Source: an uncultured bacterium
GTDB lineage: Bacteria > Verrucomicrobiota > Kiritimatiellia > CAIKKV01 > CAIJXV01
Assembly: GCA_903824675.1 (NCBI GenBank)
Contig: CAIJXV010000066.1
Coordinates: 1 to 64,000 of the forward strand
Direction: 5' to 3'
DNA: 64,000 nucleotides
The notes under the pieces are model-generated. The model was given only the letters and a program-made list of their open reading frames with translations. It was not told the DNA's origin and did not search any database. Below, piece by piece: positions 1 through 64,000 of this stretch. Each line of letters opens with the position of its first letter. The stretch's first letter is position 1. A program made the translations under genes and the position numbers.

Positions 1-164
1 CAGAATTTTTACGGGCCGAAGGCTTTGATCCCGCGGCCTTGCTGCTCGATCCCCTTGACCTCGACGCCCATTTCCGTACTATCTCTTCCGCCCCGCCTTC
101 CCCCAGCCGGGTGGGTCAGGAGGTACCTGCCTTGCCCGAAATTAGCCTTGCATTTGGATTATAG
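1..164 (+). CDS. C-terminal end of an unidentified protein (partial)
   Basis: An open frame enters from the left edge (codons in phase with base 3) and stops at TAG 162-164. It reads EFLRAEGFDPAALLLDPLD and continues for about 53 residues. The composition (Asp, Leu, Pro, Ala) is plausible for a real C-terminus, but nothing identifies a family. One other frame stays open slightly longer, to a TAG near base 191, so the choice rests on protein-like composition only. The following 120 bases up to the next gene hold no recognisable element. Confidence 0.4.
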   Translation, partial: EFLRAEGFDPAALLLDPLDLDAHFRTISSAPPSPSRVGQEVPALPEISLAFGL

Positions 165-287
165 CGCTCAATATCAGTTTTGTTTTATTTAGATCATTTT
201 TTACACCTTGGTCGCGATGCCCCAATATGCTAGAATACAGGAAAATTCAGCGTGATCCGCTGATAAATACCATAAAAGAAATTTAAG

Positions 288-2663
288 ATGACATCCTCCA
301 ATCGTATTACCCACGTTATGGAACCCGTCCTGCCGGATACCTGCGCGGTTTTGACCGTTGCCGGCGCGGACGAGCAGACCCGGCTTTACGCCTTTCCTCT
401 CGCCGATCGGCGCGCAGGGCTCCCCGGCCATTCGAGAGCGCCGGGCGTAAAGCCTTTTGCGCTGCCGATCCTTCAGCGTAGCGGCGAGTGCCTGACGGTT
501 GCCATACCGAAACGCAAGGAACACGCATGGGCTTTTCAAACGTCTCCCGACTTCAATGCGGACGAAGCCTGGATCGTCAACCGACCACGCATTGACTGGC
601 ATTTGGCCTACCGCTGTAATCCCGGCGGCGAGCTGGTGCTGATCGGACGCAATTTGGTTGCGGTGTGCCATTATCCGCGCCCGGATCGGGAACATCCGGT
701 GAGTTTCGGCGGTTTGCTGACGGGAAAGACAAAAGTCGTTGCGTGTCGAAAAGGGACAAAGCGCTTCATTCCGCTTAGGGCGAAGAGTTCCAGCGCCTAC
801 GAAGCGCATGTCGTCCTGCCGTCGGATCTGTTGCCGGGGACGTACGCGGTATACGCACACAGCGGTGTGGGCGGCTCCCAGGGTTGGTCGGATCCCCTGA
901 TGGTCGAGGTCAAACCGGCGGATGTGTGGCCGGATACCGTTTTCGACGCGGATCGCTACATTAAGAAATGTCGCGGGGATATTGACGCGGGCATTGCCCT
1001 GGCGCTGACGGCCATGATCCGGAACAAGGGCGGAATCCTGCGATTTTCGGCACGGGTTTACGGCATAGGAAAAACCATTGTCATGCCGCCGCGCAGCGTA
1101 TTGCGCGGCGCCGGGAAAGACCGGACCCTGCTCCGCCTTCCCGCGGGGGAAGGTCCTAAACCGCCGTTTGTGGCGGTCACGGGCGACCGTGATTTCGCGG
1201 TGGAGGATCTGAGGATCATCGGCGTGCATGCGCCCACGCTGATCTGCGCGCCGCGGTTTGTCGCCGATAATTTTGACGAAGCATTCCTCATGAAGCGGGT
1301 CTGGCATGAATGCCGCGCCTCCGGCATCCGTATCAGCCGTTGTCATCTGGAGCAGATCCCCTTCCAGCACGAAATGCGCCGGAAGGATAAAGATCATCTG
1401 TCCCGCCTGGCGAAAAGCCTGTACATGGGGCCCCAGGGGCTGGGCGTGGAGATGTATCAGGCCGTGATGATTCACGGCGACGACTGCCTGATCGAAGACA
1501 ATACCATCCTGGGCGGTGGACACGCGGTCTGCCTCGACCGTTCGCAGAACATCCGGGTCAGCGGTAATGTGCTCAAGGCCGGGCCGGCCGGCACGGCGCT
1601 CTTCTTTGCGAGCAAGCTGACGTGGCCGGACGATCCCGCCCTGGGCGGGGCGCCCGTTCGCGGCAATTACTGCAACCGGGCCCTGGTGGACGGCAATGAG
1701 ATAACGACTTATTCCGAGCGCGCCCGCAACCTTCTGAGTTTTATATTCGGAGGAGAACGCCTGCATGTCGCCCGCAACCATATTCACGGGATCCAGCCGA
1801 CCAACGATGCGGAGGCGCTCCTGACGCACCTGTGGAGCGCGCGTTGGAGTAGCGCCTCGCTGCGCATGACCGGGCCGGTCACGGGCGAGATCCTGGACCC
1901 CGAAGGCGAACTGGCCCACGAGTGCCTCGAGGACGGCGCGGTGGACATTGTCGGCGGCCGGGGCGTCGGGCAGATTCGGCGGATCCTGTCACGCCAGGGG
2001 AACCGGATTGAAATTGACCATCCCTGGAAAGCGGACCCGGACAATACCAGCCAGGTGGTGTTCACCGCGCCGCCGCCTTTTCATAAGGTGAATCTGGTGG
2101 ACAACAAAGTCATTTCGCAGGCGGTCAACATCATCGTCTGGGGCGTTTCCAACGATGTCATGATTGACGGTAATTATACGGCGGACGGGCCGGGGATCTC
2201 CGTCTGGTCCATCCGCCTGGCCGCAGACCAGAAGGTCTGGGGCGGCGCCGGATTCACGCAAATCATCAACAACACCGTGGATCGCGGTCTCTCGTTCTGC
2301 GAACCGGGTGAAAGTCTGAAGCTGGCCCGGGTCAACGGCATTTTTATTGTCGGGAGCAAGTGGGATTCCGCGCCCTCCCTGGGCTACGATTTTCTGGGGC
2401 TGGTGATCCGCGACAACCGGCTGCTAAACAATACCGGCATTTCCCTGCCGATGACGTACACGAGCGAAGCGGCGGATGGACAGCGCCGGCCTTGGCGTGT
2501 TGATGAATCCGGAATTGTGGTGGAGCGCAATCATCTGCGCGACTGCCATATCGGGATTGTCGTGGAAGACGGCGCCCGCGCCGTGGTGCGCCGCAACACC
2601 TTCAAGAAAGTAGCGTATCCGCTGCTCCGGCCGGCGGGAGATACAGTCCGGGGCCAGCCATAA
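288..2663 (+). CDS. Right-handed parallel beta-helix (pectate-lyase-like) protein
   Basis: This 791-residue protein has an N-terminal beta-rich region (about 1-210) and then the typical opening of a pectate-lyase superfamily helix: GIGKTIVMPPRSVLRGAGKD (about 255-275), where a low-complexity pectin_lyase_3-like coil begins. After it come many coils with VxxNxI/VxGN patterns, such as CLIEDNTILGGGHAVC and VVERNHLRDCHIG. Such folds bind or cleave polysaccharides, or act as structural surface proteins; no catalytic residues can be assigned. No clear signal peptide is visible at the ATG at 288, and the ribosome site there is weak (TTTAAG), so a start at the ATG at 318 is possible. It sits upstream of a transposase-like gene and a glycosidase on the same strand, which suggests a carbohydrate context. 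A long antisense ORF covers its first two thirds and is taken as a shadow. Confidence 0.85.
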   Translation: MTSSNRITHVMEPVLPDTCAVLTVAGADEQTRLYAFPLADRRAGLPGHSRAPGVKPFALPILQRSGECLTVAIPKRKEHAWAFQTSPDFNADEAWIVNRPRIDWHLAYRCNPGGELVLIGRNLVAVCHYPRPDREHPVSFGGLLTGKTKVVACRKGTKRFIPLRAKSSSAYEAHVVLPSDLLPGTYAVYAHSGVGGSQGWSDPLMVEVKPADVWPDTVFDADRYIKKCRGDIDAGIALALTAMIRNKGGILRFSARVYGIGKTIVMPPRSVLRGAGKDRTLLRLPAGEGPKPPFVAVTGDRDFAVEDLRIIGVHAPTLICAPRFVADNFDEAFLMKRVWHECRASGIRISRCHLEQIPFQHEMRRKDKDHLSRLAKSLYMGPQGLGVEMYQAVMIHGDDCLIEDNTILGGGHAVCLDRSQNIRVSGNVLKAGPAGTALFFASKLTWPDDPALGGAPVRGNYCNRALVDGNEITTYSERARNLLSFIFGGERLHVARNHIHGIQPTNDAEALLTHLWSARWSSASLRMTGPVTGEILDPEGELAHECLEDGAVDIVGGRGVGQIRRILSRQGNRIEIDHPWKADPDNTSQVVFTAPPPFHKVNLVDNKVISQAVNIIVWGVSNDVMIDGNYTADGPGISVWSIRLAADQKVWGGAGFTQIINNTVDRGLSFCEPGESLKLARVNGIFIVGSKWDSAPSLGYDFLGLVIRDNRLLNNTGISLPMTYTSEAADGQRRPWRVDESGIVVERNHLRDCHIGIVVEDGARAVVRRNTFKKVAYPLLRPAGDTVRGQP

Positions 2664-2688
2664 TAATGATACCCGACGACAGCTGGCC
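2652..2688 (+). terminator. Inverted repeat after the beta-helix gene, weak terminator or transposase-linked palindrome
   Basis: GGCCAGC (2652-2658) and GCTGGCC (2682-2688) form a 7-bp stem around a 23-nt loop and are followed by TTTCTCAT. The left arm overlaps the stop codon region of the beta-helix gene. The long loop makes it a poor intrinsic terminator; it could instead mark the edge of the inserted RAYT gene. Confidence 0.25.
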
Positions 2689-2722
2689 TTTCTCATCACG
2701 GCGACAAGTTCAGGAGAACATC

Positions 2723-3610
2723 GTGAAAGATTCAGAGACGGCCACGCATCACCGGCGCTCCATCCGCCTGCCGGGGCACGATTATGCGGCCGGGGGCACT
2801 TACTTCGTCACGATCAATACCGACGAGCGTCGGAAACGTTTCGGCACCCTGGTCAATGGACGCATGGCACTCAACGAGGCGGGGCGCATGGCCGCCGCCT
2901 GCTGGGGCGCCATCCCCGAACACTTCCCGCATGCCTCCCTCGACGAATGGGTCATCATGCCCGATCACGTCCACGGCATCATCACCATCAGGCCCGGCGG
3001 CCGTACCGATGATGGCACGGCATCGCGACCGCTCGCAACACCATCCGCATCCGTACCGACGGGCGCATCCATCACGGGGGACGCATCCAGAGTAAGGGCG
3101 AAAGATTTTTCGCCCCTACCATGTGGGACCGGCACCTCGCGGACGCTGGGATCGATCGTGCGCGGCTTCAAAATCGGGGTCACCAAATCACTGGCCTCCC
3201 GCACGGGCAACGGCACAGCCCCATCCAGCGTCAACGACTGGCCGGTAGCGCCCGTTTGCGTGATCAGCGGTTTCCTAAGCCCACTGGAACGTGGCGTTTT
3301 CGACCAGTGTCTGGCACGCGGCATCCCGATGATCCAGATTCTGGCGCGCGGCCTGCCCACAAGTTTTTCCCCGCGAGTGCAGCGGGCCATCGTGGACGGG
3401 CGATTGCTTGTGCTTAGCCCGTTCCCGCCCGAGCAGGCCAGTTTCAGTACAGTGCGTGCCGCATGGAGCAACCAGTACGTGTTGCATCTGGCACACCATA
3501 TCATCATCGGCCAATTGTCGCCCGACGGCATGCTGGCCTGCCTTCTCGCGGATCTGCCAAACAACAAGCCAATAACATTTTTGTCCAATCGGGAGAACGA
3601 TCATGTTTGA
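2723..3610 (+). CDS. REP-associated (Y1/HUH) transposase-like protein fused to a DprA/SLOG-like domain
   Basis: The 295-residue protein starts at GTG 2723, preceded by AGGAG at 2712-2716; an in-frame ATG at 2666 has no such site. Residues about 10-155 match the IS200-like/RAYT family: YFVTINTDERRKRFG, then WVIMPDHVHGIITI carrying the HUH pair (His82, His84), then SIVRGFKIGVTKSL. RAYTs normally continue with a WQRNYYEHIIR-like segment holding the catalytic tyrosine; that segment is absent. Instead residues about 175-290 read like the nucleotide-binding DprA/SLOG fold: VISGFLSPLERGVF, ARGIPMIQILARGL, FSPRVQRAIVDGRLLVLSPF and AWSNQYVLHLAHHIIIGQLS, resembling the DprA order of SG, TIAVL..GLD, YP..N, G.L.SE.P and RNR.IA. 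The reading frame overlaps the next gene by 8 bases. The N-terminal call is secure. The C-terminal call is pattern-based inference. Loss of the tyrosine suggests a domesticated or non-transposing protein. Confidence 0.8.
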   Translation: MKDSETATHHRRSIRLPGHDYAAGGTYFVTINTDERRKRFGTLVNGRMALNEAGRMAAACWGAIPEHFPHASLDEWVIMPDHVHGIITIRPGGRTDDGTASRPLATPSASVPTGASITGDASRVRAKDFSPLPCGTGTSRTLGSIVRGFKIGVTKSLASRTGNGTAPSSVNDWPVAPVCVISGFLSPLERGVFDQCLARGIPMIQILARGLPTSFSPRVQRAIVDGRLLVLSPFPPEQASFSTVRAAWSNQYVLHLAHHIIIGQLSPDGMLACLLADLPNNKPITFLSNRENDHV

Positions 3611-4874
3611 TGTGAAAGAAGTCTTTACCTCTGAAGACCCGGCCGTGATGCGGCTGACCGGAGAGGTTTTCGATCAGTGTATCCTGGGCAAACTTTTCCC
3701 GGCCGAGCCGCCGATGCGCCACAATTGGATCTCGCCCGGTGGACATTATCGCGGCCAGTGGATCTGGGACACGATGTTCGTGGTCGATTTATTAAGCATT
3801 TTGCCCGGCTATGAGCAGATCATCCGGGATGTTTTTCAAAACTACTGGGACTTTCAGGAACGCTGGAACCGGGCGAAGCCCGATTATGCCCACGACATGA
3901 TTGCCTGCATGGTCGAGCCGGGGAATAACGACTGGATTCACTACCCGGCCTATTCCCAGATTCCGATTCTGGCCTGGGGCGTTGAGCGGGTTTATCGGCG
4001 CACCGGCGACCGGGAACTGGTCCGGCAGTGTCTCGATCCACTGGAACGATTCCACGAGTGGTACTGGCGCGAGCGCGATGTGACGGAAATCGGCCTGATC
4101 GCGGTGGGGTCCTACAGCGAAGTGATTCAGCAGGCCCGTTACGAAACCTTCGACAACGAATGCAATCTGGACGATTTAAAGCTGACCCGGCATCCCCGAC
4201 GGCAAGGCGCGACGGAGGGCTGCTGGTATGGCGATATTTGCGCCGCCGGTAACACGTCCTACCTGATTCAGGGGGAACGAAGTCTCCAGCGGCTGGCGGA
4301 CCTCATGGGCGACCGGTCGATGGCCCTGCGGCGTCAGGCCCGGATTGACAAGGCGGTCGCGGCCATGCGCGCATACATGTGGGATCAGGAGGCCGGCACG
4401 TTCCTATCCATTAACCGGGACACCCTGGGAAAGATCCCCGTGGCCACCATCGGGGGCTGGATCCCGCTGGCCGCCGGGGTGCCGACGGCGGACATGGCGC
4501 GGCGGATGTCGGAGGCGCTGCGCACGCCGGGCTGGCAAACCCCGCTGCCGGTTCCCACGGTTCATCGGATGGACCCGCGTTTTGAGTCCAGCGCCTTCTG
4601 GCGCGGCGATACCTGGCCGGCAACCAATTATCAGATCGCCAGCGGCCTCGCAGCCTACGGCGATCCTGTGCTGGCGGCGGAGATCGCGGATAAAACCGTT
4701 GAGAATGCAATCCGAAACGGCATCAGCGAACGCTACGACTCGATCACCGGTCGGGCGGAAGGGGTTCCCTTTCTGGGGATGACCTGCACGGTCCTCACCC
4801 TGATGCTGGATGGCCTCTGCGAAAAATACCCATTATCTCTCCGCGCGGGCGATAGCAGGCGTTCGCAAGCCTAA
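3603..4874 (+). CDS. (alpha/alpha)6-barrel glycoside hydrolase, GH63/GH37 (MGH1-like)
   Basis: The 423-residue protein shows clan GH-G hallmarks: GQWIWDTMFVVDLL (about 55-68) and SAFWRGDTWPATNYQIASG (about 327-345), followed by ERYDSITG, the usual closing motif of trehalase, glucosidase I and mannosylglycerate-hydrolase-like enzymes. These invert alpha-linked glucosides or related sugars; the substrate cannot be read from sequence. No signal peptide is visible, so it is probably cytoplasmic. The ATG at 3603 lies in the last codons of the transposase-like gene and has GGGAGA at 3592-3597, so the two genes are probably translationally coupled. Length is typical for bacterial single-domain members. 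Confidence 0.85.
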   Translation: MFDVKEVFTSEDPAVMRLTGEVFDQCILGKLFPAEPPMRHNWISPGGHYRGQWIWDTMFVVDLLSILPGYEQIIRDVFQNYWDFQERWNRAKPDYAHDMIACMVEPGNNDWIHYPAYSQIPILAWGVERVYRRTGDRELVRQCLDPLERFHEWYWRERDVTEIGLIAVGSYSEVIQQARYETFDNECNLDDLKLTRHPRRQGATEGCWYGDICAAGNTSYLIQGERSLQRLADLMGDRSMALRRQARIDKAVAAMRAYMWDQEAGTFLSINRDTLGKIPVATIGGWIPLAAGVPTADMARRMSEALRTPGWQTPLPVPTVHRMDPRFESSAFWRGDTWPATNYQIASGLAAYGDPVLAAEIADKTVENAIRNGISERYDSITGRAEGVPFLGMTCTVLTLMLDGLCEKYPLSLRAGDSRRSQA

Positions 4875-4930
4875 GCAACCCGATCGACGGTGGCTGAATA
4901 CTTATGACTGATTTTAAAGGGGTGGAAAAC

Positions 4931-5006
<76 letters not shown>

Positions 5007-5046
5007 ATGAAAGGTGAAGAAATATATCGGGGGGATGGGGGGGAAG

Positions 5047-6711
5047 TCAATTACTTTCGAGCCATTCAATAATCTCCGGGATGCTACCGGATTCCCAGAT
5101 CTTCTTGGCCTGGGGATTATTGGCGGGCGCATGTTCACGGACCATCCGGGCGAGGTTGGCGTGTTGAACGGCCTCGAGCAGGGCGTCCCAGGCAGGTGTG
5201 GCGACCGGACCCTGGCGCGAAGGCAGAACGAAGACGGAAACGTCCCGGATATGTTCGTAGGCGGTATCCCAAGGATCGCGCCAGGGGTAATAGGGGGCAA
5301 AAAAAGCCGTGCCGCGACAATCGGCTGGCTGGCTGAGGACCGAGCGGACCTGATTGTATAATTCAGCCGCCATGCCGGGGGATTTGTCGCTGTAACAGGG
5401 CGTTGTGTACCAGATCCAGGGTTTCTTGAGATAATCGCGGCCGCTGGGACCATAGCTTAAGTGGAGCAGGTAGGGATTCCAAAGGTCGGCATAGGGTTCG
5501 AGGATCTTGAAGGTGGCGTCCCGGGCCGCCTCTCCCGGATTGATGGTAATACGGACCTTGGGATCCGCCGAGCGGATCATCTTGCCGATGGTAATATAGG
5601 GTGCCAGTTCCTTGGCGGTCGTTCCGGTGGGCTCATCCGAAATGGAAAATATCCAGTCGTCATAGCCCAGTCCCAGTTTCCTGGCATCCGCGATCTGACG
5701 GATGATTTCATTCGAATTGACGTTACGCTGGCAATAAATCTGGAGCTTCAATCCATACTGGTCCATATCCTTTTTGGAGAAGAACGGGCCCTGCCAGACA
5801 TTAAAACGTTTAAACCAATCCTGTCGATAGGCTTCGCCCGGCGGCGGGTTGACCCATCCGTGGACGAGGATGGGCCGCTGAGGTTTCACCTGGATATCGG
5901 CGATCCGGACGCGGAGGGTTACGGTCCGGGGGGTGAAGGAATGGCCTTCAGAATCAGCGCTTTCCACGACGATCCGGGTTTCATATTTACCGGCGGGGAT
6001 GCCGGTGGAATCGACCGTAACCCACGCCTGAGCAGGGGCCCGGGGTGGTAATGTTAGGAAGGGGCGACGCAAAAGAAAGAAGGGGGACCATTCTTCGCGG
6101 CTATTCCCATAGGGGGCAAACGCCACCGCGCGCCAGGAGACGGCGTGGGGATAGGACCGCATGAGGGATTTCAGAGGGGCGGGTGAAATTTTAAGGGTGA
6201 TAGGCGCGGACTGGCCATTGCGGAACATCAAGCCTGCCGAACGAATGGTGTCACGGGCCATGACGAGGTCGATGACCGGATTAGGGGGTTCGATCTCCGG
6301 CATCCAGGTCTGATTGATCAGGCCGATTCCCGGCTTGGCATTAAGCACATAGCCGCGGTCGGGAGTATAGCCGCACTGTTCCAGTTGCCGTAAAAAGGTT
6401 TTGGGCGAGGGCTTGGGCATCAGGTCGCCGACGGGCTGATAGTCGGGATTGTCGGTGATCATCAGGGCATAGACGCCGCGATAGGTTCGGGCATTAATAT
6501 ATTTGTCCATCCATAAGCCGATCTGGAGGGTGCGGCGCAGATTGAGTCCGTCGCCGAGAGGCCCCGAGGTTGAGAACTCATGGATGCGGATGCCGTTGGT
6601 GCCGGAGATAAAGCCGAAACGCCCGCCGGGCGGATTGGCCAACGGCAGTTCGACCACCGTTTTCTGGTCGATCTTGACCGTCAGATGATCGCGGGATCGG
6701 TTGATTTCCAA
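5047..6711 (-). CDS. Downstream part of a frameshifted secreted glycan-active protein (DUF4091-like)
   Basis: The 554-residue frame carries the catalytic-looking half of a protein whose first half lies in another frame at 6681-8525. Its nominal start is a TTG inside a continuous sequence: the same frame reads on upstream with good coding character (VFSASNQVDENIIRFDGSAK, then GTGTLFSTEGLISAQQPFDL), so this is not an independent gene start. Features include a beta-sandwich of PxxxxRAVxF type, then GLGYDDWIFSISDEP with the acidic pair expected at the end of a TIM-barrel strand, and a DUF4091-like C-terminus (KPWIWYTTPCYSDKSPGMAA). Homologues are large secreted proteins with a barrel of glycosidase type. 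Substrate unknown. Confidence 0.7.
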   Translation of the reverse strand: MEINRSRDHLTVKIDQKTVVELPLANPPGGRFGFISGTNGIRIHEFSTSGPLGDGLNLRRTLQIGLWMDKYINARTYRGVYALMITDNPDYQPVGDLMPKPSPKTFLRQLEQCGYTPDRGYVLNAKPGIGLINQTWMPEIEPPNPVIDLVMARDTIRSAGLMFRNGQSAPITLKISPAPLKSLMRSYPHAVSWRAVAFAPYGNSREEWSPFFLLRRPFLTLPPRAPAQAWVTVDSTGIPAGKYETRIVVESADSEGHSFTPRTVTLRVRIADIQVKPQRPILVHGWVNPPPGEAYRQDWFKRFNVWQGPFFSKKDMDQYGLKLQIYCQRNVNSNEIIRQIADARKLGLGYDDWIFSISDEPTGTTAKELAPYITIGKMIRSADPKVRITINPGEAARDATFKILEPYADLWNPYLLHLSYGPSGRDYLKKPWIWYTTPCYSDKSPGMAAELYNQVRSVLSQPADCRGTAFFAPYYPWRDPWDTAYEHIRDVSVFVLPSRQGPVATPAWDALLEAVQHANLARMVREHAPANNPQAKKIWESGSIPEIIEWLESN

Positions 6712-8525
6712 GTCGAATGGTTGCTGGGCGGAGATGAGGCCTTCTGTGGAAAACAGGGTCCCTGTCCCGAAAGCTGAACCTTTGGCGGAACCATCGAAAC
6801 GGATGATATTTTCGTCGACCTGATTGGAGGCGGAGAAAACGAAAGCGGCCTCAGCGGAGGGAATGGCGGGAATGACAGCCGGGCGCGGATGGTGAAATTG
6901 CTGGAAAGGGGGAGGGTTCCCGGTGCAAACAGGCGGGATGATGCGCCAGTGCTTTCAAGGAAACCCGCGCCGGCTTGCCAGACCCCTTGGGTGATGGCGC
7001 ATACCGACGCTCCGCCGGCGATCCAGACGCCTTTATTGACTTTGTCGCGTTGGTCGGCGATTTCAGCATCGGATAGAGGGGGGATTTCGATTTTTCCCAC
7101 CTTGGCCCAGGCGGCTCGGCCGCCGGGGTAGAGGCGCTCATTCCGTTCCCAACGCGCGGCGCGGCCCCAAAGAGTGTCGGCATAAACACCGAAATACTCG
7201 AAGTAATTAATGTTTTTGAATTTCACCCAGAGATGCCATTGACCGGGATGGGGAACCGTGTAAATCCCCGCGGCGAGCCCCCGGGTGGCGGCATGATCCG
7301 CCGACAATCCGCCGCCGGATCGTTCCCATTGGCCGGTGACAACCGGGAAATGCCCCGGCATGATCCAGGCATAAGAGGCATCGGGGGCAAGCGGGTCAAT
7401 GTCGCCTTCCAGAATTTCGCGTTGGGTCCGGATCCGGTAGGAATTGGCGACCATATTCCAAATGGGATCGAAAATAACCTGGCGTCGAGGATCGCGGTAA
7501 TCCGGCACACCGCCGGCGACAGGATCACGGGGCGGGGCGGCGTAGTCCAATTGGGCAATGGCGTCTGTTTTTTTGCGCCAGAATTCGTAACTGATGGCGA
7601 AGAGCCGGGGATTGGCGGCGGCGGATTCCCAGTGAGTGGGGCGGACTTGCCACAAGGCCCAAAGGGCTTTGTCCGTGGGATTGTCAAGGGCGGGATGATC
7701 GCGGAACTGGGCCTCCTGTGGGGCGATGCGATTGCGCATTTCGGCGCGCAGTTCATCGGAGGGCGCTTCGCGCCAGAGTTCATCGGTCAAATAGAGACAA
7801 TCCACTTGATGGTCGCGAAAAGGTGTTTTTTCAGGGACCTGATAGTAGCGAACGACATGACCCAGGGTGAGGGTGTAATCGCCGGGTTGTAAATCGGCCA
7901 TGAAATCATGCCATAGCGGTGCATTGGTTCCAGCCGGCAATGTATTGAATTCCTCGTACAAGAGGGGCGCCTCATCAGCTTTTCCGGCGTGATGCAGCGT
8001 GAGATGGGTGACGGCGGGGCCATCGGCGTACCCTTTATACCGGATCCAACAGCGGTAAACGCCGCCGCGATCGATGTGCAGGGGAATCTTTTTTTCAGGG
8101 CCGCGATGCGCCGCCTTGCTCACGATCCAGTCCCCGTTGGTTGCCCATCCGGAAACGGGCAGGAGTTCCGGTTCGATCAGAATACGGCAGAGCGTCGGGG
8201 GTGGGGTGGGCGTCGGAACCAGAAGGGACAGCGGATCGATGTTTTGTGTCCGAAGATATTCGTGGAATTGGCCGATCACGGTTGGATTAAGGCTGAAGTG
8301 TCGGAGGGTTAGCCCGATGGAATAAAAGGCGCTTTCGGGTTCGTCCACACAGGCGGAGGATCCCCAGAGATTGAACTCAGGCAGGATCGTTGAGGCCTCT
8401 TTTTTGGGGGGGGACTCTGGGGCTACGTTTGGGGCGGGGGCCGGTGGAGCGGCGAGACCTGAACTGATATAGCCGAATAGAAGGAAAAGGAATAAACGGG
8501 ACTGAAGTGGATGGATAGATTTCAT
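6681..8525 (-). CDS. Upstream part of a frameshifted secreted glycan-active protein
   Basis: The 614-residue frame starts with a signal peptide (MKSIHPLQSRLFLFLLFGYI, cleavage likely after GLAA) and a Pro/Ala linker. Two beta-sandwich carbohydrate-binding-like regions follow: IPLHIDRGGVYRCWIRYKGY (about 150) and GIYTVPHPGQWHLWVKFKN (about 410), both of the kind that places an aromatic face on a sugar. From SSNFTIRARLSF onward (base about 6870) the frame becomes Pro/Ser-rich and non-protein-like, while the neighbouring frame becomes coding. One base appears to be missing near 6865-6870. No slippery heptamer is seen, so this is a real disruption or a sequence error rather than programmed frameshifting. 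Intact, the product would be about 1160 residues. Confidence 0.7.
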   Translation of the reverse strand: MKSIHPLQSRLFLFLLFGYISSGLAAPPAPAPNVAPESPPKKEASTILPEFNLWGSSACVDEPESAFYSIGLTLRHFSLNPTVIGQFHEYLRTQNIDPLSLLVPTPTPPPTLCRILIEPELLPVSGWATNGDWIVSKAAHRGPEKKIPLHIDRGGVYRCWIRYKGYADGPAVTHLTLHHAGKADEAPLLYEEFNTLPAGTNAPLWHDFMADLQPGDYTLTLGHVVRYYQVPEKTPFRDHQVDCLYLTDELWREAPSDELRAEMRNRIAPQEAQFRDHPALDNPTDKALWALWQVRPTHWESAAANPRLFAISYEFWRKKTDAIAQLDYAAPPRDPVAGGVPDYRDPRRQVIFDPIWNMVANSYRIRTQREILEGDIDPLAPDASYAWIMPGHFPVVTGQWERSGGGLSADHAATRGLAAGIYTVPHPGQWHLWVKFKNINYFEYFGVYADTLWGRAARWERNERLYPGGRAAWAKVGKIEIPPLSDAEIADQRDKVNKGVWIAGGASVCAITQGVWQAGAGFLESTGASSRLFAPGTLPLSSNFTIRARLSFPPFPPLRPLSFSPPPIRSTKISSVSMVPPKVQLSGQGPCFPQKASSPPSNHSTWKSTDPAII

Positions 8526-8638
8526 AGAGGAGAACTTTTACCGCAATGGGATGTCAGAGGAAAGCGCAAAGTCGATGCGGTTGGGGTCGGGCTGTGGAGA
8601 CGGTTAGAAGAGAATAAACGCGACGACTTCCGTAAAGA

Positions 8639-8667
8639 TTGTCAAATGCCGGGAAAGCCGATAAGAT
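8639..8667 (+). promoter_or_regulatory. Predicted sigma-70 promoter for the PSP1-aroQ operon
   Basis: TTGTCA (8639-8644), a 17-base spacer and TAAGAT (8662-8667) lie about 50 bases before the GTG at 8716. Spacing fits the consensus well. Confidence 0.45.
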
Positions 8668-8715
8668 AATGGCTTTACAAAACGACGCTACAGAGGTGTC
8701 GCAAGCGAGGTTTTT

Positions 8716-9564
8716 GTGTTTAGATTGGCAGATGTACAACTAGTGGATGGCACGCTCTGGCAGTGTTATGCGCCGGGTGAGTTGGCGATTCACGTCAATG
8801 ATTTATGCGTGGTGGATGACCGTCATGTCCTGGAATACGGCCGAATCACGAAACTGACCGAGGTGCGGCAGGATCATACGCCAAAGGGGACGATGCCGGT
8901 GGTTTTGCGGCGGGCGACTTTGCAGGACCAGTCCCGGGCACGTGAGAATGCGGCGGTGGTACGGACGGCACTCGACTCCTGCCGGCGGCGTGTTCTTGAG
9001 CTGAAATTGACGATGCGCATTATCCATGTCCGCTATAGCTTTGACCGGTCCGTTTTGACCCTGACCTTTACCGCCGAGGATCGGGTGGATTTCAGGGAAC
9101 TGGTGAAAGTGTTATCCGGTGATTTAAAGACGCGGGTGGAGATGGAGCAGATCGGGGTGCGGGATGCGGCGCGGTTTTCGTGTGGCATGGCCTCCTGTGG
9201 GCGGCCGATGTGCTGCGGCAGTTGGATTAAAAACTTTGAGGCGGTCGGAGTCAAGATGGCCAAGTTGCAGAAGCTGTCATTGAATCCGAATGCGATCAGC
9301 GGGATGTGCGGCCGGTTGAAATGTTGTTTACGGTTCGAGTATGATGCCTATCGCCAGATGACCCGGGAATTGCCCCGTGAAAAATCGCGGGTCCAGAGTC
9401 CGGAGGGGCCGGGGATCGTGTTGGAGACCTGTCCGCTCAAGCACACGGTCAGGGTGGGGTTGGCCGATCACCGGGTTTTGGAATTTGATGCTGACGAGAT
9501 CAAAGAGTTGTCCGCGCCCCCGCCGGGCCCGGATTCCGCCGAAGAGGACGAGGTGACGGAATGA
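8716..9564 (+). CDS. PSP1 domain protein (RicT-like)
   Basis: The 282-residue protein contains the PSP1 core with its cysteine clusters: SCGMASCGRPMCCGSWIKNF (about 154-173) and, after LSLNPNAISG, MCGRLKCCLRFE (about 196-207). In Bacillus subtilis, the homologue RicT (YaaT) forms a complex with RicA and RicF that binds Fe-S clusters through such cysteines and influences RNA maturation and phosphorelay. Those partners are not in this window, so only the family is claimed. The GTG start at 8716 follows GAGG at 8707-8710. The last four bases overlap the start of aroQ (ATGA), indicating coupled translation. The acidic tail (SAEEDEVTE) is variable in the family. Confidence 0.92.
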   Translation: MFRLADVQLVDGTLWQCYAPGELAIHVNDLCVVDDRHVLEYGRITKLTEVRQDHTPKGTMPVVLRRATLQDQSRARENAAVVRTALDSCRRRVLELKLTMRIIHVRYSFDRSVLTLTFTAEDRVDFRELVKVLSGDLKTRVEMEQIGVRDAARFSCGMASCGRPMCCGSWIKNFEAVGVKMAKLQKLSLNPNAISGMCGRLKCCLRFEYDAYRQMTRELPREKSRVQSPEGPGIVLETCPLKHTVRVGLADHRVLEFDADEIKELSAPPPGPDSAEEDEVTE

Positions 9565-10001
9565 AAATCCTGGTAGTGAATGGTCCGAATCTGGGACTGT
9601 TGGGTACTCGTGAGCCCCATTTATATGGGCGCGAGACGCTGTCTGAAGTGATGGCCCGCCTGCGCGAAGAAGGGGTTGCGCTGGGGGTGGATGTCGATAG
9701 CGTTCAATTCGATGGCGAAGGCGAGCTGGTGACAGCTGTGGGGCGGGCGCGCGGTCGGTACGATGGATTGGTGATCAATCCTGCGGCATTGACGCATACC
9801 AGCGTGTCCTTGCGGGATGCGATTCAGGCTTCGGGCCTGCCCTGTGTCGAGGTGCATTTGTCGAATACCCACGCCCGGGAGCCTTTCCGGCATGTCAGTC
9901 TGACGGCGCCGGCGTGTGTCGGGCAGATCATGGGATTTGGCGCCGGGAGTTACAGTCTGGGACTACGCGCATTGGTTGAATATCTGAAACGGAGTCCGTA
10001 A
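9561..10001 (+). CDS. aroQ: 3-dehydroquinate dehydratase, type II
   Basis: At 146 residues this has the usual dodecameric type II enzyme length. It converts 3-dehydroquinate to 3-dehydroshikimate in the shikimate pathway. Visible signature: VVNGPNLGLLGTREPHLYG (residues 5-23, with the catalytic tyrosine in LYG), NPAALTHTS (substrate loop), EVHLSNTHAREPFRH with the catalytic His and Arg, and GFGAGSYSLGLRAL. Two normally conserved stretches differ: the QSNxEGE loop reads FDGEGE, and NPGAYTHTS reads NPAALTHTS. The key Asn, Tyr, His, Glu and Arg positions are otherwise kept, so activity is expected. Shikimate kinase lies 11 kb away at 21486. Confidence 0.95.
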   Translation: MKILVVNGPNLGLLGTREPHLYGRETLSEVMARLREEGVALGVDVDSVQFDGEGELVTAVGRARGRYDGLVINPAALTHTSVSLRDAIQASGLPCVEVHLSNTHAREPFRHVSLTAPACVGQIMGFGAGSYSLGLRALVEYLKRSP

Positions 10002-10033
10002 CGGATGCGGCAAAAAACGGCGCTCGTGCGCGC

Positions 10034-10069
10034 CTACTACAAACGCAGTTTTACTTCAGTTTGTAGTAG
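10034..10069. repeat. REP-like palindrome between aroQ and the sugar kinase
   Basis: CTACTACAAAC (10034-10044) and GTTTGTAGTAG (10059-10069) form a perfect 11-bp stem around a 14-base loop; flanking GCGC/GCGCC bases extend it. No T-run follows, so it is not a typical terminator. It resembles repetitive extragenic palindromes that RAYT enzymes act on, but no second copy was found in this window. Confidence 0.5.
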
Positions 10070-10162
10070 CGCCGCGTGAGGCGCGTTCTGGTGAAGGACA
10101 GGGGCTGGGGATGCGCTCATAGAGCGCGGCATACAACAAGATGAATACCAAAGGGTTGGGAT

Positions 10163-11074
10163 ATGAAGAAACTGGATTTGGTAGTGGTAGGTTCGATCGG
10201 GATCGACACCATTGAAACACCCTGGTCGAAGCAGGAAGGCATTTTGGGGGGGTCGGTGAGCTATGCCTGTGCCGGGGCTTCGTTCTTTGCGGGCACCGGG
10301 ATGGTCGGCGTGGTCGGCGAAGACTTCCCTGCGCAAAATATTGACCTCTACCGGCGCTTTGGAATTGATATCGGAGGCTTGGAACATAAGCCCGGGAAAA
10401 CTTTTCGCTGGTCCGGAGTTTATTCCGAGGACATGAATCACCGTCAGACGCTGTTGACCGAACTGAATGTTTTTGCGGAGTTTTCGCCTAAATTGCCGGC
10501 GGAATACCGGCATGTTCCCTTTTTGTTTCTGGCGAACATTGCGCCCGCTTTGCAATTACACGTGTTATCGCAGATGAAATCCGTTCAATTCGTGGCGATG
10601 GACACGATGGATTTGTGGATTAATATCGCACGGGATCAGTTGCTTGAGGTGATTGCCGCGGTTAACCTGGTGACGCTGAATGAATCTGAAGCCCGGTTAT
10701 TGGCGTCGGAACACAATTTGATCAAGGCGGCGAAGAAGATTCGCGGGTGGGGGCCGACTTATGTTTTGATCAAAAAAGGCGAACATGGGGCGATGTTGTT
10801 CGGTCCGGACGGGATCGCATTAATTCCAGCCGTACCGTTGTCTGAAGTGATTGACCCCACGGGTGCCGGGGATGTCTTTGCCGGAGGACTGATGGGTTAT
10901 CTGGCCCGGCACCAGGAAGTGACGGCGCCGTTATTGAGGCACGCGATGGTGCGTGGCGCGGTCATGGCTTCCTTTGGCGTCGAGGCCTTCGGGTTAAATC
11001 AACTTCAACATCTGACCCACCCCGAAATTGAGCGGCGGGTGGCCGATTTTGAGCAGATGATCCGGATTGTTTAA
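10163..11074 (+). CDS. PfkB-family carbohydrate kinase
   Basis: The 303-residue protein follows the ribokinase fold: a VVVGSIGIDTIETP start strand, GGSVSYACAGASFFAG (about 29-44, the N-terminal PfkB signature with the Gly pair), GVVGEDFP, and DPTGAGDVFAGGLMGYL (231-247) containing the anion hole and catalytic base Asp237. Such enzymes phosphorylate a sugar or nucleoside hydroxyl using ATP; the substrate cannot be chosen from sequence. The ATG at 10163 has only a weak upstream site. It is convergent with the histidine kinase gene at 11101 and not clearly in an operon. Confidence 0.92.
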   Translation: MKKLDLVVVGSIGIDTIETPWSKQEGILGGSVSYACAGASFFAGTGMVGVVGEDFPAQNIDLYRRFGIDIGGLEHKPGKTFRWSGVYSEDMNHRQTLLTELNVFAEFSPKLPAEYRHVPFLFLANIAPALQLHVLSQMKSVQFVAMDTMDLWINIARDQLLEVIAAVNLVTLNESEARLLASEHNLIKAAKKIRGWGPTYVLIKKGEHGAMLFGPDGIALIPAVPLSEVIDPTGAGDVFAGGLMGYLARHQEVTAPLLRHAMVRGAVMASFGVEAFGLNQLQHLTHPEIERRVADFEQMIRIV

Positions 11075-11100
11075 TGTAGCCGCCTCCGCATGGGCAGCTT

Positions 11101-12837
11101 TTAATGCCTGCAATCTTGTTTGGCGTCGAGCATCTCTCGCAGTTTGCGGGCTAGTTGGGCGCGAGGGAACGGCTTTTGCAGGAAACACCAGTTTTTGCTG
11201 CCCAGTTCCGCATCGTCCATCACGGTGACCGTGTGCCCCGACATAAACACACACGGGAGCCCTTTGTGATTTACCCACAGTTTCTCGGCCAGTTGCCGTC
11301 CATTCATTCCTGGCATGGTCATGTCGGAGAGTAGTAAGTGAATATTATCTTCGTGTCGGGCTGCGACATCCAGGGCTTCAGCCGGCGTTGCCGCCGCCAA
11401 AACCAGGTATCCGAGCGTTTCCAGGCCCCGTCCGATGGTCATCAGGAGGGATGGCTCGTCTTCCACCAGGAGGATGGTCTCTCCGAGCCCGTGGGGTTCT
11501 TCGTCGGTACTGGCAAGGGGAAGCCGCCTGATGGCTTCTCTATCGACCCGGGGAAGGTGAATCGTGAAAGTTGTTCCACGGCCAAGTTCGCTGCTTGCGT
11601 TGATATAGCCGTTGTTCTGTCGGATGATGCCGTAGACGGTGGCTAAACCGAGGCCCGTTCCCTTGTTGATCTCCTTCGTGGTAAAGAATGGTTCAAATAT
11701 GCTCGACAGGACGTCATGGTCCATACCGCAACCGTTATCGCTAACGGACAGCATCACGTAATCCCCGGGAATGACTCCCTCGTGTCGATTGCAATAGTCC
11801 TGATCGAGTCGGCGATTGGCCGTTCGAATGCTGATTTCGTTGCTCTCGGCGTCCCGTGCGTTCAGACAGAGATTCGCCAGAATCTGGTCGATCTGTACCG
11901 GGTCGAGCTTGACCGGCCATAAATCCGGATCCGGCCGCCAAGCCATGTGAATATTTTCGCCAATCAGCCGGTGCAACAGCTTCAACATGTTGCTCACGAC
12001 ATCGTTCAGATCCAGAACCTTGGGGACAATGATTTGTTTGCGGGCGAAGGCCAGCAGTTGCCGGGTGAGGTCGACTGATCGCTGTGTGATTTTAGCGATT
12101 TCATCCAGATAGCTGCGGATGGGGTGCTCGGCAGGAAGTCCGTCCCGGCTCAGGTCGACATACCCCATGGTGGCCATGAGCATGTTGTTGAAATCGTGCG
12201 CTACGCCGCCAGCCAGGCGGCCCACCGCTTCCATCTTCTGTGCCTGAAGAAGTTGTCCTTCGAGTTTGGCTTGCTCGGACTCGGCCTGTTTTCGCTCAGA
12301 AATGTCGGCCAGGGCCACGCGGAGCGTCTCCGCATCATCTGGATCCTGATCCAGACTGGCAATCAGTCCCGCCCAAAAGTGCGAACCATCGCTTCGCATC
12401 ATCTGCAACTCACAGGGCGGCGGCAGGGAGGTCAGTACCCCCTGGGTCTCCAGCAGTCGCTTGCGCCAAAGGTAAAAGGCGTCCTGATGGTCCCGGGAGA
12501 TGAAGCGGGATAACGGTTGCAGGGTCAGGCTGGACCGGTTTGCACCCAGAAGAGAGGCTAGGACGAGATTGGATTCCCGGATCAGTCCTTTTCCCGAGAG
12601 GGTGCAATAACCCACCGGCGCGCGATCGTAGAGGTCAAAATACCGTGCGCGTGATTCCGCGAGTTCCAGATGAGCCTGGCGCAGTTCCTCGTTCTGCATC
12701 TCCAGTTCGATCTGGTGTACGCGCAGTTCGTGGAGGATGCGCTCGGTGTCCTCGGAGCCGGTCGACGGTGCCATAGACGACTGTGCCGCGAGCTTTTTCT
12801 CCGCATGCTGCCGAATGCGGGTGGATTGATCGTTCAT
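11101..12837 (-). CDS. Hybrid sensor histidine kinase with PAS and receiver domains
   Basis: The 578-residue soluble kinase has a short coiled N-terminus, a PAS domain (about 60-185, with YFDLYDRAPVGYCTL and ISERKQ at its end), a HisKA dimerisation domain with VGRLAGGVAHDFNNML (phospho-acceptor His214), and an HATPase domain with the N box (LANLCLNARDAE), G1 (VSDNGCGMD) and G2 (GTGLGLATVYGI) motifs. A C-terminal receiver follows, ILLVEDEP at its start and LLLSDMTMPGMNG holding the phospho-acceptor Asp. No transmembrane segment is present. It lies 11 bases downstream of the CheB-CheR-PAS gene, which lacks a kinase domain. The pair probably forms one signalling unit; the signal and output are unknown. 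Confidence 0.92.
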   Translation of the reverse strand: MNDQSTRIRQHAEKKLAAQSSMAPSTGSEDTERILHELRVHQIELEMQNEELRQAHLELAESRARYFDLYDRAPVGYCTLSGKGLIRESNLVLASLLGANRSSLTLQPLSRFISRDHQDAFYLWRKRLLETQGVLTSLPPPCELQMMRSDGSHFWAGLIASLDQDPDDAETLRVALADISERKQAESEQAKLEGQLLQAQKMEAVGRLAGGVAHDFNNMLMATMGYVDLSRDGLPAEHPIRSYLDEIAKITQRSVDLTRQLLAFARKQIIVPKVLDLNDVVSNMLKLLHRLIGENIHMAWRPDPDLWPVKLDPVQIDQILANLCLNARDAESNEISIRTANRRLDQDYCNRHEGVIPGDYVMLSVSDNGCGMDHDVLSSIFEPFFTTKEINKGTGLGLATVYGIIRQNNGYINASSELGRGTTFTIHLPRVDREAIRRLPLASTDEEPHGLGETILLVEDEPSLLMTIGRGLETLGYLVLAAATPAEALDVAARHEDNIHLLLSDMTMPGMNGRQLAEKLWVNHKGLPCVFMSGHTVTVMDDAELGSKNWCFLQKPFPRAQLARKLREMLDAKQDCRH

Positions 12838-12848
12838 TATGACCTTTA

Positions 12849-15800
12849 TCAGCCTTTCGAATCCTCTATCTTCCGCTCTGTGGTCGCGATGGCATACATC
12901 GTCCCGTCCTTATTGACCAAGGCGGTGGAAATAATCGAGACGTCCACGATTGCGCCGCCCTTGGCAATCCGTTGTGTGCGATACGGCGCCAGAATTCCTG
13001 GCCGGCTCAACTGGATCAGAGTGGCCAACGCGCTGTCCTGGGACTCCTCGGGAATGCGATCGCGGACGTTCATTGTCAGCGCCTCTGCCTCGCTCCAACC
13101 ATACAGCCGCTCTGCACCGGGATTCCAGGCGATGATGTGCCCTTCCAGATCCTGTACGGTGAGGGCATCGTGCGCATCGCGCACGACCACCGCCAGGCGG
13201 AGCAGGTCATTAGCCTTGCGCAGCGTCTCACGCGCCTTCACGATTTCGGTGATGTCAATAAAGCTGATCACGGCGCCCTCGATCACATTGGTGAGGGTGC
13301 GATACGGTTGAATCCGCAGGGTATGCCACTTGCCCGTCGTGGTCTGAACCTCCCTCTCTTTGAGGACCAAGGTGTCCAGCACCGCCTGTGTGTCGGCTAC
13401 CAGCCGGTCGTAGCCGACCAAATTGGCAACGATGTGAGATACCGATCGGCCCACATCGGACGGGATCAGGTTGATGATTTCGTGCGCGGCCGGAGTAAAA
13501 CGCAGGATGCGCAGTTGATGATCCACAAAGACGGTGGCGATCCCGGTGCCGGACAACAGGTTGTTCATGTCGTTATTGGCCCGCGTCAAATCCGTCATCT
13601 TGGTTTGCAGTTCGGTGTTAACCGTAGAGAGTTCTTCGTTGACCGATTGCAGTTCCTCTTTGGACGTTTCCAGTTCCTCGTTGGTGGATTGCATTTCCTC
13701 GTTAACGGACTGCAATTCCTCGTTGGACGATTTAAGCTCTTCGGTGGAGCTCTGCATTTCCTCCAACACGCTCTGGATGTATTCTGTCTTGGTGCGCAAT
13801 TCCTGTTCGAGTGCTGCAATGCGGGCGTCTCGGGTGGGATTTGTGAAGCCACCGGAGTCATCCGCGGCCGGGGCCGCGCCGGCCTCTTCCGCGGTGGCAC
13901 GGTTCAGGGTGACCGCCGCTTCTTCCAGAATGACCAGATACCAGGGATTGGCCGGCGATGTTTCTGAACCCGTCGAGACCGGACAAACGGTGAGATTGAC
14001 CGTGGTAAAGTGGCCGTTGGTTTTGACGTGCAGTCCCGGGTGGCACACCTTCTCTTGGATTTCGGCGACTTTATACAGGGCCATGGTCAGCGGGTCTCGC
14101 AATCCCTCCCTGGCCATTTTTAGAATATTGTTGATGGCCGCCTCTCCTGGCGCCGGTTCTAGAAACATGCCGGTGCGGCCATGGAGATAAAGAATGTCAC
14201 CCTGCCGGTTGACTAACGCACCCGCCGCGAACACCTGCTGTAAAAGCGCTTGTTCGGTCAACTCTTGCAGATGGGGTTTTATGGCGGATAACGATTTCCC
14301 GGCGGGTTGCCTGGGAATCGCCACATCGATCGCCGCTATGAGCGGAACAAACGGAGGCATGACTGCGGGATGTCTGCCGATAAAATCATCTTTGCGTTGA
14401 TAGATCTTGTGTTTGATGTCCAGGGCGGAAAAGAGATGGGCAAAATCGCCCGTTGATTCGGACGTGCCCAGGAAGAGTGTGCCACCCGTATTCAGCGCGT
14501 AATGGAATATCGGCATGAGCTTCTTCTGCAAAGTGCTGTTCATATAGATCATGACGTTGCGGCAGCTGATCAGGTCGAGTTTCGAGAACGGCGGGTCTTT
14601 GGCCAAGTCCTGCTCGGAAAAAATCAGCATATCGCGGAGACTTTTTTGTATGCGATAGGTAGCGCCGCCGGGTTCGAGGGTGAAAAAGCGGGCCAGTCGT
14701 TCGGCGGAGATGTCGGCCGCAATGCTGGCTGGATATATGCCGGCGCGGGCGATGGCAATCGCCTGGTTGTCAATGTCGGTGGCGAAGACCTGAAACGCGA
14801 GACTTTGGTTTCGTGCCTCGGCGGCCTCTATCAGCAGGATGGCCAGTGAATAGGCTTCTTCGCCGGTTGAGCAGCCTGCCGACCAGGCGCGGATCACGCC
14901 CCGATTGTTCTTGTTGGCTAAAATTTGGGGAACAACGGTTTGTTCCAATAGCCGGAAGGCCTCTGGGTCGCGGAAAAACCGGGTCACGCCGATCAGCAGG
15001 TCGCGGAAGAGCGCATTCACCTCGTCCGGCGACTGTTTCAGATGCGTGATATAATTGGCTATCGTTGCGATCTGATGAACCGCCATTCGCCGCTCAATAC
15101 GCCGGTGGAGGGTGTTGGGCTTGTATTTGGAAAAGTCGTGACCGGTCTGGATTCGCAACAAGACGAAGATCTTTTTTATCATGGTTTCAGGCATGGCATT
15201 CGAGCCGCTGCCGATCTGGTAGGTTTGGCCGGAGGCGTGGGCGACATAGGCGAGGAGTCGGGCGGGCATCTGTGCCGGCGGAAGCTCGTAGTCAATCAGC
15301 CCGGTGGCGATGGCGCTGGACGGCATGCCGGCGTATTCGGCGGATTCAGGTTTCTGGACCATGACTAGTCCGCCCTCGCTCTTGATGGCCCGTATTCCCG
15401 CAGAACCGTCGCTGCCGGTGCCGGAGAGCACGATGCCGATGGCCCGCTCGTGCTGATCTTCAGCCAGAGATTGAAAGAGGAAGTCGATCGGCAGACGCAG
15501 ACCGCGCGGCGCACTCGGTTCCAACAGTTGAAGCTGTCTGTTGATCAGCGCCATATCGCGGTTGGGCGGAATGATGTAGACGCGGTTGGGCTGAACCAAC
15601 ATTCCGTCCTCAACCTCGATGACCGGCAACCGGGTAAAACGCCGGACGAGCTCGGTGAGGATGCTTTTGTGGGTTGGATCCAGATGCTGAACCAGGATAA
15701 AGGCCATGCCGGGGCCCACGGTGTTGTCTGGAATGCCGGAAAAGAACTCCTCGAAAGCGGCCAAACCGCCAGCGGAGGCGCCGATTCCCACAATGGGGAA

Positions 15801-15902
15801 GCCGGCATCGGGAAGCGGGGTCACGTTCGATTCCACCAAGGGAGTTAACGCGGGTGCAGAGGACGGCGTTGTTTTTTTTCGTTTTGGGGCTGGCTGATGC
15901 AT
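12849..15902 (-). CDS. CheB-CheR-PAS fusion protein
   Basis: The 1017-residue protein joins three parts. Residues about 35-220 form a CheB methylesterase with VGIGASAGGLAAF (Ser43), VQHLDPTHKS (His73) and GTGSDGSAGI (Asp165), the expected catalytic triad. Residues about 235-500 form a CheR methyltransferase with AWSAGCSTGEEAYSLAI (SAM binding) and DLISCRNVMIYM. A heptad coiled coil at about 690-770, rich in ELQSxNEE repeats, leads into two PAS domains. There is no histidine kinase domain, unlike some longer relatives; the kinase encoded just downstream may supply it. No chemoreceptor genes are nearby, so control of a non-chemotaxis pathway is as likely as chemotaxis. Confidence 0.93.
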   Translation of the reverse strand: MHQPAPKRKKTTPSSAPALTPLVESNVTPLPDAGFPIVGIGASAGGLAAFEEFFSGIPDNTVGPGMAFILVQHLDPTHKSILTELVRRFTRLPVIEVEDGMLVQPNRVYIIPPNRDMALINRQLQLLEPSAPRGLRLPIDFLFQSLAEDQHERAIGIVLSGTGSDGSAGIRAIKSEGGLVMVQKPESAEYAGMPSSAIATGLIDYELPPAQMPARLLAYVAHASGQTYQIGSGSNAMPETMIKKIFVLLRIQTGHDFSKYKPNTLHRRIERRMAVHQIATIANYITHLKQSPDEVNALFRDLLIGVTRFFRDPEAFRLLEQTVVPQILANKNNRGVIRAWSAGCSTGEEAYSLAILLIEAAEARNQSLAFQVFATDIDNQAIAIARAGIYPASIAADISAERLARFFTLEPGGATYRIQKSLRDMLIFSEQDLAKDPPFSKLDLISCRNVMIYMNSTLQKKLMPIFHYALNTGGTLFLGTSESTGDFAHLFSALDIKHKIYQRKDDFIGRHPAVMPPFVPLIAAIDVAIPRQPAGKSLSAIKPHLQELTEQALLQQVFAAGALVNRQGDILYLHGRTGMFLEPAPGEAAINNILKMAREGLRDPLTMALYKVAEIQEKVCHPGLHVKTNGHFTTVNLTVCPVSTGSETSPANPWYLVILEEAAVTLNRATAEEAGAAPAADDSGGFTNPTRDARIAALEQELRTKTEYIQSVLEEMQSSTEELKSSNEELQSVNEEMQSTNEELETSKEELQSVNEELSTVNTELQTKMTDLTRANNDMNNLLSGTGIATVFVDHQLRILRFTPAAHEIINLIPSDVGRSVSHIVANLVGYDRLVADTQAVLDTLVLKEREVQTTTGKWHTLRIQPYRTLTNVIEGAVISFIDITEIVKARETLRKANDLLRLAVVVRDAHDALTVQDLEGHIIAWNPGAERLYGWSEAEALTMNVRDRIPEESQDSALATLIQLSRPGILAPYRTQRIAKGGAIVDVSIISTALVNKDGTMYAIATTERKIEDSKG

Positions 15903-15914
15903 AACTTATGGAAG

Positions 15915-15943
15915 TTTATACCATAAAGGGATTAAGGGAGCAA
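15915..15943 (-). promoter_or_regulatory. Predicted sigma-70 promoter for the CheB-CheR / kinase operon
   Basis: On the minus strand TTGCTC (15938-15943), a 17-base spacer and TATAAA (15915-15920) precede the gene. The -10 box is only 12 bases from the ATG at 15902 and no Shine-Dalgarno is visible, so the transcript may be nearly leaderless, or the true start may be a later codon. The remaining bases up to 16128 show nothing further. Confidence 0.4.
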
Positions 15944-16128
15944 TGGCAAAGAAGAGACAAACCAACATTTTTTGCGCCGAGTCGTCGAGGTCACGTAGGA
16001 TCGAGGCAGAAAAGAAGGCCGCGCGACGGATCCCGCATCCCGGCGGGACTCATTGCAGGACGATCGGGATCTTTGCGAACTTATAAAAGGGAGAACAAAG
16101 CACCTGCCGTCTAAACCCCTGTCTCCAC

Positions 16129-16668
16129 CTATTTCACCAGTCGTAAGATTTCTTTAAAAGCTGGATGTTCTGCCGTTCCCAGAAGTTCAAAGAGCACGCT
16201 TTCCACGCAGGTGATGACCGCCGGGGCAGACTTGATCTGATCCAGGCCAATCGCTTTGTCCGCCGGTAGTCGGGAGGAGACCGCGTCTGCGACGACCTCG
16301 ACCGCGTATCCGGCCGACACGAGGTCAGCGGCGGTCTGGGCGATGCAGACGTGCGTCTCAATTCCGGCCAGCAGAACGCGGTCCCGTCCCAAAGCCTTGA
16401 GCGCCGCCGCCCAGGCCGGGTCGCGCCAGCAACTGAAGGTCATTTTAGGGTGGGGCGCCAGGTCGGGGAGAACCTCCCTGAGTTCCGGGATGGTCGGTCC
16501 CATGCGTTCGGGATTCTGCTCGGCGAGGAGGATGGGAAGCCCGAGGATTTGACATCCCCGGGCCAGTTGGACCAGTCGCCGGATCAGATCCTCGCGGCGG
16601 TCCATGACCGCCGCGAGTTTGACCTGGATATCAACCAGGGCCAGGACCGTATTTTGGGGCGTGACCAT
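16129..16668 (-). CDS. Isochorismatase-family (cysteine) hydrolase
   Basis: Starting at the ATG at 16668, the protein has 179 residues. The frame is open further upstream, but that extension overlaps the preceding kinase gene. The catalytic triad of the superfamily is visible: Asp13 (ALVDIQVKL), Lys75 (HPKMTFSCW) and Cys108 (AGIETHVCIAQTA). It resembles the YcaC-type branch, whose members hydrolyse small amide or related substrates; the substrate here is unknown. It begins 14 bases after the BadF-type kinase gene and is probably co-transcribed with it. Confidence 0.9.
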   Translation of the reverse strand: MVTPQNTVLALVDIQVKLAAVMDRREDLIRRLVQLARGCQILGLPILLAEQNPERMGPTIPELREVLPDLAPHPKMTFSCWRDPAWAAALKALGRDRVLLAGIETHVCIAQTAADLVSAGYAVEVVADAVSSRLPADKAIGLDQIKSAPAVITCVESVLFELLGTAEHPAFKEILRLVK

Positions 16669-16682
16669 GGGGATTCCGGGGC

Positions 16683-17651
16683 TTAGCAACCGATTGACTT
16701 TTCGACATTGGCAATGACGGCGGGCGTCCACTTGACGCCGATTTCGTCGAGCGCGATGAGCGCGGCGCCGACGACCGGCTCAAAGCGCGGCATAACCAAT
16801 TGGGCTTTGGGGTGGTGGGCCTTCAGGGCCTTGCGGATCATCTTGAAATACATCTCTTTATTGCTGGTCATGAACGCATTGGCCGGCGCGGCAACCCGGT
16901 AGGCATCCTTGCCCATCTTGAGATTGTTGGCGCAGGTGGCCAGGAACCAAGCGATCTGATCGGCGCAATCCTTCATGATCTGACAGGCGACCTTGTCGCC
17001 CGCAGCCGCCGACTCGGTGACGAGTTTGGCCAGGCTGGCGAAGTCTTTGCGGAGATTCGGGCTGGTGTAGAGCGGCGTGCAGATGTCGCGCATATCTTTT
17101 TTGCCGAACATCTTGAGCAGACGGGTGACGATAATGGTCGGACGACCGCGCCCGTCCCAGGCCCAGAAGGCGGCATTGACGCCCCGGCGGGCCATGTCAT
17201 AGGCGGACCCTTCGTCGCCGATGGGGCCCCAGCAACTGGTCATGCTGGTGGCGCCGCGGGCGTTGCGGCCCCAGCCGACGGAGCCGGTGCCGCAGATCAG
17301 GGAGAGGCCGACCTTTTCCACCAGACCGCCGACCATGGAACATTCGCCTTCTTTCCGATGGAGAATGCGCGCACAGCCGGTGAGTTTCCGGATCAGGGGG
17401 GCGACGGGGGCAGGATCGGGTTCCGTACCGACCACGACACACTCGATGTTGATCGATTTCAATCGAGCCTGGCGGGCGGCTGAGCGGATGGCATCGGTGA
17501 AGGACTTGTTGGCGATGGCCAGGGGGATGAAGTTGGTGTTACCGGATCCGCCGGTTCCGCGGCCCACGACCCGGCCGGTTTCATCCATGATCACACAGGC
17601 GGTCTTGGTGCCGCCGACATCGAATCCCATGACTAATTTTTGTTCAGGCAT
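16683..17651 (-). CDS. BadF/BadG/BcrA/BcrD-type ATPase, N-acetylglucosamine-kinase-like
   Basis: The 322-residue ASKHA-fold protein opens with MGFDVGGTKTACVIMDETG (phosphate 1 motif) and carries GTGSVGWGRNA (about 120-131) and WGPIGDEGSAYDMARRG, hallmarks of the BadF/BadG family branch that includes eukaryotic GlcNAc kinase. The expected reaction is ATP-dependent phosphorylation of an amino sugar in the cytoplasm. It sits between an aldose epimerase/toroid gene pair and an isochorismatase-like gene on the same strand, which fits a sugar catabolism cluster. The benzoyl-CoA reductase activators of the same family have iron-sulfur cysteines and partner subunits; neither is seen here. Confidence 0.88.
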   Translation of the reverse strand: MPEQKLVMGFDVGGTKTACVIMDETGRVVGRGTGGSGNTNFIPLAIANKSFTDAIRSAARQARLKSINIECVVVGTEPDPAPVAPLIRKLTGCARILHRKEGECSMVGGLVEKVGLSLICGTGSVGWGRNARGATSMTSCWGPIGDEGSAYDMARRGVNAAFWAWDGRGRPTIIVTRLLKMFGKKDMRDICTPLYTSPNLRKDFASLAKLVTESAAAGDKVACQIMKDCADQIAWFLATCANNLKMGKDAYRVAAPANAFMTSNKEMYFKMIRKALKAHHPKAQLVMPRFEPVVGAALIALDEIGVKWTPAVIANVEKSIGC

Positions 17652-17678
17652 TACACGAACTCCCGTTAAGATTTTAAA

Positions 17679-18740
17679 TTACAGGCCGCGAGCAGCCATT
17701 TCGTGGGCGTTATCGATCAGCCAGCTGGCGAAATCGGCGGTGAAATCGAAGGTGGTCCGCCGGGGTTGCCCGCTTTCGTCCTGGATCCCTTCGCCCAGCA
17801 TGTAGCCGTCGGCGTGCTGGTGATCGAGGATATATTGCATCTGAAGGAGGGCCTTGGTGAGGTATTTCTTCTCGCCGGTGATGCGGAAGAGCTTCATGGC
17901 GCCCCATGCGTTTTTGCCGGAGGTGGTGAAGCCGAAGGCATTCGCATGGCAATTCTTCAAGAAACCAAAGATCTTGATCGCGCCGCGCAGGTATTTTTTC
18001 TGGCCGGTCAGTTCGTGCATGGCGATTAGAGAGTTCATGGGCCAGGCCCAGATCCAATAGGCCTGCTGGGGTTCGGTTGCGGATACGCGGACATAACGAT
18101 GGTTCTTGGGGTCGACATCGCTGAGGTCGGTGATCAGCGTGCCATCGGCCCGGCAGCGGGACCAGAGGATGCCGTCATCGGCCTGATTCTTGAGGAGCGT
18201 CAACAGGAAGTCGCAGCTTTTCTTGGCCAGTTTGGGCTGATATCCCAGCAGACAGGACCAGGCACCGACGGCGATGGAGTTGGAGTCCATGATGCCGGTG
18301 GTGGAATTGACGACGGTGTAATACCCACCCGATGCGGGTTCGCGCTGGGTGTTCATAAACTTGAGCATGCTGTCGGCCAAACCGATCCATTGCAGGCTGG
18401 CGGCGCCGCGCATCAGCCAGGCGTTCTGGTAAAGCTGGCAGAAGACCGGACCGTAACTGCCGGAACTGCGCACGGTCGGGGTGTTGAAATAATCGCCTTC
18501 CGGGGAACGGAAACGACTGACGACATAGGCCATACATCGCCCGGCGGCGGCGGTTTGGCCGGTGGCGCGCAGGGTGTAGATACTCTTGTAGTAACAGCCG
18601 ATATCATCGGTGTCAGGGTACACGCCATTGGCGTCCGGCGCTTGCTGTCCCTTGTAGTTGCCGAGGGGGGTCAGTTGGGAGGCGAGCCAGGCGGTGGCTT
18701 TTTTGGCGGCGGCTTCGAGTTGTGCGCTGGTCAGTTGCAT
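17679..18740 (-). CDS. Alpha/alpha-toroid protein of unknown function
   Basis: The 353-residue protein is built of helical hairpins with recurrent patterns (TPLGNYKGQQAPDANGVYPD, YYKSIYTLRATGQ, FMNTQREPASGGYYTVVN, LTGQKKYLRGAIKIFGFLKN). This is the look of terpenoid-cyclase/glycosidase-type (alpha/alpha)6 toroids. Such folds occur in GH88, GH105 and AGE-epimerase-like enzymes, but no catalytic motif from those families is clear. There is no signal peptide. Position between the aldose epimerase and the sugar kinase, with 20-30-base gaps, suggests a role in the same sugar pathway. Confidence 0.75.
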   Translation of the reverse strand: MQLTSAQLEAAAKKATAWLASQLTPLGNYKGQQAPDANGVYPDTDDIGCYYKSIYTLRATGQTAAAGRCMAYVVSRFRSPEGDYFNTPTVRSSGSYGPVFCQLYQNAWLMRGAASLQWIGLADSMLKFMNTQREPASGGYYTVVNSTTGIMDSNSIAVGAWSCLLGYQPKLAKKSCDFLLTLLKNQADDGILWSRCRADGTLITDLSDVDPKNHRYVRVSATEPQQAYWIWAWPMNSLIAMHELTGQKKYLRGAIKIFGFLKNCHANAFGFTTSGKNAWGAMKLFRITGEKKYLTKALLQMQYILDHQHADGYMLGEGIQDESGQPRRTTFDFTADFASWLIDNAHEMAARGL

Positions 18741-18763
18741 GGGGTTTTCCTTGGGTGGTTGGT

Positions 18764-19708
18764 TTAAAATGCGAGCGATTCAAAGGTGTAACGAATCCAA
18801 CCCTCTTCCGTGGCGCCGGGCGGTACGACCCGCATGCCGGCCACTTCGCCCTTGCCGGCGGAAACCAGATTGGGGGCGTTGGGACAGGTGGTTAGATTTT
18901 CAACGCAAATGAAGGACTCGCCCTGGGGCGCGTAGACGATCATGTGCGCAAAATTGTCGGAGGCCGAGATCGTCATTCGCTTGGCAATTTTGCGAAAAAC
19001 GACTTCGGCAGTGGCACCGGGATTGCGTTTCCAGAAGGCATTATCGACAAAGAGAGATTCGATGTTGCGGAGCGTGCGCAAGTCCAGCGGCGTTCCGGCG
19101 ACGGCGCCGACATTGCCGGTGGGGACCAAATCCTTGAGCTCGAGGATGTGATCGCAGGGGACGCGGACGGATACATCGCGGCGAGTACCGGGAATTCGCC
19201 AGAAAGGATGAACGCCGTATCCGAAGGGAATGTTGACCGTATCGCGATTTTCGACCTTGAAGGCGATTTGCAGGCCGCCATCGACCAGGCTGTGGGTCAT
19301 GCTGAAGCGGCAGCGGAAGGGGAATCCTTCAAAGACGGGGTGGCCGGGCTGGATATCGATCCGGGAGGTGATGGAATCGGCCTTTTTCTCGAAATCGAAC
19401 GATTCATCGCGAACCAAACCGTGAATAAAGACCTGCTGGCCGTTTTTGGTCTGGCTGATTTTACGGCCTTCGAACTCATAGGATGAATTGGCGAGGCGGC
19501 AGGGGGTGGGAAACATATTGAATGCGCCGGTATGGGTTTTGCCGGCGACAAAGCCGGGCTGATCCCAATAGATCAACTCTTCGCCGTCAACCGAGAGGGA
19601 GACGAGGTTGGCGCCCATTCCCGGGGTGACCCCGGCGGTGAAGGCGAATCGGCCCTGGCGTTGGATGAATTCGGTTTTCAAGCGCGCGTTCAGATTGGCT
19701 GCGTCCAT
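18764..19708 (-). CDS. Aldose 1-epimerase-like protein
   Basis: With the start at ATG 19708, preceded by AGGAG seven bases upstream, the protein has 314 residues. The frame stays open upstream into the MITE, but that part is not coding. It has the galactose-mutarotase beta-sandwich pattern: GMGANLVSLSVDGEELIYWD, a central FRCRFSMTHSLVDGGLQIAF segment, and GYGVHPFWRIPGTRRDV with the conserved catalytic-type histidine in a YGVHPFW motif. The C-terminal acid of the family would lie near YAPQGESFICVENLT. It interconverts anomers of a hexose. It is the first gene of the minus-strand sugar cluster. Confidence 0.88.
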   Translation of the reverse strand: MDAANLNARLKTEFIQRQGRFAFTAGVTPGMGANLVSLSVDGEELIYWDQPGFVAGKTHTGAFNMFPTPCRLANSSYEFEGRKISQTKNGQQVFIHGLVRDESFDFEKKADSITSRIDIQPGHPVFEGFPFRCRFSMTHSLVDGGLQIAFKVENRDTVNIPFGYGVHPFWRIPGTRRDVSVRVPCDHILELKDLVPTGNVGAVAGTPLDLRTLRNIESLFVDNAFWKRNPGATAEVVFRKIAKRMTISASDNFAHMIVYAPQGESFICVENLTTCPNAPNLVSAGKGEVAGMRVVPPGATEEGWIRYTFESLAF

Positions 19709-19811
19709 AAACAACTCCTGATTCCCGCCACGGCGGGGGGTGTAAAACAGGGGGTTACTATATCTAAAAGCAGGATGGAAACAACGCAAATTTAGCCCCC
19801 CCAGAGTCAAA

Positions 19812-20011
19812 GGGCGCCTCTGCGATTCGGTGAAACCCAATTCCCCGTTGTTGTAGGCCGGGCCTCTGCGCCCGGCGTCCGCGGATCCAGCCCGCTCCCT
19901 CTCCCGACGCCCGCCACAGAGATACTATGCAGGGCGGGCGACATCGGTTGAAAAACGGTTGGTGTAAACGCCCTTTAGGCGGTTTCTGTGCACCGAATCG
20001 CAGATGCGCCC
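19812..20011. mobile_element. MITE with terminal inverted repeats and target-site duplication
   Basis: A 200-bp non-coding element. Its left end GGGCGCCTCTGCGATTCGGTG (19812-19832) and right end (19991-20011) are inverted copies with 20 of 21 positions matching. It is flanked on both sides by AGAGTCAAA (19803-19811 and 20012-20020), a 9-bp target duplication. Internal hairpins include GCCGGGC/GCCCGGC (19857-19863, 19870-19876) and a GCCCGCC/GGGCGGGC pair near 19907-19940. It encodes no protein, so a transposase elsewhere must have moved it. A truncated relative is at 34507-34674. The remaining gap from 20021 to the DUF1015 gene at 20260 contains a small GGGGTAAGCCCC palindrome and nothing else recognised. 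Confidence 0.88.
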
Positions 20012-20259
20012 AGAGTCAAACGGGGTAAGCCCCATTTGTTAAAATAATGAATTCCCGGCATCTAAACGGGGCCCTATATGTAACACCCGTCGTGCGATCG
20101 ACGGCGTGAAAAAAGCAGCGGACGGCGTGGTCGCCGTAAACCGGCCTGTTTTGACCCAATGGAGGGGCGATCTCCGTGTCGTCCGCAAAGCGGGGATTGC
20201 GCTGGGGGGGCATTTTTGCCATAGTTCCAAAAACTGATTCCCTAAAAGGACCCATTGAC

Positions 20260-21483
20260 ATGCGAATTAAGCCTTTCAAAGCATTGCATCCCTCTTGTGA
20301 ATTAGCGGCCCAGGTTGCTGCGGTTCCGTATGACGTTGTGGACACCCGGGAGGCTGCCGAACTGGCGCGGGGCAATCCCTGGAGTTTTTTGCATGTGACA
20401 CGCCCCGAAATCGATTTGCCTCCGGGCACCGATTCCCATGCCGAGGCCGCTTACCGACAGGCGAGCGAGGCTTTTCAGATGTTTCGCCGCCAGATGATTC
20501 TCCAGGAAGAACCGCGGCCCTGCTATTACCTCTACCGGTTGATCATGGATGGCCGGATGCAAACCGGATTGGTGGCTTGTTGCGCGGTGGATGATTATCG
20601 CGACGAGATCATCAAGACCCATGAAAAAACACGGCAGGATAAGGAAGATGACCGGACCCGGCATATCGACCAGGTGAATGCCCACGACGAACCGATTTTT
20701 ATCACCTATCGCGACCGCCCGGAAATCAACGCCCAGGTGGCTGCTATTCTGGCCACCCCGCCGCTGTATGATTTCACCCCGTCCGATGGTATTCGCAATA
20801 CGTTGTGGCGGGTGGATCGGACGGACGCCCTGACCCAGGCATTTGCCTGTGTGCCCGTGGCGTATATCGCCGATGGGCATCACCGGTCGGCCGCTTCCGT
20901 GCGCATCGCCGTCGAACGGCGAAAACGCGAATCTCTGCCGGGGTTGGATCGCGAATACAATTGGTTTATGGCGGTTATTTTCCCCGCCGGCCAGCTCAAG
21001 ATTTTGCCCTATAACCGGTGTGTGCGCGATTTGAACGGGTTGACCTCCACCCAGTTTTTGGAACGCTTACGGGCGGCCGGATTTGCCGTGACACCCCGTG
21101 GCAGCGCCAGTCCCGATCAGCCGGGTCATGTGTCCGTCTTCCTGGAGGGAAACTGGATGGATATGGCCTGGCCTCCGGTGGAGAGCCGGGATCCGATCGC
21201 CTCCCTGGATGTGACGGTGTTACAGGAACGGTTGCTGGCTCCGATTCTGGGGATCCGCGATCCGCGGACCGATCAGCGGATCGAATTTGTCGGCGGGATT
21301 CGTGGGACCGGCGAATTAGAGGAGCGGGTTCGGAGTGGTCGGTCCGCGGTTGCTTTTTCGATGTATCCGACCCTGGTCGAGCAGATGATGGCGATTGCCG
21401 ATGCGGGGCAGATCATGCCGCCCAAAAGCACCTGGTTTGAACCCAAATTGCGGTCCGGACTCTTCGTTCATTCCTTGGAATAA
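20260..21483 (+). CDS. DUF1015 family protein
   Basis: With the ATG at 20260, preceded by AAAGGA, the protein has 407 residues. It follows the family pattern: MRIKPFKALHPS at the start, VAAVPYDVVDTREAAELARG, FLHVTRPE, HEKTRQDKEDDRTRHIDQV, PIFITYRD and the signature YIADGHHRSAAS. DUF1015 proteins are widespread and of ParB/Srx-like core; their reaction is not established to my knowledge with enough certainty to assign one. In many genomes they sit near amino-acid biosynthesis genes. Here shikimate kinase begins only two bases after the stop, so the two are probably co-transcribed. Confidence 0.92.
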   Translation: MRIKPFKALHPSCELAAQVAAVPYDVVDTREAAELARGNPWSFLHVTRPEIDLPPGTDSHAEAAYRQASEAFQMFRRQMILQEEPRPCYYLYRLIMDGRMQTGLVACCAVDDYRDEIIKTHEKTRQDKEDDRTRHIDQVNAHDEPIFITYRDRPEINAQVAAILATPPLYDFTPSDGIRNTLWRVDRTDALTQAFACVPVAYIADGHHRSAASVRIAVERRKRESLPGLDREYNWFMAVIFPAGQLKILPYNRCVRDLNGLTSTQFLERLRAAGFAVTPRGSASPDQPGHVSVFLEGNWMDMAWPPVESRDPIASLDVTVLQERLLAPILGIRDPRTDQRIEFVGGIRGTGELEERVRSGRSAVAFSMYPTLVEQMMAIADAGQIMPPKSTWFEPKLRSGLFVHSLE

Positions 21484-21485
21484 TA

Positions 21486-22040
21486 ATGATTTCGAATTTG
21501 ATCCTGATCGGCATGCCGGGATCCGGCAAAAGCACGGTGGGGGTTTTACTGGCCAAACGCTTGGCCTGGAGGTTCACGGACACCGATGTGGTGATGCAGG
21601 TCCGGGCTGGGGCGCCGTTGCCGGTGATCCAGGAACGGGTGGGGATGGAGGAATTCCGCCGTTTGGAAGATCGATGCCTGTGCGGATTGAAGGGGATCCG
21701 GCAAGTGATCGCGACGGGGGGGAGCGCCATTTATTATCCCGAGGCGATGGCCCATCTTCAAACCCTGGGCGTAGTGGTGTTTCTGGATGTACCCTTGGAC
21801 GAACTCCATCACCGGCTATCCAATTTTGAAGACCGCGGGTTGGTTCGGGCTCCCGGTCAGACCTTGAAATCACTGTGGCGCGAACGTCGTCCGCTCTATC
21901 GGCGTTATGCTCAGGTGACTGTGTCCTGGAGAGGGGAAGGGCACGAACAGATGGCCGATAAGATTGTCAACGTATTAGGCCGGATCGGGTTGGACACTTC
22001 GACCGCTTCAACGAAAATGGAATCATGCGGAATTTCATAA
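21486..22040 (+). CDS. aroK: Shikimate kinase
   Basis: The 184-residue P-loop kinase shows Walker A GMPGSGKST (9-17), the shikimate-binding DTD (32-34), the ATGGSAIYYP loop (about 78-87) and the lid EDRGLVRAPGQ. It phosphorylates shikimate with ATP in the aromatic amino acid pathway, cytoplasmic. The usual Walker B-region GGG reads GGS, a tolerated change. Length is slightly above the common 170-175. It follows the DUF1015 gene by two bases and overlaps the next gene by 16 bases. Confidence 0.92.
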   Translation: MISNLILIGMPGSGKSTVGVLLAKRLAWRFTDTDVVMQVRAGAPLPVIQERVGMEEFRRLEDRCLCGLKGIRQVIATGGSAIYYPEAMAHLQTLGVVVFLDVPLDELHHRLSNFEDRGLVRAPGQTLKSLWRERRPLYRRYAQVTVSWRGEGHEQMADKIVNVLGRIGLDTSTASTKMESCGIS

Positions 22041-22591
22041 GCATCCTATTCCTGGCTTTGTTCACGGCCTGCGCTCACCCACCTAAGTACTACCAAGTGC
22101 CGGGCACTTCCGTGGAAGCGTGGACCCCTAGTGCAGCCCAGGTCCATTTTGCGCTGACTGCTGCAGAGCAATATTGTAAGGATGAACTAAGCGATCCCGT
22201 GCGCGCGATCCAGCTGGCGCAGGTGAATTACGAAGCCGAAGTCACCCTATCGAGCGATGCGATTCAAATCAAATTCGACCCGCCGGTGCTGGATACGAAC
22301 GCAATTCCAAGGGACTTCAAGGTCTATGGCGTTCCTTATTCCCGATATCGGAAGCAGCTGGGCGCGTTTTTGGAGAACCGAAATGGCACGATGGCGCACT
22401 TCATTGCCGTGCAACATTGGCTTGCTACAGATATTCTGAAGTCCGTAAAGGGTTCGATGCCATTTACCGTTTATGTTCTCGTGGACACAGGCGCCGTGGG
22501 CTGGAGCACCCGGGTGGGCTCTGAGAGCGAAAGGGATATCCCGGTGTATTCTCCTGGTCCACCCTACTTCATAAGTACAGCCCGATTTTGA
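22025..22591 (+). CDS. Hypothetical lipoprotein
   Basis: The 188-residue protein begins with a lipoprotein-type signal (MRNFISILFLALFTACAHPP), the likely lipidated cysteine being Cys16 in an FTAC box. The mature part is a mixed alpha/beta domain with no recognised family. The gene overlaps aroK by 16 bases, so it may be translationally coupled, but function need not be related. Codon use is less GC-biased than that of its neighbours. Confidence 0.65.
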   Translation: MRNFISILFLALFTACAHPPKYYQVPGTSVEAWTPSAAQVHFALTAAEQYCKDELSDPVRAIQLAQVNYEAEVTLSSDAIQIKFDPPVLDTNAIPRDFKVYGVPYSRYRKQLGAFLENRNGTMAHFIAVQHWLATDILKSVKGSMPFTVYVLVDTGAVGWSTRVGSESERDIPVYSPGPPYFISTARF

Positions 22592-22679
22592 TCTTCAAAG
22601 ACGGTCTGGAAAAGCGACGTATTGCGGTGTTTTCCCGAAATCAGACGAGTGATGAAAATCGGTAGCAGAGGAGAAAAGA

Positions 22680-23585
22680 ATGGGAAAGAATCTGATGCTT
22701 ATGGTGTCCCTGTTCGCGCTGGCGACCCATGGGAGGGCTTCGGATTCGCCATGGGTCAACCGATCGGCGGTGCTTGAGTCCACCCCGCAGGCAGTCAACA
22801 TAGCGACAACCCGCCTGGCCGCCACTTCTTCCGCTTATTCAGAACCGTTCCCTGTTCCGGACGCCGTGGTTCAATCCGCTTTTGCCGGTGCGACGGGCAC
22901 TTTTGTCATGATCGATTGCGCATCTGACGCCATCAGTACGTTTCATCCGGAACTGGCTTCGGAAAAACGGCCTCCTTGCTCCACCTTTAAAATCTGGAAT
23001 ACCCTGGTGGGGCTCGAGGCCGGCATTATCGCTTCACCCGACGAGCCCTTTTATCAGTGGGATGGAGAAGCCCGGTTCATTCCGGAATGGAACCAAAATC
23101 TGACTCTGAAAGAGGCTTTTCGGGTATCCTGTGTTCCGGCTTTCCAAAATCTTGCCCGAACAATCGGACGCTCGCGAATGCAATTCTGGATCGACCGAAT
23201 CGGCTATGGCGACCGCGATCTGTCGGCCGGTGTCGATATTTTTTGGCTTCCGGCCCCGGGACGGAAGACTCTCTTAATTTCGCCGGAGGAGCAGGCCCAA
23301 TTGATCAGCCGGCTGGTCTCAGGGAAGCTCCCTTTTTCGGGAAAAGCCCGGGCGGTTCTCGGACATCTCATGACCACTCAAAAGGCGGATCACAGTGTTC
23401 TCTATGGAAAAACGGGATCGGGTACCCTCGTTGCCGGCACATTCGATTTGGGCTGGTTTGTTGGGTATGTGGAAAGCCACGGCAAGACGTATGCCTTTGC
23501 GTGTGCCCTCCAGGGAAGGGGTATGACCGGTAAAAAAGCCCGGACAGTGGTTGAAACCATTCTGACAAAGCAGGGTCTTTTATAA
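22680..23585 (+). CDS. Class D (OXA-like) beta-lactamase
   Basis: The 301-residue secreted serine hydrolase has a signal peptide (cut near HGRA-SD) and the class D motifs in order: CSTFK (Ser101, Lys104), SCV (Ser150-Val152), YGD at 176-178 in place of the usual YGN, DIFWL (186-190) matching the Trp of the omega region that stabilises carboxy-lysine, KTGSG (244-248) and GWFVGY (258-263). A linker of about 40 residues precedes the catalytic domain. It should open beta-lactams in the periplasm, or else be a penicillin-recognising relative. Not flanked by mobile elements, so probably an intrinsic chromosomal gene. AGGAG lies just before the ATG. Confidence 0.9.
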   Translation: MGKNLMLMVSLFALATHGRASDSPWVNRSAVLESTPQAVNIATTRLAATSSAYSEPFPVPDAVVQSAFAGATGTFVMIDCASDAISTFHPELASEKRPPCSTFKIWNTLVGLEAGIIASPDEPFYQWDGEARFIPEWNQNLTLKEAFRVSCVPAFQNLARTIGRSRMQFWIDRIGYGDRDLSAGVDIFWLPAPGRKTLLISPEEQAQLISRLVSGKLPFSGKARAVLGHLMTTQKADHSVLYGKTGSGTLVAGTFDLGWFVGYVESHGKTYAFACALQGRGMTGKKARTVVETILTKQGLL

Positions 23586-23611
23586 GGCCACGGGACTTGT
23601 CTTTGACCGGT

Positions 23612-24142
23612 TCATCCGGCGGATCGATATTCAGAGGTCCCGGCGGCGTGCAGGATTTCTCCGAAATAGAAGCGGTGATAATCGCGCCCGTGATAGTTTT
23701 TTTCGATATCGGGCGACAGGAATCGTTGCGGATCCAGATCTCCGCTATAAATCTTGCGGCATTCGAGAATCAAATCGGCTTCATCATAGGCGGGGGCGGC
23801 GACCTTGAGGGACGGAATCCGGGTTAGATTGCAGGCCTTGGCTTTATCCCCGGTCCGGCCGGAATGGGTTCCGCAATAATTGAGTGTTTCGCGGAATTCA
23901 TCGGGGAATGCGGCGAGAGTGAACTCGGGATGTTTTTCGGTAAAGTGGAATGTATGCCGACTGGGTCGGACGAAGATCACGGCGATGGGCTTGTTCCACA
24001 ACACCCCCAGGGTCCCCCACGAAACGGTCATGCAATTGGAGGTTTCGAGCGTGCCGGCGGTTAACAATAGCCAGCGCTGTTCGATCAATTGGAAAACCTT
24101 GAGGTTCAAACTGGCGACGGGAATGGACTCACGGCGGGACAT
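23612..24142 (-). CDS. Flavin reductase-like (FMN-binding split barrel) protein
   Basis: The ATG at 24142 has GAGG five bases upstream, giving 176 residues. The N-terminal half shows the flavin-binding split-barrel pattern: WLLLTAGTLETSNCMTVSWGTLGVLWNKP (about 25-53), then VFVRPSRHTFHFTEKHPEFTL and a GTHSGRTGDK segment, as in FMN-dependent reductase-like proteins. It may bind FMN and reduce it or another acceptor; no substrate can be given. It begins 12 bases after the stop of the apt gene on the same strand and is probably co-transcribed with it. Confidence 0.85.
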   Translation of the reverse strand: MSRRESIPVASLNLKVFQLIEQRWLLLTAGTLETSNCMTVSWGTLGVLWNKPIAVIFVRPSRHTFHFTEKHPEFTLAAFPDEFRETLNYCGTHSGRTGDKAKACNLTRIPSLKVAAPAYDEADLILECRKIYSGDLDPQRFLSPDIEKNYHGRDYHRFYFGEILHAAGTSEYRSAG

Positions 24143-24154
24143 GGGCACCTCGTC

Positions 24155-24685
24155 TTAGAAAACGATGGGGGCAAAGAGGGGATAGGTGCCGAGTTTTTCG
24201 CGGCCCTTCAGGAAGGCGAGTTCGATCAGGAAATCGATGCCGACAACCCGCCCGCCCGCTCTTTCAATCAAGTGGGCTGAAGCGGCGGCGGTGCCTCCGG
24301 TGGCCAGCAGGTCGTCCACCAGGAGGACCGGTTCGTTTTTTTCGAAGGCATCGACATGGACTGAAAGGGTGGCGGTCCCATATTCGAGTGCGTAGCTTTC
24401 CTCAAAGGTTTTAAAGGGGAGTTTGCCTTTTTTTCGGATCGGGACGAGGCCGGCGTTCATCACCAGGGCCAGCGCGGAACCAAACAGGAACCCGCGGGCA
24501 TCAATCACGGCGATTTTGGCGATGGATTGCCCCTTGTGGTGGGCGGCGAGAAGGTCGATGGCGCCCCGGAAAAGGGCGGGGTTTTTAAGGATCGGCGTGA
24601 TATCCTTGAACACAATCCCGGGTTTTGGGAAATCCGGCACATCCCGGATGGCAGACTTAAGAGTATCAGCGGAAATGTTGCCCAT
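24155..24685 (-). CDS. apt: Adenine phosphoribosyltransferase
   Basis: The 176-residue enzyme makes AMP from adenine and PRPP (purine salvage). Visible signature: IRDVPDFPKPGIVFKDITP (about 13-31), DARGFLFGSALA (the usual EARGF has Asp for Glu), and the PRPP loop VLLVDDLLATGGTAAAS (about 122-138). Length is standard. The gene precedes the flavin-reductase-like gene. The 215 bases between it and the next gene at 24901 show nothing convincing. Confidence 0.95.
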   Translation of the reverse strand: MGNISADTLKSAIRDVPDFPKPGIVFKDITPILKNPALFRGAIDLLAAHHKGQSIAKIAVIDARGFLFGSALALVMNAGLVPIRKKGKLPFKTFEESYALEYGTATLSVHVDAFEKNEPVLLVDDLLATGGTAAASAHLIERAGGRVVGIDFLIELAFLKGREKLGTYPLFAPIVF

Positions 24686-24900
24686 GAGATGATTCCTTTC
24701 CGGATCGGTGTTGACAACGACTGAACGTTGACACCCTAGGCGACGGGGTGATGAGGGTCAAGATATTTTTGCAGGTTTTGATGACGGGATTTGTATTGTT
24801 TCAGCTTTTGCACAACCCCGAATCAGCCTTACGTGACCATTAAAGTTTAGTTTTGACCTTTCAGATGGTCTCAAGGGGTACGAAGAAAGAAACCCTTTCG

Positions 24901-25899
24901 TCAAGGCTGATAAACCCGCTGCTTGTCGGTCTGCCCGAAAAGATTCCGAGATGGATCGAACTCCAAATTCCGGTCATTCGCGGTAGGGTTAAAGTAGTAG
25001 GTGAATCGGATGGCACTGTGATTCTCGTCTGCCCGTCCGTATTCAATTGGGCCATAAATCTTTCCATACTGTGCGCTGACGATATTTCCTTTTTCATCAA
25101 GAACCGTTCGTGTGCGAAAGATTAAATATTCCTTATCCCCAATTTCCTCATGCATAATAATCGTGTGTTTAGTCCGATTAATAGTTAGTACCATTTGCTG
25201 CTGATATCCATCGATTGGAGCCTCGTAGGTTGAAAGAAGCGAACTCTCGATCTCTTTTCTCGCCCGTTGTAGGCCGTCGAGTTTATTGTTACATGCAATA
25301 ACCAGTTGATTTGAAAAGTTCAAAATATCTTCAATCTTTGCATGATATATGATCAATAAATCGGCCTTTTTTCCTTTCCCGTAGGGCGCAACCCAGTCGC
25401 CAAATTCGAGATCGAAGCCTGAGGGAGTATCTTGGGTTGGAATGAATGCATCAACATTCTTTGCATACATAGGCAGAGGATTACGGTGCTCTTTCAGTAC
25501 AACCGTATTGGTCGGATTCCACGGTTGCCAGCGATTGTTAAGAAGGCAGTTTTCTTCTTTGCGATAGAACCAATATTTTCCTGTTGTCGCGTAGTGGTTG
25601 CTCTTGGTGATAGAGAACGTCAAGTCGCCCACCGTCTTGCCTTCAATGCAGAAGCATCCGTTGGTGTCTGTCTGGCCCGCACGAACATCGGTATCGGCGT
25701 AGGAGTCCGAAGGAAAGAATGCCACACTCATCAGTGCATTTTCGACCGGTTTCCCAGTTGAATCCGTAATCCGAAGCGTTACCTGGCCTCGTGCGCCGTA
25801 TTGCCGTGCTTTCTCGATTTCCGGCGATGCGGCACTCAAATTACAAACGGATAAATAGCACAATATCAAAATGATGGTTCCAGCGACGAAGCGGTTCAT
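24901..25899 (-). CDS. Secreted protein with an N-terminal Ig-like (carboxypeptidase-regulatory-like) domain
   Basis: The 332-residue protein has a signal peptide (MNRFVAGTIILILCYLSVCN, cut near LSAA). Residues about 35-140 form a regulatory-like beta-sandwich (GQVTLRITDSTGKPVENALM, then GQTDTNGCFCIEG). The remainder is not recognised. The start codon overlaps the stop of the 976-residue gene by four bases, so translation is coupled. The region is visibly AT-richer than its surroundings, suggesting later acquisition. Confidence 0.75.
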   Translation of the reverse strand: MNRFVAGTIILILCYLSVCNLSAASPEIEKARQYGARGQVTLRITDSTGKPVENALMSVAFFPSDSYADTDVRAGQTDTNGCFCIEGKTVGDLTFSITKSNHYATTGKYWFYRKEENCLLNNRWQPWNPTNTVVLKEHRNPLPMYAKNVDAFIPTQDTPSGFDLEFGDWVAPYGKGKKADLLIIYHAKIEDILNFSNQLVIACNNKLDGLQRARKEIESSLLSTYEAPIDGYQQQMVLTINRTKHTIIMHEEIGDKEYLIFRTRTVLDEKGNIVSAQYGKIYGPIEYGRADENHSAIRFTYYFNPTANDRNLEFDPSRNLFGQTDKQRVYQP

Positions 25900-28826
25900 T
25901 GTAACTCTCCTTTTGTAACGATTTGTTCAAACAGGTCATGCGTGTAGAAATAAGCCATATCCCTTAAGTCGCTATGGAGCCAGCGGTCGTTATAAGGTGC
26001 GGCACTTCTTCCCCAGCCATTCGGTTTATGGTCATTAGCGTTGTAGTTCCGATTGAGGTCAGGGAGGAGAATGTTCTGCACTCCAGCTGCGTACGAAAGG
26101 GCTGGTACACCTCGCGCAATAATGTCATTGGCGGCCTGCGCGGAGATGTTCGAGGAGAACATGGTCATCGGTTCCTGCCAGAAAACGGCATTCGTTCGCA
26201 GAGTGTCGTCGCTGGCGATATTTGCGTCCGCCATTGTGTAATTGTGTACCCAATCATCACCTTCCCAATGTCCTGCAAACCCCCATCCCGCCCAATCCGT
26301 GCCTCCGGGGCCGCCGCGTCCCTTGAACATCTCCTGCTTTTGCCAAGCGTGCCTTTCTAAATGGAAAGGGATAATGCCACCGGAAAACGGTGACGGTGTT
26401 CCTGGGTATACTTCAAAAACTTCGTCGCCGGAAGAATAGAAGTTGTATGCCACGGATAAAACGGAAGGGAAACGGTCCTGCCACGTTAATTTGATTCGAT
26501 CATCCGGAGACGAAAACAATTTAAACCAAGTTGAGCACCAAGTGTTTGAGTTGTAATCGGCCCATGCCGAGTGAAGCATATAGTTATCTCGGGTCGTTAT
26601 ATTGAATGCCGTCGGGTCGTAACTTTCTGTCGCTACCGCGGCGTCGAGCATGAAATACTTGTTCACGCTTAGACTGTAGTCTTGAATCGCACCCGACACA
26701 ACCATGTTGCCTAGGCTGTGTGCCAGGATGATCGTCTCACCCGTAATATCGTGAAGTTGCGCATTGAAATTTGATGCCACGCTCAATGCGTTTGCTGCGT
26801 TTTCCTGGTAGTGAAGTGCATTGAGCATGCCGATGTCACCCTCCCATGTCATGCCCCAAAACCTGGACTGTGAGCCGGATTGATAAAGTCGCTTGAAAAT
26901 CTCTGCGTTCCAGCCACGCGCCGATTCTGCTGTAACATTGAACCCATGCATGAAAAAAACATTCTTACCGTTGGATAGCGAATCTGGATTGTTCACGGGT
27001 TCATTTGTCGAGGTTGGCTGTCCACCACTTGGCCGCAAGTTAATCCAACGATACATCTTCTCGATGTCGTCGATGCAAAGCGGCATTTCTTTCTTAAATA
27101 TCACTGAGCCATCTTTCCAGATTTCCAGAACAAGGGGGGATGTCGTCGGCCCCGAACCTTCCATCAGCAGGATGCCTTTATTTGCGTTATTTCTGATCTT
27201 ATCGAGAAAATCGTTGGAAAGCAGTGTTCCGGAACGGGTGATTTCAAAAGTGCCCGCTTCGTAAGAGTTCTGATTGAATAACGGGCCGTAGGTCTTGCCT
27301 GCGGAAATTAAAAAACTTCCGGCTTGGTCTTTGCTCAGGTCCGTATAGACCGCCCTGACCGCGCTGTTGGACTGGGAAAGTTTGTATTGAACCGTGCGGC
27401 TTGGTGGAAGAAGGGTGAGTGCCTGATTGAGATCCAGCCAGATCGGGAAGAAATCCAGCAAATCGCAACGACCGTCAATTCCGTCATTGCTGTAATCGGC
27501 GGGTGAGGTGCCCCAGTTCCAGTGTCCCGGCTGATCGCTATCATCCTCGGCTATGTCTCCGACATCGTTGTCGTCGTTGATCCAAAAGCGAAAAGGATTA
27601 TTGGTTGTGGCCTTGTTCTGGTCTGCGTCGTTGATTGTTCGGTCGTGATTCCAGTCCGGAACCATATCCATTTTTATCATGCACAAATTGATTCGTTCCA
27701 TCGAGCGCCAGCGAGTGCCGCCATCGGTGGACCAATCGATGCGGATGGAATCTCCGGCGCCGGATCGGATCATTTCCAGATATATTGTCCATTCAAATGA
27801 GTCGGGGGTTAGCCCCAGTTCTTGGGCTGAGTAGGTACCCGGTGGCAGATAATCTCCACCGAGGGTGAACGGTAGCCCGTTACGTAAAGCTTGCGCGCTT
27901 TTTAGCCACAAGCGCAGGGCGCCGGGGCCGGGTTGGAAGTCGCTACCGGGGGTAGGAAGAATAACATCCAACGGATCGGATGCGGTATAGACGATACGGA
28001 AGAGAAAAGTGCCTGGGTCTTCGATAGGAGGGAGCAGAATATTCAAGGCAGGAAAGAAATCGCCCGGGGTTTTGTCATCGGAATTGCCGGCGATTCCGTC
28101 GATGTTGAATCCATCGGCGAAATCGGGGATGCAATCCGTATCGGCATCCTGCACATGCGGTAACACCCAACGGGTTTCAACCAGCCGTAGGTAGGCATTA
28201 AAATCGGCGCGGAAAAAAGTTTGAGTGGTCAGGCATGTGTGAGGCAGGAGAGGGGGCGGGGCTGGGGACTGGCTATCGCATATTTCGCCGGGTTCGAAAT
28301 CACCCAGGGACCCAACCAGAACACGCACGATTTCGTTGCTGACGCCTTGTGGGCTATACCAGACCGTTTGGGTCGGCGTTTGGAAAACAATCCGGTTCTG
28401 GAGGAACCAATGAAACGCCCCCCATCGATCCGAATTGGTTCGAATGCCGGACATCCAGCCCACCTCATTCTGGATCTGGTTGGTTGAAATCACCCCCCGA
28501 GTCTGGGATCCGGTGGCCGCAACCCACGCGGAGAGGGGGTCTGGTTGCTGCCACGCGAGTCCTGTTTGGAGGACACATTCGACCGTATTGGTGATGACCG
28601 GGAAGGGGCCCACAATACCGGTCAACTCTTGTGCGCCCCTGCGAATTGAGACGGCAGAAAGCGGCGAGGAGGCCTCGATGGCGACCGGCCGGATGTGTCG
28701 GTTAAAGGGATAATAGTTGGTGATTTCGGCTTGAATCATAGGTGCAAAGCCCACCATTGCTCCAAACAGCAACGGGTACAGGAATACCTGGCGAGCGATA
28801 AACGGATGGAGGATGATTGTTTTCAT
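25896..28826 (-). CDS. Large secreted protein with a C-terminal alpha/beta-hydrolase domain
   Basis: The 976-residue protein has a signal sequence at the start (hydrophobic run FLYPLLFGAMVGFAPMIQA). The first half has beta-rich, Asp-rich segments (DADTDCIPDFADGFNIDG, DWNHDRTINDADQN) of the calcium-binding TSP3/dockerin type. The last 350 residues form an alpha/beta-hydrolase: VFFMHGFNVTAESARGW (oxyanion strand) and ILAHSLGNMVVSG with the Ser nucleophile in SLGN. It is likely exported and may act on lipids or esters. The middle gene of three in the AT-rich minus-strand operon; it overlaps the following gene by four bases. Confidence 0.8.
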   Translation of the reverse strand: MKTIILHPFIARQVFLYPLLFGAMVGFAPMIQAEITNYYPFNRHIRPVAIEASSPLSAVSIRRGAQELTGIVGPFPVITNTVECVLQTGLAWQQPDPLSAWVAATGSQTRGVISTNQIQNEVGWMSGIRTNSDRWGAFHWFLQNRIVFQTPTQTVWYSPQGVSNEIVRVLVGSLGDFEPGEICDSQSPAPPPLLPHTCLTTQTFFRADFNAYLRLVETRWVLPHVQDADTDCIPDFADGFNIDGIAGNSDDKTPGDFFPALNILLPPIEDPGTFLFRIVYTASDPLDVILPTPGSDFQPGPGALRLWLKSAQALRNGLPFTLGGDYLPPGTYSAQELGLTPDSFEWTIYLEMIRSGAGDSIRIDWSTDGGTRWRSMERINLCMIKMDMVPDWNHDRTINDADQNKATTNNPFRFWINDDNDVGDIAEDDSDQPGHWNWGTSPADYSNDGIDGRCDLLDFFPIWLDLNQALTLLPPSRTVQYKLSQSNSAVRAVYTDLSKDQAGSFLISAGKTYGPLFNQNSYEAGTFEITRSGTLLSNDFLDKIRNNANKGILLMEGSGPTTSPLVLEIWKDGSVIFKKEMPLCIDDIEKMYRWINLRPSGGQPTSTNEPVNNPDSLSNGKNVFFMHGFNVTAESARGWNAEIFKRLYQSGSQSRFWGMTWEGDIGMLNALHYQENAANALSVASNFNAQLHDITGETIILAHSLGNMVVSGAIQDYSLSVNKYFMLDAAVATESYDPTAFNITTRDNYMLHSAWADYNSNTWCSTWFKLFSSPDDRIKLTWQDRFPSVLSVAYNFYSSGDEVFEVYPGTPSPFSGGIIPFHLERHAWQKQEMFKGRGGPGGTDWAGWGFAGHWEGDDWVHNYTMADANIASDDTLRTNAVFWQEPMTMFSSNISAQAANDIIARGVPALSYAAGVQNILLPDLNRNYNANDHKPNGWGRSAAPYNDRWLHSDLRDMAYFYTHDLFEQIVTKGELQ

Positions 28827-28863
28827 GAAGGCCCCTGGATCCCTGCCTTGTTTGTTTAGTGTG

Positions 28864-29490
28864 TTACTCCTTGATCATGAAAAAAATACCGGATAATTGA
28901 CGTAATAGATTTTCGAGATCCACCAGATCGGCCGGTGTGCCGGGTTGATTTGTGAATACCGGAGGAGAAGGGTAAATCATCGCCCATTTCGCGAGAATCA
29001 GTCGACGGGTGTCTTCGATTGCTTCAATACCGTCCCCGGGTCTGCAGGGATCGGTTTGGGTCAAATTGATCTCTTCGTAATCTGAGAAAAGGTCATGGTC
29101 CGTGTCGGACTGAACCGGATCGCTTCCCGTGTTGAACTCGGACCGATTATCGAGGCCGTCTCCGTCGAAGTCTTCAAGCGAGGATTCCCGGATTTTAAAG
29201 AACCGAGCGGAGTCCGGGGAGGTGCCGGGGACGGTGGATACGAAGGTTGATCCAGGGCCGGCTTGGATGACGGCTGTATCCTGCCACGTTCCCGGGTTCA
29301 AATCAGGACTGGAGACCAACGTATAGGCATGGGAGGGAAGGGCATCAACCAGGATTAAATTCCATCCGTTTGAGGTTGGTTGCGGAGTAATCTGCAAAGA
29401 CATATCGCCGGAAACGGCAAATTGAAAGGGAGCTGAAATCCCGAGCAAAAAGAAACCCCATACTTTTTGTCGACTGGTAAACCGAAACAT
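28864..29490 (-). CDS. Secreted protein with thrombospondin type 3-like repeats
   Basis: The 208-residue protein has an N-terminal hydrophobic signal (VWGFFLLGISAPFQFAVSG), a beta-sandwich (WNLILVDALPSHAYTLVSS), and Asp/Asn-rich calcium-binding repeats: EDFDGDGLDNRSEFNTGSDP and DTDHDLFSDYEEINL. It is the first gene of the three-gene minus-strand operon and has a good promoter upstream. A surface or extracellular structural role is likely, but no activity can be assigned. Confidence 0.75.
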   Translation of the reverse strand: MFRFTSRQKVWGFFLLGISAPFQFAVSGDMSLQITPQPTSNGWNLILVDALPSHAYTLVSSPDLNPGTWQDTAVIQAGPGSTFVSTVPGTSPDSARFFKIRESSLEDFDGDGLDNRSEFNTGSDPVQSDTDHDLFSDYEEINLTQTDPCRPGDGIEAIEDTRRLILAKWAMIYPSPPVFTNQPGTPADLVDLENLLRQLSGIFFMIKE

Positions 29491-29553
29491 GAGCGCCCCC
29501 TTTTCCCTGCTCTTTGTTTAGTCCATGCACGACCTTTTACGGAGTCGTCGAGT

Positions 29554-29582
29554 TATATTGCCCGATAGTCTGCGATTGTCAA
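29554..29582 (-). promoter_or_regulatory. Predicted sigma-70 promoter for the 29490-24901 operon
   Basis: On the minus strand TTGACA (29577-29582), a 17-base spacer and AATATA (29554-29559) lie about 65 bases before the start at 29490. The -35 box is a perfect consensus match. Confidence 0.5.
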
Positions 29583-29609
29583 AGAAAAATATTTTGATAC
29601 TTTTTCGGG

Positions 29610-30296
29610 ATGAAAACAAAAGCAGAACCAGTCCAGGCGGTGATATTTGACATGGATGGGGTATTGACCGATTCCGAGCCTCTGATCTGCGAGTCGGCCA
29701 TGGCCATGTTCCGCGAACTGGGGTTGACGGTGCAGGCTGAGGATTTTGCACCCTTTGTGGGGACGGGTGAAAATCGGTATCTGGGCGGTGTGGCTGAAAA
29801 ATATGGTCAGGTGATCGATGTAATGGCGGCCAAACACCGGACCTATGAAATTTATCTCAAGCTGGTTCCGCTTCGATTAAAATCGTTTCCCGGCGCAGTG
29901 GACCTGGTGAAGGCCTGCCGGTTGGCGGGATTAAAGACTGCGGTGGGATCCAGCGCGGATCGGGTTAAAGTTCATGCCAACCTGGTTCATATCGAACTGC
30001 CCCCGGACGGCTGGTCCGCCGTGGTGACGGCCGAGGATGTCACCCTTCGAAAGCCACATCCGGATTTATTTTTAATGGCAGCCGAGCGAATGCGGGTGGA
30101 CCCTGGGGTGTGTGTTGTGATTGAAGATGCGCCGAGCGGGATCCGTGCGGCACGCGCCGCAGGGATGCGTTGTGTGGCGGTGGCGCAGACGTTTGCTGCC
30201 GCTGACTTGACGGAAGCCGACCGGGTCTTTACGCTTATCGCCGAGGTGCAGTGCGCTGATTTAGGTGAAATTCAAGGAGTGCCGATATGTCGATGA
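29610..30296 (+). CDS. HAD-superfamily phosphatase / beta-phosphoglucomutase-like
   Basis: The 228-residue protein has HAD motif I VIFDMDGVLTDSEP (10-23), a four-helix cap, motif II VGSSADR, motif III KPHP and motif IV VVIEDAPSGIRAARAAGM. This is the PGMB/DOG-type subfamily that dephosphorylates small sugar phosphates or isomerises glucose phosphates. Overlap of ten bases with the next gene (start 30287) indicates a shared transcript. No catalytic preference can be read. Confidence 0.9.
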   Translation: MKTKAEPVQAVIFDMDGVLTDSEPLICESAMAMFRELGLTVQAEDFAPFVGTGENRYLGGVAEKYGQVIDVMAAKHRTYEIYLKLVPLRLKSFPGAVDLVKACRLAGLKTAVGSSADRVKVHANLVHIELPPDGWSAVVTAEDVTLRKPHPDLFLMAAERMRVDPGVCVVIEDAPSGIRAARAAGMRCVAVAQTFAAADLTEADRVFTLIAEVQCADLGEIQGVPICR

Positions 30297-31243
30297 CATC
30301 GCGTGAAGTTGTTCGGCGGACCGTTCGTTTCGAGGGAGCGGACCGAATTCCCTATTATCTGCCCGCCGAATATGGTTCTGATTTCCACGAGGTCAACATG
30401 AATCCCTCGCCCGATGCCCGGTATAAGACGGGAGTGGATGAATGGGGGTGTGTTTGGGACAATATCGGGATTTGCTGGTTAGGGGAGGTGAAAGACCATC
30501 CGCTGAAAGATTGGGCGGATTGGGATCGTCTTCCGAAGCCGGACATCCGCGACCCCCGCCGATGGGCAGGGATTGAGGATGCCCGGCGTCAGGCTGGAGA
30601 TAAGTTTCTGATCGGTTATGGGATATCCCTTTATGAGCGGGTTCATTTTTTACGCGGCTTGGAAAATGCCTGGATCGATATTGTCGATTCGCCCGTTGAA
30701 CTCGAGCGGTTGATCGATTTGCTGGTGGATATGAATCTCTATGTGATCGAGCGGTATGCACAGGCCGGGGTCGATGGCTTGCACTTTTGCGATGACTGGG
30801 GTTTACAGAATCAGTTCATGATCGCGCCGGAAGCCTGGCGTCGGATCTGGAAACCGCGGTATGCCCGGATTTACCAGGCGGCGCATGCCGCCGGCCTGTC
30901 GACCTGGTTGCATAGTTGTGGCCATATTGTCGATATTCTCGATGACCTGATCGACTGCGGACTCGATGTGATTCAGATGGATCAACAGGAGAACATGGGG
31001 CTCGATGAACTCGGAAAGCGGTTCGGGGGCCGGATTACGTTTTGGTGCCCGGTCGATATCCAAACCGTCATGGCCCACGGCACCCTGGACGAGATCCGCG
31101 CTTATTGCGGACGAATGGTCCGGGTATTGGGGCGGTCGACCGGCGGATTCATCGCCAAATATTATCCCGATCCGGTTGGGGCCGGGCATCGGCCGGAAGC
31201 CGTTCGGGCAATGGCGGAAGAATTTTTGCGTTTGTGTCATTGA
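30287..31243 (+). CDS. Uroporphyrinogen decarboxylase-fold protein (MtaA/methyltransferase-like)
   Basis: The 318-residue URO-D superfamily member has AAGLSTWLHSCGHIVDILDD around residues 201-220, where His209 and Cys211 form the HxC zinc-type ligand pair seen in MtaA/MtbA corrinoid methyltransferases, rather than the arginines of true heme decarboxylases. TNQF/DDWGLQNQFMIAPEAW is also conserved in this branch. It may transfer a methyl group from a corrinoid or methylated substrate. AAGGAG lies eight bases before the ATG. The next feature downstream is the cobalamin riboswitch, which makes a corrinoid link plausible but not proven. Confidence 0.85.
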   Translation: MSMTSREVVRRTVRFEGADRIPYYLPAEYGSDFHEVNMNPSPDARYKTGVDEWGCVWDNIGICWLGEVKDHPLKDWADWDRLPKPDIRDPRRWAGIEDARRQAGDKFLIGYGISLYERVHFLRGLENAWIDIVDSPVELERLIDLLVDMNLYVIERYAQAGVDGLHFCDDWGLQNQFMIAPEAWRRIWKPRYARIYQAAHAAGLSTWLHSCGHIVDILDDLIDCGLDVIQMDQQENMGLDELGKRFGGRITFWCPVDIQTVMAHGTLDEIRAYCGRMVRVLGRSTGGFIAKYYPDPVGAGHRPEAVRAMAEEFLRLCH

Positions 31244-31264
31244 TAAAAGTAGTTCAAAAATAGA

Positions 31265-31293
31265 TTGACGGTTGTGCGGATAACCAGTAATCA
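31265..31293 (+). promoter_or_regulatory. Predicted promoter for the cobalamin riboswitch-btuB-tonB unit
   Basis: TTGACG (31265-31270), a 17-base spacer and TAATCA (31288-31293) place transcription start near 31300, just before the riboswitch aptamer. Confidence 0.5.
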
Positions 31294-31317
31294 TTTATCT
31301 GTTCTTTGACAACAGCA

Positions 31318-31462
31318 GAATGGGAAAAGCGTACGGAAGTCCGTGAAAAACGGACGCGGTCGCGCCGCTGTAACCGGCTACGAACCCCGATACCACTGCG
31401 GAATAGTCCGTGGGAAGGTGGGGCCAGGTCTGAAGCCGGAAGCCAGAAGACGTTGTTTTTCC
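31318..31462 (+). ncRNA. Cobalamin riboswitch
   Basis: The leader matches the B12-box class: GGGAAAAGC, a GTCCGTGAAAAACGGAC paired element, GCGGTCGCGCCGCTGTAACC (the usual GGTC/CCGCCACTGTAACC core), CCACTGCGG, GTGGGAAGGTG and the B12 box GAAGCCGGAAGCCAGAAGACG. It binds adenosylcobalamin or a relative in the nascent transcript. A hairpin GTCCCGTCA/TGGCGGGAC (31470-31478, 31484-31492) follows, then an intrinsic terminator at 31531-31566, so ligand binding probably causes premature termination of btuB expression. Confidence 0.93.
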
Positions 31463-31530
31463 CTTATCGGTCCCGTCACCGTGTGGCGGGACGCTCTTCC
31501 GCAGCAGAAGAGGATCCGGGAATGCCTAGA

Positions 31531-31566
31531 AACCTTCGGTTGCCTTCGGGAAGCCGAAGGTTTTTT
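31531..31566 (+). terminator. Intrinsic terminator of the cobalamin riboswitch
   Basis: AACCTTCGG (31531-31539) pairs with CCGAAGGTT (31554-31562) around a loop that itself contains a TTCGG segment, and is followed by a T-run. It lies between aptamer and btuB and fits the expression platform of a transcriptional riboswitch. Confidence 0.85.
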
Positions 31567-31625
31567 GTGCCCCTGTCGGATCTCCACGCTTGGGGAGCCT
31601 AGTAAAAAACGACAGGAGGCAAAAA

Positions 31626-33503
31626 ATGAAGCGATGTTATGGCAGATGGACGGCGATCGGATGTTTGGTTTCGAGTTTGGCGATGGCCGCTCCAGGGGAG
31701 ACCAACGTCCAGGATATTGTGGTTTCGGCTACACGGATTGCCACACCCCTTCAGGAAGTGGCCAGTTCGGTCACCGTTATCGATCGCCAGATCTTGGAGG
31801 ATCATCAGTCCGAGACCGTTGCCGATATGTTACGGACGGCCATTCCGGGATTAGATATTAACCAGGCCGGCGGGCCAGCCGGTTCAGGATCAGTTTACCT
31901 GCGGGGATCGAAGACGGAGCAGGTCCTGGTTTTGCTGGATGGGGTTGAAATCAATGATCCGATTACGCCGGGACGTGCATTTGAGTGGGCACTGCTGTCG
32001 GTCGCTGACATTGAACAGATCGAAGTTTTGCGCGGCCCCCAAAGTACCCTTTACGGCTCGGATGCCATCGGCGGGGTCATCAATATTGTCACCCGCAAAG
32101 GGTCGGGCGAACCCCAGGTGACCCTGATGGCTGAAGGGGGATCCTACGGGAGTTTCACGGAAAGCGCCGATGTTCGGGGTGGAACGGATAAGGTCAACTA
32201 TTCGGCGGGGATCCGCCATTTGGAGACCGATGGTATTTCGGCTGCGGATGAGGATGCCGGCAATACCGAAAAAGATGGATATGAAAATACGACCCTGTCC
32301 TCCCAATTAGGCTGGACACCGACGTCCGACCATTCCCTCGATTTGATGGTCCGTTATACGGATGTCTCCATGGAATACGACGATTTCTATTCCGGGGTAC
32401 CGGTGGATGCCAATAGTGTGGGTGACACGAAGAACCTTTTGGCGCGCGCTCAATTCGGACTCAAGACCTTCGACGAACAATGGAATCAAAAAATCGGATT
32501 TTCCTGGGTCGATTACGATCGAAACGATGACACGGAAATTTCAAAATCGGTGTTTAACAGCCAATCCCATCAAATTGACTGGCAGAACGATCTGACTTGG
32601 GTTGATTGGAATACCCTGACCTTCGGCGCGGATTATCAGGAAGAATCCGGGGAGTCGACCTATGAAAGCGATCTCTGGACCGAAACCTTCAACCAGAAAT
32701 CAGCCCGGATGACCGGCGTTTACCTGCAGGACGTGATTAAACCGGTGCCCGCCTTTCAGACCGCCCTGGGGGTTCGGTTTGACGATCATAACCAGGCGGG
32801 TTCGGAAGTGACCTATCGGGTGGCGCCATTGGTTACTCTGGCGGGAAGCGGAACCCGATTGAAAGGTTCTGTGGGCACCGGGTTCAAGGCCCCCTCCTTG
32901 TTCCAGTTGTACTCGATTTATGGCAGTCGCCAACTCGAGCCGGAAACCAGTTTGGGTTGGGATGCCGGTGTGGAACAGGATCTGGTCGACGGTCGGATGA
33001 CGCTGGGGGTGACCTATTTTGAGAATTCCTGGAAAAACATGATTGATTATGACTACGCTACTTTCAGTTACGCCAATATTGCCGAGGCCAGTGCGCGGGG
33101 GGTAGAAAACTTTGTCGTTTTCCGTCCAACCCAGCACCTGGATGTTCGGACGGCCTATACGTATACCGATACCAAGAACGAGACGTCCGGCGAGTCTCTG
33201 CTTCGCCGACCCCGGAACAAGGCGGGAGTTGATGTGACCTATTCCGGCATTCCAAGTTTGCGCCTTAACGCGGGTCTCCAGTATGTCGGGGTTCGTAAAG
33301 ATCAGGATTTTGCGACCTGGCCCGCGAGCCAGGTGAATTTGGATGATTATACCTTGCTGAATCTGGCGGCCGCCTATGATCTGACGAAACACTGGGAAAT
33401 CTTTGGACGTGTTAACAATGTGTTTGATACCGAGTACCAGGAAGTCTTGGGTTACGGGACGATGGGGTTGGCGGCCTATGGGGGTGTGCGGACGACATTC
33501 TAA
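31626..33503 (+). CDS. btuB: TonB-dependent cobalamin receptor, BtuB-like
   Basis: The ATG at 31626 follows AGGAGG (31614-31619), giving 625 residues; the open frame upstream lies in the leader. There is a signal peptide (cut after LAMA), a TonB box DIVVSATR (about residues 29-36), a plug domain (RTAIPGLDINQAGGPAGSGS, YLRGSKTEQVLVLLDGVEIN, VLRGPQSTLYGSDAIGGVIN) and a 22-strand barrel ending YGGVRTTF with a terminal Phe, the outer-membrane insertion signal. The riboswitch upstream strongly supports B12 or cobinamide uptake as the function. tonB follows 82 bases later. Confidence 0.93.
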   Translation: MKRCYGRWTAIGCLVSSLAMAAPGETNVQDIVVSATRIATPLQEVASSVTVIDRQILEDHQSETVADMLRTAIPGLDINQAGGPAGSGSVYLRGSKTEQVLVLLDGVEINDPITPGRAFEWALLSVADIEQIEVLRGPQSTLYGSDAIGGVINIVTRKGSGEPQVTLMAEGGSYGSFTESADVRGGTDKVNYSAGIRHLETDGISAADEDAGNTEKDGYENTTLSSQLGWTPTSDHSLDLMVRYTDVSMEYDDFYSGVPVDANSVGDTKNLLARAQFGLKTFDEQWNQKIGFSWVDYDRNDDTEISKSVFNSQSHQIDWQNDLTWVDWNTLTFGADYQEESGESTYESDLWTETFNQKSARMTGVYLQDVIKPVPAFQTALGVRFDDHNQAGSEVTYRVAPLVTLAGSGTRLKGSVGTGFKAPSLFQLYSIYGSRQLEPETSLGWDAGVEQDLVDGRMTLGVTYFENSWKNMIDYDYATFSYANIAEASARGVENFVVFRPTQHLDVRTAYTYTDTKNETSGESLLRRPRNKAGVDVTYSGIPSLRLNAGLQYVGVRKDQDFATWPASQVNLDDYTLLNLAAAYDLTKHWEIFGRVNNVFDTEYQEVLGYGTMGLAAYGGVRTTF

Positions 33504-33585
33504 TCACGACGGGCTCGCCTTCGTTTGCCGAGTATGACCGGGCGTGCGACTCGCATGGCCATCATGGAGTGATAGGGGAACAGCG

Positions 33586-34362
33586 GTGAAAACAATCGGT
33601 GTATGGACCGGCCAGATGGATAAATCCGGCGTGCGCTCGCCTCGATGGGGGCGCGCGATGTGGGTGTCGGCTGCAATCCATGTCGTCGGAGTGGCTCTCT
33701 TATACCGGATGAGGTGGGGCGATGCCCCGGAGCCTTCGTCGACCCCGGTCACCGTGTTCCCCGTTTCCTGGGTTTCGCCCGCCCCGATAGCCCCGCCGGT
33801 GCGGGTTCTGCATACGGAACGCCCGGTCGAATGGACTCCTGAACGGGCCTTGCCAACGCACTCCCCGATTGTAGCGGAGGTGCCCCCGGCGGCGCCGGAT
33901 ACTCCTTTGGCCGAACCTTCGTCGATCCGTCCTGCACCACGATCCATGGACTATTCCCTGGTGATCCCCGATCAGTTTGCGATTTCATCCGGTGAAGAAA
34001 GGGGAGGGGGCGTTGCCTCTGAGCTTCCCCAGAGAGCGGAGGGAGAATCGCCCCGGGTCGGATCGGTTGGGGCTCACCCGCTGACGGATATTCGGCCCCT
34101 TTATCCACGTAACGCCCGGCGAGAGGGGTTGGAAGGGGTGGTGACAATTCAGGCTAAAATTGGAGAGAAAGGCGACGTCGAAGGGGTCGAAGTGCGCGAA
34201 TCCAGCGGAGTCACCAGTTTGGATGAGGCTGCGCTGACGGCGGTCCGGAGGGCGTCTTTCAAGCCGGCCATCCAAGGGGGGCGACCGGTCCCGAGTCTGG
34301 CCTCCCTCCGATTCCGTTTTCAATTGACGGATCTCCAGTCTTCTAGCCCTGATTTGCCCTGA
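33586..34362 (+). CDS. tonB: TonB-like energy transducer
   Basis: Starting at GTG 33586, which has AGGGGA upstream, the protein has 258 residues. An N-terminal TM helix (AMWVSAAIHVVGVALLYRM) is followed by a proline-rich spacer across the periplasm and a C-terminal TonB domain (LYPRNARREGLEGVVTIQA, VEVRESSGVTSLDEAALTAV, FKPAIQGGRPV). It passes energy from an ExbB/ExbD complex to the receptor. No exbBD pair adjoins it; the only pair in the window is at 42751-43832, with its own different partner. Confidence 0.9.
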   Translation: MKTIGVWTGQMDKSGVRSPRWGRAMWVSAAIHVVGVALLYRMRWGDAPEPSSTPVTVFPVSWVSPAPIAPPVRVLHTERPVEWTPERALPTHSPIVAEVPPAAPDTPLAEPSSIRPAPRSMDYSLVIPDQFAISSGEERGGGVASELPQRAEGESPRVGSVGAHPLTDIRPLYPRNARREGLEGVVTIQAKIGEKGDVEGVEVRESSGVTSLDEAALTAVRRASFKPAIQGGRPVPSLASLRFRFQLTDLQSSSPDLP

Positions 34363-34506
34363 TCCCAGAACCGGATGTCAGACCTATTTGGGAGAAACCG
34401 GGGAAAGACATCGATTATTCTTGTAAATTGAGAGGGGCGGGAGTCACCCCGACCCCTCAAAACGTGATAAATATACCGACTTTTACCCAGATGGGGCTTC
34501 GCCCAC

Positions 34507-34674
34507 AACCCGATTTCCCGTTGTTGTGGGCCGGGCCTCTGTGCCCGGCGTCCGCGGATCCAGCCCGCTCCCTCTCCAGCCGCCCGCCATAGAAGGGCGG
34601 GCCGACATCGATTGAAAACGGTTGGTGTAAATGCCCTTTAGGCGGTTTCTGTGCACCGAATCGCAGATGCGCCC
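34507..34674. mobile_element. Second MITE copy, left end missing
   Basis: About 168 bases are clearly homologous to the MITE at 19812-20011: CCGTTGTTG, the GCCGGGC/GCCCGGC hairpin, GATCCAGCCCGCTCCCTCTC, TTAGGCGGTTTCTGTGCACC and the 21-bp right end at 34654-34674 are all shared, with an internal deletion near 34596. The left inverted repeat is replaced by a GGGGCTTCGCCC palindrome at about 34495-34504. No target duplication is evident. It lies in the 432-base gap between tonB and rpoD. Confidence 0.85.
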
Positions 34675-34699
34675 TCCGCAGGAAAAAGTAAAAAAAGAT

Positions 34700-34727
34700 T
34701 TGATTTAATAAACTGATATGTTATAAA
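34700..34727 (+). promoter_or_regulatory. Predicted promoter upstream of rpoD
   Basis: TTGATT (34700-34705), a 16-base spacer and TATAAA (34722-34727) lie in an AT-rich stretch directly after the MITE copy, about 70 bases before the ATG at 34795. Confidence 0.4.
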
Positions 34728-34794
34728 TAGCCCCTCTTTTGTTAAAATTATAGACATTGACAAACGCAATTCACGGATCGGAGAGGGTGTTTAC

Positions 34795-36816
34795 ATGGCC
34801 AGGGTTAAAACTCAAAAAAAATCGTCGAAAGTTTCACCTCGCCCCCTCAAGCCAGCTGCGAAACCTATAGTACCTGTGCCCAAGGAATCTCCCAAAAAGA
34901 CGACTCTCCCGACCCGTTCCGTTGCAACCCCCCCGACCAAGCCAGTCGCCCAGATCGGGACCGGTAAGCCCAACCCTTCTGCCTCGGCCAAGTCCACCAA
35001 AGAACTGAAGGGTAAAGGCAAGGCTGAACCGGCGGAGACCCTTCCCATTCCGGCTCCGGCTGGAAAGCGGGATGTAACTTCGCCCGCAGCGCACCGCAAA
35101 ACGCCCTCCGCTCCCCGTGGTGAAGGCGAAGGGGAAGCAACCCCCGCTTTGGGCGAAGAAGATGAAGCCGCGATCGAAGCCGGGGGGATGAACTGGGAAG
35201 AACGCAATCAGCGGGTCAAGGATTTGGTCCGGTTGGCAGAAGAGCAGGGGTATCTGACCTACGAGGATATCAATGAGGTGATCCCGACCTCCGTGATTAA
35301 TCCCGAGGAATTGGAGACCTACCTGGAACTCCTGCGGAGCATGGACATCGACATCATCGATTCGTCCGAAGTTGAAAAATTCCGCAAGGAACCGGTCAAG
35401 GTGGTGGCTCCAGCCGCGGCCCGGGCCGATCGTCTGGATATTTTTGATGATCCCATTCGCATGTATTTGCATCAGATGGGACAGGTTCCCCTGTTGAGTC
35501 GCGATCAGGAAGTCGAGATTTGCAAGCGGATTGAGATCGCCGAGGTGACCACTCGCGACCTGTTCAATCGCTTCGGTTTGGCGGCTGATCTCTACCTGCA
35601 AACGGCCGAGCGATTGGAGGAGGGGAAGGATCGGTTTGACCGCGTCATTGAAGATAAGTACGTTGACAGCCGTGAGAAATATTTCGAAAAGCTGCCCCGG
35701 TTAAAGAAGGAACTGCATCGTTTGCATGAGCAGATGCTGAAGTTTTATGCCGTGTCGCAGAAGAGCAAGCTTCGGGACGCCGATCGTCAGCGCAGCCTTC
35801 GGGATGTCGAACGGGTTCGCCGGCGACTGGTCGAAAAATATGAGGCCCTCTATTTTAAACAGAAAATTACGGAATCCCTGGCCACGCGGGCCGAGGATGT
35901 TTACCGGGAAGTGTTTGCCACCCGGAACCGTATCGAGCAATTGAAGGCCGCCCGGCCGAGTCAGCGCCAGAAGCGGGAGTTGGATGCCGAACGGCGCAAG
36001 ATGCGCCGGTTCCAGGAGGATCTCTGTCTGGAGCCCGAGGAGTTTTTGGCTAAATTCCGTGAGCTGAAGGATGCGATGCGTAAAGGGATGGCGGCGCGAA
36101 CTGAAATGGTGGAAGCCAATTTGCGGCTGGTCATCAGCATCGTCAAGAAATACATGAACCGGGGGCTGTCCTTTTTGGATCTTATCCAGGAGGGCAACAC
36201 GGGCTTGATGAAAGCGGTGGAGAAGTTCGAGTATCGGCGTGGTTATAAGTTCAGTACTTATGCCACCTGGTGGATTCGTCAGGCGGCGACCCGTGCCATC
36301 GCGGATCAAGCTCGCACCATTCGTATTCCCGTGCACATGATTGAAACGATCAATAAGTTGATGCGGGTTCAGAAGAAGCTGGTTCAGGAACTGGGCCGCG
36401 AGCCCACTCCGGAAGAGGTGGCGGAGGAGATGCAGTTGCCGGTGGACCGGGTACGGGCCGTTTATAAGATGGCCCAACAACCGATCTCCCTGCAAAGCCC
36501 GGTGGGCGATGGTGATGACGCTCATTTCGGTGATTTCATTGAGGATAAAAGCGCGGAAAATCCGTCGGAGATGACGTCGTTCAGCCTTCTCAAGGAACGG
36601 CTGAAAGAGGTGTTGCACACTCTGACGGAACGCGAGCAGGCGGTGTTAAACCTTCGGTTTGGTCTCTCCGATGGCTACTCCCGCACGCTGGAGGAGGTTG
36701 GTAAGCAGTTCACGGTCACCCGTGAGCGCATTCGACAGATAGAGGCCAAGGCGCTGAGAAAGTTGCGCCATCCCACCCGTTTACGCAAGCTGGAAGGGTT
36801 CCTGGAGGCCAAGTAA
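34795..36816 (+). CDS. rpoD: RNA polymerase primary sigma factor
   Basis: The 673-residue sigma-70 has a long low-complexity N-terminal extension (1-130, rich in Lys, Pro, Ala). Region 1.1 is at about 133-195, region 1.2 at [20 protein letters not shown] (217-236), then a large non-conserved region. Region 2 includes [40 protein letters not shown] and [20 protein letters not shown] (2.3-2.4); regions 3 and 4 follow, ending with the helix-turn-helix [20 protein letters not shown]. It directs housekeeping transcription. GGAGAGG precedes the ATG. Confidence 0.96.
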
Positions 36817-36861
36817 CTCAAACGGGGTAACGAACCGGGCGGTGGCCGGGTGCTTTGTCTT

Positions 36862-36906
36862 GCGATCCTGCACCTGGCTTCATCTCCCAATGGACCGCAG
36901 GATCGC
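36862..36906 (+). other. Hairpin in the leader of the RRM gene
   Basis: GCGATCCTGC (36862-36871) and GCAGGATCGC (36897-36906) form a perfect 10-bp stem with a 25-base loop, 60 bases before the RRM start. No T-run follows. It could be a 5' UTR regulatory hairpin or the end of the rpoD message. Confidence 0.35.
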
Positions 36907-36966
36907 GGTCAAGGCCGGTGTCGGGTTCAATCAGCCCGCCGGTGAATCAGATGAGAGGAGTGATAG

Positions 36967-37377
36967 ATGATGTGCCAGTTATTAACGGGTTCAGAAGCGG
37001 TATGGATGTTGGCAGGTTTGTTGGTGGGTTTGATTCTGGGGATGCGGGTTCCCCGAAACGTGCGGACGAGTTCGCCTCGGACAGCGGGACGGCGTTCGGA
37101 ACGCATTACCACGCCGGGCAATGTTGAACTCTACGTTGGGAATCTTCCCTACGACTTGAGCGAAGATGAATTGAACGCGTTGTTCACGAAATACGGCAAG
37201 ATCGTGGCGGCCCGGATTATTACCAATAAATTCAACAACAAGTCCAAGGGGTATGCTTTTGTGACGATGGCGGATGCCTCCGGCGCCCAGTCGGCTGTCG
37301 ATGCCTTGAATGGCAAAGATATCAAGGGCCGACAGTTGGTCGTTAATGAGGCCAAGGCGAAATCACGCGAGCACTGA
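36967..37377 (+). CDS. Membrane-anchored RRM RNA-binding protein
   Basis: The 136-residue protein has one RRM domain with RNP2 LYVGNL (55-60) and RNP1 KGYAFVTM (94-101), as in small bacterial RNA-binding proteins. Unusually, residues about 11-27 (AVWMLAGLLVGLILGMR) form a transmembrane helix, followed by a basic linker (NVRTSSPRTAGRRSER). The ATG at 36967 has GAGAGGAG six bases upstream, so the hydrophobic part belongs to the protein. Positive residues after the helix point to a cytoplasmic RRM at the inner membrane. A strong terminator follows. Confidence 0.88.
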   Translation: MMCQLLTGSEAVWMLAGLLVGLILGMRVPRNVRTSSPRTAGRRSERITTPGNVELYVGNLPYDLSEDELNALFTKYGKIVAARIITNKFNNKSKGYAFVTMADASGAQSAVDALNGKDIKGRQLVVNEAKAKSREH

Positions 37378-37401
37378 GATTTCTGCCCAATGGGGTATTG
37401 G

Positions 37402-37434
37402 AAAGGCCGGAGCGGTGCTCCGGCCTTTCTGTTT
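37402..37434 (+). terminator. Intrinsic terminator after the RRM gene
   Basis: AAAGGCCGGAGC (37402-37413) pairs perfectly with GCTCCGGCCTTT (37417-37428) over a 3-base loop, followed by CTGTTTT. Confidence 0.9.
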
Positions 37435-37503
37435 TCGTCTTCAGCCCTTTGCGGGAAATGGACCCTGAGGACCAGTAGTGGCACCGTTCTACAGGAGGCG
37501 GAT

Positions 37504-38646
37504 ATGATGGGACGAGACAAGATCGAGGCGGCCCTCTCTTCAGAGGGCTCTCGTGAATTTGCTGTTGTGATCCCCTACGAGATGCTGTGTTACCGGGATC
37601 ATGGGGACGAGTTGACCCCGACGCCTTGGTGGTATCGGTTCGATCCCAACCTGGAGCATCAGTTTGACTGGTATCGCGAGATGTTCACGGCGGTCCCCCA
37701 GGATTGGATGGGATTGCCGGCTTCCGCTCCGAAAACTGAACGCGACCAGATCATCCTGGAATGCCGCGGTTCAAAGGTCTTTCGGATGGATCGTTTCAGC
37801 GGGAAAGAAACCGAAATTGAACGGCCGCAGGTTGGGGGATGGTCCGCTTCGTCGGCTCAAAATCATTCGGTGGTCCCCGTTGATTTTCCGAGGACGGCGG
37901 CAGATGTGGTCCGCTTGATTCCGGATGCGGTGCCCTACGTCGCGGCGCGGGCGAATGCGGATGGAACTCTGGATTTGCCGAAACGGATTCTGGGGGCTTT
38001 TCCGGATCGTGTGCCGACGGGATACGTGATATCGCCGCTTTGGCAATGCTACCGGATCTGGGGATTTGAAGGAATGATGACCCAGATCGTCGATCAGCCT
38101 CATTTGGTGCGTCTGGCGGCGGAGCGATTTTTGGCCGCCAGCCTTCCGGGTTTGGCGGAGCAAGCAGCCCGTGGGATTCGGGTGGTGTGGATTGAAGAAT
38201 GCTTTACCGATATGCTTCACCCGCAGGTCTTTACGGCCTTGAATATTCCCCTGATACAGAAGTTGATCGATGCCATTCATCAACTGGGGATGGTGGCCGT
38301 CTATTATTATTGCGGGGATCCGAACCAGCGGTTGGAAGCCCTGATTGCCAGTGGTACCGATATCCTGGGGTTGGAAGAAGGCAAAAAAGGCTTTGAAATC
38401 GATATTTCCGCGATCGCCGGGCAGGTGGCTGGCCGTTGTGCCCTGTTGGGCAATTTGGACGCCATCGGCTGTCTCGAACAGCAGAATGAGAATGGATTGC
38501 GCGATGAAATCAAGCGCCAGGTGGCAGCCGGACGCCGGAATCGAAACCGATTTATCCTGAGCATCGGAAGTCCTGTCACCCCGGGTACGTCCATGGTCAA
38601 ACTTCGGCGTTATTTTGAAATGGCCCGCGATTTAGGGCGGAATTGA
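37504..38646 (+). CDS. Uroporphyrinogen decarboxylase-fold protein
   Basis: The ATG at 37504, after AGGAGG (37493-37498), gives 380 residues; the open frame before it crosses a terminator and is not coding. It shares the URO-D/methyltransferase fold with the gene at 30287: PTGYVISPLWQCYRIWGFEG, VVWIEECFTDMLHPQVF and a MVAVYYYCGDPNQRLEALI segment placed where zinc-type family members have HxCG; here it reads YYC. Heme biosynthesis is unlikely. The reaction is unknown. It lies 14 bases upstream of the ECF sigma factor gene and could be transcribed with it. Confidence 0.75.
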   Translation: MMGRDKIEAALSSEGSREFAVVIPYEMLCYRDHGDELTPTPWWYRFDPNLEHQFDWYREMFTAVPQDWMGLPASAPKTERDQIILECRGSKVFRMDRFSGKETEIERPQVGGWSASSAQNHSVVPVDFPRTAADVVRLIPDAVPYVAARANADGTLDLPKRILGAFPDRVPTGYVISPLWQCYRIWGFEGMMTQIVDQPHLVRLAAERFLAASLPGLAEQAARGIRVVWIEECFTDMLHPQVFTALNIPLIQKLIDAIHQLGMVAVYYYCGDPNQRLEALIASGTDILGLEEGKKGFEIDISAIAGQVAGRCALLGNLDAIGCLEQQNENGLRDEIKRQVAAGRRNRNRFILSIGSPVTPGTSMVKLRRYFEMARDLGRN

Positions 38647-38660
38647 TCACTGGAGAAATC

Positions 38661-39233
38661 ATGTCGTCACCCAACGAATTGACGCTGGTTCAACGCCTTT
38701 GCGACGGAAAAGAAGACGCATGGACCGAATTGATTCGTGACTACAGCGGATTATTATTAGGGATCGCCGGGCGCACCTTCGGTGCCCATGGTTTTCAATA
38801 TGCTTCGCAGGATTCCGAGGATGTGGTTGCCGGGGTCTGGCGGAATCTGCTTGAACGGGAAAACCGCCTGCTGGAAAAGTGCCGCATTCGCGGGGGGCTT
38901 TTGCCTCTCTTGGTGACTTTGACCCGCAATCGGGCAGTCGATTTGATGCGGCGTCATAAGAATTTTATTGTGCCCTTGAGCGAAAGCCTGCCAGAACCGG
39001 AATCCCCCCCCCCTGAAAGCGAATCCCTGCCCGATGCCGCCTTGTTGAATCCGCAGTTGTTTGAGGTTTTGTCTTCCCGTGAACAGACCTGTATCCGCCT
39101 TTTTTATCTTCAAGGCAAAAAATATCGCGAGATTGAGAAATTGACAGGGATTTCGACCAATAGCATCGGACCGACTTTAAAACGCGCTTTGGCCAAATTA
39201 AAGGATCAACTGGGGGAACGTAGGGGCACATGA
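38661..39233 (+). CDS. ECF-type RNA polymerase sigma factor
   Basis: From ATG 38661 (TGGAGA upstream) the protein has 190 residues. Region 2 includes DAWTELIRDYSGLLLGIAG, EDVVAGVWRNLLE and FTRNRAVDLMRRH-like helices; region 4 includes LSSREQTCIRLFYLQGKKYR and EIEKLTGISTNSIGPTLKRA. There is no region 3. It starts a tight operon with a zinc-finger/FecR protein, the usual layout of an ECF factor and its membrane anti-sigma regulator. Confidence 0.92.
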   Translation: MSSPNELTLVQRLCDGKEDAWTELIRDYSGLLLGIAGRTFGAHGFQYASQDSEDVVAGVWRNLLERENRLLEKCRIRGGLLPLLVTLTRNRAVDLMRRHKNFIVPLSESLPEPESPPPESESLPDAALLNPQLFEVLSSREQTCIRLFYLQGKKYREIEKLTGISTNSIGPTLKRALAKLKDQLGERRGT

Positions 39234-39276
39234 AAGTTTGTACGAAATCGAATCGGTCTGCGCTATACCCAATAAG

Positions 39277-40146
39277 ATGAACAAGCGGAATGACAATTTA
39301 ATCCCCGGTGGAGATTCCCTTTCCGAGTTTTCCGGTCATTTTTCCCTCGATGAGATCAAGGGGTGTGTGGCTGACCGGCAATTGCAAGGCGAGCGGTGGG
39401 AAATGCCGTCTCATTTGGCTGAGTGTCCTTTGTGCCTTGAGGTTTTTGATGTGGTTTTATCGGGCGCGGATCAGGTTCCTAATCGCGTCATTCGGCGACT
39501 TCTTCAGCAGGTTCGTCCTCCCCGGAAACGCGACCATTTCTGGGGGGCCTTCCTGCTCAAAGCCGCTCTGTTCCTCTTTTTGATCGGTGCCGTGTTTTTT
39601 TGGATGAACCGTCATTCCGGGCCCAAATCGATGCTGGTGGTCGAAGGTTCGCTGTCCTTTGCCGATACGACGTCTCCGGTGCCGGTGGATATTAAGCTCC
39701 CCCCGAATCGTCTTCTGACCAGTGTGTTGCCGGTTAGGGTCCGGTGTGACGATGGATCCGATCTGGCCATTGCGTCCCACACCCAATTCGAGTTGCCTGC
39801 GAATGCTGCCGATGCCGCCATCACGCTTAAGGAAGGCGAGATCGATTTCTCTATTGTGCACCAACCCGGACTTCGCCGTTTTCGGGTCCGAACGCCGCTG
39901 GGTGAAATCATTGTAGTGGGCACCCAATTTCGGGTGACCAGTCGATATGAACAGGTGACCCTCTTTCGGAATGATTCAACAGCCGCGGTTCCTGCCGGTG
40001 AAACGACGCGATTGGCCACGGTTCGGATTCATGTTTCAGAGGGGAAAGTGCTGGTTCGGAACCGCTATCAGGAAGCCGCGGTTCCCGCCGGGACCACCGC
40101 TTTACTTCGCGAAAATCAACCCATGATCGATTTGACCCGGGACTAG
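39277..40146 (+). CDS. Zinc-finger anti-sigma / FecR-domain membrane protein
   Basis: Taken from ATG 39277 the protein has 289 residues; an upstream TTG is possible. The cytoplasmic part contains SHLAECPLC, the HxxxCxxC zinc motif of ZAS anti-sigma factors. One TM helix (AFLLKAALFLFLIGAVFFWM) is followed by a periplasmic FecR domain: RVRCDDGSDLAIASHTQFEL, AAITLKEGEIDFSI and RTPLGEIIVVGTQFRV. It probably holds the sigma factor encoded just upstream until a periplasmic signal is received. The later genes of the operon may supply that signal. Confidence 0.88.
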   Translation: MNKRNDNLIPGGDSLSEFSGHFSLDEIKGCVADRQLQGERWEMPSHLAECPLCLEVFDVVLSGADQVPNRVIRRLLQQVRPPRKRDHFWGAFLLKAALFLFLIGAVFFWMNRHSGPKSMLVVEGSLSFADTTSPVPVDIKLPPNRLLTSVLPVRVRCDDGSDLAIASHTQFELPANAADAAITLKEGEIDFSIVHQPGLRRFRVRTPLGEIIVVGTQFRVTSRYEQVTLFRNDSTAAVPAGETTRLATVRIHVSEGKVLVRNRYQEAAVPAGTTALLRENQPMIDLTRD

Positions 40147-40150
40147 AGTG

Positions 40151-42751
40151 ATGTTTTTCCTTCATCGCGTACTCTTTTTGGTTGTCGTGTTTGCGCTACT
40201 CGGATCCATTCCCCTGCGGGCGGCCGATTTGGAGCAGGCGCAATACAATGCCGCCGTGGCTTTGTACAATGCCGGCCAATGGTCGGCAGCGGTAACCAAA
40301 ATTGATGAACGACTAAAGGTGAATAGCACGGAGTCCTGGCAATCGAAATACCTTTTTGCCAAAGGACTCTGTTATGAAAAAGGGGACCGATCCTCCGAGG
40401 CCCGTTCCGTTTACCGGGATTTATCGGAACGGTTTCCTTCATCCGCAGAAGCACGCGGGGCCCGCGTGGCCTTGCTGTATTTGGATTACGCCGCCGGCGA
40501 TTGGACCGTGGTTCGCAAGTCCCTCTCCTCCCTGGATCGACGCGCCCTGGCCGGGGATGACCGGCGGAATGTGGCGGTTATCGCGGGTGAAGCGGCGTAT
40601 CAAGCCGGAGAGGTGACGAATGCCTGGTCCGCATTTACCGAGGCCCTTGCTGCGGGGGCCGATCGCAACGCCCTGGCCACCAAAATGTTCGACTGTGCCG
40701 TTCGAATGCGGCGTCCAGCCGACATTCTCACCTGGTCTACCCAGCCGGTTACCGGTGTATCCTCTGATAAGCTAGCCATGATTCGGGCGGATGCCTGTGT
40801 CGTTTTGGGGCGCTGGGCCGAGGCTCAACAGGCGATCGTCGGGATTCAACCGGGCCAGGAGGCCTTCCCCCGTGCCGAGTTTATTCGCGCGCAATATCTG
40901 ATACAAGCCGGCCAGCTTTCCAATGCGCTGGCCCATTTGGAAACGGCGGTTCGGGATCTTCGGGATCCCTCTCTGCCGCCCTCGGTCTGGTTGGCACTGG
41001 CAGAATGCCGTATGGCCGCGGGGGAAGCGGATAAAGCCCTTCAGGCGATTGAGGAAGCGGAACGACGGGCAGGAGCAAGTTCCATGGCCGAACAAGAAAC
41101 CCTGAAAAAACAGCTTGTCTCCACCCGGTTGCGGATGATTGGACAATCCGGTGATTCCCGAAAAATCATCAAAGCCATTACCGAATCCCGTCAAAATCTT
41201 CCTCCGGATCAGGCCTCAGCCATGTTGTATCTCCGACTCTATTCATTAGAACAGGAATCAAAAATTGAGGGGATTCTCGATACGATGGACGCCGACTATC
41301 CGATCTTGAAAGTCGGGGCTGACGATGGACCGGCGACCTGGATTTATTTCAAGGCGTTGAAAGCCCGGGGAAGAAATGAGGAAGGGCTGAAACTTCTGGA
41401 TGAATTCATTAAGCGTAAACCGGTTTCCCCCGAAGCCCTCCCGGTGCGAATTGAACTCGCCCGCGCGGCCTTGGATCGCAAAGATTGGGTTCGGACCCGC
41501 GAATTGATTACGATGGTTCTGGCCTCGAGCTCCTTGGAAAATCTGGCTCCCGATCAGATTAGGGATCTTCGCTATAATCTGGCGGTCGCTGCCTATAATT
41601 CAGGGCTGGATGATGACGTACTCCGGGTCCTTCAAGCTTGGGATTCCAATGCCAGCAATGATGCCCAGAAAGTGCAACTCCAGCTTTTGGCGGGACAATC
41701 CGCCTTTCGTAAAAAAGATTATGCCCAGGCCGTCAAAGTCTGGCAGGCGGCGTTGGCCTCCGGTCTGGCTCCTCAGCCGGGGCGTTTGCACGAGCAAGTG
41801 GCCATGGCCGCCCTGGCCCAAAAAGATGCGACAACCGCTTTGATCCATTTTGAAAAAGCGGTCTCTTCCGGAGCCACCTTGACCCGTGAAGCCGAGGAAG
41901 GCTGGGCTCGCAGCCTTTACCAGATGGGCCGGTTTGCCGAAGCCGGAGACCGGCTGTCGCATCTCGCCGAGCGATTCAAGGAGGTGCCTGATTATGCCTT
42001 TGAAGCGGCCGTGGCGTTGGAAAAAGCCCGTCGCTTCAAAGAGGCGGAATCCTTCTATCAAGTGGCCGGCCGGCAAAAAGATAAATTGGCGACTCTTTAT
42101 TCGAACGAGGTGGATCGAACCCTGGCCCAATTGCGCTATACCCAAGGACTGGGGGACCGGGGATTGGACTATTGGATGACGGGCTTGGCTGTCGGCTCCT
42201 CTGAGATTGTTTTTAGCAGCGCATTGCAATCGCTGGGGGGCCTGCAGACGGATGAGCGGCTGCAGGGGAAGATCCGCACCCTCCTCGCAAAAGTTCAGGA
42301 CACCTATTCGCCGACGCAGTCGCGCTACTATCTGATCGGCGCCCATCGTTTGTTGAATCCGGCTTCTCCCGCGGATCGGGATCAATTGGCGGGTGCGTTG
42401 GTGGCTCGCTTTATTCAGAATGAAAAAGGGTTGGATGCCCAGTCCGCCGGGGCGACACTGGCGCCGGCCATCCTCTTTTATTTCAGGGGCGAAGCCGCCC
42501 GACACCGGCAGGACTTTGCGTCTGCCCTGGCCGATTATGAGACGGTCTTATCCGCGTATCCGTGTAATGAATGGCCGGACGCGGCGGCTTATGGCGCGGC
42601 GGAATGTTTCGCGGGGTTGGGCGATGTACCCACCGCGCTCGCCCGGTTGGAAGAGATTGCGGGGCAGGCGACCAATACGGTTTCCGGCCCTTGGGTTTTG
42701 AAAGCAAGGCAACGGTTAAATGAGTTGAAACAAAAGAAGGGAACACCCTGA
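40151..42751 (+). CDS. Secreted tetratricopeptide-repeat protein
   Basis: The 866-residue protein has a signal peptide (FLHRVLFLVVVFALLGSIPL, cut near RAAD) and many TPR-like helical pairs of 34-36 residues, such as QYNAAVALYNAGQWSAAVTK, KYLFAKGLCYEKGDRSSEAR and YDFEAAVALEKARRFKEAES-like units near 620. It is likely a periplasmic scaffold, comparable in layout to the TPR proteins found beside ExbB/ExbD in TonB-type clusters. Its stop and the exbB start overlap (TGATG), indicating tight coupling. Near-perfect spacing of the whole operon supports a single complex. Confidence 0.88.
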   Translation: MFFLHRVLFLVVVFALLGSIPLRAADLEQAQYNAAVALYNAGQWSAAVTKIDERLKVNSTESWQSKYLFAKGLCYEKGDRSSEARSVYRDLSERFPSSAEARGARVALLYLDYAAGDWTVVRKSLSSLDRRALAGDDRRNVAVIAGEAAYQAGEVTNAWSAFTEALAAGADRNALATKMFDCAVRMRRPADILTWSTQPVTGVSSDKLAMIRADACVVLGRWAEAQQAIVGIQPGQEAFPRAEFIRAQYLIQAGQLSNALAHLETAVRDLRDPSLPPSVWLALAECRMAAGEADKALQAIEEAERRAGASSMAEQETLKKQLVSTRLRMIGQSGDSRKIIKAITESRQNLPPDQASAMLYLRLYSLEQESKIEGILDTMDADYPILKVGADDGPATWIYFKALKARGRNEEGLKLLDEFIKRKPVSPEALPVRIELARAALDRKDWVRTRELITMVLASSSLENLAPDQIRDLRYNLAVAAYNSGLDDDVLRVLQAWDSNASNDAQKVQLQLLAGQSAFRKKDYAQAVKVWQAALASGLAPQPGRLHEQVAMAALAQKDATTALIHFEKAVSSGATLTREAEEGWARSLYQMGRFAEAGDRLSHLAERFKEVPDYAFEAAVALEKARRFKEAESFYQVAGRQKDKLATLYSNEVDRTLAQLRYTQGLGDRGLDYWMTGLAVGSSEIVFSSALQSLGGLQTDERLQGKIRTLLAKVQDTYSPTQSRYYLIGAHRLLNPASPADRDQLAGALVARFIQNEKGLDAQSAGATLAPAILFYFRGEAARHRQDFASALADYETVLSAYPCNEWPDAAAYGAAECFAGLGDVPTALARLEEIAGQATNTVSGPWVLKARQRLNELKQKKGTP

Positions 42752-43383
42752 TGGACTTCCTGAAACTGTGCGTGGATTTGAGTCTCAAAGGCGGATTCTT
42801 CATGATTCCGTTGGCGCTCGTGGCGATTGCCGCATTGGTCATGATTGTAGAGCGGTTGTTATATTTGCGGCAAAACCGGATCGATGGGGATCGTTTCCAT
42901 TTTGAACTCCGATCGGCGCTCAAGGACAACGATTTAAATAAAGCCATTGCGCTGGCGGCCCGAACCAAAGGGGTGGTGGGACGGGTTATTGAAGAAGGTC
43001 TCCTGCGGATCCAGGCGGGAGAGACTGACGTGGCGGCCGCGACGGAAAAGGTGATTCACAGCGAGATGTCTCCGATGGAAAAGTCCCGTGGCTGGCTGGT
43101 TAATTTTGCGCAGGTCGCCCCGCTTCTGGGAATTTTGGGAACGGTGCAGGGGATGGTGGTGGTTTTTATGAAGATTGAGCAGGTGGGATCCGCGGATCCC
43201 AAAGTGCTCGCCGGCGGCATCTATATTGCCTTGATTACCACCGTAGCCGGGTTGGTGATCGCCTTGCCGGTGACCGTCGCCCAGGAATATATCCGGACCG
43301 AGACGAATAAAATTCTGCACGGTTTGGATCTTTATCTGATTGAAATCCGGGAATGGGTGGAACGGCGTAAAACCGCAGAATGA
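42751..43383 (+). CDS. exbB: ExbB/TolQ/MotA-family proton channel
   Basis: The 210-residue protein has the three TM helices of ExbB/TolQ: GGFFMIPLALVAIAALVMIV (14-33), then FAQVAPLLGILGTVQGMVVV (about 115-134) and AGGIYIALITTVAGLVIALP (about 151-170). The GxLGTV and ALxTTxxGLxxAxP blocks are the hallmarks. Together with ExbD it uses the proton gradient across the inner membrane to drive a transducer. It starts at the ATG overlapping the TPR gene stop. Confidence 0.94.
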   Translation: MDFLKLCVDLSLKGGFFMIPLALVAIAALVMIVERLLYLRQNRIDGDRFHFELRSALKDNDLNKAIALAARTKGVVGRVIEEGLLRIQAGETDVAAATEKVIHSEMSPMEKSRGWLVNFAQVAPLLGILGTVQGMVVVFMKIEQVGSADPKVLAGGIYIALITTVAGLVIALPVTVAQEYIRTETNKILHGLDLYLIEIREWVERRKTAE

Positions 43384-43391
43384 GGTTGGAT

Positions 43392-43832
43392 ATGTCTCGT
43401 CTTCCCAAGCATCAAATTCCTGAGAACAGCTCCATCAACATGACGCCGTTGATCGACGTGGTGTTTCAGCTCCTGCTGTTTTTTATCCTCACCTCCAGCA
43501 TGATCCGTCCGAATAAAATTGAGCTGGAACTTCCGGAATCCACCAGCGGAGTCCGATCTGATAATCCCCAAACCCTTGAGATTGCCTATCGGCTCGATGG
43601 CGGGATTGCCCAGATCACCCTGAATGGGGAACGGGTGCCGGACTTGATGACTTTGGCCACTCGCATGAAAGCCTTGGAACCCGCCGCCCAAGCGACTCCG
43701 GAGGTGGTGGTTCGAATCGACAAGCTGGTTCCCTACCAGGATGTCATATCCGTGATGGATACCGTTCGCGACTCGGGATTTCCCAAATTCTCCCTTCATA
43801 CCTTGGTTCATTCATCCGCCCCGGTCCCTTAA
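43392..43832 (+). CDS. exbD: ExbD/TolR-family protein
   Basis: The ATG at 43392 has GAGG at 43382-43385 and gives 146 residues; an ATG at 43380 overlapping the exbB stop is the alternative. The short cytoplasmic tail is followed by INMTPLIDVVFQLLLFFILT, which contains the conserved Asp of ExbD used in proton transfer, and then a periplasmic domain. It forms the motor with ExbB. Seven bases separate it from the following FHA/CBM9-type gene. Confidence 0.94.
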   Translation: MSRLPKHQIPENSSINMTPLIDVVFQLLLFFILTSSMIRPNKIELELPESTSGVRSDNPQTLEIAYRLDGGIAQITLNGERVPDLMTLATRMKALEPAAQATPEVVVRIDKLVPYQDVISVMDTVRDSGFPKFSLHTLVHSSAPVP

Positions 43833-43839
43833 TATCGTT

Positions 43840-45663
43840 ATGTGCGCTGCGAACTCTGAAATTACCGCCAAGGTCCGTCTTTCCGGCACCGTTGCCGGTG
43901 TTGAGGCGTGCTCCCTGGTATCTGATCAGCACGAGATGCGGGTGGGATCCGGCTTGACGTGTGATCTTTGTGTGTTGGATCCCTTGTTGCCCGAACAAGC
44001 CTTCCGGATTTATCAGGATACGAAGGCCGCGGGCGAGTGGCTCCTGGAGTCCCTATCCGGTACTCGCCTTTATCTGAATAACGAGTTGACCGTCCGGGAT
44101 CATCTGCATTTTGGCGATCAAATCCATGCGGGTTGCCATCGCTTTAAATTTGAACCCAGTCCTGAAGTGGGGCGGAATTACCGGACCAATGCCCAGATTT
44201 CAGATGTCTGCCGGTCGCTTCTAACCGAAACCGATATCCCGCTGGGTTACTTGCAAACCACCCCCGGCCATTTGAACCGGCGACGCTACCAACAGGCTCT
44301 GACTCTGGGGGGGATGGTCCTCTTGCTTCTTGTCGCCCTGATCGGCTTCACCCCCCGTGAAAAAATATTCGAACAAATCCAACCCCCGATGGAAATCGTC
44401 ATGGTGTCGCCTCGGGCTTTGACGCCCAAGCCGAATGCGGTCAAATCCCTGAAAAATGTCCAACGCCGGCAAGTCAAGGAACTCACGCAATCTCCGCGTG
44501 AACCTGATTTAAAGCCGGCCGCGCAGCCCGTTGCGGAGACGATGGTCGTACCGGACCCCAAACCCTTGACGGCTCCCGTCATGGGGACGGCGCCCAAACC
44601 TGAAAGTCCCGCCCCGAAAATGGAATTGAAGGCCTTGGCGGTCAATCCGATCGAACTGAAAGCAGAGCCTCGCAGTGTGGTCAAAAGAACGGTCAGTTCG
44701 CTATCCCGATCCGCAGCCGTCCCGCGGCAGAATATCCTCCCGCGTCACGATAAAGGGGCGACGCCCCTGGACCTCTCCGACAAAGTGGTGTCGCTGGAGC
44801 CGGTGACCAATTTATTCAAAACGGCCAAGGCCGAGGTTTTGGAAGAGAGTGGGGAGGTGGCCTCCGCCAAACCCGATGTGGCAGCCGGTACCGCCGCGAA
44901 TGCCGCCCAAGTGGCCGCCCTTTTGAAATACCAGCCCAGTGCGGTATCTTTCGAAAAGTTTGCGGGGTCGCGAATTCCTATTGCCCACTTGCCGGCGGCG
45001 CTCAATTCGGTTGAAATAACCGGTTCCGATGCGGCGATCGTTTTGGACGGCGAAGTGAGTGAGACCGAAATCGCCATGACCTGGAAGAGCGGGCAGTTTC
45101 GGAAACATGCTCCCGGCAATCCTCCGCCGATGGGCGATCCGCCCACCTATTGTTATGTCGGGAAAGCCGATCTCGACAAGAAACCGCATCTGTACATCTC
45201 CTTTATCTGTCTCGATCCCAATGTGGGGCAAATCATCGCCCAGTGGAACGGCGCGTGGGGAAATCCGCCGGGAGTGACTTGGGATGATTCGGTGGAAATC
45301 TTCCTGGACACCAATGGCGACCGGAATGATTACCATCAGATGATTGTGAATACGCGAGGTCAATATTGGGCCGCTTATTATCCCAACAGCAAGGCGGATG
45401 GCGAACCCCGACCGTGGAATGGGGTCCATCCCAAAATCAAGACGATGATTAATCGGGACGCCAAACGGTGGACCTGCGAGATCTTTATTCCCTTTGATGA
45501 ACTCGGCGGAGTACCGGGCAAAGGGACCCGATGGATGGTTAACTTTTGCCGCAACTTCCGGGGCCAATATGCGCCCAACAGTAATCTTCAAAACTGGTTT
45601 CTGGTTTATAAGGATGAGCAGTATTTCCTGAAGCCGAATCTCTTCGGCGTTTTTGAATGGTGA
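43840..45663 (+). CDS. FHA-like / TM / proline-rich / CBM9-like chimeric membrane protein
   Basis: The 607-residue protein takes the place that tonB would occupy after exbB and exbD. Residues about 25-105 resemble an FHA domain (MRVGSGLTCDLCVLD, WLLESLSGTRLYLNN, DHLHFGDQIHAGCHRFKF), but the Ser-Arg-x-x-His phosphothreonine site is replaced by LLPEQAF, so it may not bind phosphate; the cytoplasmic FHA-like domain of YscD-type proteins is a comparable case. One TM helix lies at about 154-170. A proline/alanine/lysine-rich spacer (180-345) is like TonB's. Residues about 397-605 look like a CBM9-type sugar-binding beta-sandwich (VLDGEVSETEIAMTW, WDDSVEIFLDTNGDRNDYH). A classic TonB C-terminal domain is absent. 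Possibly it couples ExbBD to a glycan. Confidence 0.82.
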   Translation: MCAANSEITAKVRLSGTVAGVEACSLVSDQHEMRVGSGLTCDLCVLDPLLPEQAFRIYQDTKAAGEWLLESLSGTRLYLNNELTVRDHLHFGDQIHAGCHRFKFEPSPEVGRNYRTNAQISDVCRSLLTETDIPLGYLQTTPGHLNRRRYQQALTLGGMVLLLLVALIGFTPREKIFEQIQPPMEIVMVSPRALTPKPNAVKSLKNVQRRQVKELTQSPREPDLKPAAQPVAETMVVPDPKPLTAPVMGTAPKPESPAPKMELKALAVNPIELKAEPRSVVKRTVSSLSRSAAVPRQNILPRHDKGATPLDLSDKVVSLEPVTNLFKTAKAEVLEESGEVASAKPDVAAGTAANAAQVAALLKYQPSAVSFEKFAGSRIPIAHLPAALNSVEITGSDAAIVLDGEVSETEIAMTWKSGQFRKHAPGNPPPMGDPPTYCYVGKADLDKKPHLYISFICLDPNVGQIIAQWNGAWGNPPGVTWDDSVEIFLDTNGDRNDYHQMIVNTRGQYWAAYYPNSKADGEPRPWNGVHPKIKTMINRDAKRWTCEIFIPFDELGGVPGKGTRWMVNFCRNFRGQYAPNSNLQNWFLVYKDEQYFLKPNLFGVFEW

Positions 45664-45736
45664 CTCAGGGCCGCCTGCCCGGAATCACGACGATTTCCTC
45701 GATTCCCTGATTTCACTCACTTTGCGCTTTCACCAG

Positions 45737-45764
45737 ACCTCGCTTTGCGTTAAAAAGCGTAGGT
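45737..45764 (+). other. Hairpin between the ExbBD operon and yjbQ
   Basis: ACCTCGCTTT (45737-45746) pairs with AAAGCG and AGGT (45754-45764, one bulged base). No T-run follows. It could slow polymerase after the operon or act in the leader of the next gene. Confidence 0.3.
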
Positions 45765-45804
45765 GAGGTCATCAAGGTGGGGGTGTGGTTCAAGGAGGAT
45801 CGCT

Positions 45805-46209
45805 ATGCCGGTTGAATTGACAGTTTGCACTGCTGCACGGACGGAATTCCTGAATCTCACGGAACGCATTGAAACGGCGTTGAAAGCAACCCGGATACAG
45901 GAGGGGATGGCGCTCCTCTTTGTCCCCCATACGACCGCGGGTTTGACGATCAACGAGAATGCCGATCCGGACGTTTTATCCGACCTGGCGAAAGGACTGG
46001 AACGGATGGCACCTGCGAATGCCGGGTACCGGCATCAGGAAGGCAATTCGGATGCTCACCTCAAGTCTTCCCTGATGGGGTGCTCACTCACGGTTCCCAT
46101 CGTCGGCGGCGCGCTTCGCTTGGGAACCTGGCAGGGAATTTATTTCTGTGAATTTGACGGGCCCCGAACACGTAAGGTTTGGGTCCATTTTTATCCCCAG
46201 GCAGGATGA
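45805..46209 (+). CDS. YjbQ/UPF0047 family protein
   Basis: With ATG 45805 and AGGAGG upstream, the protein has 134 residues, the normal length. The family pattern is clear: LFVPHTTAGLTINENADPDV (about 35-54), EGNSDAHLKSSLMGCS and GTWQGIYFCEFDGPR. Members have been linked to a secondary thiamine phosphate synthase activity, but the physiological role is not settled. The stop overlaps the next gene's earliest possible start. Confidence 0.93.
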   Translation: MPVELTVCTAARTEFLNLTERIETALKATRIQEGMALLFVPHTTAGLTINENADPDVLSDLAKGLERMAPANAGYRHQEGNSDAHLKSSLMGCSLTVPIVGGALRLGTWQGIYFCEFDGPRTRKVWVHFYPQAG

Positions 46210-46226
46210 ACAATAAGGATATCCAT

Positions 46227-49200
46227 ATGACTGACTCACCTGTTTCTTCAAGCCCGGTCCGGCCAGGCATTATTCCCTTCTGGATGCTTAATGATGCGTC
46301 GACGGTTGACCAGAAAATCGATTACCTGCGCCGCTGTTATGCGGGAGGGGTCCGCGCGCTGGCGATGCATGCCCGGAGTGGGAATCTGATTCCGTATGCG
46401 TCCGATGAATGGTTCCGTATGATTCGAGAATTGGTGGCGGAAGGCGGGCGGTTGGGCATGCAGATGTGGCTGTATGATGAAGATCCGTATCCCAGCGGTG
46501 CGGCCGGCGGTTTGGTGATGGCCACCTATCCCGAGTTACGGGCAGAATACCTGGCTTACCATGAGGCGCCATCCCACCTGAAGCGCGGACACATTTGGTT
46601 GATTGGAGGGTCCCGTGTCCTGTGGGCTGGTTTGGTTCCCCAGACGGGCGTTGGCGAAGCTGCAGATCTGACCGGTGAGGTCGGCGTATTGCGGGTGGAT
46701 TGGTTCATGGGCCGATGGGACAGCCGCCATTATTACGAGGGGATGAAGCCGTTTCCCTGTCCCCGGGGCGATGCGGTTCGCCAACGCTATTCTCTGCGCG
46801 TGCCGGCTATTCCCGCCGGTTATCGGCTGGTGGCGGTTACGGCGGAAATTGCCGGAGTGGAAGGATCTTGGGGAGCCTTGCCCGATTTGCTCAATCCACA
46901 CACTTTCGGCGTCTTTCGTCAGTTGATTTTGGACCGTTATGTTCGGACCGTCGGGGAGTATTTCGGAACGACCATCCCGGGGATTTTTACCGATGAGGCC
47001 AAACCTCACGGAAATCTGCCGATCACGCGCGATCTCTGGCCGAGCTTTCAAAAAAAGAACCATTATGATCTTCGCGCCGAGGTCTATCGGTTGTTTGGCG
47101 ATGTTCGGAGCGATCGGGACATCCAGGCCCGATTGGATTATCGGCGATGGGTGCTCGACCGCTTTCTGACAGCGTTTGTTCAGCCTTATCGCAATTTCTG
47201 CGATGCGCACAAATTGTGTCTGGTCGGCCATTTTTCGCCCGAGGATGATCCGATTCAGGAAACCGCCTGCCTCGGATCGGCCATGGCGGTCATGAAGAAC
47301 ATGACCTGTCCCGGGACCGATCTGATTGTACCCTTTACCGGCACGGAAGCGGCTCCTACTTTGAATCTGGGCAGTTTGCGGGTGGGTTCCGTGCGCGCCC
47401 AGATGGGGGCTCCCTGCGGGATGAGCGAATCGCTGGGTTTGTCGGGTTGGAGCATGACCTCCGCGCAGGCGAGGCAGATTCTCACCTGGCAAAAAGCGCT
47501 GGGGATTGACCGGATCTTTCTGCATGGCTTTTACACCTCAAATGAAGGCGTCCAGAATTATGAGGCCCTTCCTGATTTCGGGCCCTATACCTCGATCTTT
47601 CAAGGGGTAGGGGCCATGAATGGATGGCTTCAAAAACTGGAGAACCTGCTGGATCAGGATCAGACGTGTCCCGAAGTTGCGGTGGTCAATAGTGTGACCA
47701 CCTTCTGGCAATGGGGGCCGCACATGAATACGGACCGCCTGGTTCAATGTCGCAATTCCCTTTGGCAAACCCTGTTGGGGTGTCTGCAGGCGCATGTGGG
47801 AATTCACTTGGTGGATGAAGCAGATCTGGCGGTCGCCGAATATGGATCCGGCGGCATCCGGGTCGGCGCTTGTGTCTATCGGAAATTGCTGGTTCCCGAC
47901 CTGGACTTAATGGGCCGCGAGGCCCTGGCGGTTCTGCGGCAAGCTTCGGGTCAGGGCGTTGAGGTGCATGTGTTTGGCGAAGGCCCCCGCAAAGAGGTTG
48001 CCGCGGACGGCGCCATCCTTTCGATTTCCAATCCGCTGGGGAAAAAGGCGGGAGTCCCGTTTGCAGATCGACATTGGGTTCAGCGCCATCTTCAGCCGGT
48101 GCCCACGGTGGAAGGCGCCGATGCTCATCTGTGCTATATCCGCCGGTTTGTCGGACCCGATCGCCGTCCCCATCTGCTGGCCGTCAATGTCGGGGATCAA
48201 CCGTTGGATTTGATCGTCAAGGGCAACGTGCCGTCTGGATTGCGCTGGACGCCGGTCGAGGCCGACGGTGATTTTACGGAAACCGGTTCCGATGTTCTCT
48301 GGCATGTGCCGGCCCGTGGTTGTGGTTTGTTTGCCGCCGCGGAAACGGTGATTGCGTCAACCCTACGGGCGCCGGGAATGCAGGTTTCCCGGAAGGTGAG
48401 TTCGTCCGATCTCCAGTTTCGGCGTGAATCGGCCAACCTCTATCGACTCTCGGCCGTGCAGGTCCTTCGCAAGGGGCGGAAAGAACAAAATCTCGACTAC
48501 CCCCGTCCCTATTGGCAGATCTTCGATGATTTTAAAATGGTCTCGGGTTTTGAGTCCTATCTGGGAGTGCTCCCCTTGGAAAGCTCGGTTCCTGATCCCG
48601 ATTTGTGTTATCGGTTTATTTTCAACCTTGCGCCCGGTTTAAAAAAGACCATTACCCTGAGTCTCGATCCGCGTTGCGCCCGGGGCCATTTCGATGTGAT
48701 CTGTAATGGCCGGATCGCGCTGGCTCATGGCGCTTTTCCGCTGGACGGTATTTCCGCCCGGCGTGTTCCCCTGAAGAATCTTAAGGCGGGCCGCAATGTG
48801 TTGGATTGTCGGTTCCAAATCGGCAATGCCATGGAGGGCTTGTTGAGTCAGCTTTTTCTGGAAGGCGACTTCGAAGTGGAAGAGCGGCGCCCGGCGTCCG
48901 TGTTGTGTCCGTCGCGCAACCGGATTGATGTGGGCGGTTGGCAGCGGGCGGGGTTGCCGCATTACATGGGGGCTGGCTGCTACCGGTGGACCGAACGAAT
49001 TTCGGCCGATGAAATCGAACGTTGGCGGCTCTTGGAATTGGACGGGATTTGCGATAACGCCGAACTGAAGATCAATGGGGCCTCCGTGGGCGTTCGGGCC
49101 TGGGCTCCTTGGCGATGGAATTTGCCGGTCTTGAAGCCGGGCCGGAATCGGTTTGAACTCCGGGTGCTGGGTACGGCCGGCAATAAACACGAATTGGACT

Positions 49201-49259
49201 GCCCCCATCAACCGCAGGGATGGCTGGGCGGTGGACGCTTGATTGCGCGCGAGTTGTAA
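46227..49259 (+). CDS. Large glycoside hydrolase (GH106/GH2-like barrel plus sugar-binding domain)
   Basis: From ATG 46227 (AAGGAT upstream) the protein has 1010 residues. The N-terminal barrel has MWLYDEDPYPSGAAGG (about 81-96) and GIFTDEAKPHGNLP (about 250) carrying an acidic residue at a strand end, as in GH106-like rhamnosidases and related unclassified families. The C-terminal 160 residues are a galactose-binding/jelly-roll fold (CYRWTERISADEIERWRLLE, LDGICDNAELKINGASVG). There is no signal peptide, so it probably acts in the cytoplasm on imported oligosaccharides. It lies in a tight run with YjbQ and a hydrolase. Confidence 0.8.
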   Translation: MTDSPVSSSPVRPGIIPFWMLNDASTVDQKIDYLRRCYAGGVRALAMHARSGNLIPYASDEWFRMIRELVAEGGRLGMQMWLYDEDPYPSGAAGGLVMATYPELRAEYLAYHEAPSHLKRGHIWLIGGSRVLWAGLVPQTGVGEAADLTGEVGVLRVDWFMGRWDSRHYYEGMKPFPCPRGDAVRQRYSLRVPAIPAGYRLVAVTAEIAGVEGSWGALPDLLNPHTFGVFRQLILDRYVRTVGEYFGTTIPGIFTDEAKPHGNLPITRDLWPSFQKKNHYDLRAEVYRLFGDVRSDRDIQARLDYRRWVLDRFLTAFVQPYRNFCDAHKLCLVGHFSPEDDPIQETACLGSAMAVMKNMTCPGTDLIVPFTGTEAAPTLNLGSLRVGSVRAQMGAPCGMSESLGLSGWSMTSAQARQILTWQKALGIDRIFLHGFYTSNEGVQNYEALPDFGPYTSIFQGVGAMNGWLQKLENLLDQDQTCPEVAVVNSVTTFWQWGPHMNTDRLVQCRNSLWQTLLGCLQAHVGIHLVDEADLAVAEYGSGGIRVGACVYRKLLVPDLDLMGREALAVLRQASGQGVEVHVFGEGPRKEVAADGAILSISNPLGKKAGVPFADRHWVQRHLQPVPTVEGADAHLCYIRRFVGPDRRPHLLAVNVGDQPLDLIVKGNVPSGLRWTPVEADGDFTETGSDVLWHVPARGCGLFAAAETVIASTLRAPGMQVSRKVSSSDLQFRRESANLYRLSAVQVLRKGRKEQNLDYPRPYWQIFDDFKMVSGFESYLGVLPLESSVPDPDLCYRFIFNLAPGLKKTITLSLDPRCARGHFDVICNGRIALAHGAFPLDGISARRVPLKNLKAGRNVLDCRFQIGNAMEGLLSQLFLEGDFEVEERRPASVLCPSRNRIDVGGWQRAGLPHYMGAGCYRWTERISADEIERWRLLELDGICDNAELKINGASVGVRAWAPWRWNLPVLKPGRNRFELRVLGTAGNKHELDCPHQPQGWLGGGRLIAREL

Positions 49260-49270
49260 GGAGTATCGCA

Positions 49271-50086
49271 ATGTATGTTCGAACCTCGCTGTCGACCGCC
49301 GAATGGGCCATTCCGGGACTGGTTCGGCTTGATTACACCAGTGCGGTGGACGGGGTGGAAGATTGGGCGCTCCTGTATTCGCCCGCCCAGGGAGGCACCG
49401 ATTGGGTTGTGATGATTCACGGCCATGGATCGGAAGGAAATCAGTTATTTGTTCGTCCGGATTTGCGGGCGAGTTGGCTGCCTTTCCTGGTGGATCAAGG
49501 GATGGGGCTGTTGACGGTTAATTTGCGTGGAAATGCCTGGATGTCACCTGCCGCGGCCGCCGATCTGACCTCACTTCTGGTTTGGTTGCGACGGACCCAG
49601 GCCGTTGGACGTTTGATTCTGGCCAGCGGCTCGATGGGGGGGACGAGCAATCTGATCTATGCCGCCCTGCATCCGGAGTGGGTGGATGGGGTTATCGCCC
49701 TCTGCCCGGCAACGGATTTGGCTGACTATCTGGGGTGGTGTCAGAGCCAAAGCCTGCCGATCCTGGGAGAAATTTCAGCGGCCATTATGCAGGCTTACGG
49801 GGGTGATTCTGTGTCCCAATCGGCCCTCTATCGGCGCCACTCGGCGGTACTGAACGCGGCTCGATTACGCATGCCGGTAGTGGTGGTGCATGCGACCGGG
49901 GACGACATCATTCCGGTGACCCAGTCCCGGGCATTGGCCGCAGTCATGCCGCCGACGGCTCCCTTCTGTTACCAGGAAATCGCAGGGGGGCACCATGACA
50001 CACCGCTAATGGCTTTCCACGAGGCGTTTCGGGTGGTCATGTCACGAATGGACGGCCTTGGAAAAACGGTTGAGCCCCGGCGCTAA
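49271..50086 (+). CDS. Alpha/beta hydrolase (esterase/acyl hydrolase-like)
   Basis: ATG 49271 with AGGAG upstream gives 271 residues. WVVMIHGHGSEGNQ is the oxyanion-hole strand; LASGSMGGTSN contains the nucleophile Ser in a GSMGG elbow. VVVVHATGDDIIPVTQS carries the acid, and AGGHHDTPLMA the catalytic His. It probably deacylates an ester or acetylated sugar in the cytoplasm. It starts 11 bases after the glycosidase stop and belongs to that operon. Confidence 0.9.
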   Translation: MYVRTSLSTAEWAIPGLVRLDYTSAVDGVEDWALLYSPAQGGTDWVVMIHGHGSEGNQLFVRPDLRASWLPFLVDQGMGLLTVNLRGNAWMSPAAAADLTSLLVWLRRTQAVGRLILASGSMGGTSNLIYAALHPEWVDGVIALCPATDLADYLGWCQSQSLPILGEISAAIMQAYGGDSVSQSALYRRHSAVLNAARLRMPVVVVHATGDDIIPVTQSRALAAVMPPTAPFCYQEIAGGHHDTPLMAFHEAFRVVMSRMDGLGKTVEPRR

Positions 50087-50092
50087 AACGGC

Positions 50093-50482
50093 TCAGGCGC
50101 GGAGTGCGATCGCATCGATTTCAACCCGGCCCCCGCGGGGTAAGGCGGCGACCTGAATCGTGGATCGGGCCGGCGGACAAGTGGGAAAGTATTCGGCATA
50201 AATCGCATTCATCGTTTGGAAATCGCTCAAGTCGACGAGGTAGACAGAGGTCCGGACGACCCGGTCGGTTGAGCTACCGGCCGCGGTCAGGATCGCCTTG
50301 AGATTGTCGAGGGCTCGCCGGGTTTCGGCGGCGACTCCACCGGCAACCAGTTGACCGGATGCGGGGTCGAGTCCCAACTGGCCGGAGCAGTAGACGCATT
50401 GATCGGTGGCGATGGCCTGAGAGTAGGGGCCAATGGCGGCCGGAGCCAGAGGGGTGAGGACGGCTTGTTTTGAGGGGGGCAT
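50093..50482 (-). CDS. RidA family enamine/imine deaminase
   Basis: The ATG at 50482 (GGAAAGG upstream on that strand) gives 129 residues, the usual length. GPYSQAIATDQCVYCSGQLG, LDNLKAILTAAGSSTDRVVR and PPARSTIQVAALPRGGRVEI follow the family, with the conserved Arg before STIQV. It hydrolyses reactive enamines from pyridoxal enzymes. It converges with the hydrolase gene just downstream. Confidence 0.95.
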   Translation of the reverse strand: MPPSKQAVLTPLAPAAIGPYSQAIATDQCVYCSGQLGLDPASGQLVAGGVAAETRRALDNLKAILTAAGSSTDRVVRTSVYLVDLSDFQTMNAIYAEYFPTCPPARSTIQVAALPRGGRVEIDAIALRA

Positions 50483-50530
50483 GGGCATCCTTTCCGGTAC
50501 GGGTTGAGTCGTAATTCTACAGAATTAGCC

Positions 50531-51427
50531 ATGATAAAAAAGCTTATTGTTCGGATGATGAACGGTTGGCGCCCGGCACTCATTACATTTCACCAGATGG
50601 GTAATAATGGCTTTGGGCGGCTGGGCAATCAGCTTTTTCAATATGCCGCTTTGCGGAGTCTCGCCTGTCGCACGAATCGCCGATTGATTCTGCCGCCTGT
50701 GCAGGAACATCGGTTGAGCGCGTTCCGCATTACGGCCTCGTTTTCCCCCGTGCTGGGGGAACCGCGGATGCCCCACGAGTTTCGGGAACGCCAATTCCAT
50801 TATGACGAATCTTTTTTTAAGGCGCCGCCCAACTGTGATTTCAGCGGTTTTTTTCAGTCGGAGCGCTATTTTGTAAATATTGCCGATCGGATTCGTCGCG
50901 AGTTCACCCTCGTTGATCCGACGATTACCCAACGGGCCCGGCAACAGGTGAATGCGGTCCGGGCCCGATATCCGGGACGTCCCGTGGTGGCGTTGCACAA
51001 TCGGAGAGGCGATAATGTCCCAACGCCCCATATCCGGTTTGATTGCAAATATCGGGGATCTTTCCGGCCGGATAAGGAGCGGTACCACCCCCTCTTGAAA
51101 CCGGACTATATAGAGGCGGGCCTGCGGTATTTCGAAGGATGCTGTTTTCTGGTTTTCTCGGACACGGTGGAGGATCGGGCTTGGTGCCGGGAACATGTAT
51201 TCTCGAAGTGGATCACGATTTCAGAAGGGAATGATGATCTGACGGACTTTGAAATGCAGCGACTTTGCGATCACAACATTATCGCGAACAGTTCTTTTAG
51301 TTGGTGGGCGGCCTGGCTGAATCCCCATTCCAGCCGAAAGGTCGTTGCCCCGAGCCAATGGTTCGGAGAGATGTATGCCCATTATATTCTGGATGATTTG
51401 ATCCCGAAAGACTGGGTTCGGTTGTAA
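50531..51427 (+). CDS. GT11 family (alpha-1,2-fucosyltransferase-like) glycosyltransferase
   Basis: The 298-residue protein has the GT11 blocks: NNGFGRLGNQLFQYAALRSL (about 25-44), VVALHNRRGDNVPTP (usually HxRxGD), VFSDTVEDRAWCREH and IIANSSFSWWAAWLNPH. Such enzymes transfer fucose from GDP-fucose to a galactose in surface glycans. The variation HNRRGD instead of HIRRGD may affect specificity. The ATG at 50531 lacks a good Shine-Dalgarno. No other polysaccharide genes adjoin it. Confidence 0.9.
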   Translation: MIKKLIVRMMNGWRPALITFHQMGNNGFGRLGNQLFQYAALRSLACRTNRRLILPPVQEHRLSAFRITASFSPVLGEPRMPHEFRERQFHYDESFFKAPPNCDFSGFFQSERYFVNIADRIRREFTLVDPTITQRARQQVNAVRARYPGRPVVALHNRRGDNVPTPHIRFDCKYRGSFRPDKERYHPLLKPDYIEAGLRYFEGCCFLVFSDTVEDRAWCREHVFSKWITISEGNDDLTDFEMQRLCDHNIIANSSFSWWAAWLNPHSSRKVVAPSQWFGEMYAHYILDDLIPKDWVRL

Positions 51428-51441
51428 AACCGCTGATTCGT

Positions 51442-52220
51442 TTAGAAGGCGACGAGCGGGCCGAGCCGGACCGAGGTGTCGGTGGTTGAAAATTGTTCCG
51501 AATACTCGAAGCGTGCCAGCAAGCCGGTCCGCGGTGAGAACATGGCGCATCCCCAGAATCGCAACACGGGATTGCCTTCGTTTCGTTCGAGATGATCTTC
51601 GAGATAATACTTGGCTTTCGCATAGAGCATTCGCCATCGCCAGTAGACCGATAACCCATGTATCACGGATTCGCTGTTTTCGTTTTTACATCGGGATTGT
51701 CCGGGCATGGAGAGGGTGGTTTCAGTTTGCGCCAGCCATATCCGAGATAGGGGGTGATGGACAGATGGAGTGCGGGTGCGTTGAACAGCCTCCCCGCTTT
51801 AATGATGGGTTCGGTGACCCTGATGTCGACAGGATGGCCGTCGATGTCATGCCACAAATAACTTGCGCCGCAATGCCAGGTGGCTCGCGCGACGGGATCG
51901 CCGTAAGCGTTCAGGGTGACGATATTACCCCAGACTTCCGAATGATTGACGTCGGTGTTGAAATGGGTGTCATTGGTGACCAGTCGCGGGTTCGCATACA
52001 TGACGAAAATGCCGTATTCCTCGCTCTCATCCTTAAGTGTTTGCGCGGGCCTATCGGGCGAGCCGCCTTGAGAGACTTCGTTTCGGAGTCAGCCCATGAG
52101 CGGGCTCGCCAACAATACTGAATTCTGGGGATTCGTATCGGCATCTTCAGCCCATAGGACCCGCGGGGCGATAGATAGCATTCCCAGCAGGGTGAGGATA
52201 GGATAAAGTGATCGCTTCAT
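51442..52220 (-). pseudogene. Broken outer-membrane protein gene
   Basis: Starting at ATG 52220 the minus strand reads a clean signal peptide (MKRSLYPILTLLGMLSIAPR, cut near LWAE) but stops after ASPLMG near 52092. Coding continues in another phase as VMYANPRLVTNDTHFNTDVN and onward to LHLSITPYLGYGWRKL; it then needs a further frame change near 51680 to resume as SVIHGLSVYWRWRMLYAKAK and end at LGPLVAF with a terminal Phe. The pattern is a beta-barrel outer-membrane protein with two lesions. The first coincides with a palindromic insertion at 52057-52110. Confidence 0.7.
52057..52110. repeat. REP-like palindromic insertion in the broken outer-membrane gene
   Basis: GGCGAGCC (52057-52064) and GGCTCGCC (52103-52110) are perfect inverted arms; between them GACT..AGTC forms an inner hairpin around TTCGTTTCGG. 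The segment lies exactly where the outer-membrane reading frame is interrupted by a stop. It looks like a small repetitive palindromic element. No second copy was recognised here. Confidence 0.5.
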
Positions 52221-52341
52221 GGATGCAGGGACAATAATAATATAATGTTGAAGCGAGATCAAAAAATGGGTTCAATAGGAGGGTGTTGGTCAGGGAAAAT
52301 GCTAGGATGTCTAGACAATTGAAAGAGAAAGGTGGTTGGCT

Positions 52342-52671
52342 ATGTTTAGTTTCTTGTTGCTGTTGGTCCTCGTCGTTGTCATTGTGTCGATGTGGAAGGT
52401 TTTCGAAAAGGCCGGGCATCCGGGATGGGCTGCTTTGATACCCATTTATAATACCTACATTTTTCTAAAAATCGCAGGAAAGCCGGGATGGTGGCTAATT
52501 CTTTTCTTTATTCCGATTGTCAATCTGATCTTTGCGATTATCGCCGCGATCGCATTTGCTGCTAATTTTGGCAAAAGCACGGGGTTTGCGATCGGTATCA
52601 TTTTCCTGCCGTTTATCTTTATCCCCATGCTGGCTTTCGGCGATGCGGTCTATGCGCCGGTTGCCAAGTAA
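52342..52671 (+). CDS. Small multi-spanning membrane protein (DUF5684-like)
   Basis: The 109-residue protein consists of three to four TM helices (FLLLLVLVVVIVSMW, WLILFFIPIVNLIFAIIAAI, FAIGIIFLPFIFIPMLAFGD) and a characteristic AGHPGWAALIPIYNTYIFLK stretch seen in DUF5684 and signal-peptidase-linked small proteins. Function unknown. AAAGGTGG precedes the ATG at 52342. A hairpin pair follows the gene. Confidence 0.8.
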   Translation: MFSFLLLLVLVVVIVSMWKVFEKAGHPGWAALIPIYNTYIFLKIAGKPGWWLILFFIPIVNLIFAIIAAIAFAANFGKSTGFAIGIIFLPFIFIPMLAFGDAVYAPVAK

Positions 52672-52727
52672 GCCGCGCATCGAAAGAATTTAATGGAGGG
52701 TCGTGTGCGGGGCATACGACCCTATCA

Positions 52728-52768
52728 CTCTGTCCCTGTTTTAAATCGCAGGGACGGAGTTTGTGTTT
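52728..52768 (+). terminator. Intrinsic terminator after the small membrane protein gene
   Basis: CTCTGTCCCTG (52728-52738) pairs with CAGGGACGGAG (52749-52759) with one G-U, followed by TTTGTGTTT. A second hairpin AGGGTCGT/ACGACCCT (52697-52704, 52716-52723) precedes it. Confidence 0.7.
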
Positions 52769-52875
52769 ATCTTTGGCGCTCGATCCGACGGATTTTCTTT
52801 AAGCCTTCCCTCGAATGACGGGCCGGTGCCTATCGGGCGGTCTTTCAGGATCCGAATTCGGCTTTCATTTTGCAC

Positions 52876-52881
52876 TATAAT
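52876..52881 (+). promoter_or_regulatory. -10 box upstream of the GspC-like gene
   Basis: A perfect TATAAT lies 17 bases before the ATG at 52898. The -35 region is poor. Its position argues that translation starts at 52898 and not at the GTG at 52763. Confidence 0.35.
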
Positions 52882-52897
52882 TCGCTTTAATAATGCC

Positions 52898-53671
52898 ATG
52901 TTATTCAACTGGATCTTTCGTTGGAAGCCGACTGGGGCACGCCGATACGGGGTAGGGCTTTCCGCCCTTATCCTGGGGTATGTGTTCTCCGCGGCAGCGC
53001 CGGTTCCCCGGACATTTGACCGATATCAGGTCATATTGGACCGGCAACCCTTCGGCAGTGAAACCGCGCCGGTTGCGGCCGGTGCGCCGGGATCACCGGC
53101 TTCCGTTGCGGCTGCGGCCGTCAATGCTCTTAAAATGTCGGCGATTATTGAGGATAATTCAGGCGGGATTGTCGTGGGAATCCTCGATCCCCAGCAGAGC
53201 ACGAGTTATATGCTAAAGGTAGGCGAGACCGAGGACGGCATCGAGTTGCTGGAGGCTGATTATGCCTCCGAGCGGGCACAAATCCGGAAAGATGGGCTTG
53301 AGCGTTGGATTTCCATGTCCGGCGACGATTCGCTTGCCGCGTCGCCCACGCCGGCGATCCTGGCCACCCCTCCCCGAACTTCCCCCCGCTCCTCCCGCAG
53401 GCCGGCGAAAGTGCTGGGTAAAGGGATGACAAAAGAAGAATATAACAAGATTAAGAAAACATTGCCTCCGCCCCGGTCGGCCAAGAGGGCCCTGATGAAT
53501 TTACCGGATGAGGACGAAATGACGCCGGATGAGCATGAATCAATGATGCAGGAATACAATATGGAATTGATTCGAGCCGGGGGCGATTTAGGGCCGGCGC
53601 TACCGATCGAATTGACGCCGGATCAGGATGCGCAATTGGTTCGGGAAGGCGCCTTACCGCCGGCGCCGTGA
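52898..53671 (+). CDS. Membrane-anchored GspC-like protein
   Basis: The 257-residue protein has an N-terminal TM helix (RYGVGLSALILGYVFSAAAP) and a short beta domain (FDRYQVILDRQPFG, MSAIIEDNSGGIVVGILDPQ, YMLKVGETEDGIELLEADYA), then a Pro-rich segment and an acidic C-terminal helix. This is reminiscent of the HR domain of type II secretion protein C, but no PDZ domain or other gsp gene is nearby, so the role is uncertain. It nearly overlaps the secreted beta-helix gene downstream. Confidence 0.65.
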   Translation: MLFNWIFRWKPTGARRYGVGLSALILGYVFSAAAPVPRTFDRYQVILDRQPFGSETAPVAAGAPGSPASVAAAAVNALKMSAIIEDNSGGIVVGILDPQQSTSYMLKVGETEDGIELLEADYASERAQIRKDGLERWISMSGDDSLAASPTPAILATPPRTSPRSSRRPAKVLGKGMTKEEYNKIKKTLPPPRSAKRALMNLPDEDEMTPDEHESMMQEYNMELIRAGGDLGPALPIELTPDQDAQLVREGALPPAP

Positions 53672-53672
53672 G

Positions 53673-56096
53673 ATGATGAACTCTTCGTATAGGCCCTCGT
53701 GTCATTGCCCATGGGGATGGGTGGGTGTTCTCCTCGCGGGGCTTGTTCATCTCGCCATAGCCCAATCGTTTGATCCTTCGGTTTATTCCATCGGCACCCC
53801 CCTTTTGACGGATGTCTGGATTGATCCGGTCAACGGCAATGATACCCGGTCCGGCTCCAGTCGGGCGCAAGCCCTCCGCACGTTGACCGAGGCATGGAAT
53901 CGAATTCCCAGCGGTGCGTCGCTCAGCCAGGGCTTTCGTTTGCTTTTAACGGCGGGCACTCACGTCGACACTCCCGGTTGGTATGAGAATCGCCAGGGTA
54001 ATTATGCGGCCCCGGTGATATTTCAGGCGATAGATGGGGATGGAACGGCCCTTTTGCCGGCAATGGACATTTCCGGTTGCCGGTATCTCTACCTGATCGG
54101 GCTCCATCTCCGTGCCGATGGGGGGGATGTTCTTCATTTTGCGGGGTGTCACCATATCCTGGTCCGTAATTGTCAGATTGAAGGGCTGGGTGATATCGAC
54201 CATTATGGCGGCCCCCAGGAAGGGATGAAAGTCAACCAGACTCAATATTTATATGTTGAAAATTGCGATATTTCGGGCGGATGGGACAATGCATTTGACG
54301 CGGTGGGCGTTCAATACGGACATGTGATCGGGTCGCGGATTCATCGCGGGGGCGATTGGGCCATGTATGTCAAGGGCGGTTCGGCCTATTTGAGAATTGA
54401 CGGCAACGAAATTTTTGATGCGCGAACCGGTGGATTCACCGCCGGACAAGGATCCGGGTTCGAATTCATGGTGTCGCCTTGGATTCATTATGAGGCGGAA
54501 AACATCAAGTTTGTCAATAATGTGATTCATCATACCGGGGTTGTGGGGATGGGGGTGAATGGCGGCTATAATATTTTGCTGGCCTACAATACCCTTTACA
54601 AGGCGGGGACCAATGATCATGTGATCGAGGTGACCCACGGGGCACGGAGTTGCGATGGCAATGTGGCGCAATGTGATGTGTACCGGGCTGCGGGGGGATG
54701 GGGGGCTTCGGTGAACGCCGATGGCCAATACATTCCGTGCCGCAACATTTATATTTTTAACAACCTGATTTACAATCCCACCGGATTCAGTTCCGCCTGG
54801 CAGCAGTTTACGGTGCCCGGGCCGGTGATCCCCCCGGCGAGTACCCCCGTTCCATCGCCTTCGGCCGTGGATACGAATTTGCGCATACAAGGCAACTTGA
54901 TCTGGAACGGGCCGCTGGGCTTTCCCCTGGGACTGGGCGAAGAGGGCCAGGGCGGTCAGGCTGGCAATCCCACTTGCAACCCGACTCTGGTCAATGCCCA
55001 AAATCTGATCAATCAGATTGAGCCGCAGTTGATCGATCCGGAAAATGGCGATTTCAGGCCGATTCCCGGAGGAACGGTCTTTTCGTTTGCCGATGTGGTG
55101 ATTCCTGATTTTCCAGGCGATGACCGCCCTACGCCGCCGTTGGCCCCGGAAGGGAATCGGACCAATCTCGTGCTTCGGGATGCTACGGGGATGACCCGCC
55201 CTTGGGGTGGCCCCGTCGGTGCCTTTGGGGTGGTTTCCAATCCTCCTTCAACCGGCTCGCGAACCCGATCTGATTATGATGGCGATGGACTGGCTGATCT
55301 GGCGGTTTGGCACTCAGCGAGCGGAAATTGGTATATTCGGTCTGGAACAGGATCCGTCCTGGCATGGGCGGTTCCCTTGGGGAGTTCCAGCTCCCGAGTT
55401 CTTTCGGGCGATTACAACGGAGATGGGCGGAATGATTTCGTGGTTTACAATCAGGGACGCTGGTTGATCAGGTCATTGTCGGGTGCCCTGCTGGCGGCGG
55501 ATATTCAATGGGGATGGGCCGGGGCGATTCCACTTTCCGGCGATTACAATGGCGATCACACCAATGATCTGGTCGTCGTCGATCCGCTCAGCGGGCGTTG
55601 GTTTATCCGGACCTTGGGGGGGCGGGTCCTGTGCTGGAACTTCAACTGGGGATTTTCGGGAGGCGAATTTCTGGCGGGGGACTATGACGGGGATGGATGC
55701 GCCGATCTGGGCTTTTTTTATCCGGCATCCGGTCGGTGGTATCTCTATTCCCTGGCCCGTAATCGGGTTTTGCTTTGGGATTTTGGCTGGGGGGGCTCAT
55801 GGGGGGCGGCACGGGTGGGCGATTATGATGGGGATGGAGCGGATGACTTGGTGGCGTTTAATCGCGCGTCCAGCCATTGGTATGTCTATTCGCCCGCCCA
55901 GTCGAAAGTGTTGCTCTGGCATGTGCAATGGGGATTTCCCGGCGTTATTCCGGTTCGTGGGGATTTTGATGGCGATGGTCGGGCGGATCCGACCGTTTAT
56001 GTTCCGACATCCGGCTGGTGGTATCGATTATCCAGTGCCACACCGGGGTCGCAATTTACGCAGTGGGGTTTTCCCGGGGCCAGTCCGGTTCAATAA
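53673..56096 (+). CDS. Secreted beta-helix protein with FG-GAP/VCBS-like repeats
   Basis: The 807-residue protein has a signal peptide (WGWVGVLLAGLVHLAIAQSF). Residues about 30-440 form a right-handed parallel beta-helix (WIDPVNGNDTRSGSSRAQAL is the typical start; NNVIHHTGVVGMGVNGG type coils follow). The last 270 residues contain six or so propeller-type repeats with the calcium motif DYDGDGxxDL (SDYDGDGLADLAVWH, GDYNGDGRNDFVVYN, GDYDGDGADDLVAFN), each followed by a GxWYIRS-type strand. It is probably secreted to the surface and binds or processes a glycan. ATG 53673 lies one base beyond the stop of the preceding gene. Confidence 0.85.
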   Translation: MMNSSYRPSCHCPWGWVGVLLAGLVHLAIAQSFDPSVYSIGTPLLTDVWIDPVNGNDTRSGSSRAQALRTLTEAWNRIPSGASLSQGFRLLLTAGTHVDTPGWYENRQGNYAAPVIFQAIDGDGTALLPAMDISGCRYLYLIGLHLRADGGDVLHFAGCHHILVRNCQIEGLGDIDHYGGPQEGMKVNQTQYLYVENCDISGGWDNAFDAVGVQYGHVIGSRIHRGGDWAMYVKGGSAYLRIDGNEIFDARTGGFTAGQGSGFEFMVSPWIHYEAENIKFVNNVIHHTGVVGMGVNGGYNILLAYNTLYKAGTNDHVIEVTHGARSCDGNVAQCDVYRAAGGWGASVNADGQYIPCRNIYIFNNLIYNPTGFSSAWQQFTVPGPVIPPASTPVPSPSAVDTNLRIQGNLIWNGPLGFPLGLGEEGQGGQAGNPTCNPTLVNAQNLINQIEPQLIDPENGDFRPIPGGTVFSFADVVIPDFPGDDRPTPPLAPEGNRTNLVLRDATGMTRPWGGPVGAFGVVSNPPSTGSRTRSDYDGDGLADLAVWHSASGNWYIRSGTGSVLAWAVPLGSSSSRVLSGDYNGDGRNDFVVYNQGRWLIRSLSGALLAADIQWGWAGAIPLSGDYNGDHTNDLVVVDPLSGRWFIRTLGGRVLCWNFNWGFSGGEFLAGDYDGDGCADLGFFYPASGRWYLYSLARNRVLLWDFGWGGSWGAARVGDYDGDGADDLVAFNRASSHWYVYSPAQSKVLLWHVQWGFPGVIPVRGDFDGDGRADPTVYVPTSGWWYRLSSATPGSQFTQWGFPGASPVQ

Positions 56097-56141
56097 GGGA
56101 TTCGCCGACGATTCCCGGGTGTCTTTGGTGTCCAGCGGCGG

Positions 56142-58097
56142 TCAGGCGCGGGTGATGGTCTGGCGAATGAGGTGGGTCAGGCGCTGGGAATCGGAATGGT
56201 CAAGGCGCTCAAGAACTTTTTCCCAACGAAACGCGAAACTCCCTTCGATACTGTGCCGGCGATGCCGGAAGAGGGCGTCGAAGGCGCGATGTCGCTTGCG
56301 GTACTCGTCACGGATTTCGTTGAATCGGCGCAAAAAGGCGGCCAGGTACAGATCCGTGAACCGGGCCACATCAATTCCATAGGGAATTCGGGAGAGCACC
56401 ACCTGGGCATAGGCGGGGACGAATTCCTCCAGCGGCTGCAGGTAATTGGTGAAGGCTCCGACATGATCGGGGACGATCAACTCACCCGGCAAACCGAAGT
56501 CATCCTCCTGGATGACCTCGTCGCCGACATCGAAGATCACATGGAACGTTTGGGACATGCGTCCGACGATCAGGTTGGGGGCGGCGGCGGCGCCCATCAG
56601 GGCGGCGAGCCGGTCGCAATAGAGCGGATTGGCGTAGCGCGAGAGGGGGATTTTATCGGTGGCAAATCCAGGGATGTAATCGCGCTCGAAATAGGTGGAC
56701 CAGATGAATTGTCCCGCCACATTTCGATTGAGGCCGTCGTAGCGTTCGTTGAGTTTGCGGGTGGTCACGCGGGCGATGAGATTCATGCCGAGTTGGCGGC
56801 ACCCGAGGCGGCGATCGAGAATATATTCGGTATAGTCCTCCGCTTCCATGATGGCCGTGAGCAGGTCCTTGTGATTATCGAGATGCTCGCAAATGTTCCA
56901 TTTCTGCATGCGGATGATTCGGACCATGCGTTTTTCCTGGCCGCCGATCTTGAGTTCCGCGACATAGACGGCGCGGCGCCCGATGGTCTTTTCATGGCGG
57001 GACAGCGAGCTGTTGAGGCGACCAATGTTGATGTCCTCGATATCGCCGAATTCACGGATGAAATTGAAGACGAATTCATGGGCGCGCGGGTCGCATAATT
57101 CCTGGAGCGCGGCGTCCTCCGGATGGTGTTCCGCCTCGTCGAATAGGGTGTCGAATATCAGTTCGCCGTTTTCGAAGTGCCCGCCGGCCAGCCATTCGAT
57201 TTGCATGAAAAACTCAGAACCCAATCCCAGTAAAACCTCTTCGGTCACCAGTTCCGATCCCATGCCGATCAGGGCGGCGAACATGCGGGTTCGCCATTCG
57301 AGATAATCGGGGTTGTCCATGCGCAGGTCGGGGTGGACTGCGTCAGTGAAGCGATTCCGCAGGTCCTGATACAGGTCGCGGATTCGGACGGGATCTTCAT
57401 CGGGAGTATCGAGTGGCGAGAGATCGGCATGGGTAAAAATATTGTCGGAGAGAAAGAAGGCGATTTCCGGGTGGCCATGTGCATTGCGGCGTCCGGTAAA
57501 ATCGCGGATTTCGCGCAAATGGGCGGTGAGTTCCGGATCGGGTAGCTCTCCGAGGCGGCAGAACTCGTCGACGGTCAGCCAGCGGGTACCGGTGGATTTC
57601 CCGTAATAATAGATCGCCCGTCCGTTGATCCGGTTGCGGGCCTGACGGATCATGGCCGACATATCGTCGGGAGTCTGGGGGAGTGGGTTGATGCGCCAGA
57701 GTTCGCCCCGTTGTTTCAAGGCGGCGCGGACAGCGGGATTCAGCGCGAACAGGAATTGAATTTTTCGTTTCGAGACAATTTCCTGGAGCAATTCATCGGC
57801 GCGGAAGGCGAGATCCATCCGATCGGGGTTAGGGCGGATGAAAATCAGTCCGTTATCGATAATCAAGTCGACGGCGCTTTCGAAAAACTCCTGTTGCTCC
57901 TCATCGGTCAGCAAGGGAAGTCCGTTGGCGATTTGACGGGCGTTGAGCAGGTTGAGAAATGCAATCTTCTGAGTGGCATGAATGCCCGCCAAGGTGACGA
58001 GGGTCCGGTGGTTAAGGAAGAGCGTGCCGATCCGATTAGGAGTTTGCCCCTGTCCGTTGGCCGCCAGGGGCGGTTCGCCGATAATGGTCAGAGTCAT
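56142..58097 (-). CDS. Unrecognised 651-residue protein
   Basis: This long soluble protein has normal composition and no signal peptide or TM helix. Visible stretches include RIGTLFLNHRTLVTLAGIHA, YYYGKSTGTRWLTVDEFCRL and a C-terminal part with RMSQTFHVIFDVGDEVIQED that loosely resembles the HxxxDxGDE catalytic region of some kinase-like folds. I do not recognise a family. It is the last gene of a minus-strand run with DUF1844, M16 peptidase, Minf_1886-like and HIT genes; the gap to DUF1844 is 48 bases. Confidence 0.75.
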   Translation of the reverse strand: MTLTIIGEPPLAANGQGQTPNRIGTLFLNHRTLVTLAGIHATQKIAFLNLLNARQIANGLPLLTDEEQQEFFESAVDLIIDNGLIFIRPNPDRMDLAFRADELLQEIVSKRKIQFLFALNPAVRAALKQRGELWRINPLPQTPDDMSAMIRQARNRINGRAIYYYGKSTGTRWLTVDEFCRLGELPDPELTAHLREIRDFTGRRNAHGHPEIAFFLSDNIFTHADLSPLDTPDEDPVRIRDLYQDLRNRFTDAVHPDLRMDNPDYLEWRTRMFAALIGMGSELVTEEVLLGLGSEFFMQIEWLAGGHFENGELIFDTLFDEAEHHPEDAALQELCDPRAHEFVFNFIREFGDIEDINIGRLNSSLSRHEKTIGRRAVYVAELKIGGQEKRMVRIIRMQKWNICEHLDNHKDLLTAIMEAEDYTEYILDRRLGCRQLGMNLIARVTTRKLNERYDGLNRNVAGQFIWSTYFERDYIPGFATDKIPLSRYANPLYCDRLAALMGAAAAPNLIVGRMSQTFHVIFDVGDEVIQEDDFGLPGELIVPDHVGAFTNYLQPLEEFVPAYAQVVLSRIPYGIDVARFTDLYLAAFLRRFNEIRDEYRKRHRAFDALFRHRRHSIEGSFAFRWEKVLERLDHSDSQRLTHLIRQTITRA

Positions 58098-58145
58098 TCC
58101 GGATGCTCCTCCAGGGAGAGCGTCAAGTCCGGGCGGGTCATGAGT

Positions 58146-58547
58146 TTACGCGCCATACGACTTGCGAAATTTGGGCTCGGATCCGGCGGGCGTCGTTTCG
58201 GAAGAAGCGTCCGGCGTCGGGGTCGGGGGAGTGGCGGTTTCGGGGGCCGGGGGTGGTGGAGACTTTTTGAGACTCGCCGCTGTTTCGACGAAATTCATCT
58301 GGAGGCTGGAGAGCGAATCCTTGAGGAGGCGGGCTTCGTCGCGATCGAGGTTGCCGCGGGTTTTGGCGTCGAGCATGACGAGGAGATCAATGCCCTGCTG
58401 GGCCGATTCCAGATTGGCGGGTTCAACCTTGCCGTTCATGGGGTTGGCCAGTTTGCCGAGTCCCACCATGGTCGATTGGCTGAACATCATGACGAGATTG
58501 ACGAACAGGGCCTTGTTGAGTTCTTCGGGTGTGAGGGTGTCGCTCAT
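58146..58547 (-). CDS. DUF1844 domain protein
   Basis: The 133-residue protein has the compact DUF1844 helical core: LFVNLVMMFSQSTMVGLGKL, ESAQQGIDLLVMLDAKTRGN and LDRDEARLLKDSLSSLQMNF. A Pro/Thr/Ala-rich tail follows from residue 95. The family is common in PVC and related bacteria and its function is unknown. It overlaps the M16 peptidase stop by four bases. Confidence 0.9.
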   Translation of the reverse strand: MSDTLTPEELNKALFVNLVMMFSQSTMVGLGKLANPMNGKVEPANLESAQQGIDLLVMLDAKTRGNLDRDEARLLKDSLSSLQMNFVETAASLKKSPPPPAPETATPPTPTPDASSETTPAGSEPKFRKSYGA

Positions 58548-61204
58548 GGATTTTTTCCTTTGGGGGTTGAGGCCGGAGCTTCCGGCCGAACGATGGATAC
58601 CGCCTGCCGCTCGGGTTTGAGCAGGGAGGCGGCCGCGGCACGAACGGAGTCGGGGGTCATCGATTCCAGGCGTTGGCGGATGGAGAAATCGTAATTAAAC
58701 CCGAGACCATACAGCTCATTGAGTCCCGAGCTTAAGGCCAGTCCTAGGTTGTCCTGAAGGCTCATTTCCCAGGCGGCGACGATCTGATTTCGAGCCCGGT
58801 CGATTTCGGCCGGGGTCAGCCCTTCGCGAACGATCCGGTTGATCTGGTCATTAATTAAATGTTCGACTTCGTCCAGAGCATCCGCCCGCGTTCCGGCGTA
58901 AAAAGAGAGATGGCCGGGGTCGGTCCCGGGACGGAAGGCCGCGCCGGTATAATAAGCCAGTCCGCGTTTTTCGCGAATTTCTTCAAATAGAGGGGAGGAC
59001 ATTCCGCTGAGGGCGGTTTCCAGGATCTGGAGGGCGTCCCGGCGGGAATCCTTGACATCGATGCCGGGATAACCGATCAACAGAATGGCCTGTTCCTTGG
59101 GCTCGAGACGGATCTTTCGGTTCGGCAGGACGGGAGCTACGGCCGAATATTCACGGGCCGGATAGGGGCCGCGCGGAATCGCCTTGAAAACCTTTTCGGC
59201 TGCCCGGCGAGCCGGGACCGGTTGGATATCCCCGAAAATCGAGACGGCCAGATTGCCGCTGACGACGAGGCGATGGTGATGGGCCCGGAGGGCATCCGGT
59301 GTCAAGGTTTTGACCGTTTCCGGCCGCCCCAAAACATTCCAGCGGTAGGGATGGGCGGGGAAAAGGGATTCGAGCAGATTTTGTTGGGCCAGTGCCATGG
59401 GTTGTTCGAGCTGTTCGGAGATCGCGGCCAGCTGGATTTGGATTTGTTTATCGACCTCGGTGGCATCAAAAGCGGGTTGTAATAGACATTCTGCAAAGAG
59501 GGCGAGAAAAGCCGGTAAATTTTCCTGACGACAATAGCCTTGCAGGCCAAAACTATTTTGTCCGGAAAAGGAACTTAATTCGGAGCCCATCGATTCGATC
59601 TGGCGGGCGATTTCGGCCTGGGAATGGTGGGCCGTGCCGCAGGTCAGGAGTTCCGCCATCAGGCGGGAGATGCCGCTATTTGAATCGTTTTCCGCGAGGA
59701 GTCCGCCCCGGCAGACCGCGCTGACATACACCAGGGGCAAACGGGAGTCGGGCCGGACCAGAAGCGTCGCGCCGGATTTGAGCTCGAGACGTTGAATTTC
59801 CGGAATGACGACATCCTGGGTCGGGGCGGTTTGGGGCGTGGCCGTCTGGGGGGTGAGGATGGCGATCGAACGGTTTTCCAGGGTGAGGTATTTTCGGGCT
59901 ACCGCCTGTAGGTCGCGCGGGGTCAGGATTTGAAGTTGTTGGAGATAGCGAATGGAGAAGGCCGGATCGCGGGCATAAAATTCGCCGGTCGCGAATTTAC
60001 CCGCCTGCCCACTGGCGGTTTGCAGGTTGGCGATTTCGCCGGTCAGGAGAAGATTCCGGGCTTTGTCCAATTCGGCAACAGGGAATGGGGATTCAATCCA
60101 TTCCGCAATCTGGGCCTCAATGGCGCGAATCACTTCGTCCTCTTTTGATGGATCAAAGGTTGCGCTGACCCCGAACAGGCCGGGATCGGCCGGGGTAAAC
60201 GACCAGCCGTCGATCGAATGGACCAGGCGCTGTTCCTCTTTGATCACGTGATTCAGGCGCGAACTACGACCCCGCCCGACGACCGCGGCGAGCAGATCCA
60301 GTGCGGGTGCATCCGGATGCGTCAACGCGACGGTATGATAGGCCAAATGAATGCGCCCGATTTGGTAGGGTCCGGTTTGGCGGAGGACGCGGGGGGCGAT
60401 TTGCGGGGGTTCCTGCGGCAGGAGGATGGGGGCACGGGCCTGACGGTCGAAATCCCGGGTGAGTTCCCGTATTTTTTCCTCCACGGCGGCTTCGGGAATA
60501 TCTCCGGCAACCATGATGAGCATGTTGTCCGGCGTATAATGACGCTTGAAGAAAGCAATCAAATCCTCGCGCTGGATGGATTTAAAGATTTCCGGATAAC
60601 CGATGACCGGAAATCGGAACGGGTGACGAGCATAGGCGAGGCTCCACAGTAACTGGGTATGCAGGCGGTCGGGGTCGTCATTCCCCATGGCCATTTCGCG
60701 GAGAATCACCTTTTGTTCGCGGGTACACTCATCGGCGGGGAAATCGGGGTGCTGGAGGGCGTCGAGCAGGACATCGAGGCCCAACTCCCAATGGCGCGAG
60801 GGCAGATCGGTGTAAAAGACGGTGCGATCGAGCGAGGTATAGGCGTTGATTTTTCCGCCGGCTTCGTTAATGGCGCGGGAGATGGCGCCGATGGGGCGCT
60901 TGGGCGTTCCCTTGAAAATCATATGTTCAACAAAATGGGAGAGGCCGGCGCCCAGATAGTTATCCTCGTGGATGGACCCGGTACCGACCCAGATTTGGAC
61001 CGAGACGACCGGGGCGCTGTGGTCTGACAGCAGGAGAACCGTCATGCCATTCGGCAGCGTCAGCCGTTTGAGACGGGCGGCGGCGGTTTCGAGGGAGTCA
61101 AGAGAGTGGGGGGCTCCGTTGGCCGGGGCGGATGGCATGCCGACGGTCAGGCAGAGCGGCGCAAGCCAGATGCAGGTTCGAAGAAAAGGGTGAGTGGGAA
61201 TCAT
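58544..61204 (-). CDS. M16 family zinc metallopeptidase, two-module
   Basis: The 886-residue protein has a signal peptide (CIWLAPLCLTVGMPSAPANG) and two M16 halves. The first carries the inverted zinc motif HFVEH (90-94) in GAGLSHFVEHMIFKGTP and the downstream Glu ligand region (REQKVILREMAMGNDDPD). The second half (from about 470) has the fold (GLAYYTGAAFRPGTDPGHLS and so on) but lacks HxxEH, as expected for the non-catalytic module. It is exported and probably degrades peptides in the periplasm. It overlaps the DUF1844 gene. Confidence 0.94.
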   Translation of the reverse strand: MIPTHPFLRTCIWLAPLCLTVGMPSAPANGAPHSLDSLETAAARLKRLTLPNGMTVLLLSDHSAPVVSVQIWVGTGSIHEDNYLGAGLSHFVEHMIFKGTPKRPIGAISRAINEAGGKINAYTSLDRTVFYTDLPSRHWELGLDVLLDALQHPDFPADECTREQKVILREMAMGNDDPDRLHTQLLWSLAYARHPFRFPVIGYPEIFKSIQREDLIAFFKRHYTPDNMLIMVAGDIPEAAVEEKIRELTRDFDRQARAPILLPQEPPQIAPRVLRQTGPYQIGRIHLAYHTVALTHPDAPALDLLAAVVGRGRSSRLNHVIKEEQRLVHSIDGWSFTPADPGLFGVSATFDPSKEDEVIRAIEAQIAEWIESPFPVAELDKARNLLLTGEIANLQTASGQAGKFATGEFYARDPAFSIRYLQQLQILTPRDLQAVARKYLTLENRSIAILTPQTATPQTAPTQDVVIPEIQRLELKSGATLLVRPDSRLPLVYVSAVCRGGLLAENDSNSGISRLMAELLTCGTAHHSQAEIARQIESMGSELSSFSGQNSFGLQGYCRQENLPAFLALFAECLLQPAFDATEVDKQIQIQLAAISEQLEQPMALAQQNLLESLFPAHPYRWNVLGRPETVKTLTPDALRAHHHRLVVSGNLAVSIFGDIQPVPARRAAEKVFKAIPRGPYPAREYSAVAPVLPNRKIRLEPKEQAILLIGYPGIDVKDSRRDALQILETALSGMSSPLFEEIREKRGLAYYTGAAFRPGTDPGHLSFYAGTRADALDEVEHLINDQINRIVREGLTPAEIDRARNQIVAAWEMSLQDNLGLALSSGLNELYGLGFNYDFSIRQRLESMTPDSVRAAAASLLKPERQAVSIVRPEAPASTPKGKNP

Positions 61205-61227
61205 AGATCGCTCCGGAAGGGTCAGGT

Positions 61228-61653
61228 TCAGGGGGGTGTGTGTTTCTTTTCGTGGGGCAAGGTCGGCAGGGGATGTTCGGGCTGAAAAGGAGTGATGAAG
61301 GCTGTTTGGAAATCATAGCCCTTCTTGAAATCTTCGATCGAATCCTGTTCGGTTTTTCCGAGAATACCGGCATTGACAAGATTGAAGACGATATGACCGA
61401 AATCCTCGGTGCAATGGATTCCCCATGAGCGCAGGACGGTGAAAGCCATGGGGCCGAATTCCTGCAAAGCGAAGAGACGAATGCCGTCGAGCAATTCCTG
61501 TCCGGAAATATGGCGGGGCGCTCCTTCGCTGGCCTGAGTTTGCCGGATGGTAAAATCGAGTGTTTCGCGAAGAAAATGATAGGCATCCGCTTCATAGCGG
61601 GAATCCTTTTCGAGGATATCCCGCAAGGCATCGGCATAATCGGTCGGCTGCAT
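61228..61653 (-). CDS. Small protein resembling the Minf_1886 (Planctomycetes/Verrucomicrobia) family
   Basis: Read from ATG 61653 the protein has 141 residues; the extension upstream overlaps the HIT gene. Conserved-looking blocks are YEADAYHFLRETLDFTIRQT, SGQELLDGIRLFALQEFGPM and SWGIHCTEDFGHIVFNLVNA. Such proteins are largely restricted to Planctomycetes and Verrucomicrobia and have no known function. The family name is from memory and should be verified. It lies in a close run with HIT and M16 genes. Confidence 0.8.
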   Translation of the reverse strand: MQPTDYADALRDILEKDSRYEADAYHFLRETLDFTIRQTQASEGAPRHISGQELLDGIRLFALQEFGPMAFTVLRSWGIHCTEDFGHIVFNLVNAGILGKTEQDSIEDFKKGYDFQTAFITPFQPEHPLPTLPHEKKHTPP

Positions 61654-61661
61654 GATAAAGA

Positions 61662-62081
61662 TTACTCCAAGGCGGCGATCATTCGGTCTGCGAAGGTTTT
61701 CATCTCGGCCGGGTCGGTGTATTGCTGGGGAGTCCAATTCCGGTGAGGTCCGTCGCTTTTAAAACGAGGGATGATATGGAAGTGGACATGCGGAATGACC
61801 TGCCCGGCGACTTCGCCATTGGCCTGGCTGATATTGATCCCGTCGGTGTTCAGTGCGATGAATTGGGCTTGGGCGATTTTTTGAACAACGCCGATCAGAT
61901 GCTGGAGCAAGGGCAGGGGCAGGGCGGGGAGGGGATCGAAGTGGGCTTTGGGGATGACGAGGGTGTGTCCTTTGACAACGGGGCCGATATCCAGGAACGC
62001 AAGAACCTGGTCGTCTTCGTAAATCCGGGTTGAGGGCAACGTTCCGGCCACGATGCGGCAAAAAATACAGTCAGGATTCAT
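61662..62081 (-). CDS. HIT family nucleotide hydrolase
   Basis: The 139-residue protein has CIFCRIVAGTLPS (Cys5, Cys8, partial zinc site), LDIGPVVKGHTLVIPKAHF and the histidine triad HVHFHIIPRF (His98, His100, His102). HIT proteins of the Hint branch hydrolyse adenosine phosphoramidates and related nucleotides. It heads the minus-strand run that continues to 56142. The 170 bases between it and the sensor kinase hold no clear promoter that I can defend. Confidence 0.95.
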   Translation of the reverse strand: MNPDCIFCRIVAGTLPSTRIYEDDQVLAFLDIGPVVKGHTLVIPKAHFDPLPALPLPLLQHLIGVVQKIAQAQFIALNTDGINISQANGEVAGQVIPHVHFHIIPRFKSDGPHRNWTPQQYTDPAEMKTFADRMIAALE

Positions 62082-62252
62082 AGGTTGAGTCGTCCTCTAA
62101 AACCTTCAATATCATAGCTTTCCCACAGGCGTCCGGCAAGTTGATTCAATCTGTTTTTGACCGATCAATCGGGATTCGGTTGGATGGGGGGCGATGTGTT
62201 TGCTTTTGCAGGGCTTATTTGATAACTTCAAACTCAGATAAAGATATTGGTA

Positions 62253-64000
62253 ATGAGCGATTTGAAACAGGATGCATGCATGATCCCTCCCGCAAAAGCC
62301 CCTGAACCGCTTAAAAGTGGCCCTTCCCCAGACCGGATTGTGGTCCAAGGGATTGAATTGCAGTGGAATCACAAGGAGGGGACGTGTGTTTTTCAGGGAC
62401 TGCCGGTGGCCATGTTGTGGGTGGACACGACGCTGGTGGGCCTGATGTCCGGCCTGGCCACCATGGTTGGGCCGGAGCGTTTTTCGCTGGCCCTACAGTC
62501 CGAGGGACGCAAAAGCGTGGCCGCCGACTGGCAGTTGATCTCCAGCTACCCCGATTTCCGTGATGGATTCGCCTCTATTCACGTTACGGCCGCAGTCGCC
62601 GGGTGGGGGGAATGGCAGTTGATTGAAGATGACCCGGATCATCAGCGATGTCGTTTCCGGGCCTATAACACGTGGGAAGGCTTGTATCAGAAAAAGCTCG
62701 GCACCTGCTGGGGAAGCGCCATGCTGGCCGGAAAGTTCGCGGGCTACTGCTCTGCTCGCTTCAAAACCAACTGCTGGGCGACCCAGACCGCGTTCCTGGC
62801 CAAGGGGGATCCCTATGACGAGTTTTGGGTCATTCCCTCGTCCCGGGATGTGGAGGCTGAGATTGAACAACTGCTGAATTCCGATCAGGCAAGCCGCGCG
62901 GATATGGCGGTCGCCCTCACCCGGCTTCACCAGGTTCAGTCCAAACTCCTTCAACAACAGGGGTCTCTTGAAGAGCAGGTCCGCCAACGGACCGCGGAAT
63001 TGGCCTTATCGCTCAACCAACTCCATGCGGTCAACGAACAATTGCTTCGTGAAGTGGATGAACATACCCGGGCGGAAGCGGCCCGCAAGGAAAGCGAAGA
63101 CCGTCTTCACAAGATCATTGAACATGCGCCGATATCCATGGCCATTATCGGTATGGACGGCACCATCGAGTACACCAACCGGAAGTCGATTGAAACGTTT
63201 GGTTATCTCCCCGAGGATATTCCGAACATGGACCAATGGTGGGTCAAGGCTTATCCTGATGGTGACTATCGGCGGGTGGTGATTGAACGCTGGACCGGCT
63301 ATGTCATGGCCGCCCTTGCCCAGGGCCGCGAAATCCAGCGCGATGACTATCGGGTTACCTGTAAAGATGGGACCGTGAAGACGATCAGCATCTTCGGTGT
63401 TCCCGTGGCCGGCAAGGTGTTTGTGATGTTCGAGGACATCACCTTGCGGGCGTTCAAGGAAGACCTGATGCGTCAGGCGAATGTGGAATTGGAACGCCGG
63501 GTGGAGGAGCGCACCGCCGAACTCGCCGAACGCAACCAGTTGCTGCATCTGGAAATTGCCGAACGCAAGAAAATCCAGGATCAGATGGCGCAGGCGAATC
63601 TCTCCCTTGAGCGCACGACTTCCCAGCTTCGCAAGCTCGGGACGAAACTCGTTCGGATCGAGGAGTTTGAGCGAAATCGGTTGGCCCATATTTTACATGA
63701 TCAACTCCAGCAGATGCTCGTTGCGGCCAGTTTCAATCTCTCCGCTTTGGAGAAAGGTCTTTCCGATAAGAGTTTGCTCGGGTCTGCTCGCGCGGCCAGT
63801 CAGGCCATTGAGGAAGCCATTCGTGAATCCAAGTCGCTCGTCCTGGAACTGAGCCCTCCGATCTTGCGTGAGGGTGGACTTATCCAGGCGATCAAATGGA
63901 TCGGCTTGTGGATGAATGAGAAACACGGTTTGACCGTCAAGATGGTGGCCGATGATCGGGTTGGCGAGGTGGGGGAAGATCTGCGTGTCGCCATTTTCCA
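62253..64000 (+). CDS. Sensor histidine kinase with V4R, PAS and HisKA_3 domains (partial)
   Basis: An open frame from ATG 62253 runs through the right edge (582 codons shown). Residues about 30-200 resemble an XylR_N/V4R sensor domain (VAGWGEWQLIEDDPDHQRCR, GKFAGYCSARFKTNCWATQT, AFLAKGDPYDEFWVI), used elsewhere to bind small aromatic or lipid ligands. A coiled coil and a PAS domain (HAPISMAIIGMDGTIEYTNR, TVKTISIFGVPVAG, VFVMFEDIT) follow. Then comes RIEEFERNRLAHILHDQLQQ, the HisKA_3 H-box of NarX/DesK-type kinases. The ATP-binding domain begins at the end. No TM helix, so a cytoplasmic sensor. An ATG at 62280 is an alternative start. Confidence 0.88.
   Translation, partial: MSDLKQDACMIPPAKAPEPLKSGPSPDRIVVQGIELQWNHKEGTCVFQGLPVAMLWVDTTLVGLMSGLATMVGPERFSLALQSEGRKSVAADWQLISSYPDFRDGFASIHVTAAVAGWGEWQLIEDDPDHQRCRFRAYNTWEGLYQKKLGTCWGSAMLAGKFAGYCSARFKTNCWATQTAFLAKGDPYDEFWVIPSSRDVEAEIEQLLNSDQASRADMAVALTRLHQVQSKLLQQQGSLEEQVRQRTAELALSLNQLHAVNEQLLREVDEHTRAEAARKESEDRLHKIIEHAPISMAIIGMDGTIEYTNRKSIETFGYLPEDIPNMDQWWVKAYPDGDYRRVVIERWTGYVMAALAQGREIQRDDYRVTCKDGTVKTISIFGVPVAGKVFVMFEDITLRAFKEDLMRQANVELERRVEERTAELAERNQLLHLEIAERKKIQDQMAQANLSLERTTSQLRKLGTKLVRIEEFERNRLAHILHDQLQQMLVAASFNLSALEKGLSDKSLLGSARAASQAIEEAIRESKSLVLELSPPILREGGLIQAIKWIGLWMNEKHGLTVKMVADDRVGEVGEDLRVAIF

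Follow-up and report, generated by a model that had tools for sequence, protein, structure and literature searches.

A RAYT-like gene without its catalytic tyrosine is probably a recent deletion derivative of a conserved RAYT-DprA-like fusion

The window (the whole 64,000 nt stretch of DNA that was analysed) contains a gene that joins a RAYT-type HUH domain to a DprA/SLOG-like domain and lacks the catalytic tyrosine. Is this an enzyme that has been given a new role, or one that is broken? The data favour the second answer. We put at roughly 0.8 the probability that the gene is a recent and probably inactive deletion derivative of a conserved RAYT-DprA-like fusion; the window copy is ordinary decay and the intact family is the interesting part. 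The gene and its domains are as follows.

2723..3610, plus strand: RAYT-DprA-like fusion gene, truncated; the protein has 295 aa when started at GTG 2723 (ORF list and sequence)
2747..3199, plus strand: RAYT/TnpA-REP domain without beta4 and Tyr helix; it covers 1-125 of the 165 profile positions (hmmsearch, NF047646)
2966..2974, plus strand: HUH motif (H-V-H), read from the sequence; MPDHVHG spans 2957-2977
3191..3577, plus strand: DprA/SLOG-like domain without its first strand; it covers profile positions 19-153 (hmmsearch, E=1e-38)

The mechanical start of the ORF is ATG 2666, which would give a protein of 314 aa. There is an AGGAG at 2712-2716, six bases 5' of GTG 2723, and this GTG is more likely to be the start of the fusion gene. 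The ORF stays open and in frame as far as its end at 3610.

Each domain call is weak from the window protein alone, but both calls hold. NF047646 matches the N-terminal half at residues 39-111 (E=1.2e-8, 35 bits) and does not reach its curated cut-off of 80, and the RAYT profile built in this analysis gives E=4e-39, covering only positions 1-125 of 165. The H.H is invariant throughout the aligned family (alignments A1 and A4). There is no Y---NP motif anywhere in the window ORF. The preliminary description of the locus had recognised a RAYT half with an intact HUH motif and no catalytic tyrosine, and these results agree with it on both points. A substitute tyrosine elsewhere in the protein was considered and rejected, as the ORF holds no Y---NP and a deleted segment, described below, explains the loss.

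The C-terminal half scores poorly against Pfam DNA_processg_A (PF02481; E=0.057, 13 bits, under the gathering cut-off of 29.6), and even a standalone SLOG relative remains under that cut-off (1.3e-5, 25 bits). The SLOG profile, when run against the PDB, finds pneumococcal DprA (3uqz, E=3e-5). The DprA-like identity, which had also been proposed from the sequence at the outset, is thus weak for the window protein and solid for the family, where the profiles, the 3uqz match and Foldseek bear it out. The 'ASR' loop of the SLOG domain and the HUH residues are kept in the window copy. Like DprA/Smf, the SLOG half has the GN..LL..P..AFL.SR start, the SGF..P.E, GRLL.SPF and ..RN/CNQ.. segments and a Rossmann fold that matches 3uqz and 4ljk. 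It differs from DprA/Smf in falling below the Pfam cut-off and in having no recognised second DprA domain, and the stretch of about 25 residues expected for DprA helix 1 is replaced in the fusions by variable, often palindrome-bearing linkers. In the window copy beta1 is missing as well.

Predicted structures of low-to-moderate confidence agree with the sequence evidence. An AlphaFold model of an intact relative, L003 (pLDDT 71.5, from a nine-sequence alignment and no templates), was compared with the PDB using Foldseek. The RAYT half matches TnpA-REP with its hairpin (4er8) and the TnpA proteins of ISDra2 and IS608, and the SLOG half matches DprA (3uqz, 4ljk/4ljl) and the DprA-like antitoxin ShosA (8zva). 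The model of the window protein (pLDDT 72.4, pTM 0.46) has no beta4, Tyr helix or SLOG beta1, and its PDB matches are weaker and mostly partial; it still matches the DprA fold weakly over about 100 columns. The best fold match of both models is ShosA (8zva/9vzo), which has no RAYT domain, and the resemblance is that of DprA-like proteins only.

The C-terminal half was searched against 289 genomes of the phylum and has relatives in 51; many of these relatives are long ORFs in which a full RAYT precedes the C-terminal domain. When a profile of the entire fusion was run against 346 genomes of the same class (probably Kiritimatiellia), at least 77 gave a full-span match (start no later than position 25 and end at or beyond 260 of 312 profile positions, counted among the matches listed). 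We collected 46 distinct fusion ORFs, of which 42 include the RAYT N-terminal half; both HUH and Y---NP are kept in 39 of these 42, and the Tyr motif is missing from the window copy, L005 and L155. L043 equals L004, the member in G074 of the same class, in fusion ORF length and in profile scores. RAYT followed by SLOG in a single ORF is, as judged from these sequences, a conserved architecture that the window copy shares, with domains left incomplete by a 180 bp deletion. Two lineages of RAYT that lie well apart (types A and C together, and type B) carry the fusion, so on sequence grounds the association involves no fewer than two of them.

The closest intact relative, L140, comes from another family of the same class and, outside the gap described next, is 79% identical to the window protein. 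The two are sisters in both domain trees (support 100/100 for SLOG and 100/99 for RAYT). Alignment of the two genes gives one large gap of exactly 180 bp, or 60 codons, in frame.

3191..3194, plus strand: deletion junction with CTGG microhomology, at which 180 bp (60 codons) of L140 have no counterpart (LGESPWHRNYYEIIVRDRRALNAIRAYIRNNPANADVRRYGPLRFAVGNRELCKLPRTAF)

The 60 codons encode RAYT beta4, the Tyr helix (AYIRNNP) and the first SLOG strand at the start of that domain (GNRELCKLPRTAF). It follows from this alignment that the SLOG domain comes after the Tyr segment and never replaced it. Replacement, as first suggested for this locus, is ruled out by L140 and 38 other intact fusions, in all of which SLOG stands after the Tyr segment. 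The deletion is private to the window copy. The other two Tyr-less fusions are broken differently: as we read their sequences, L005 has another and larger deletion, and the middle of L155 appears to be out of frame.

There are further arrangements among the relatives. The RAYT half of L143 (ORF 1312-2457, minus strand) groups with plain RAYTs of other phyla and its SLOG half is of type A, a pattern that suggests exchange of the RAYT half. In L142 a standalone DprA-like SLOG ORF (954-1508, minus strand) overlaps a RAYT-SLOG ORF (1309-2553, minus strand), and in L071 such an ORF (6767-7333) lies about 2 kb from a plain RAYT; standalone SLOG ORFs of this kind are a possible source of the fusion. 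In L158 (692-1690 and 3374-4174) the SLOG half is duplicated about 2 kb downstream with the same protein sequence and without the RAYT half.

In its features the fusion resembles RAYT subclass 2.4 of Quentin et al. (2018; PMC6006769, available in part): there is the same HUH, a profile match and a linker after the HUH with an in-frame REP-like palindrome, a likeness judged by these features. Intact fusions are RAYT-like in having Y---NP and in their fold match to 4er8. They are unlike subclass 2.4 in the extra DprA-like C-terminal domain, and the window copy is further distinguished by the absence of beta4 and the Tyr helix. According to the available part of the same paper, subclasses 2.1 and 2.3 likewise consist of a RAYT core with an added C-terminal domain, but a different one (HTH/Bac_DnaA_C or unknown domains), and that part makes no mention of a DprA/SLOG domain among RAYT C-terminal additions. 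Our literature search, with subscription literature mostly beyond its reach, found no paper joining RAYT with DprA/SLOG. The fusion family is widespread in bacteria and apparently undescribed.

In the linker of the window copy, a palindrome lies between the HUH and the place of the missing Tyr; the deletion junction follows it at a distance of about 70 bp.

3092..3119, plus strand: REP-like palindrome GTAAGGGCGAAAGATTTTTCGCCCCTAC, in frame, of the double-foot type with one foot base changed

Its core is unique in the genome. Such palindromes are in excess in 24 fusion ORFs (28 versus 2.9 in codon shuffles) and in 78 plain RAYTs (76 versus 5.4). We do not regard them as a new discovery, as the available text of PMC6006769 already reports in-gene REPs between HuH and Y for TnpA-REP subclass 2.4. 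Of the palindromes GGCATGGYATGCCATGCC / GGTTTGGCATGCCAAACC, G074 has three copies and G203 has one, each of them within the fusion gene (L004, G074:C23:94388-94723; L003, G203:C246:13961-13978). By this pattern there is no copy elsewhere in either genome, and they would be REPs confined to the RAYT gene itself. Next to or inside the RAYT domain, L132 (ORF 511-2433, minus strand) has in-frame tandem RHAVAPSTP repeats and L156 (ORF 959-2161, minus strand) has APPRGCPNE/DEP repeats, as if REP units had been multiplied within the gene.

The genome that carries the window copy is a draft of 4.24 Mb in 124 contigs (96% complete). The window copy is the only RAYT-SLOG fusion found in it; two further RAYT-like ORFs (contigs C1 and C27) belong to another type that lacks SLOG, and a normal DprA is encoded on contig C2 (E=2.9e-76). 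Carriage by a plasmid or a phage was rejected, as the fusion gene has no plasmid match and its HUH half has a single match among viral contigs. The gene lies between two others.

288..2663, plus strand: right-handed beta-helix protein (Pfam PF13229), upstream neighbour
3603..4874, plus strand: MGH1-like glycoside hydrolase (Pfam PF22422, 5e-44), a neighbour outside the system

With its ATG at 3603, the glycosidase gene shares 8 nt with the end of the fusion gene, stop codon included, so the overlap noted in the preliminary description is real. The coupling that it was taken to mean is rejected: RAYT-SLOG is absent from the fetched flanks of the glycosidase orthologues in G304, G521 and G298, and the L140 contig has no glycosidase within 16 kb. 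The glycosidase is a chance neighbour and the overlap is not conserved. The beta-helix gene was not found near fusion relatives. Just past the glycosidase gene, the stretch 4924-5000 looks like a minus-strand tRNA gene.

Between the window gene and L140, dN is 0.12 and dS 0.58-0.69, giving a dN/dS of about 0.2, which indicates purifying selection; this comparison is limited to L140, since more distant relatives are saturated. There is no excess of amino-acid change on the window branch relative to the L140 branch (HUH, 3 versus 4; SLOG, 5 versus 6). This leaves two possibilities, a recent deletion or a remnant that still matters. We infer the former and favour a recent deletion over continued selection on the remnant. 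The 60 codons were lost between two CTGG tetranucleotides, probably by slippage. Because the tyrosine helix is among them, the window protein should be unable to cut DNA by HUH-Y chemistry. E. coli TnpA-REP loses its activity when the tyrosine is mutated; truncating its C-terminus seriously impairs both binding and cleavage, and some of its contacts to GTAG are located around beta4 (PMC8266576). By analogy with these mutants the window protein would be inactive and probably a poor REP binder, and we infer that its gene is most likely a recent non-functional relic that stands in an operon by chance.

The preliminary description had instead proposed a domesticated enzyme. The protein would then be a catalytically dead regulator that binds REP or single-stranded DNA or senses nucleotides; the deletion would have been selected and would have left a binding protein that perhaps acts on or with the glycosidase operon. 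An in-frame deletion with an open ORF, the low dN/dS, the retained HUH and SLOG motifs and the translational overlap with the next gene are all consistent with this. However, a deletion has a one-in-three chance of being in frame and selection is unnecessary to explain it. This one is private to one genome and removes structural strands of both domains, and the regions needed for REP binding in E. coli TnpA-REP (beta4 and the C-terminus; PMC8266576) are among those affected. In addition, the REP core has no second copy in the genome, and the linkage with the neighbour is not conserved. We therefore consider domestication unlikely.

It is more improbable still that the true gene is intact and that 180 bp were dropped in metagenome assembly. 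The genome is a draft in many contigs and palindrome-rich genes can trouble assembly, but the junction repeat of 4 bp is too short for k-mer collapse, the palindrome lies upstream of the junction and not at it, and the join is clean and in frame. That fragments of a RAYT and of a SLOG protein were joined de novo in this lineage, with no descent from the intact family, might be read from the window copy alone and can be given almost no credence, as both halves are closest to a single intact protein, L140 (at the tree support given above), which contradicts it, and the junction maps to one deletion.

The recent deletion derivative is thus the preferred reading, and the intact members deserve attention. 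We expect their HUH-Y domain to bind a REP hairpin and, by means of the Y---NP tyrosine, to cleave the strand and join it again. The Rossmann domain of DprA binds ssDNA and mediates the dimerisation needed for RecA loading, with contacts in HpDprA at R52, K137 and R143 (PMC4489622). By analogy, the DprA-like domain of the fusions may hold or protect the exposed single strand, or dimerise, or recruit RecA. A bolder reading, which we hold to be less likely than not, is that intact fusions are single-polypeptide machines: a REP-hairpin nuclease would pass the cut strand to the DprA-like domain for protection or RecA loading, REP mobility would thereby be tied to homologous recombination, and the association would have arisen with two or more RAYT lineages.

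The window copy carries a caution: a lone RAYT without its Tyr should be checked for a deletion before it is called domesticated. For the movement of REPs by RAYTs, and the host factors that take over the cut single strand, fusion to a domain of the RecA-mediator type points to a concrete partner pathway, and the recurrent natural fusion supplies single proteins in which this may be tested.
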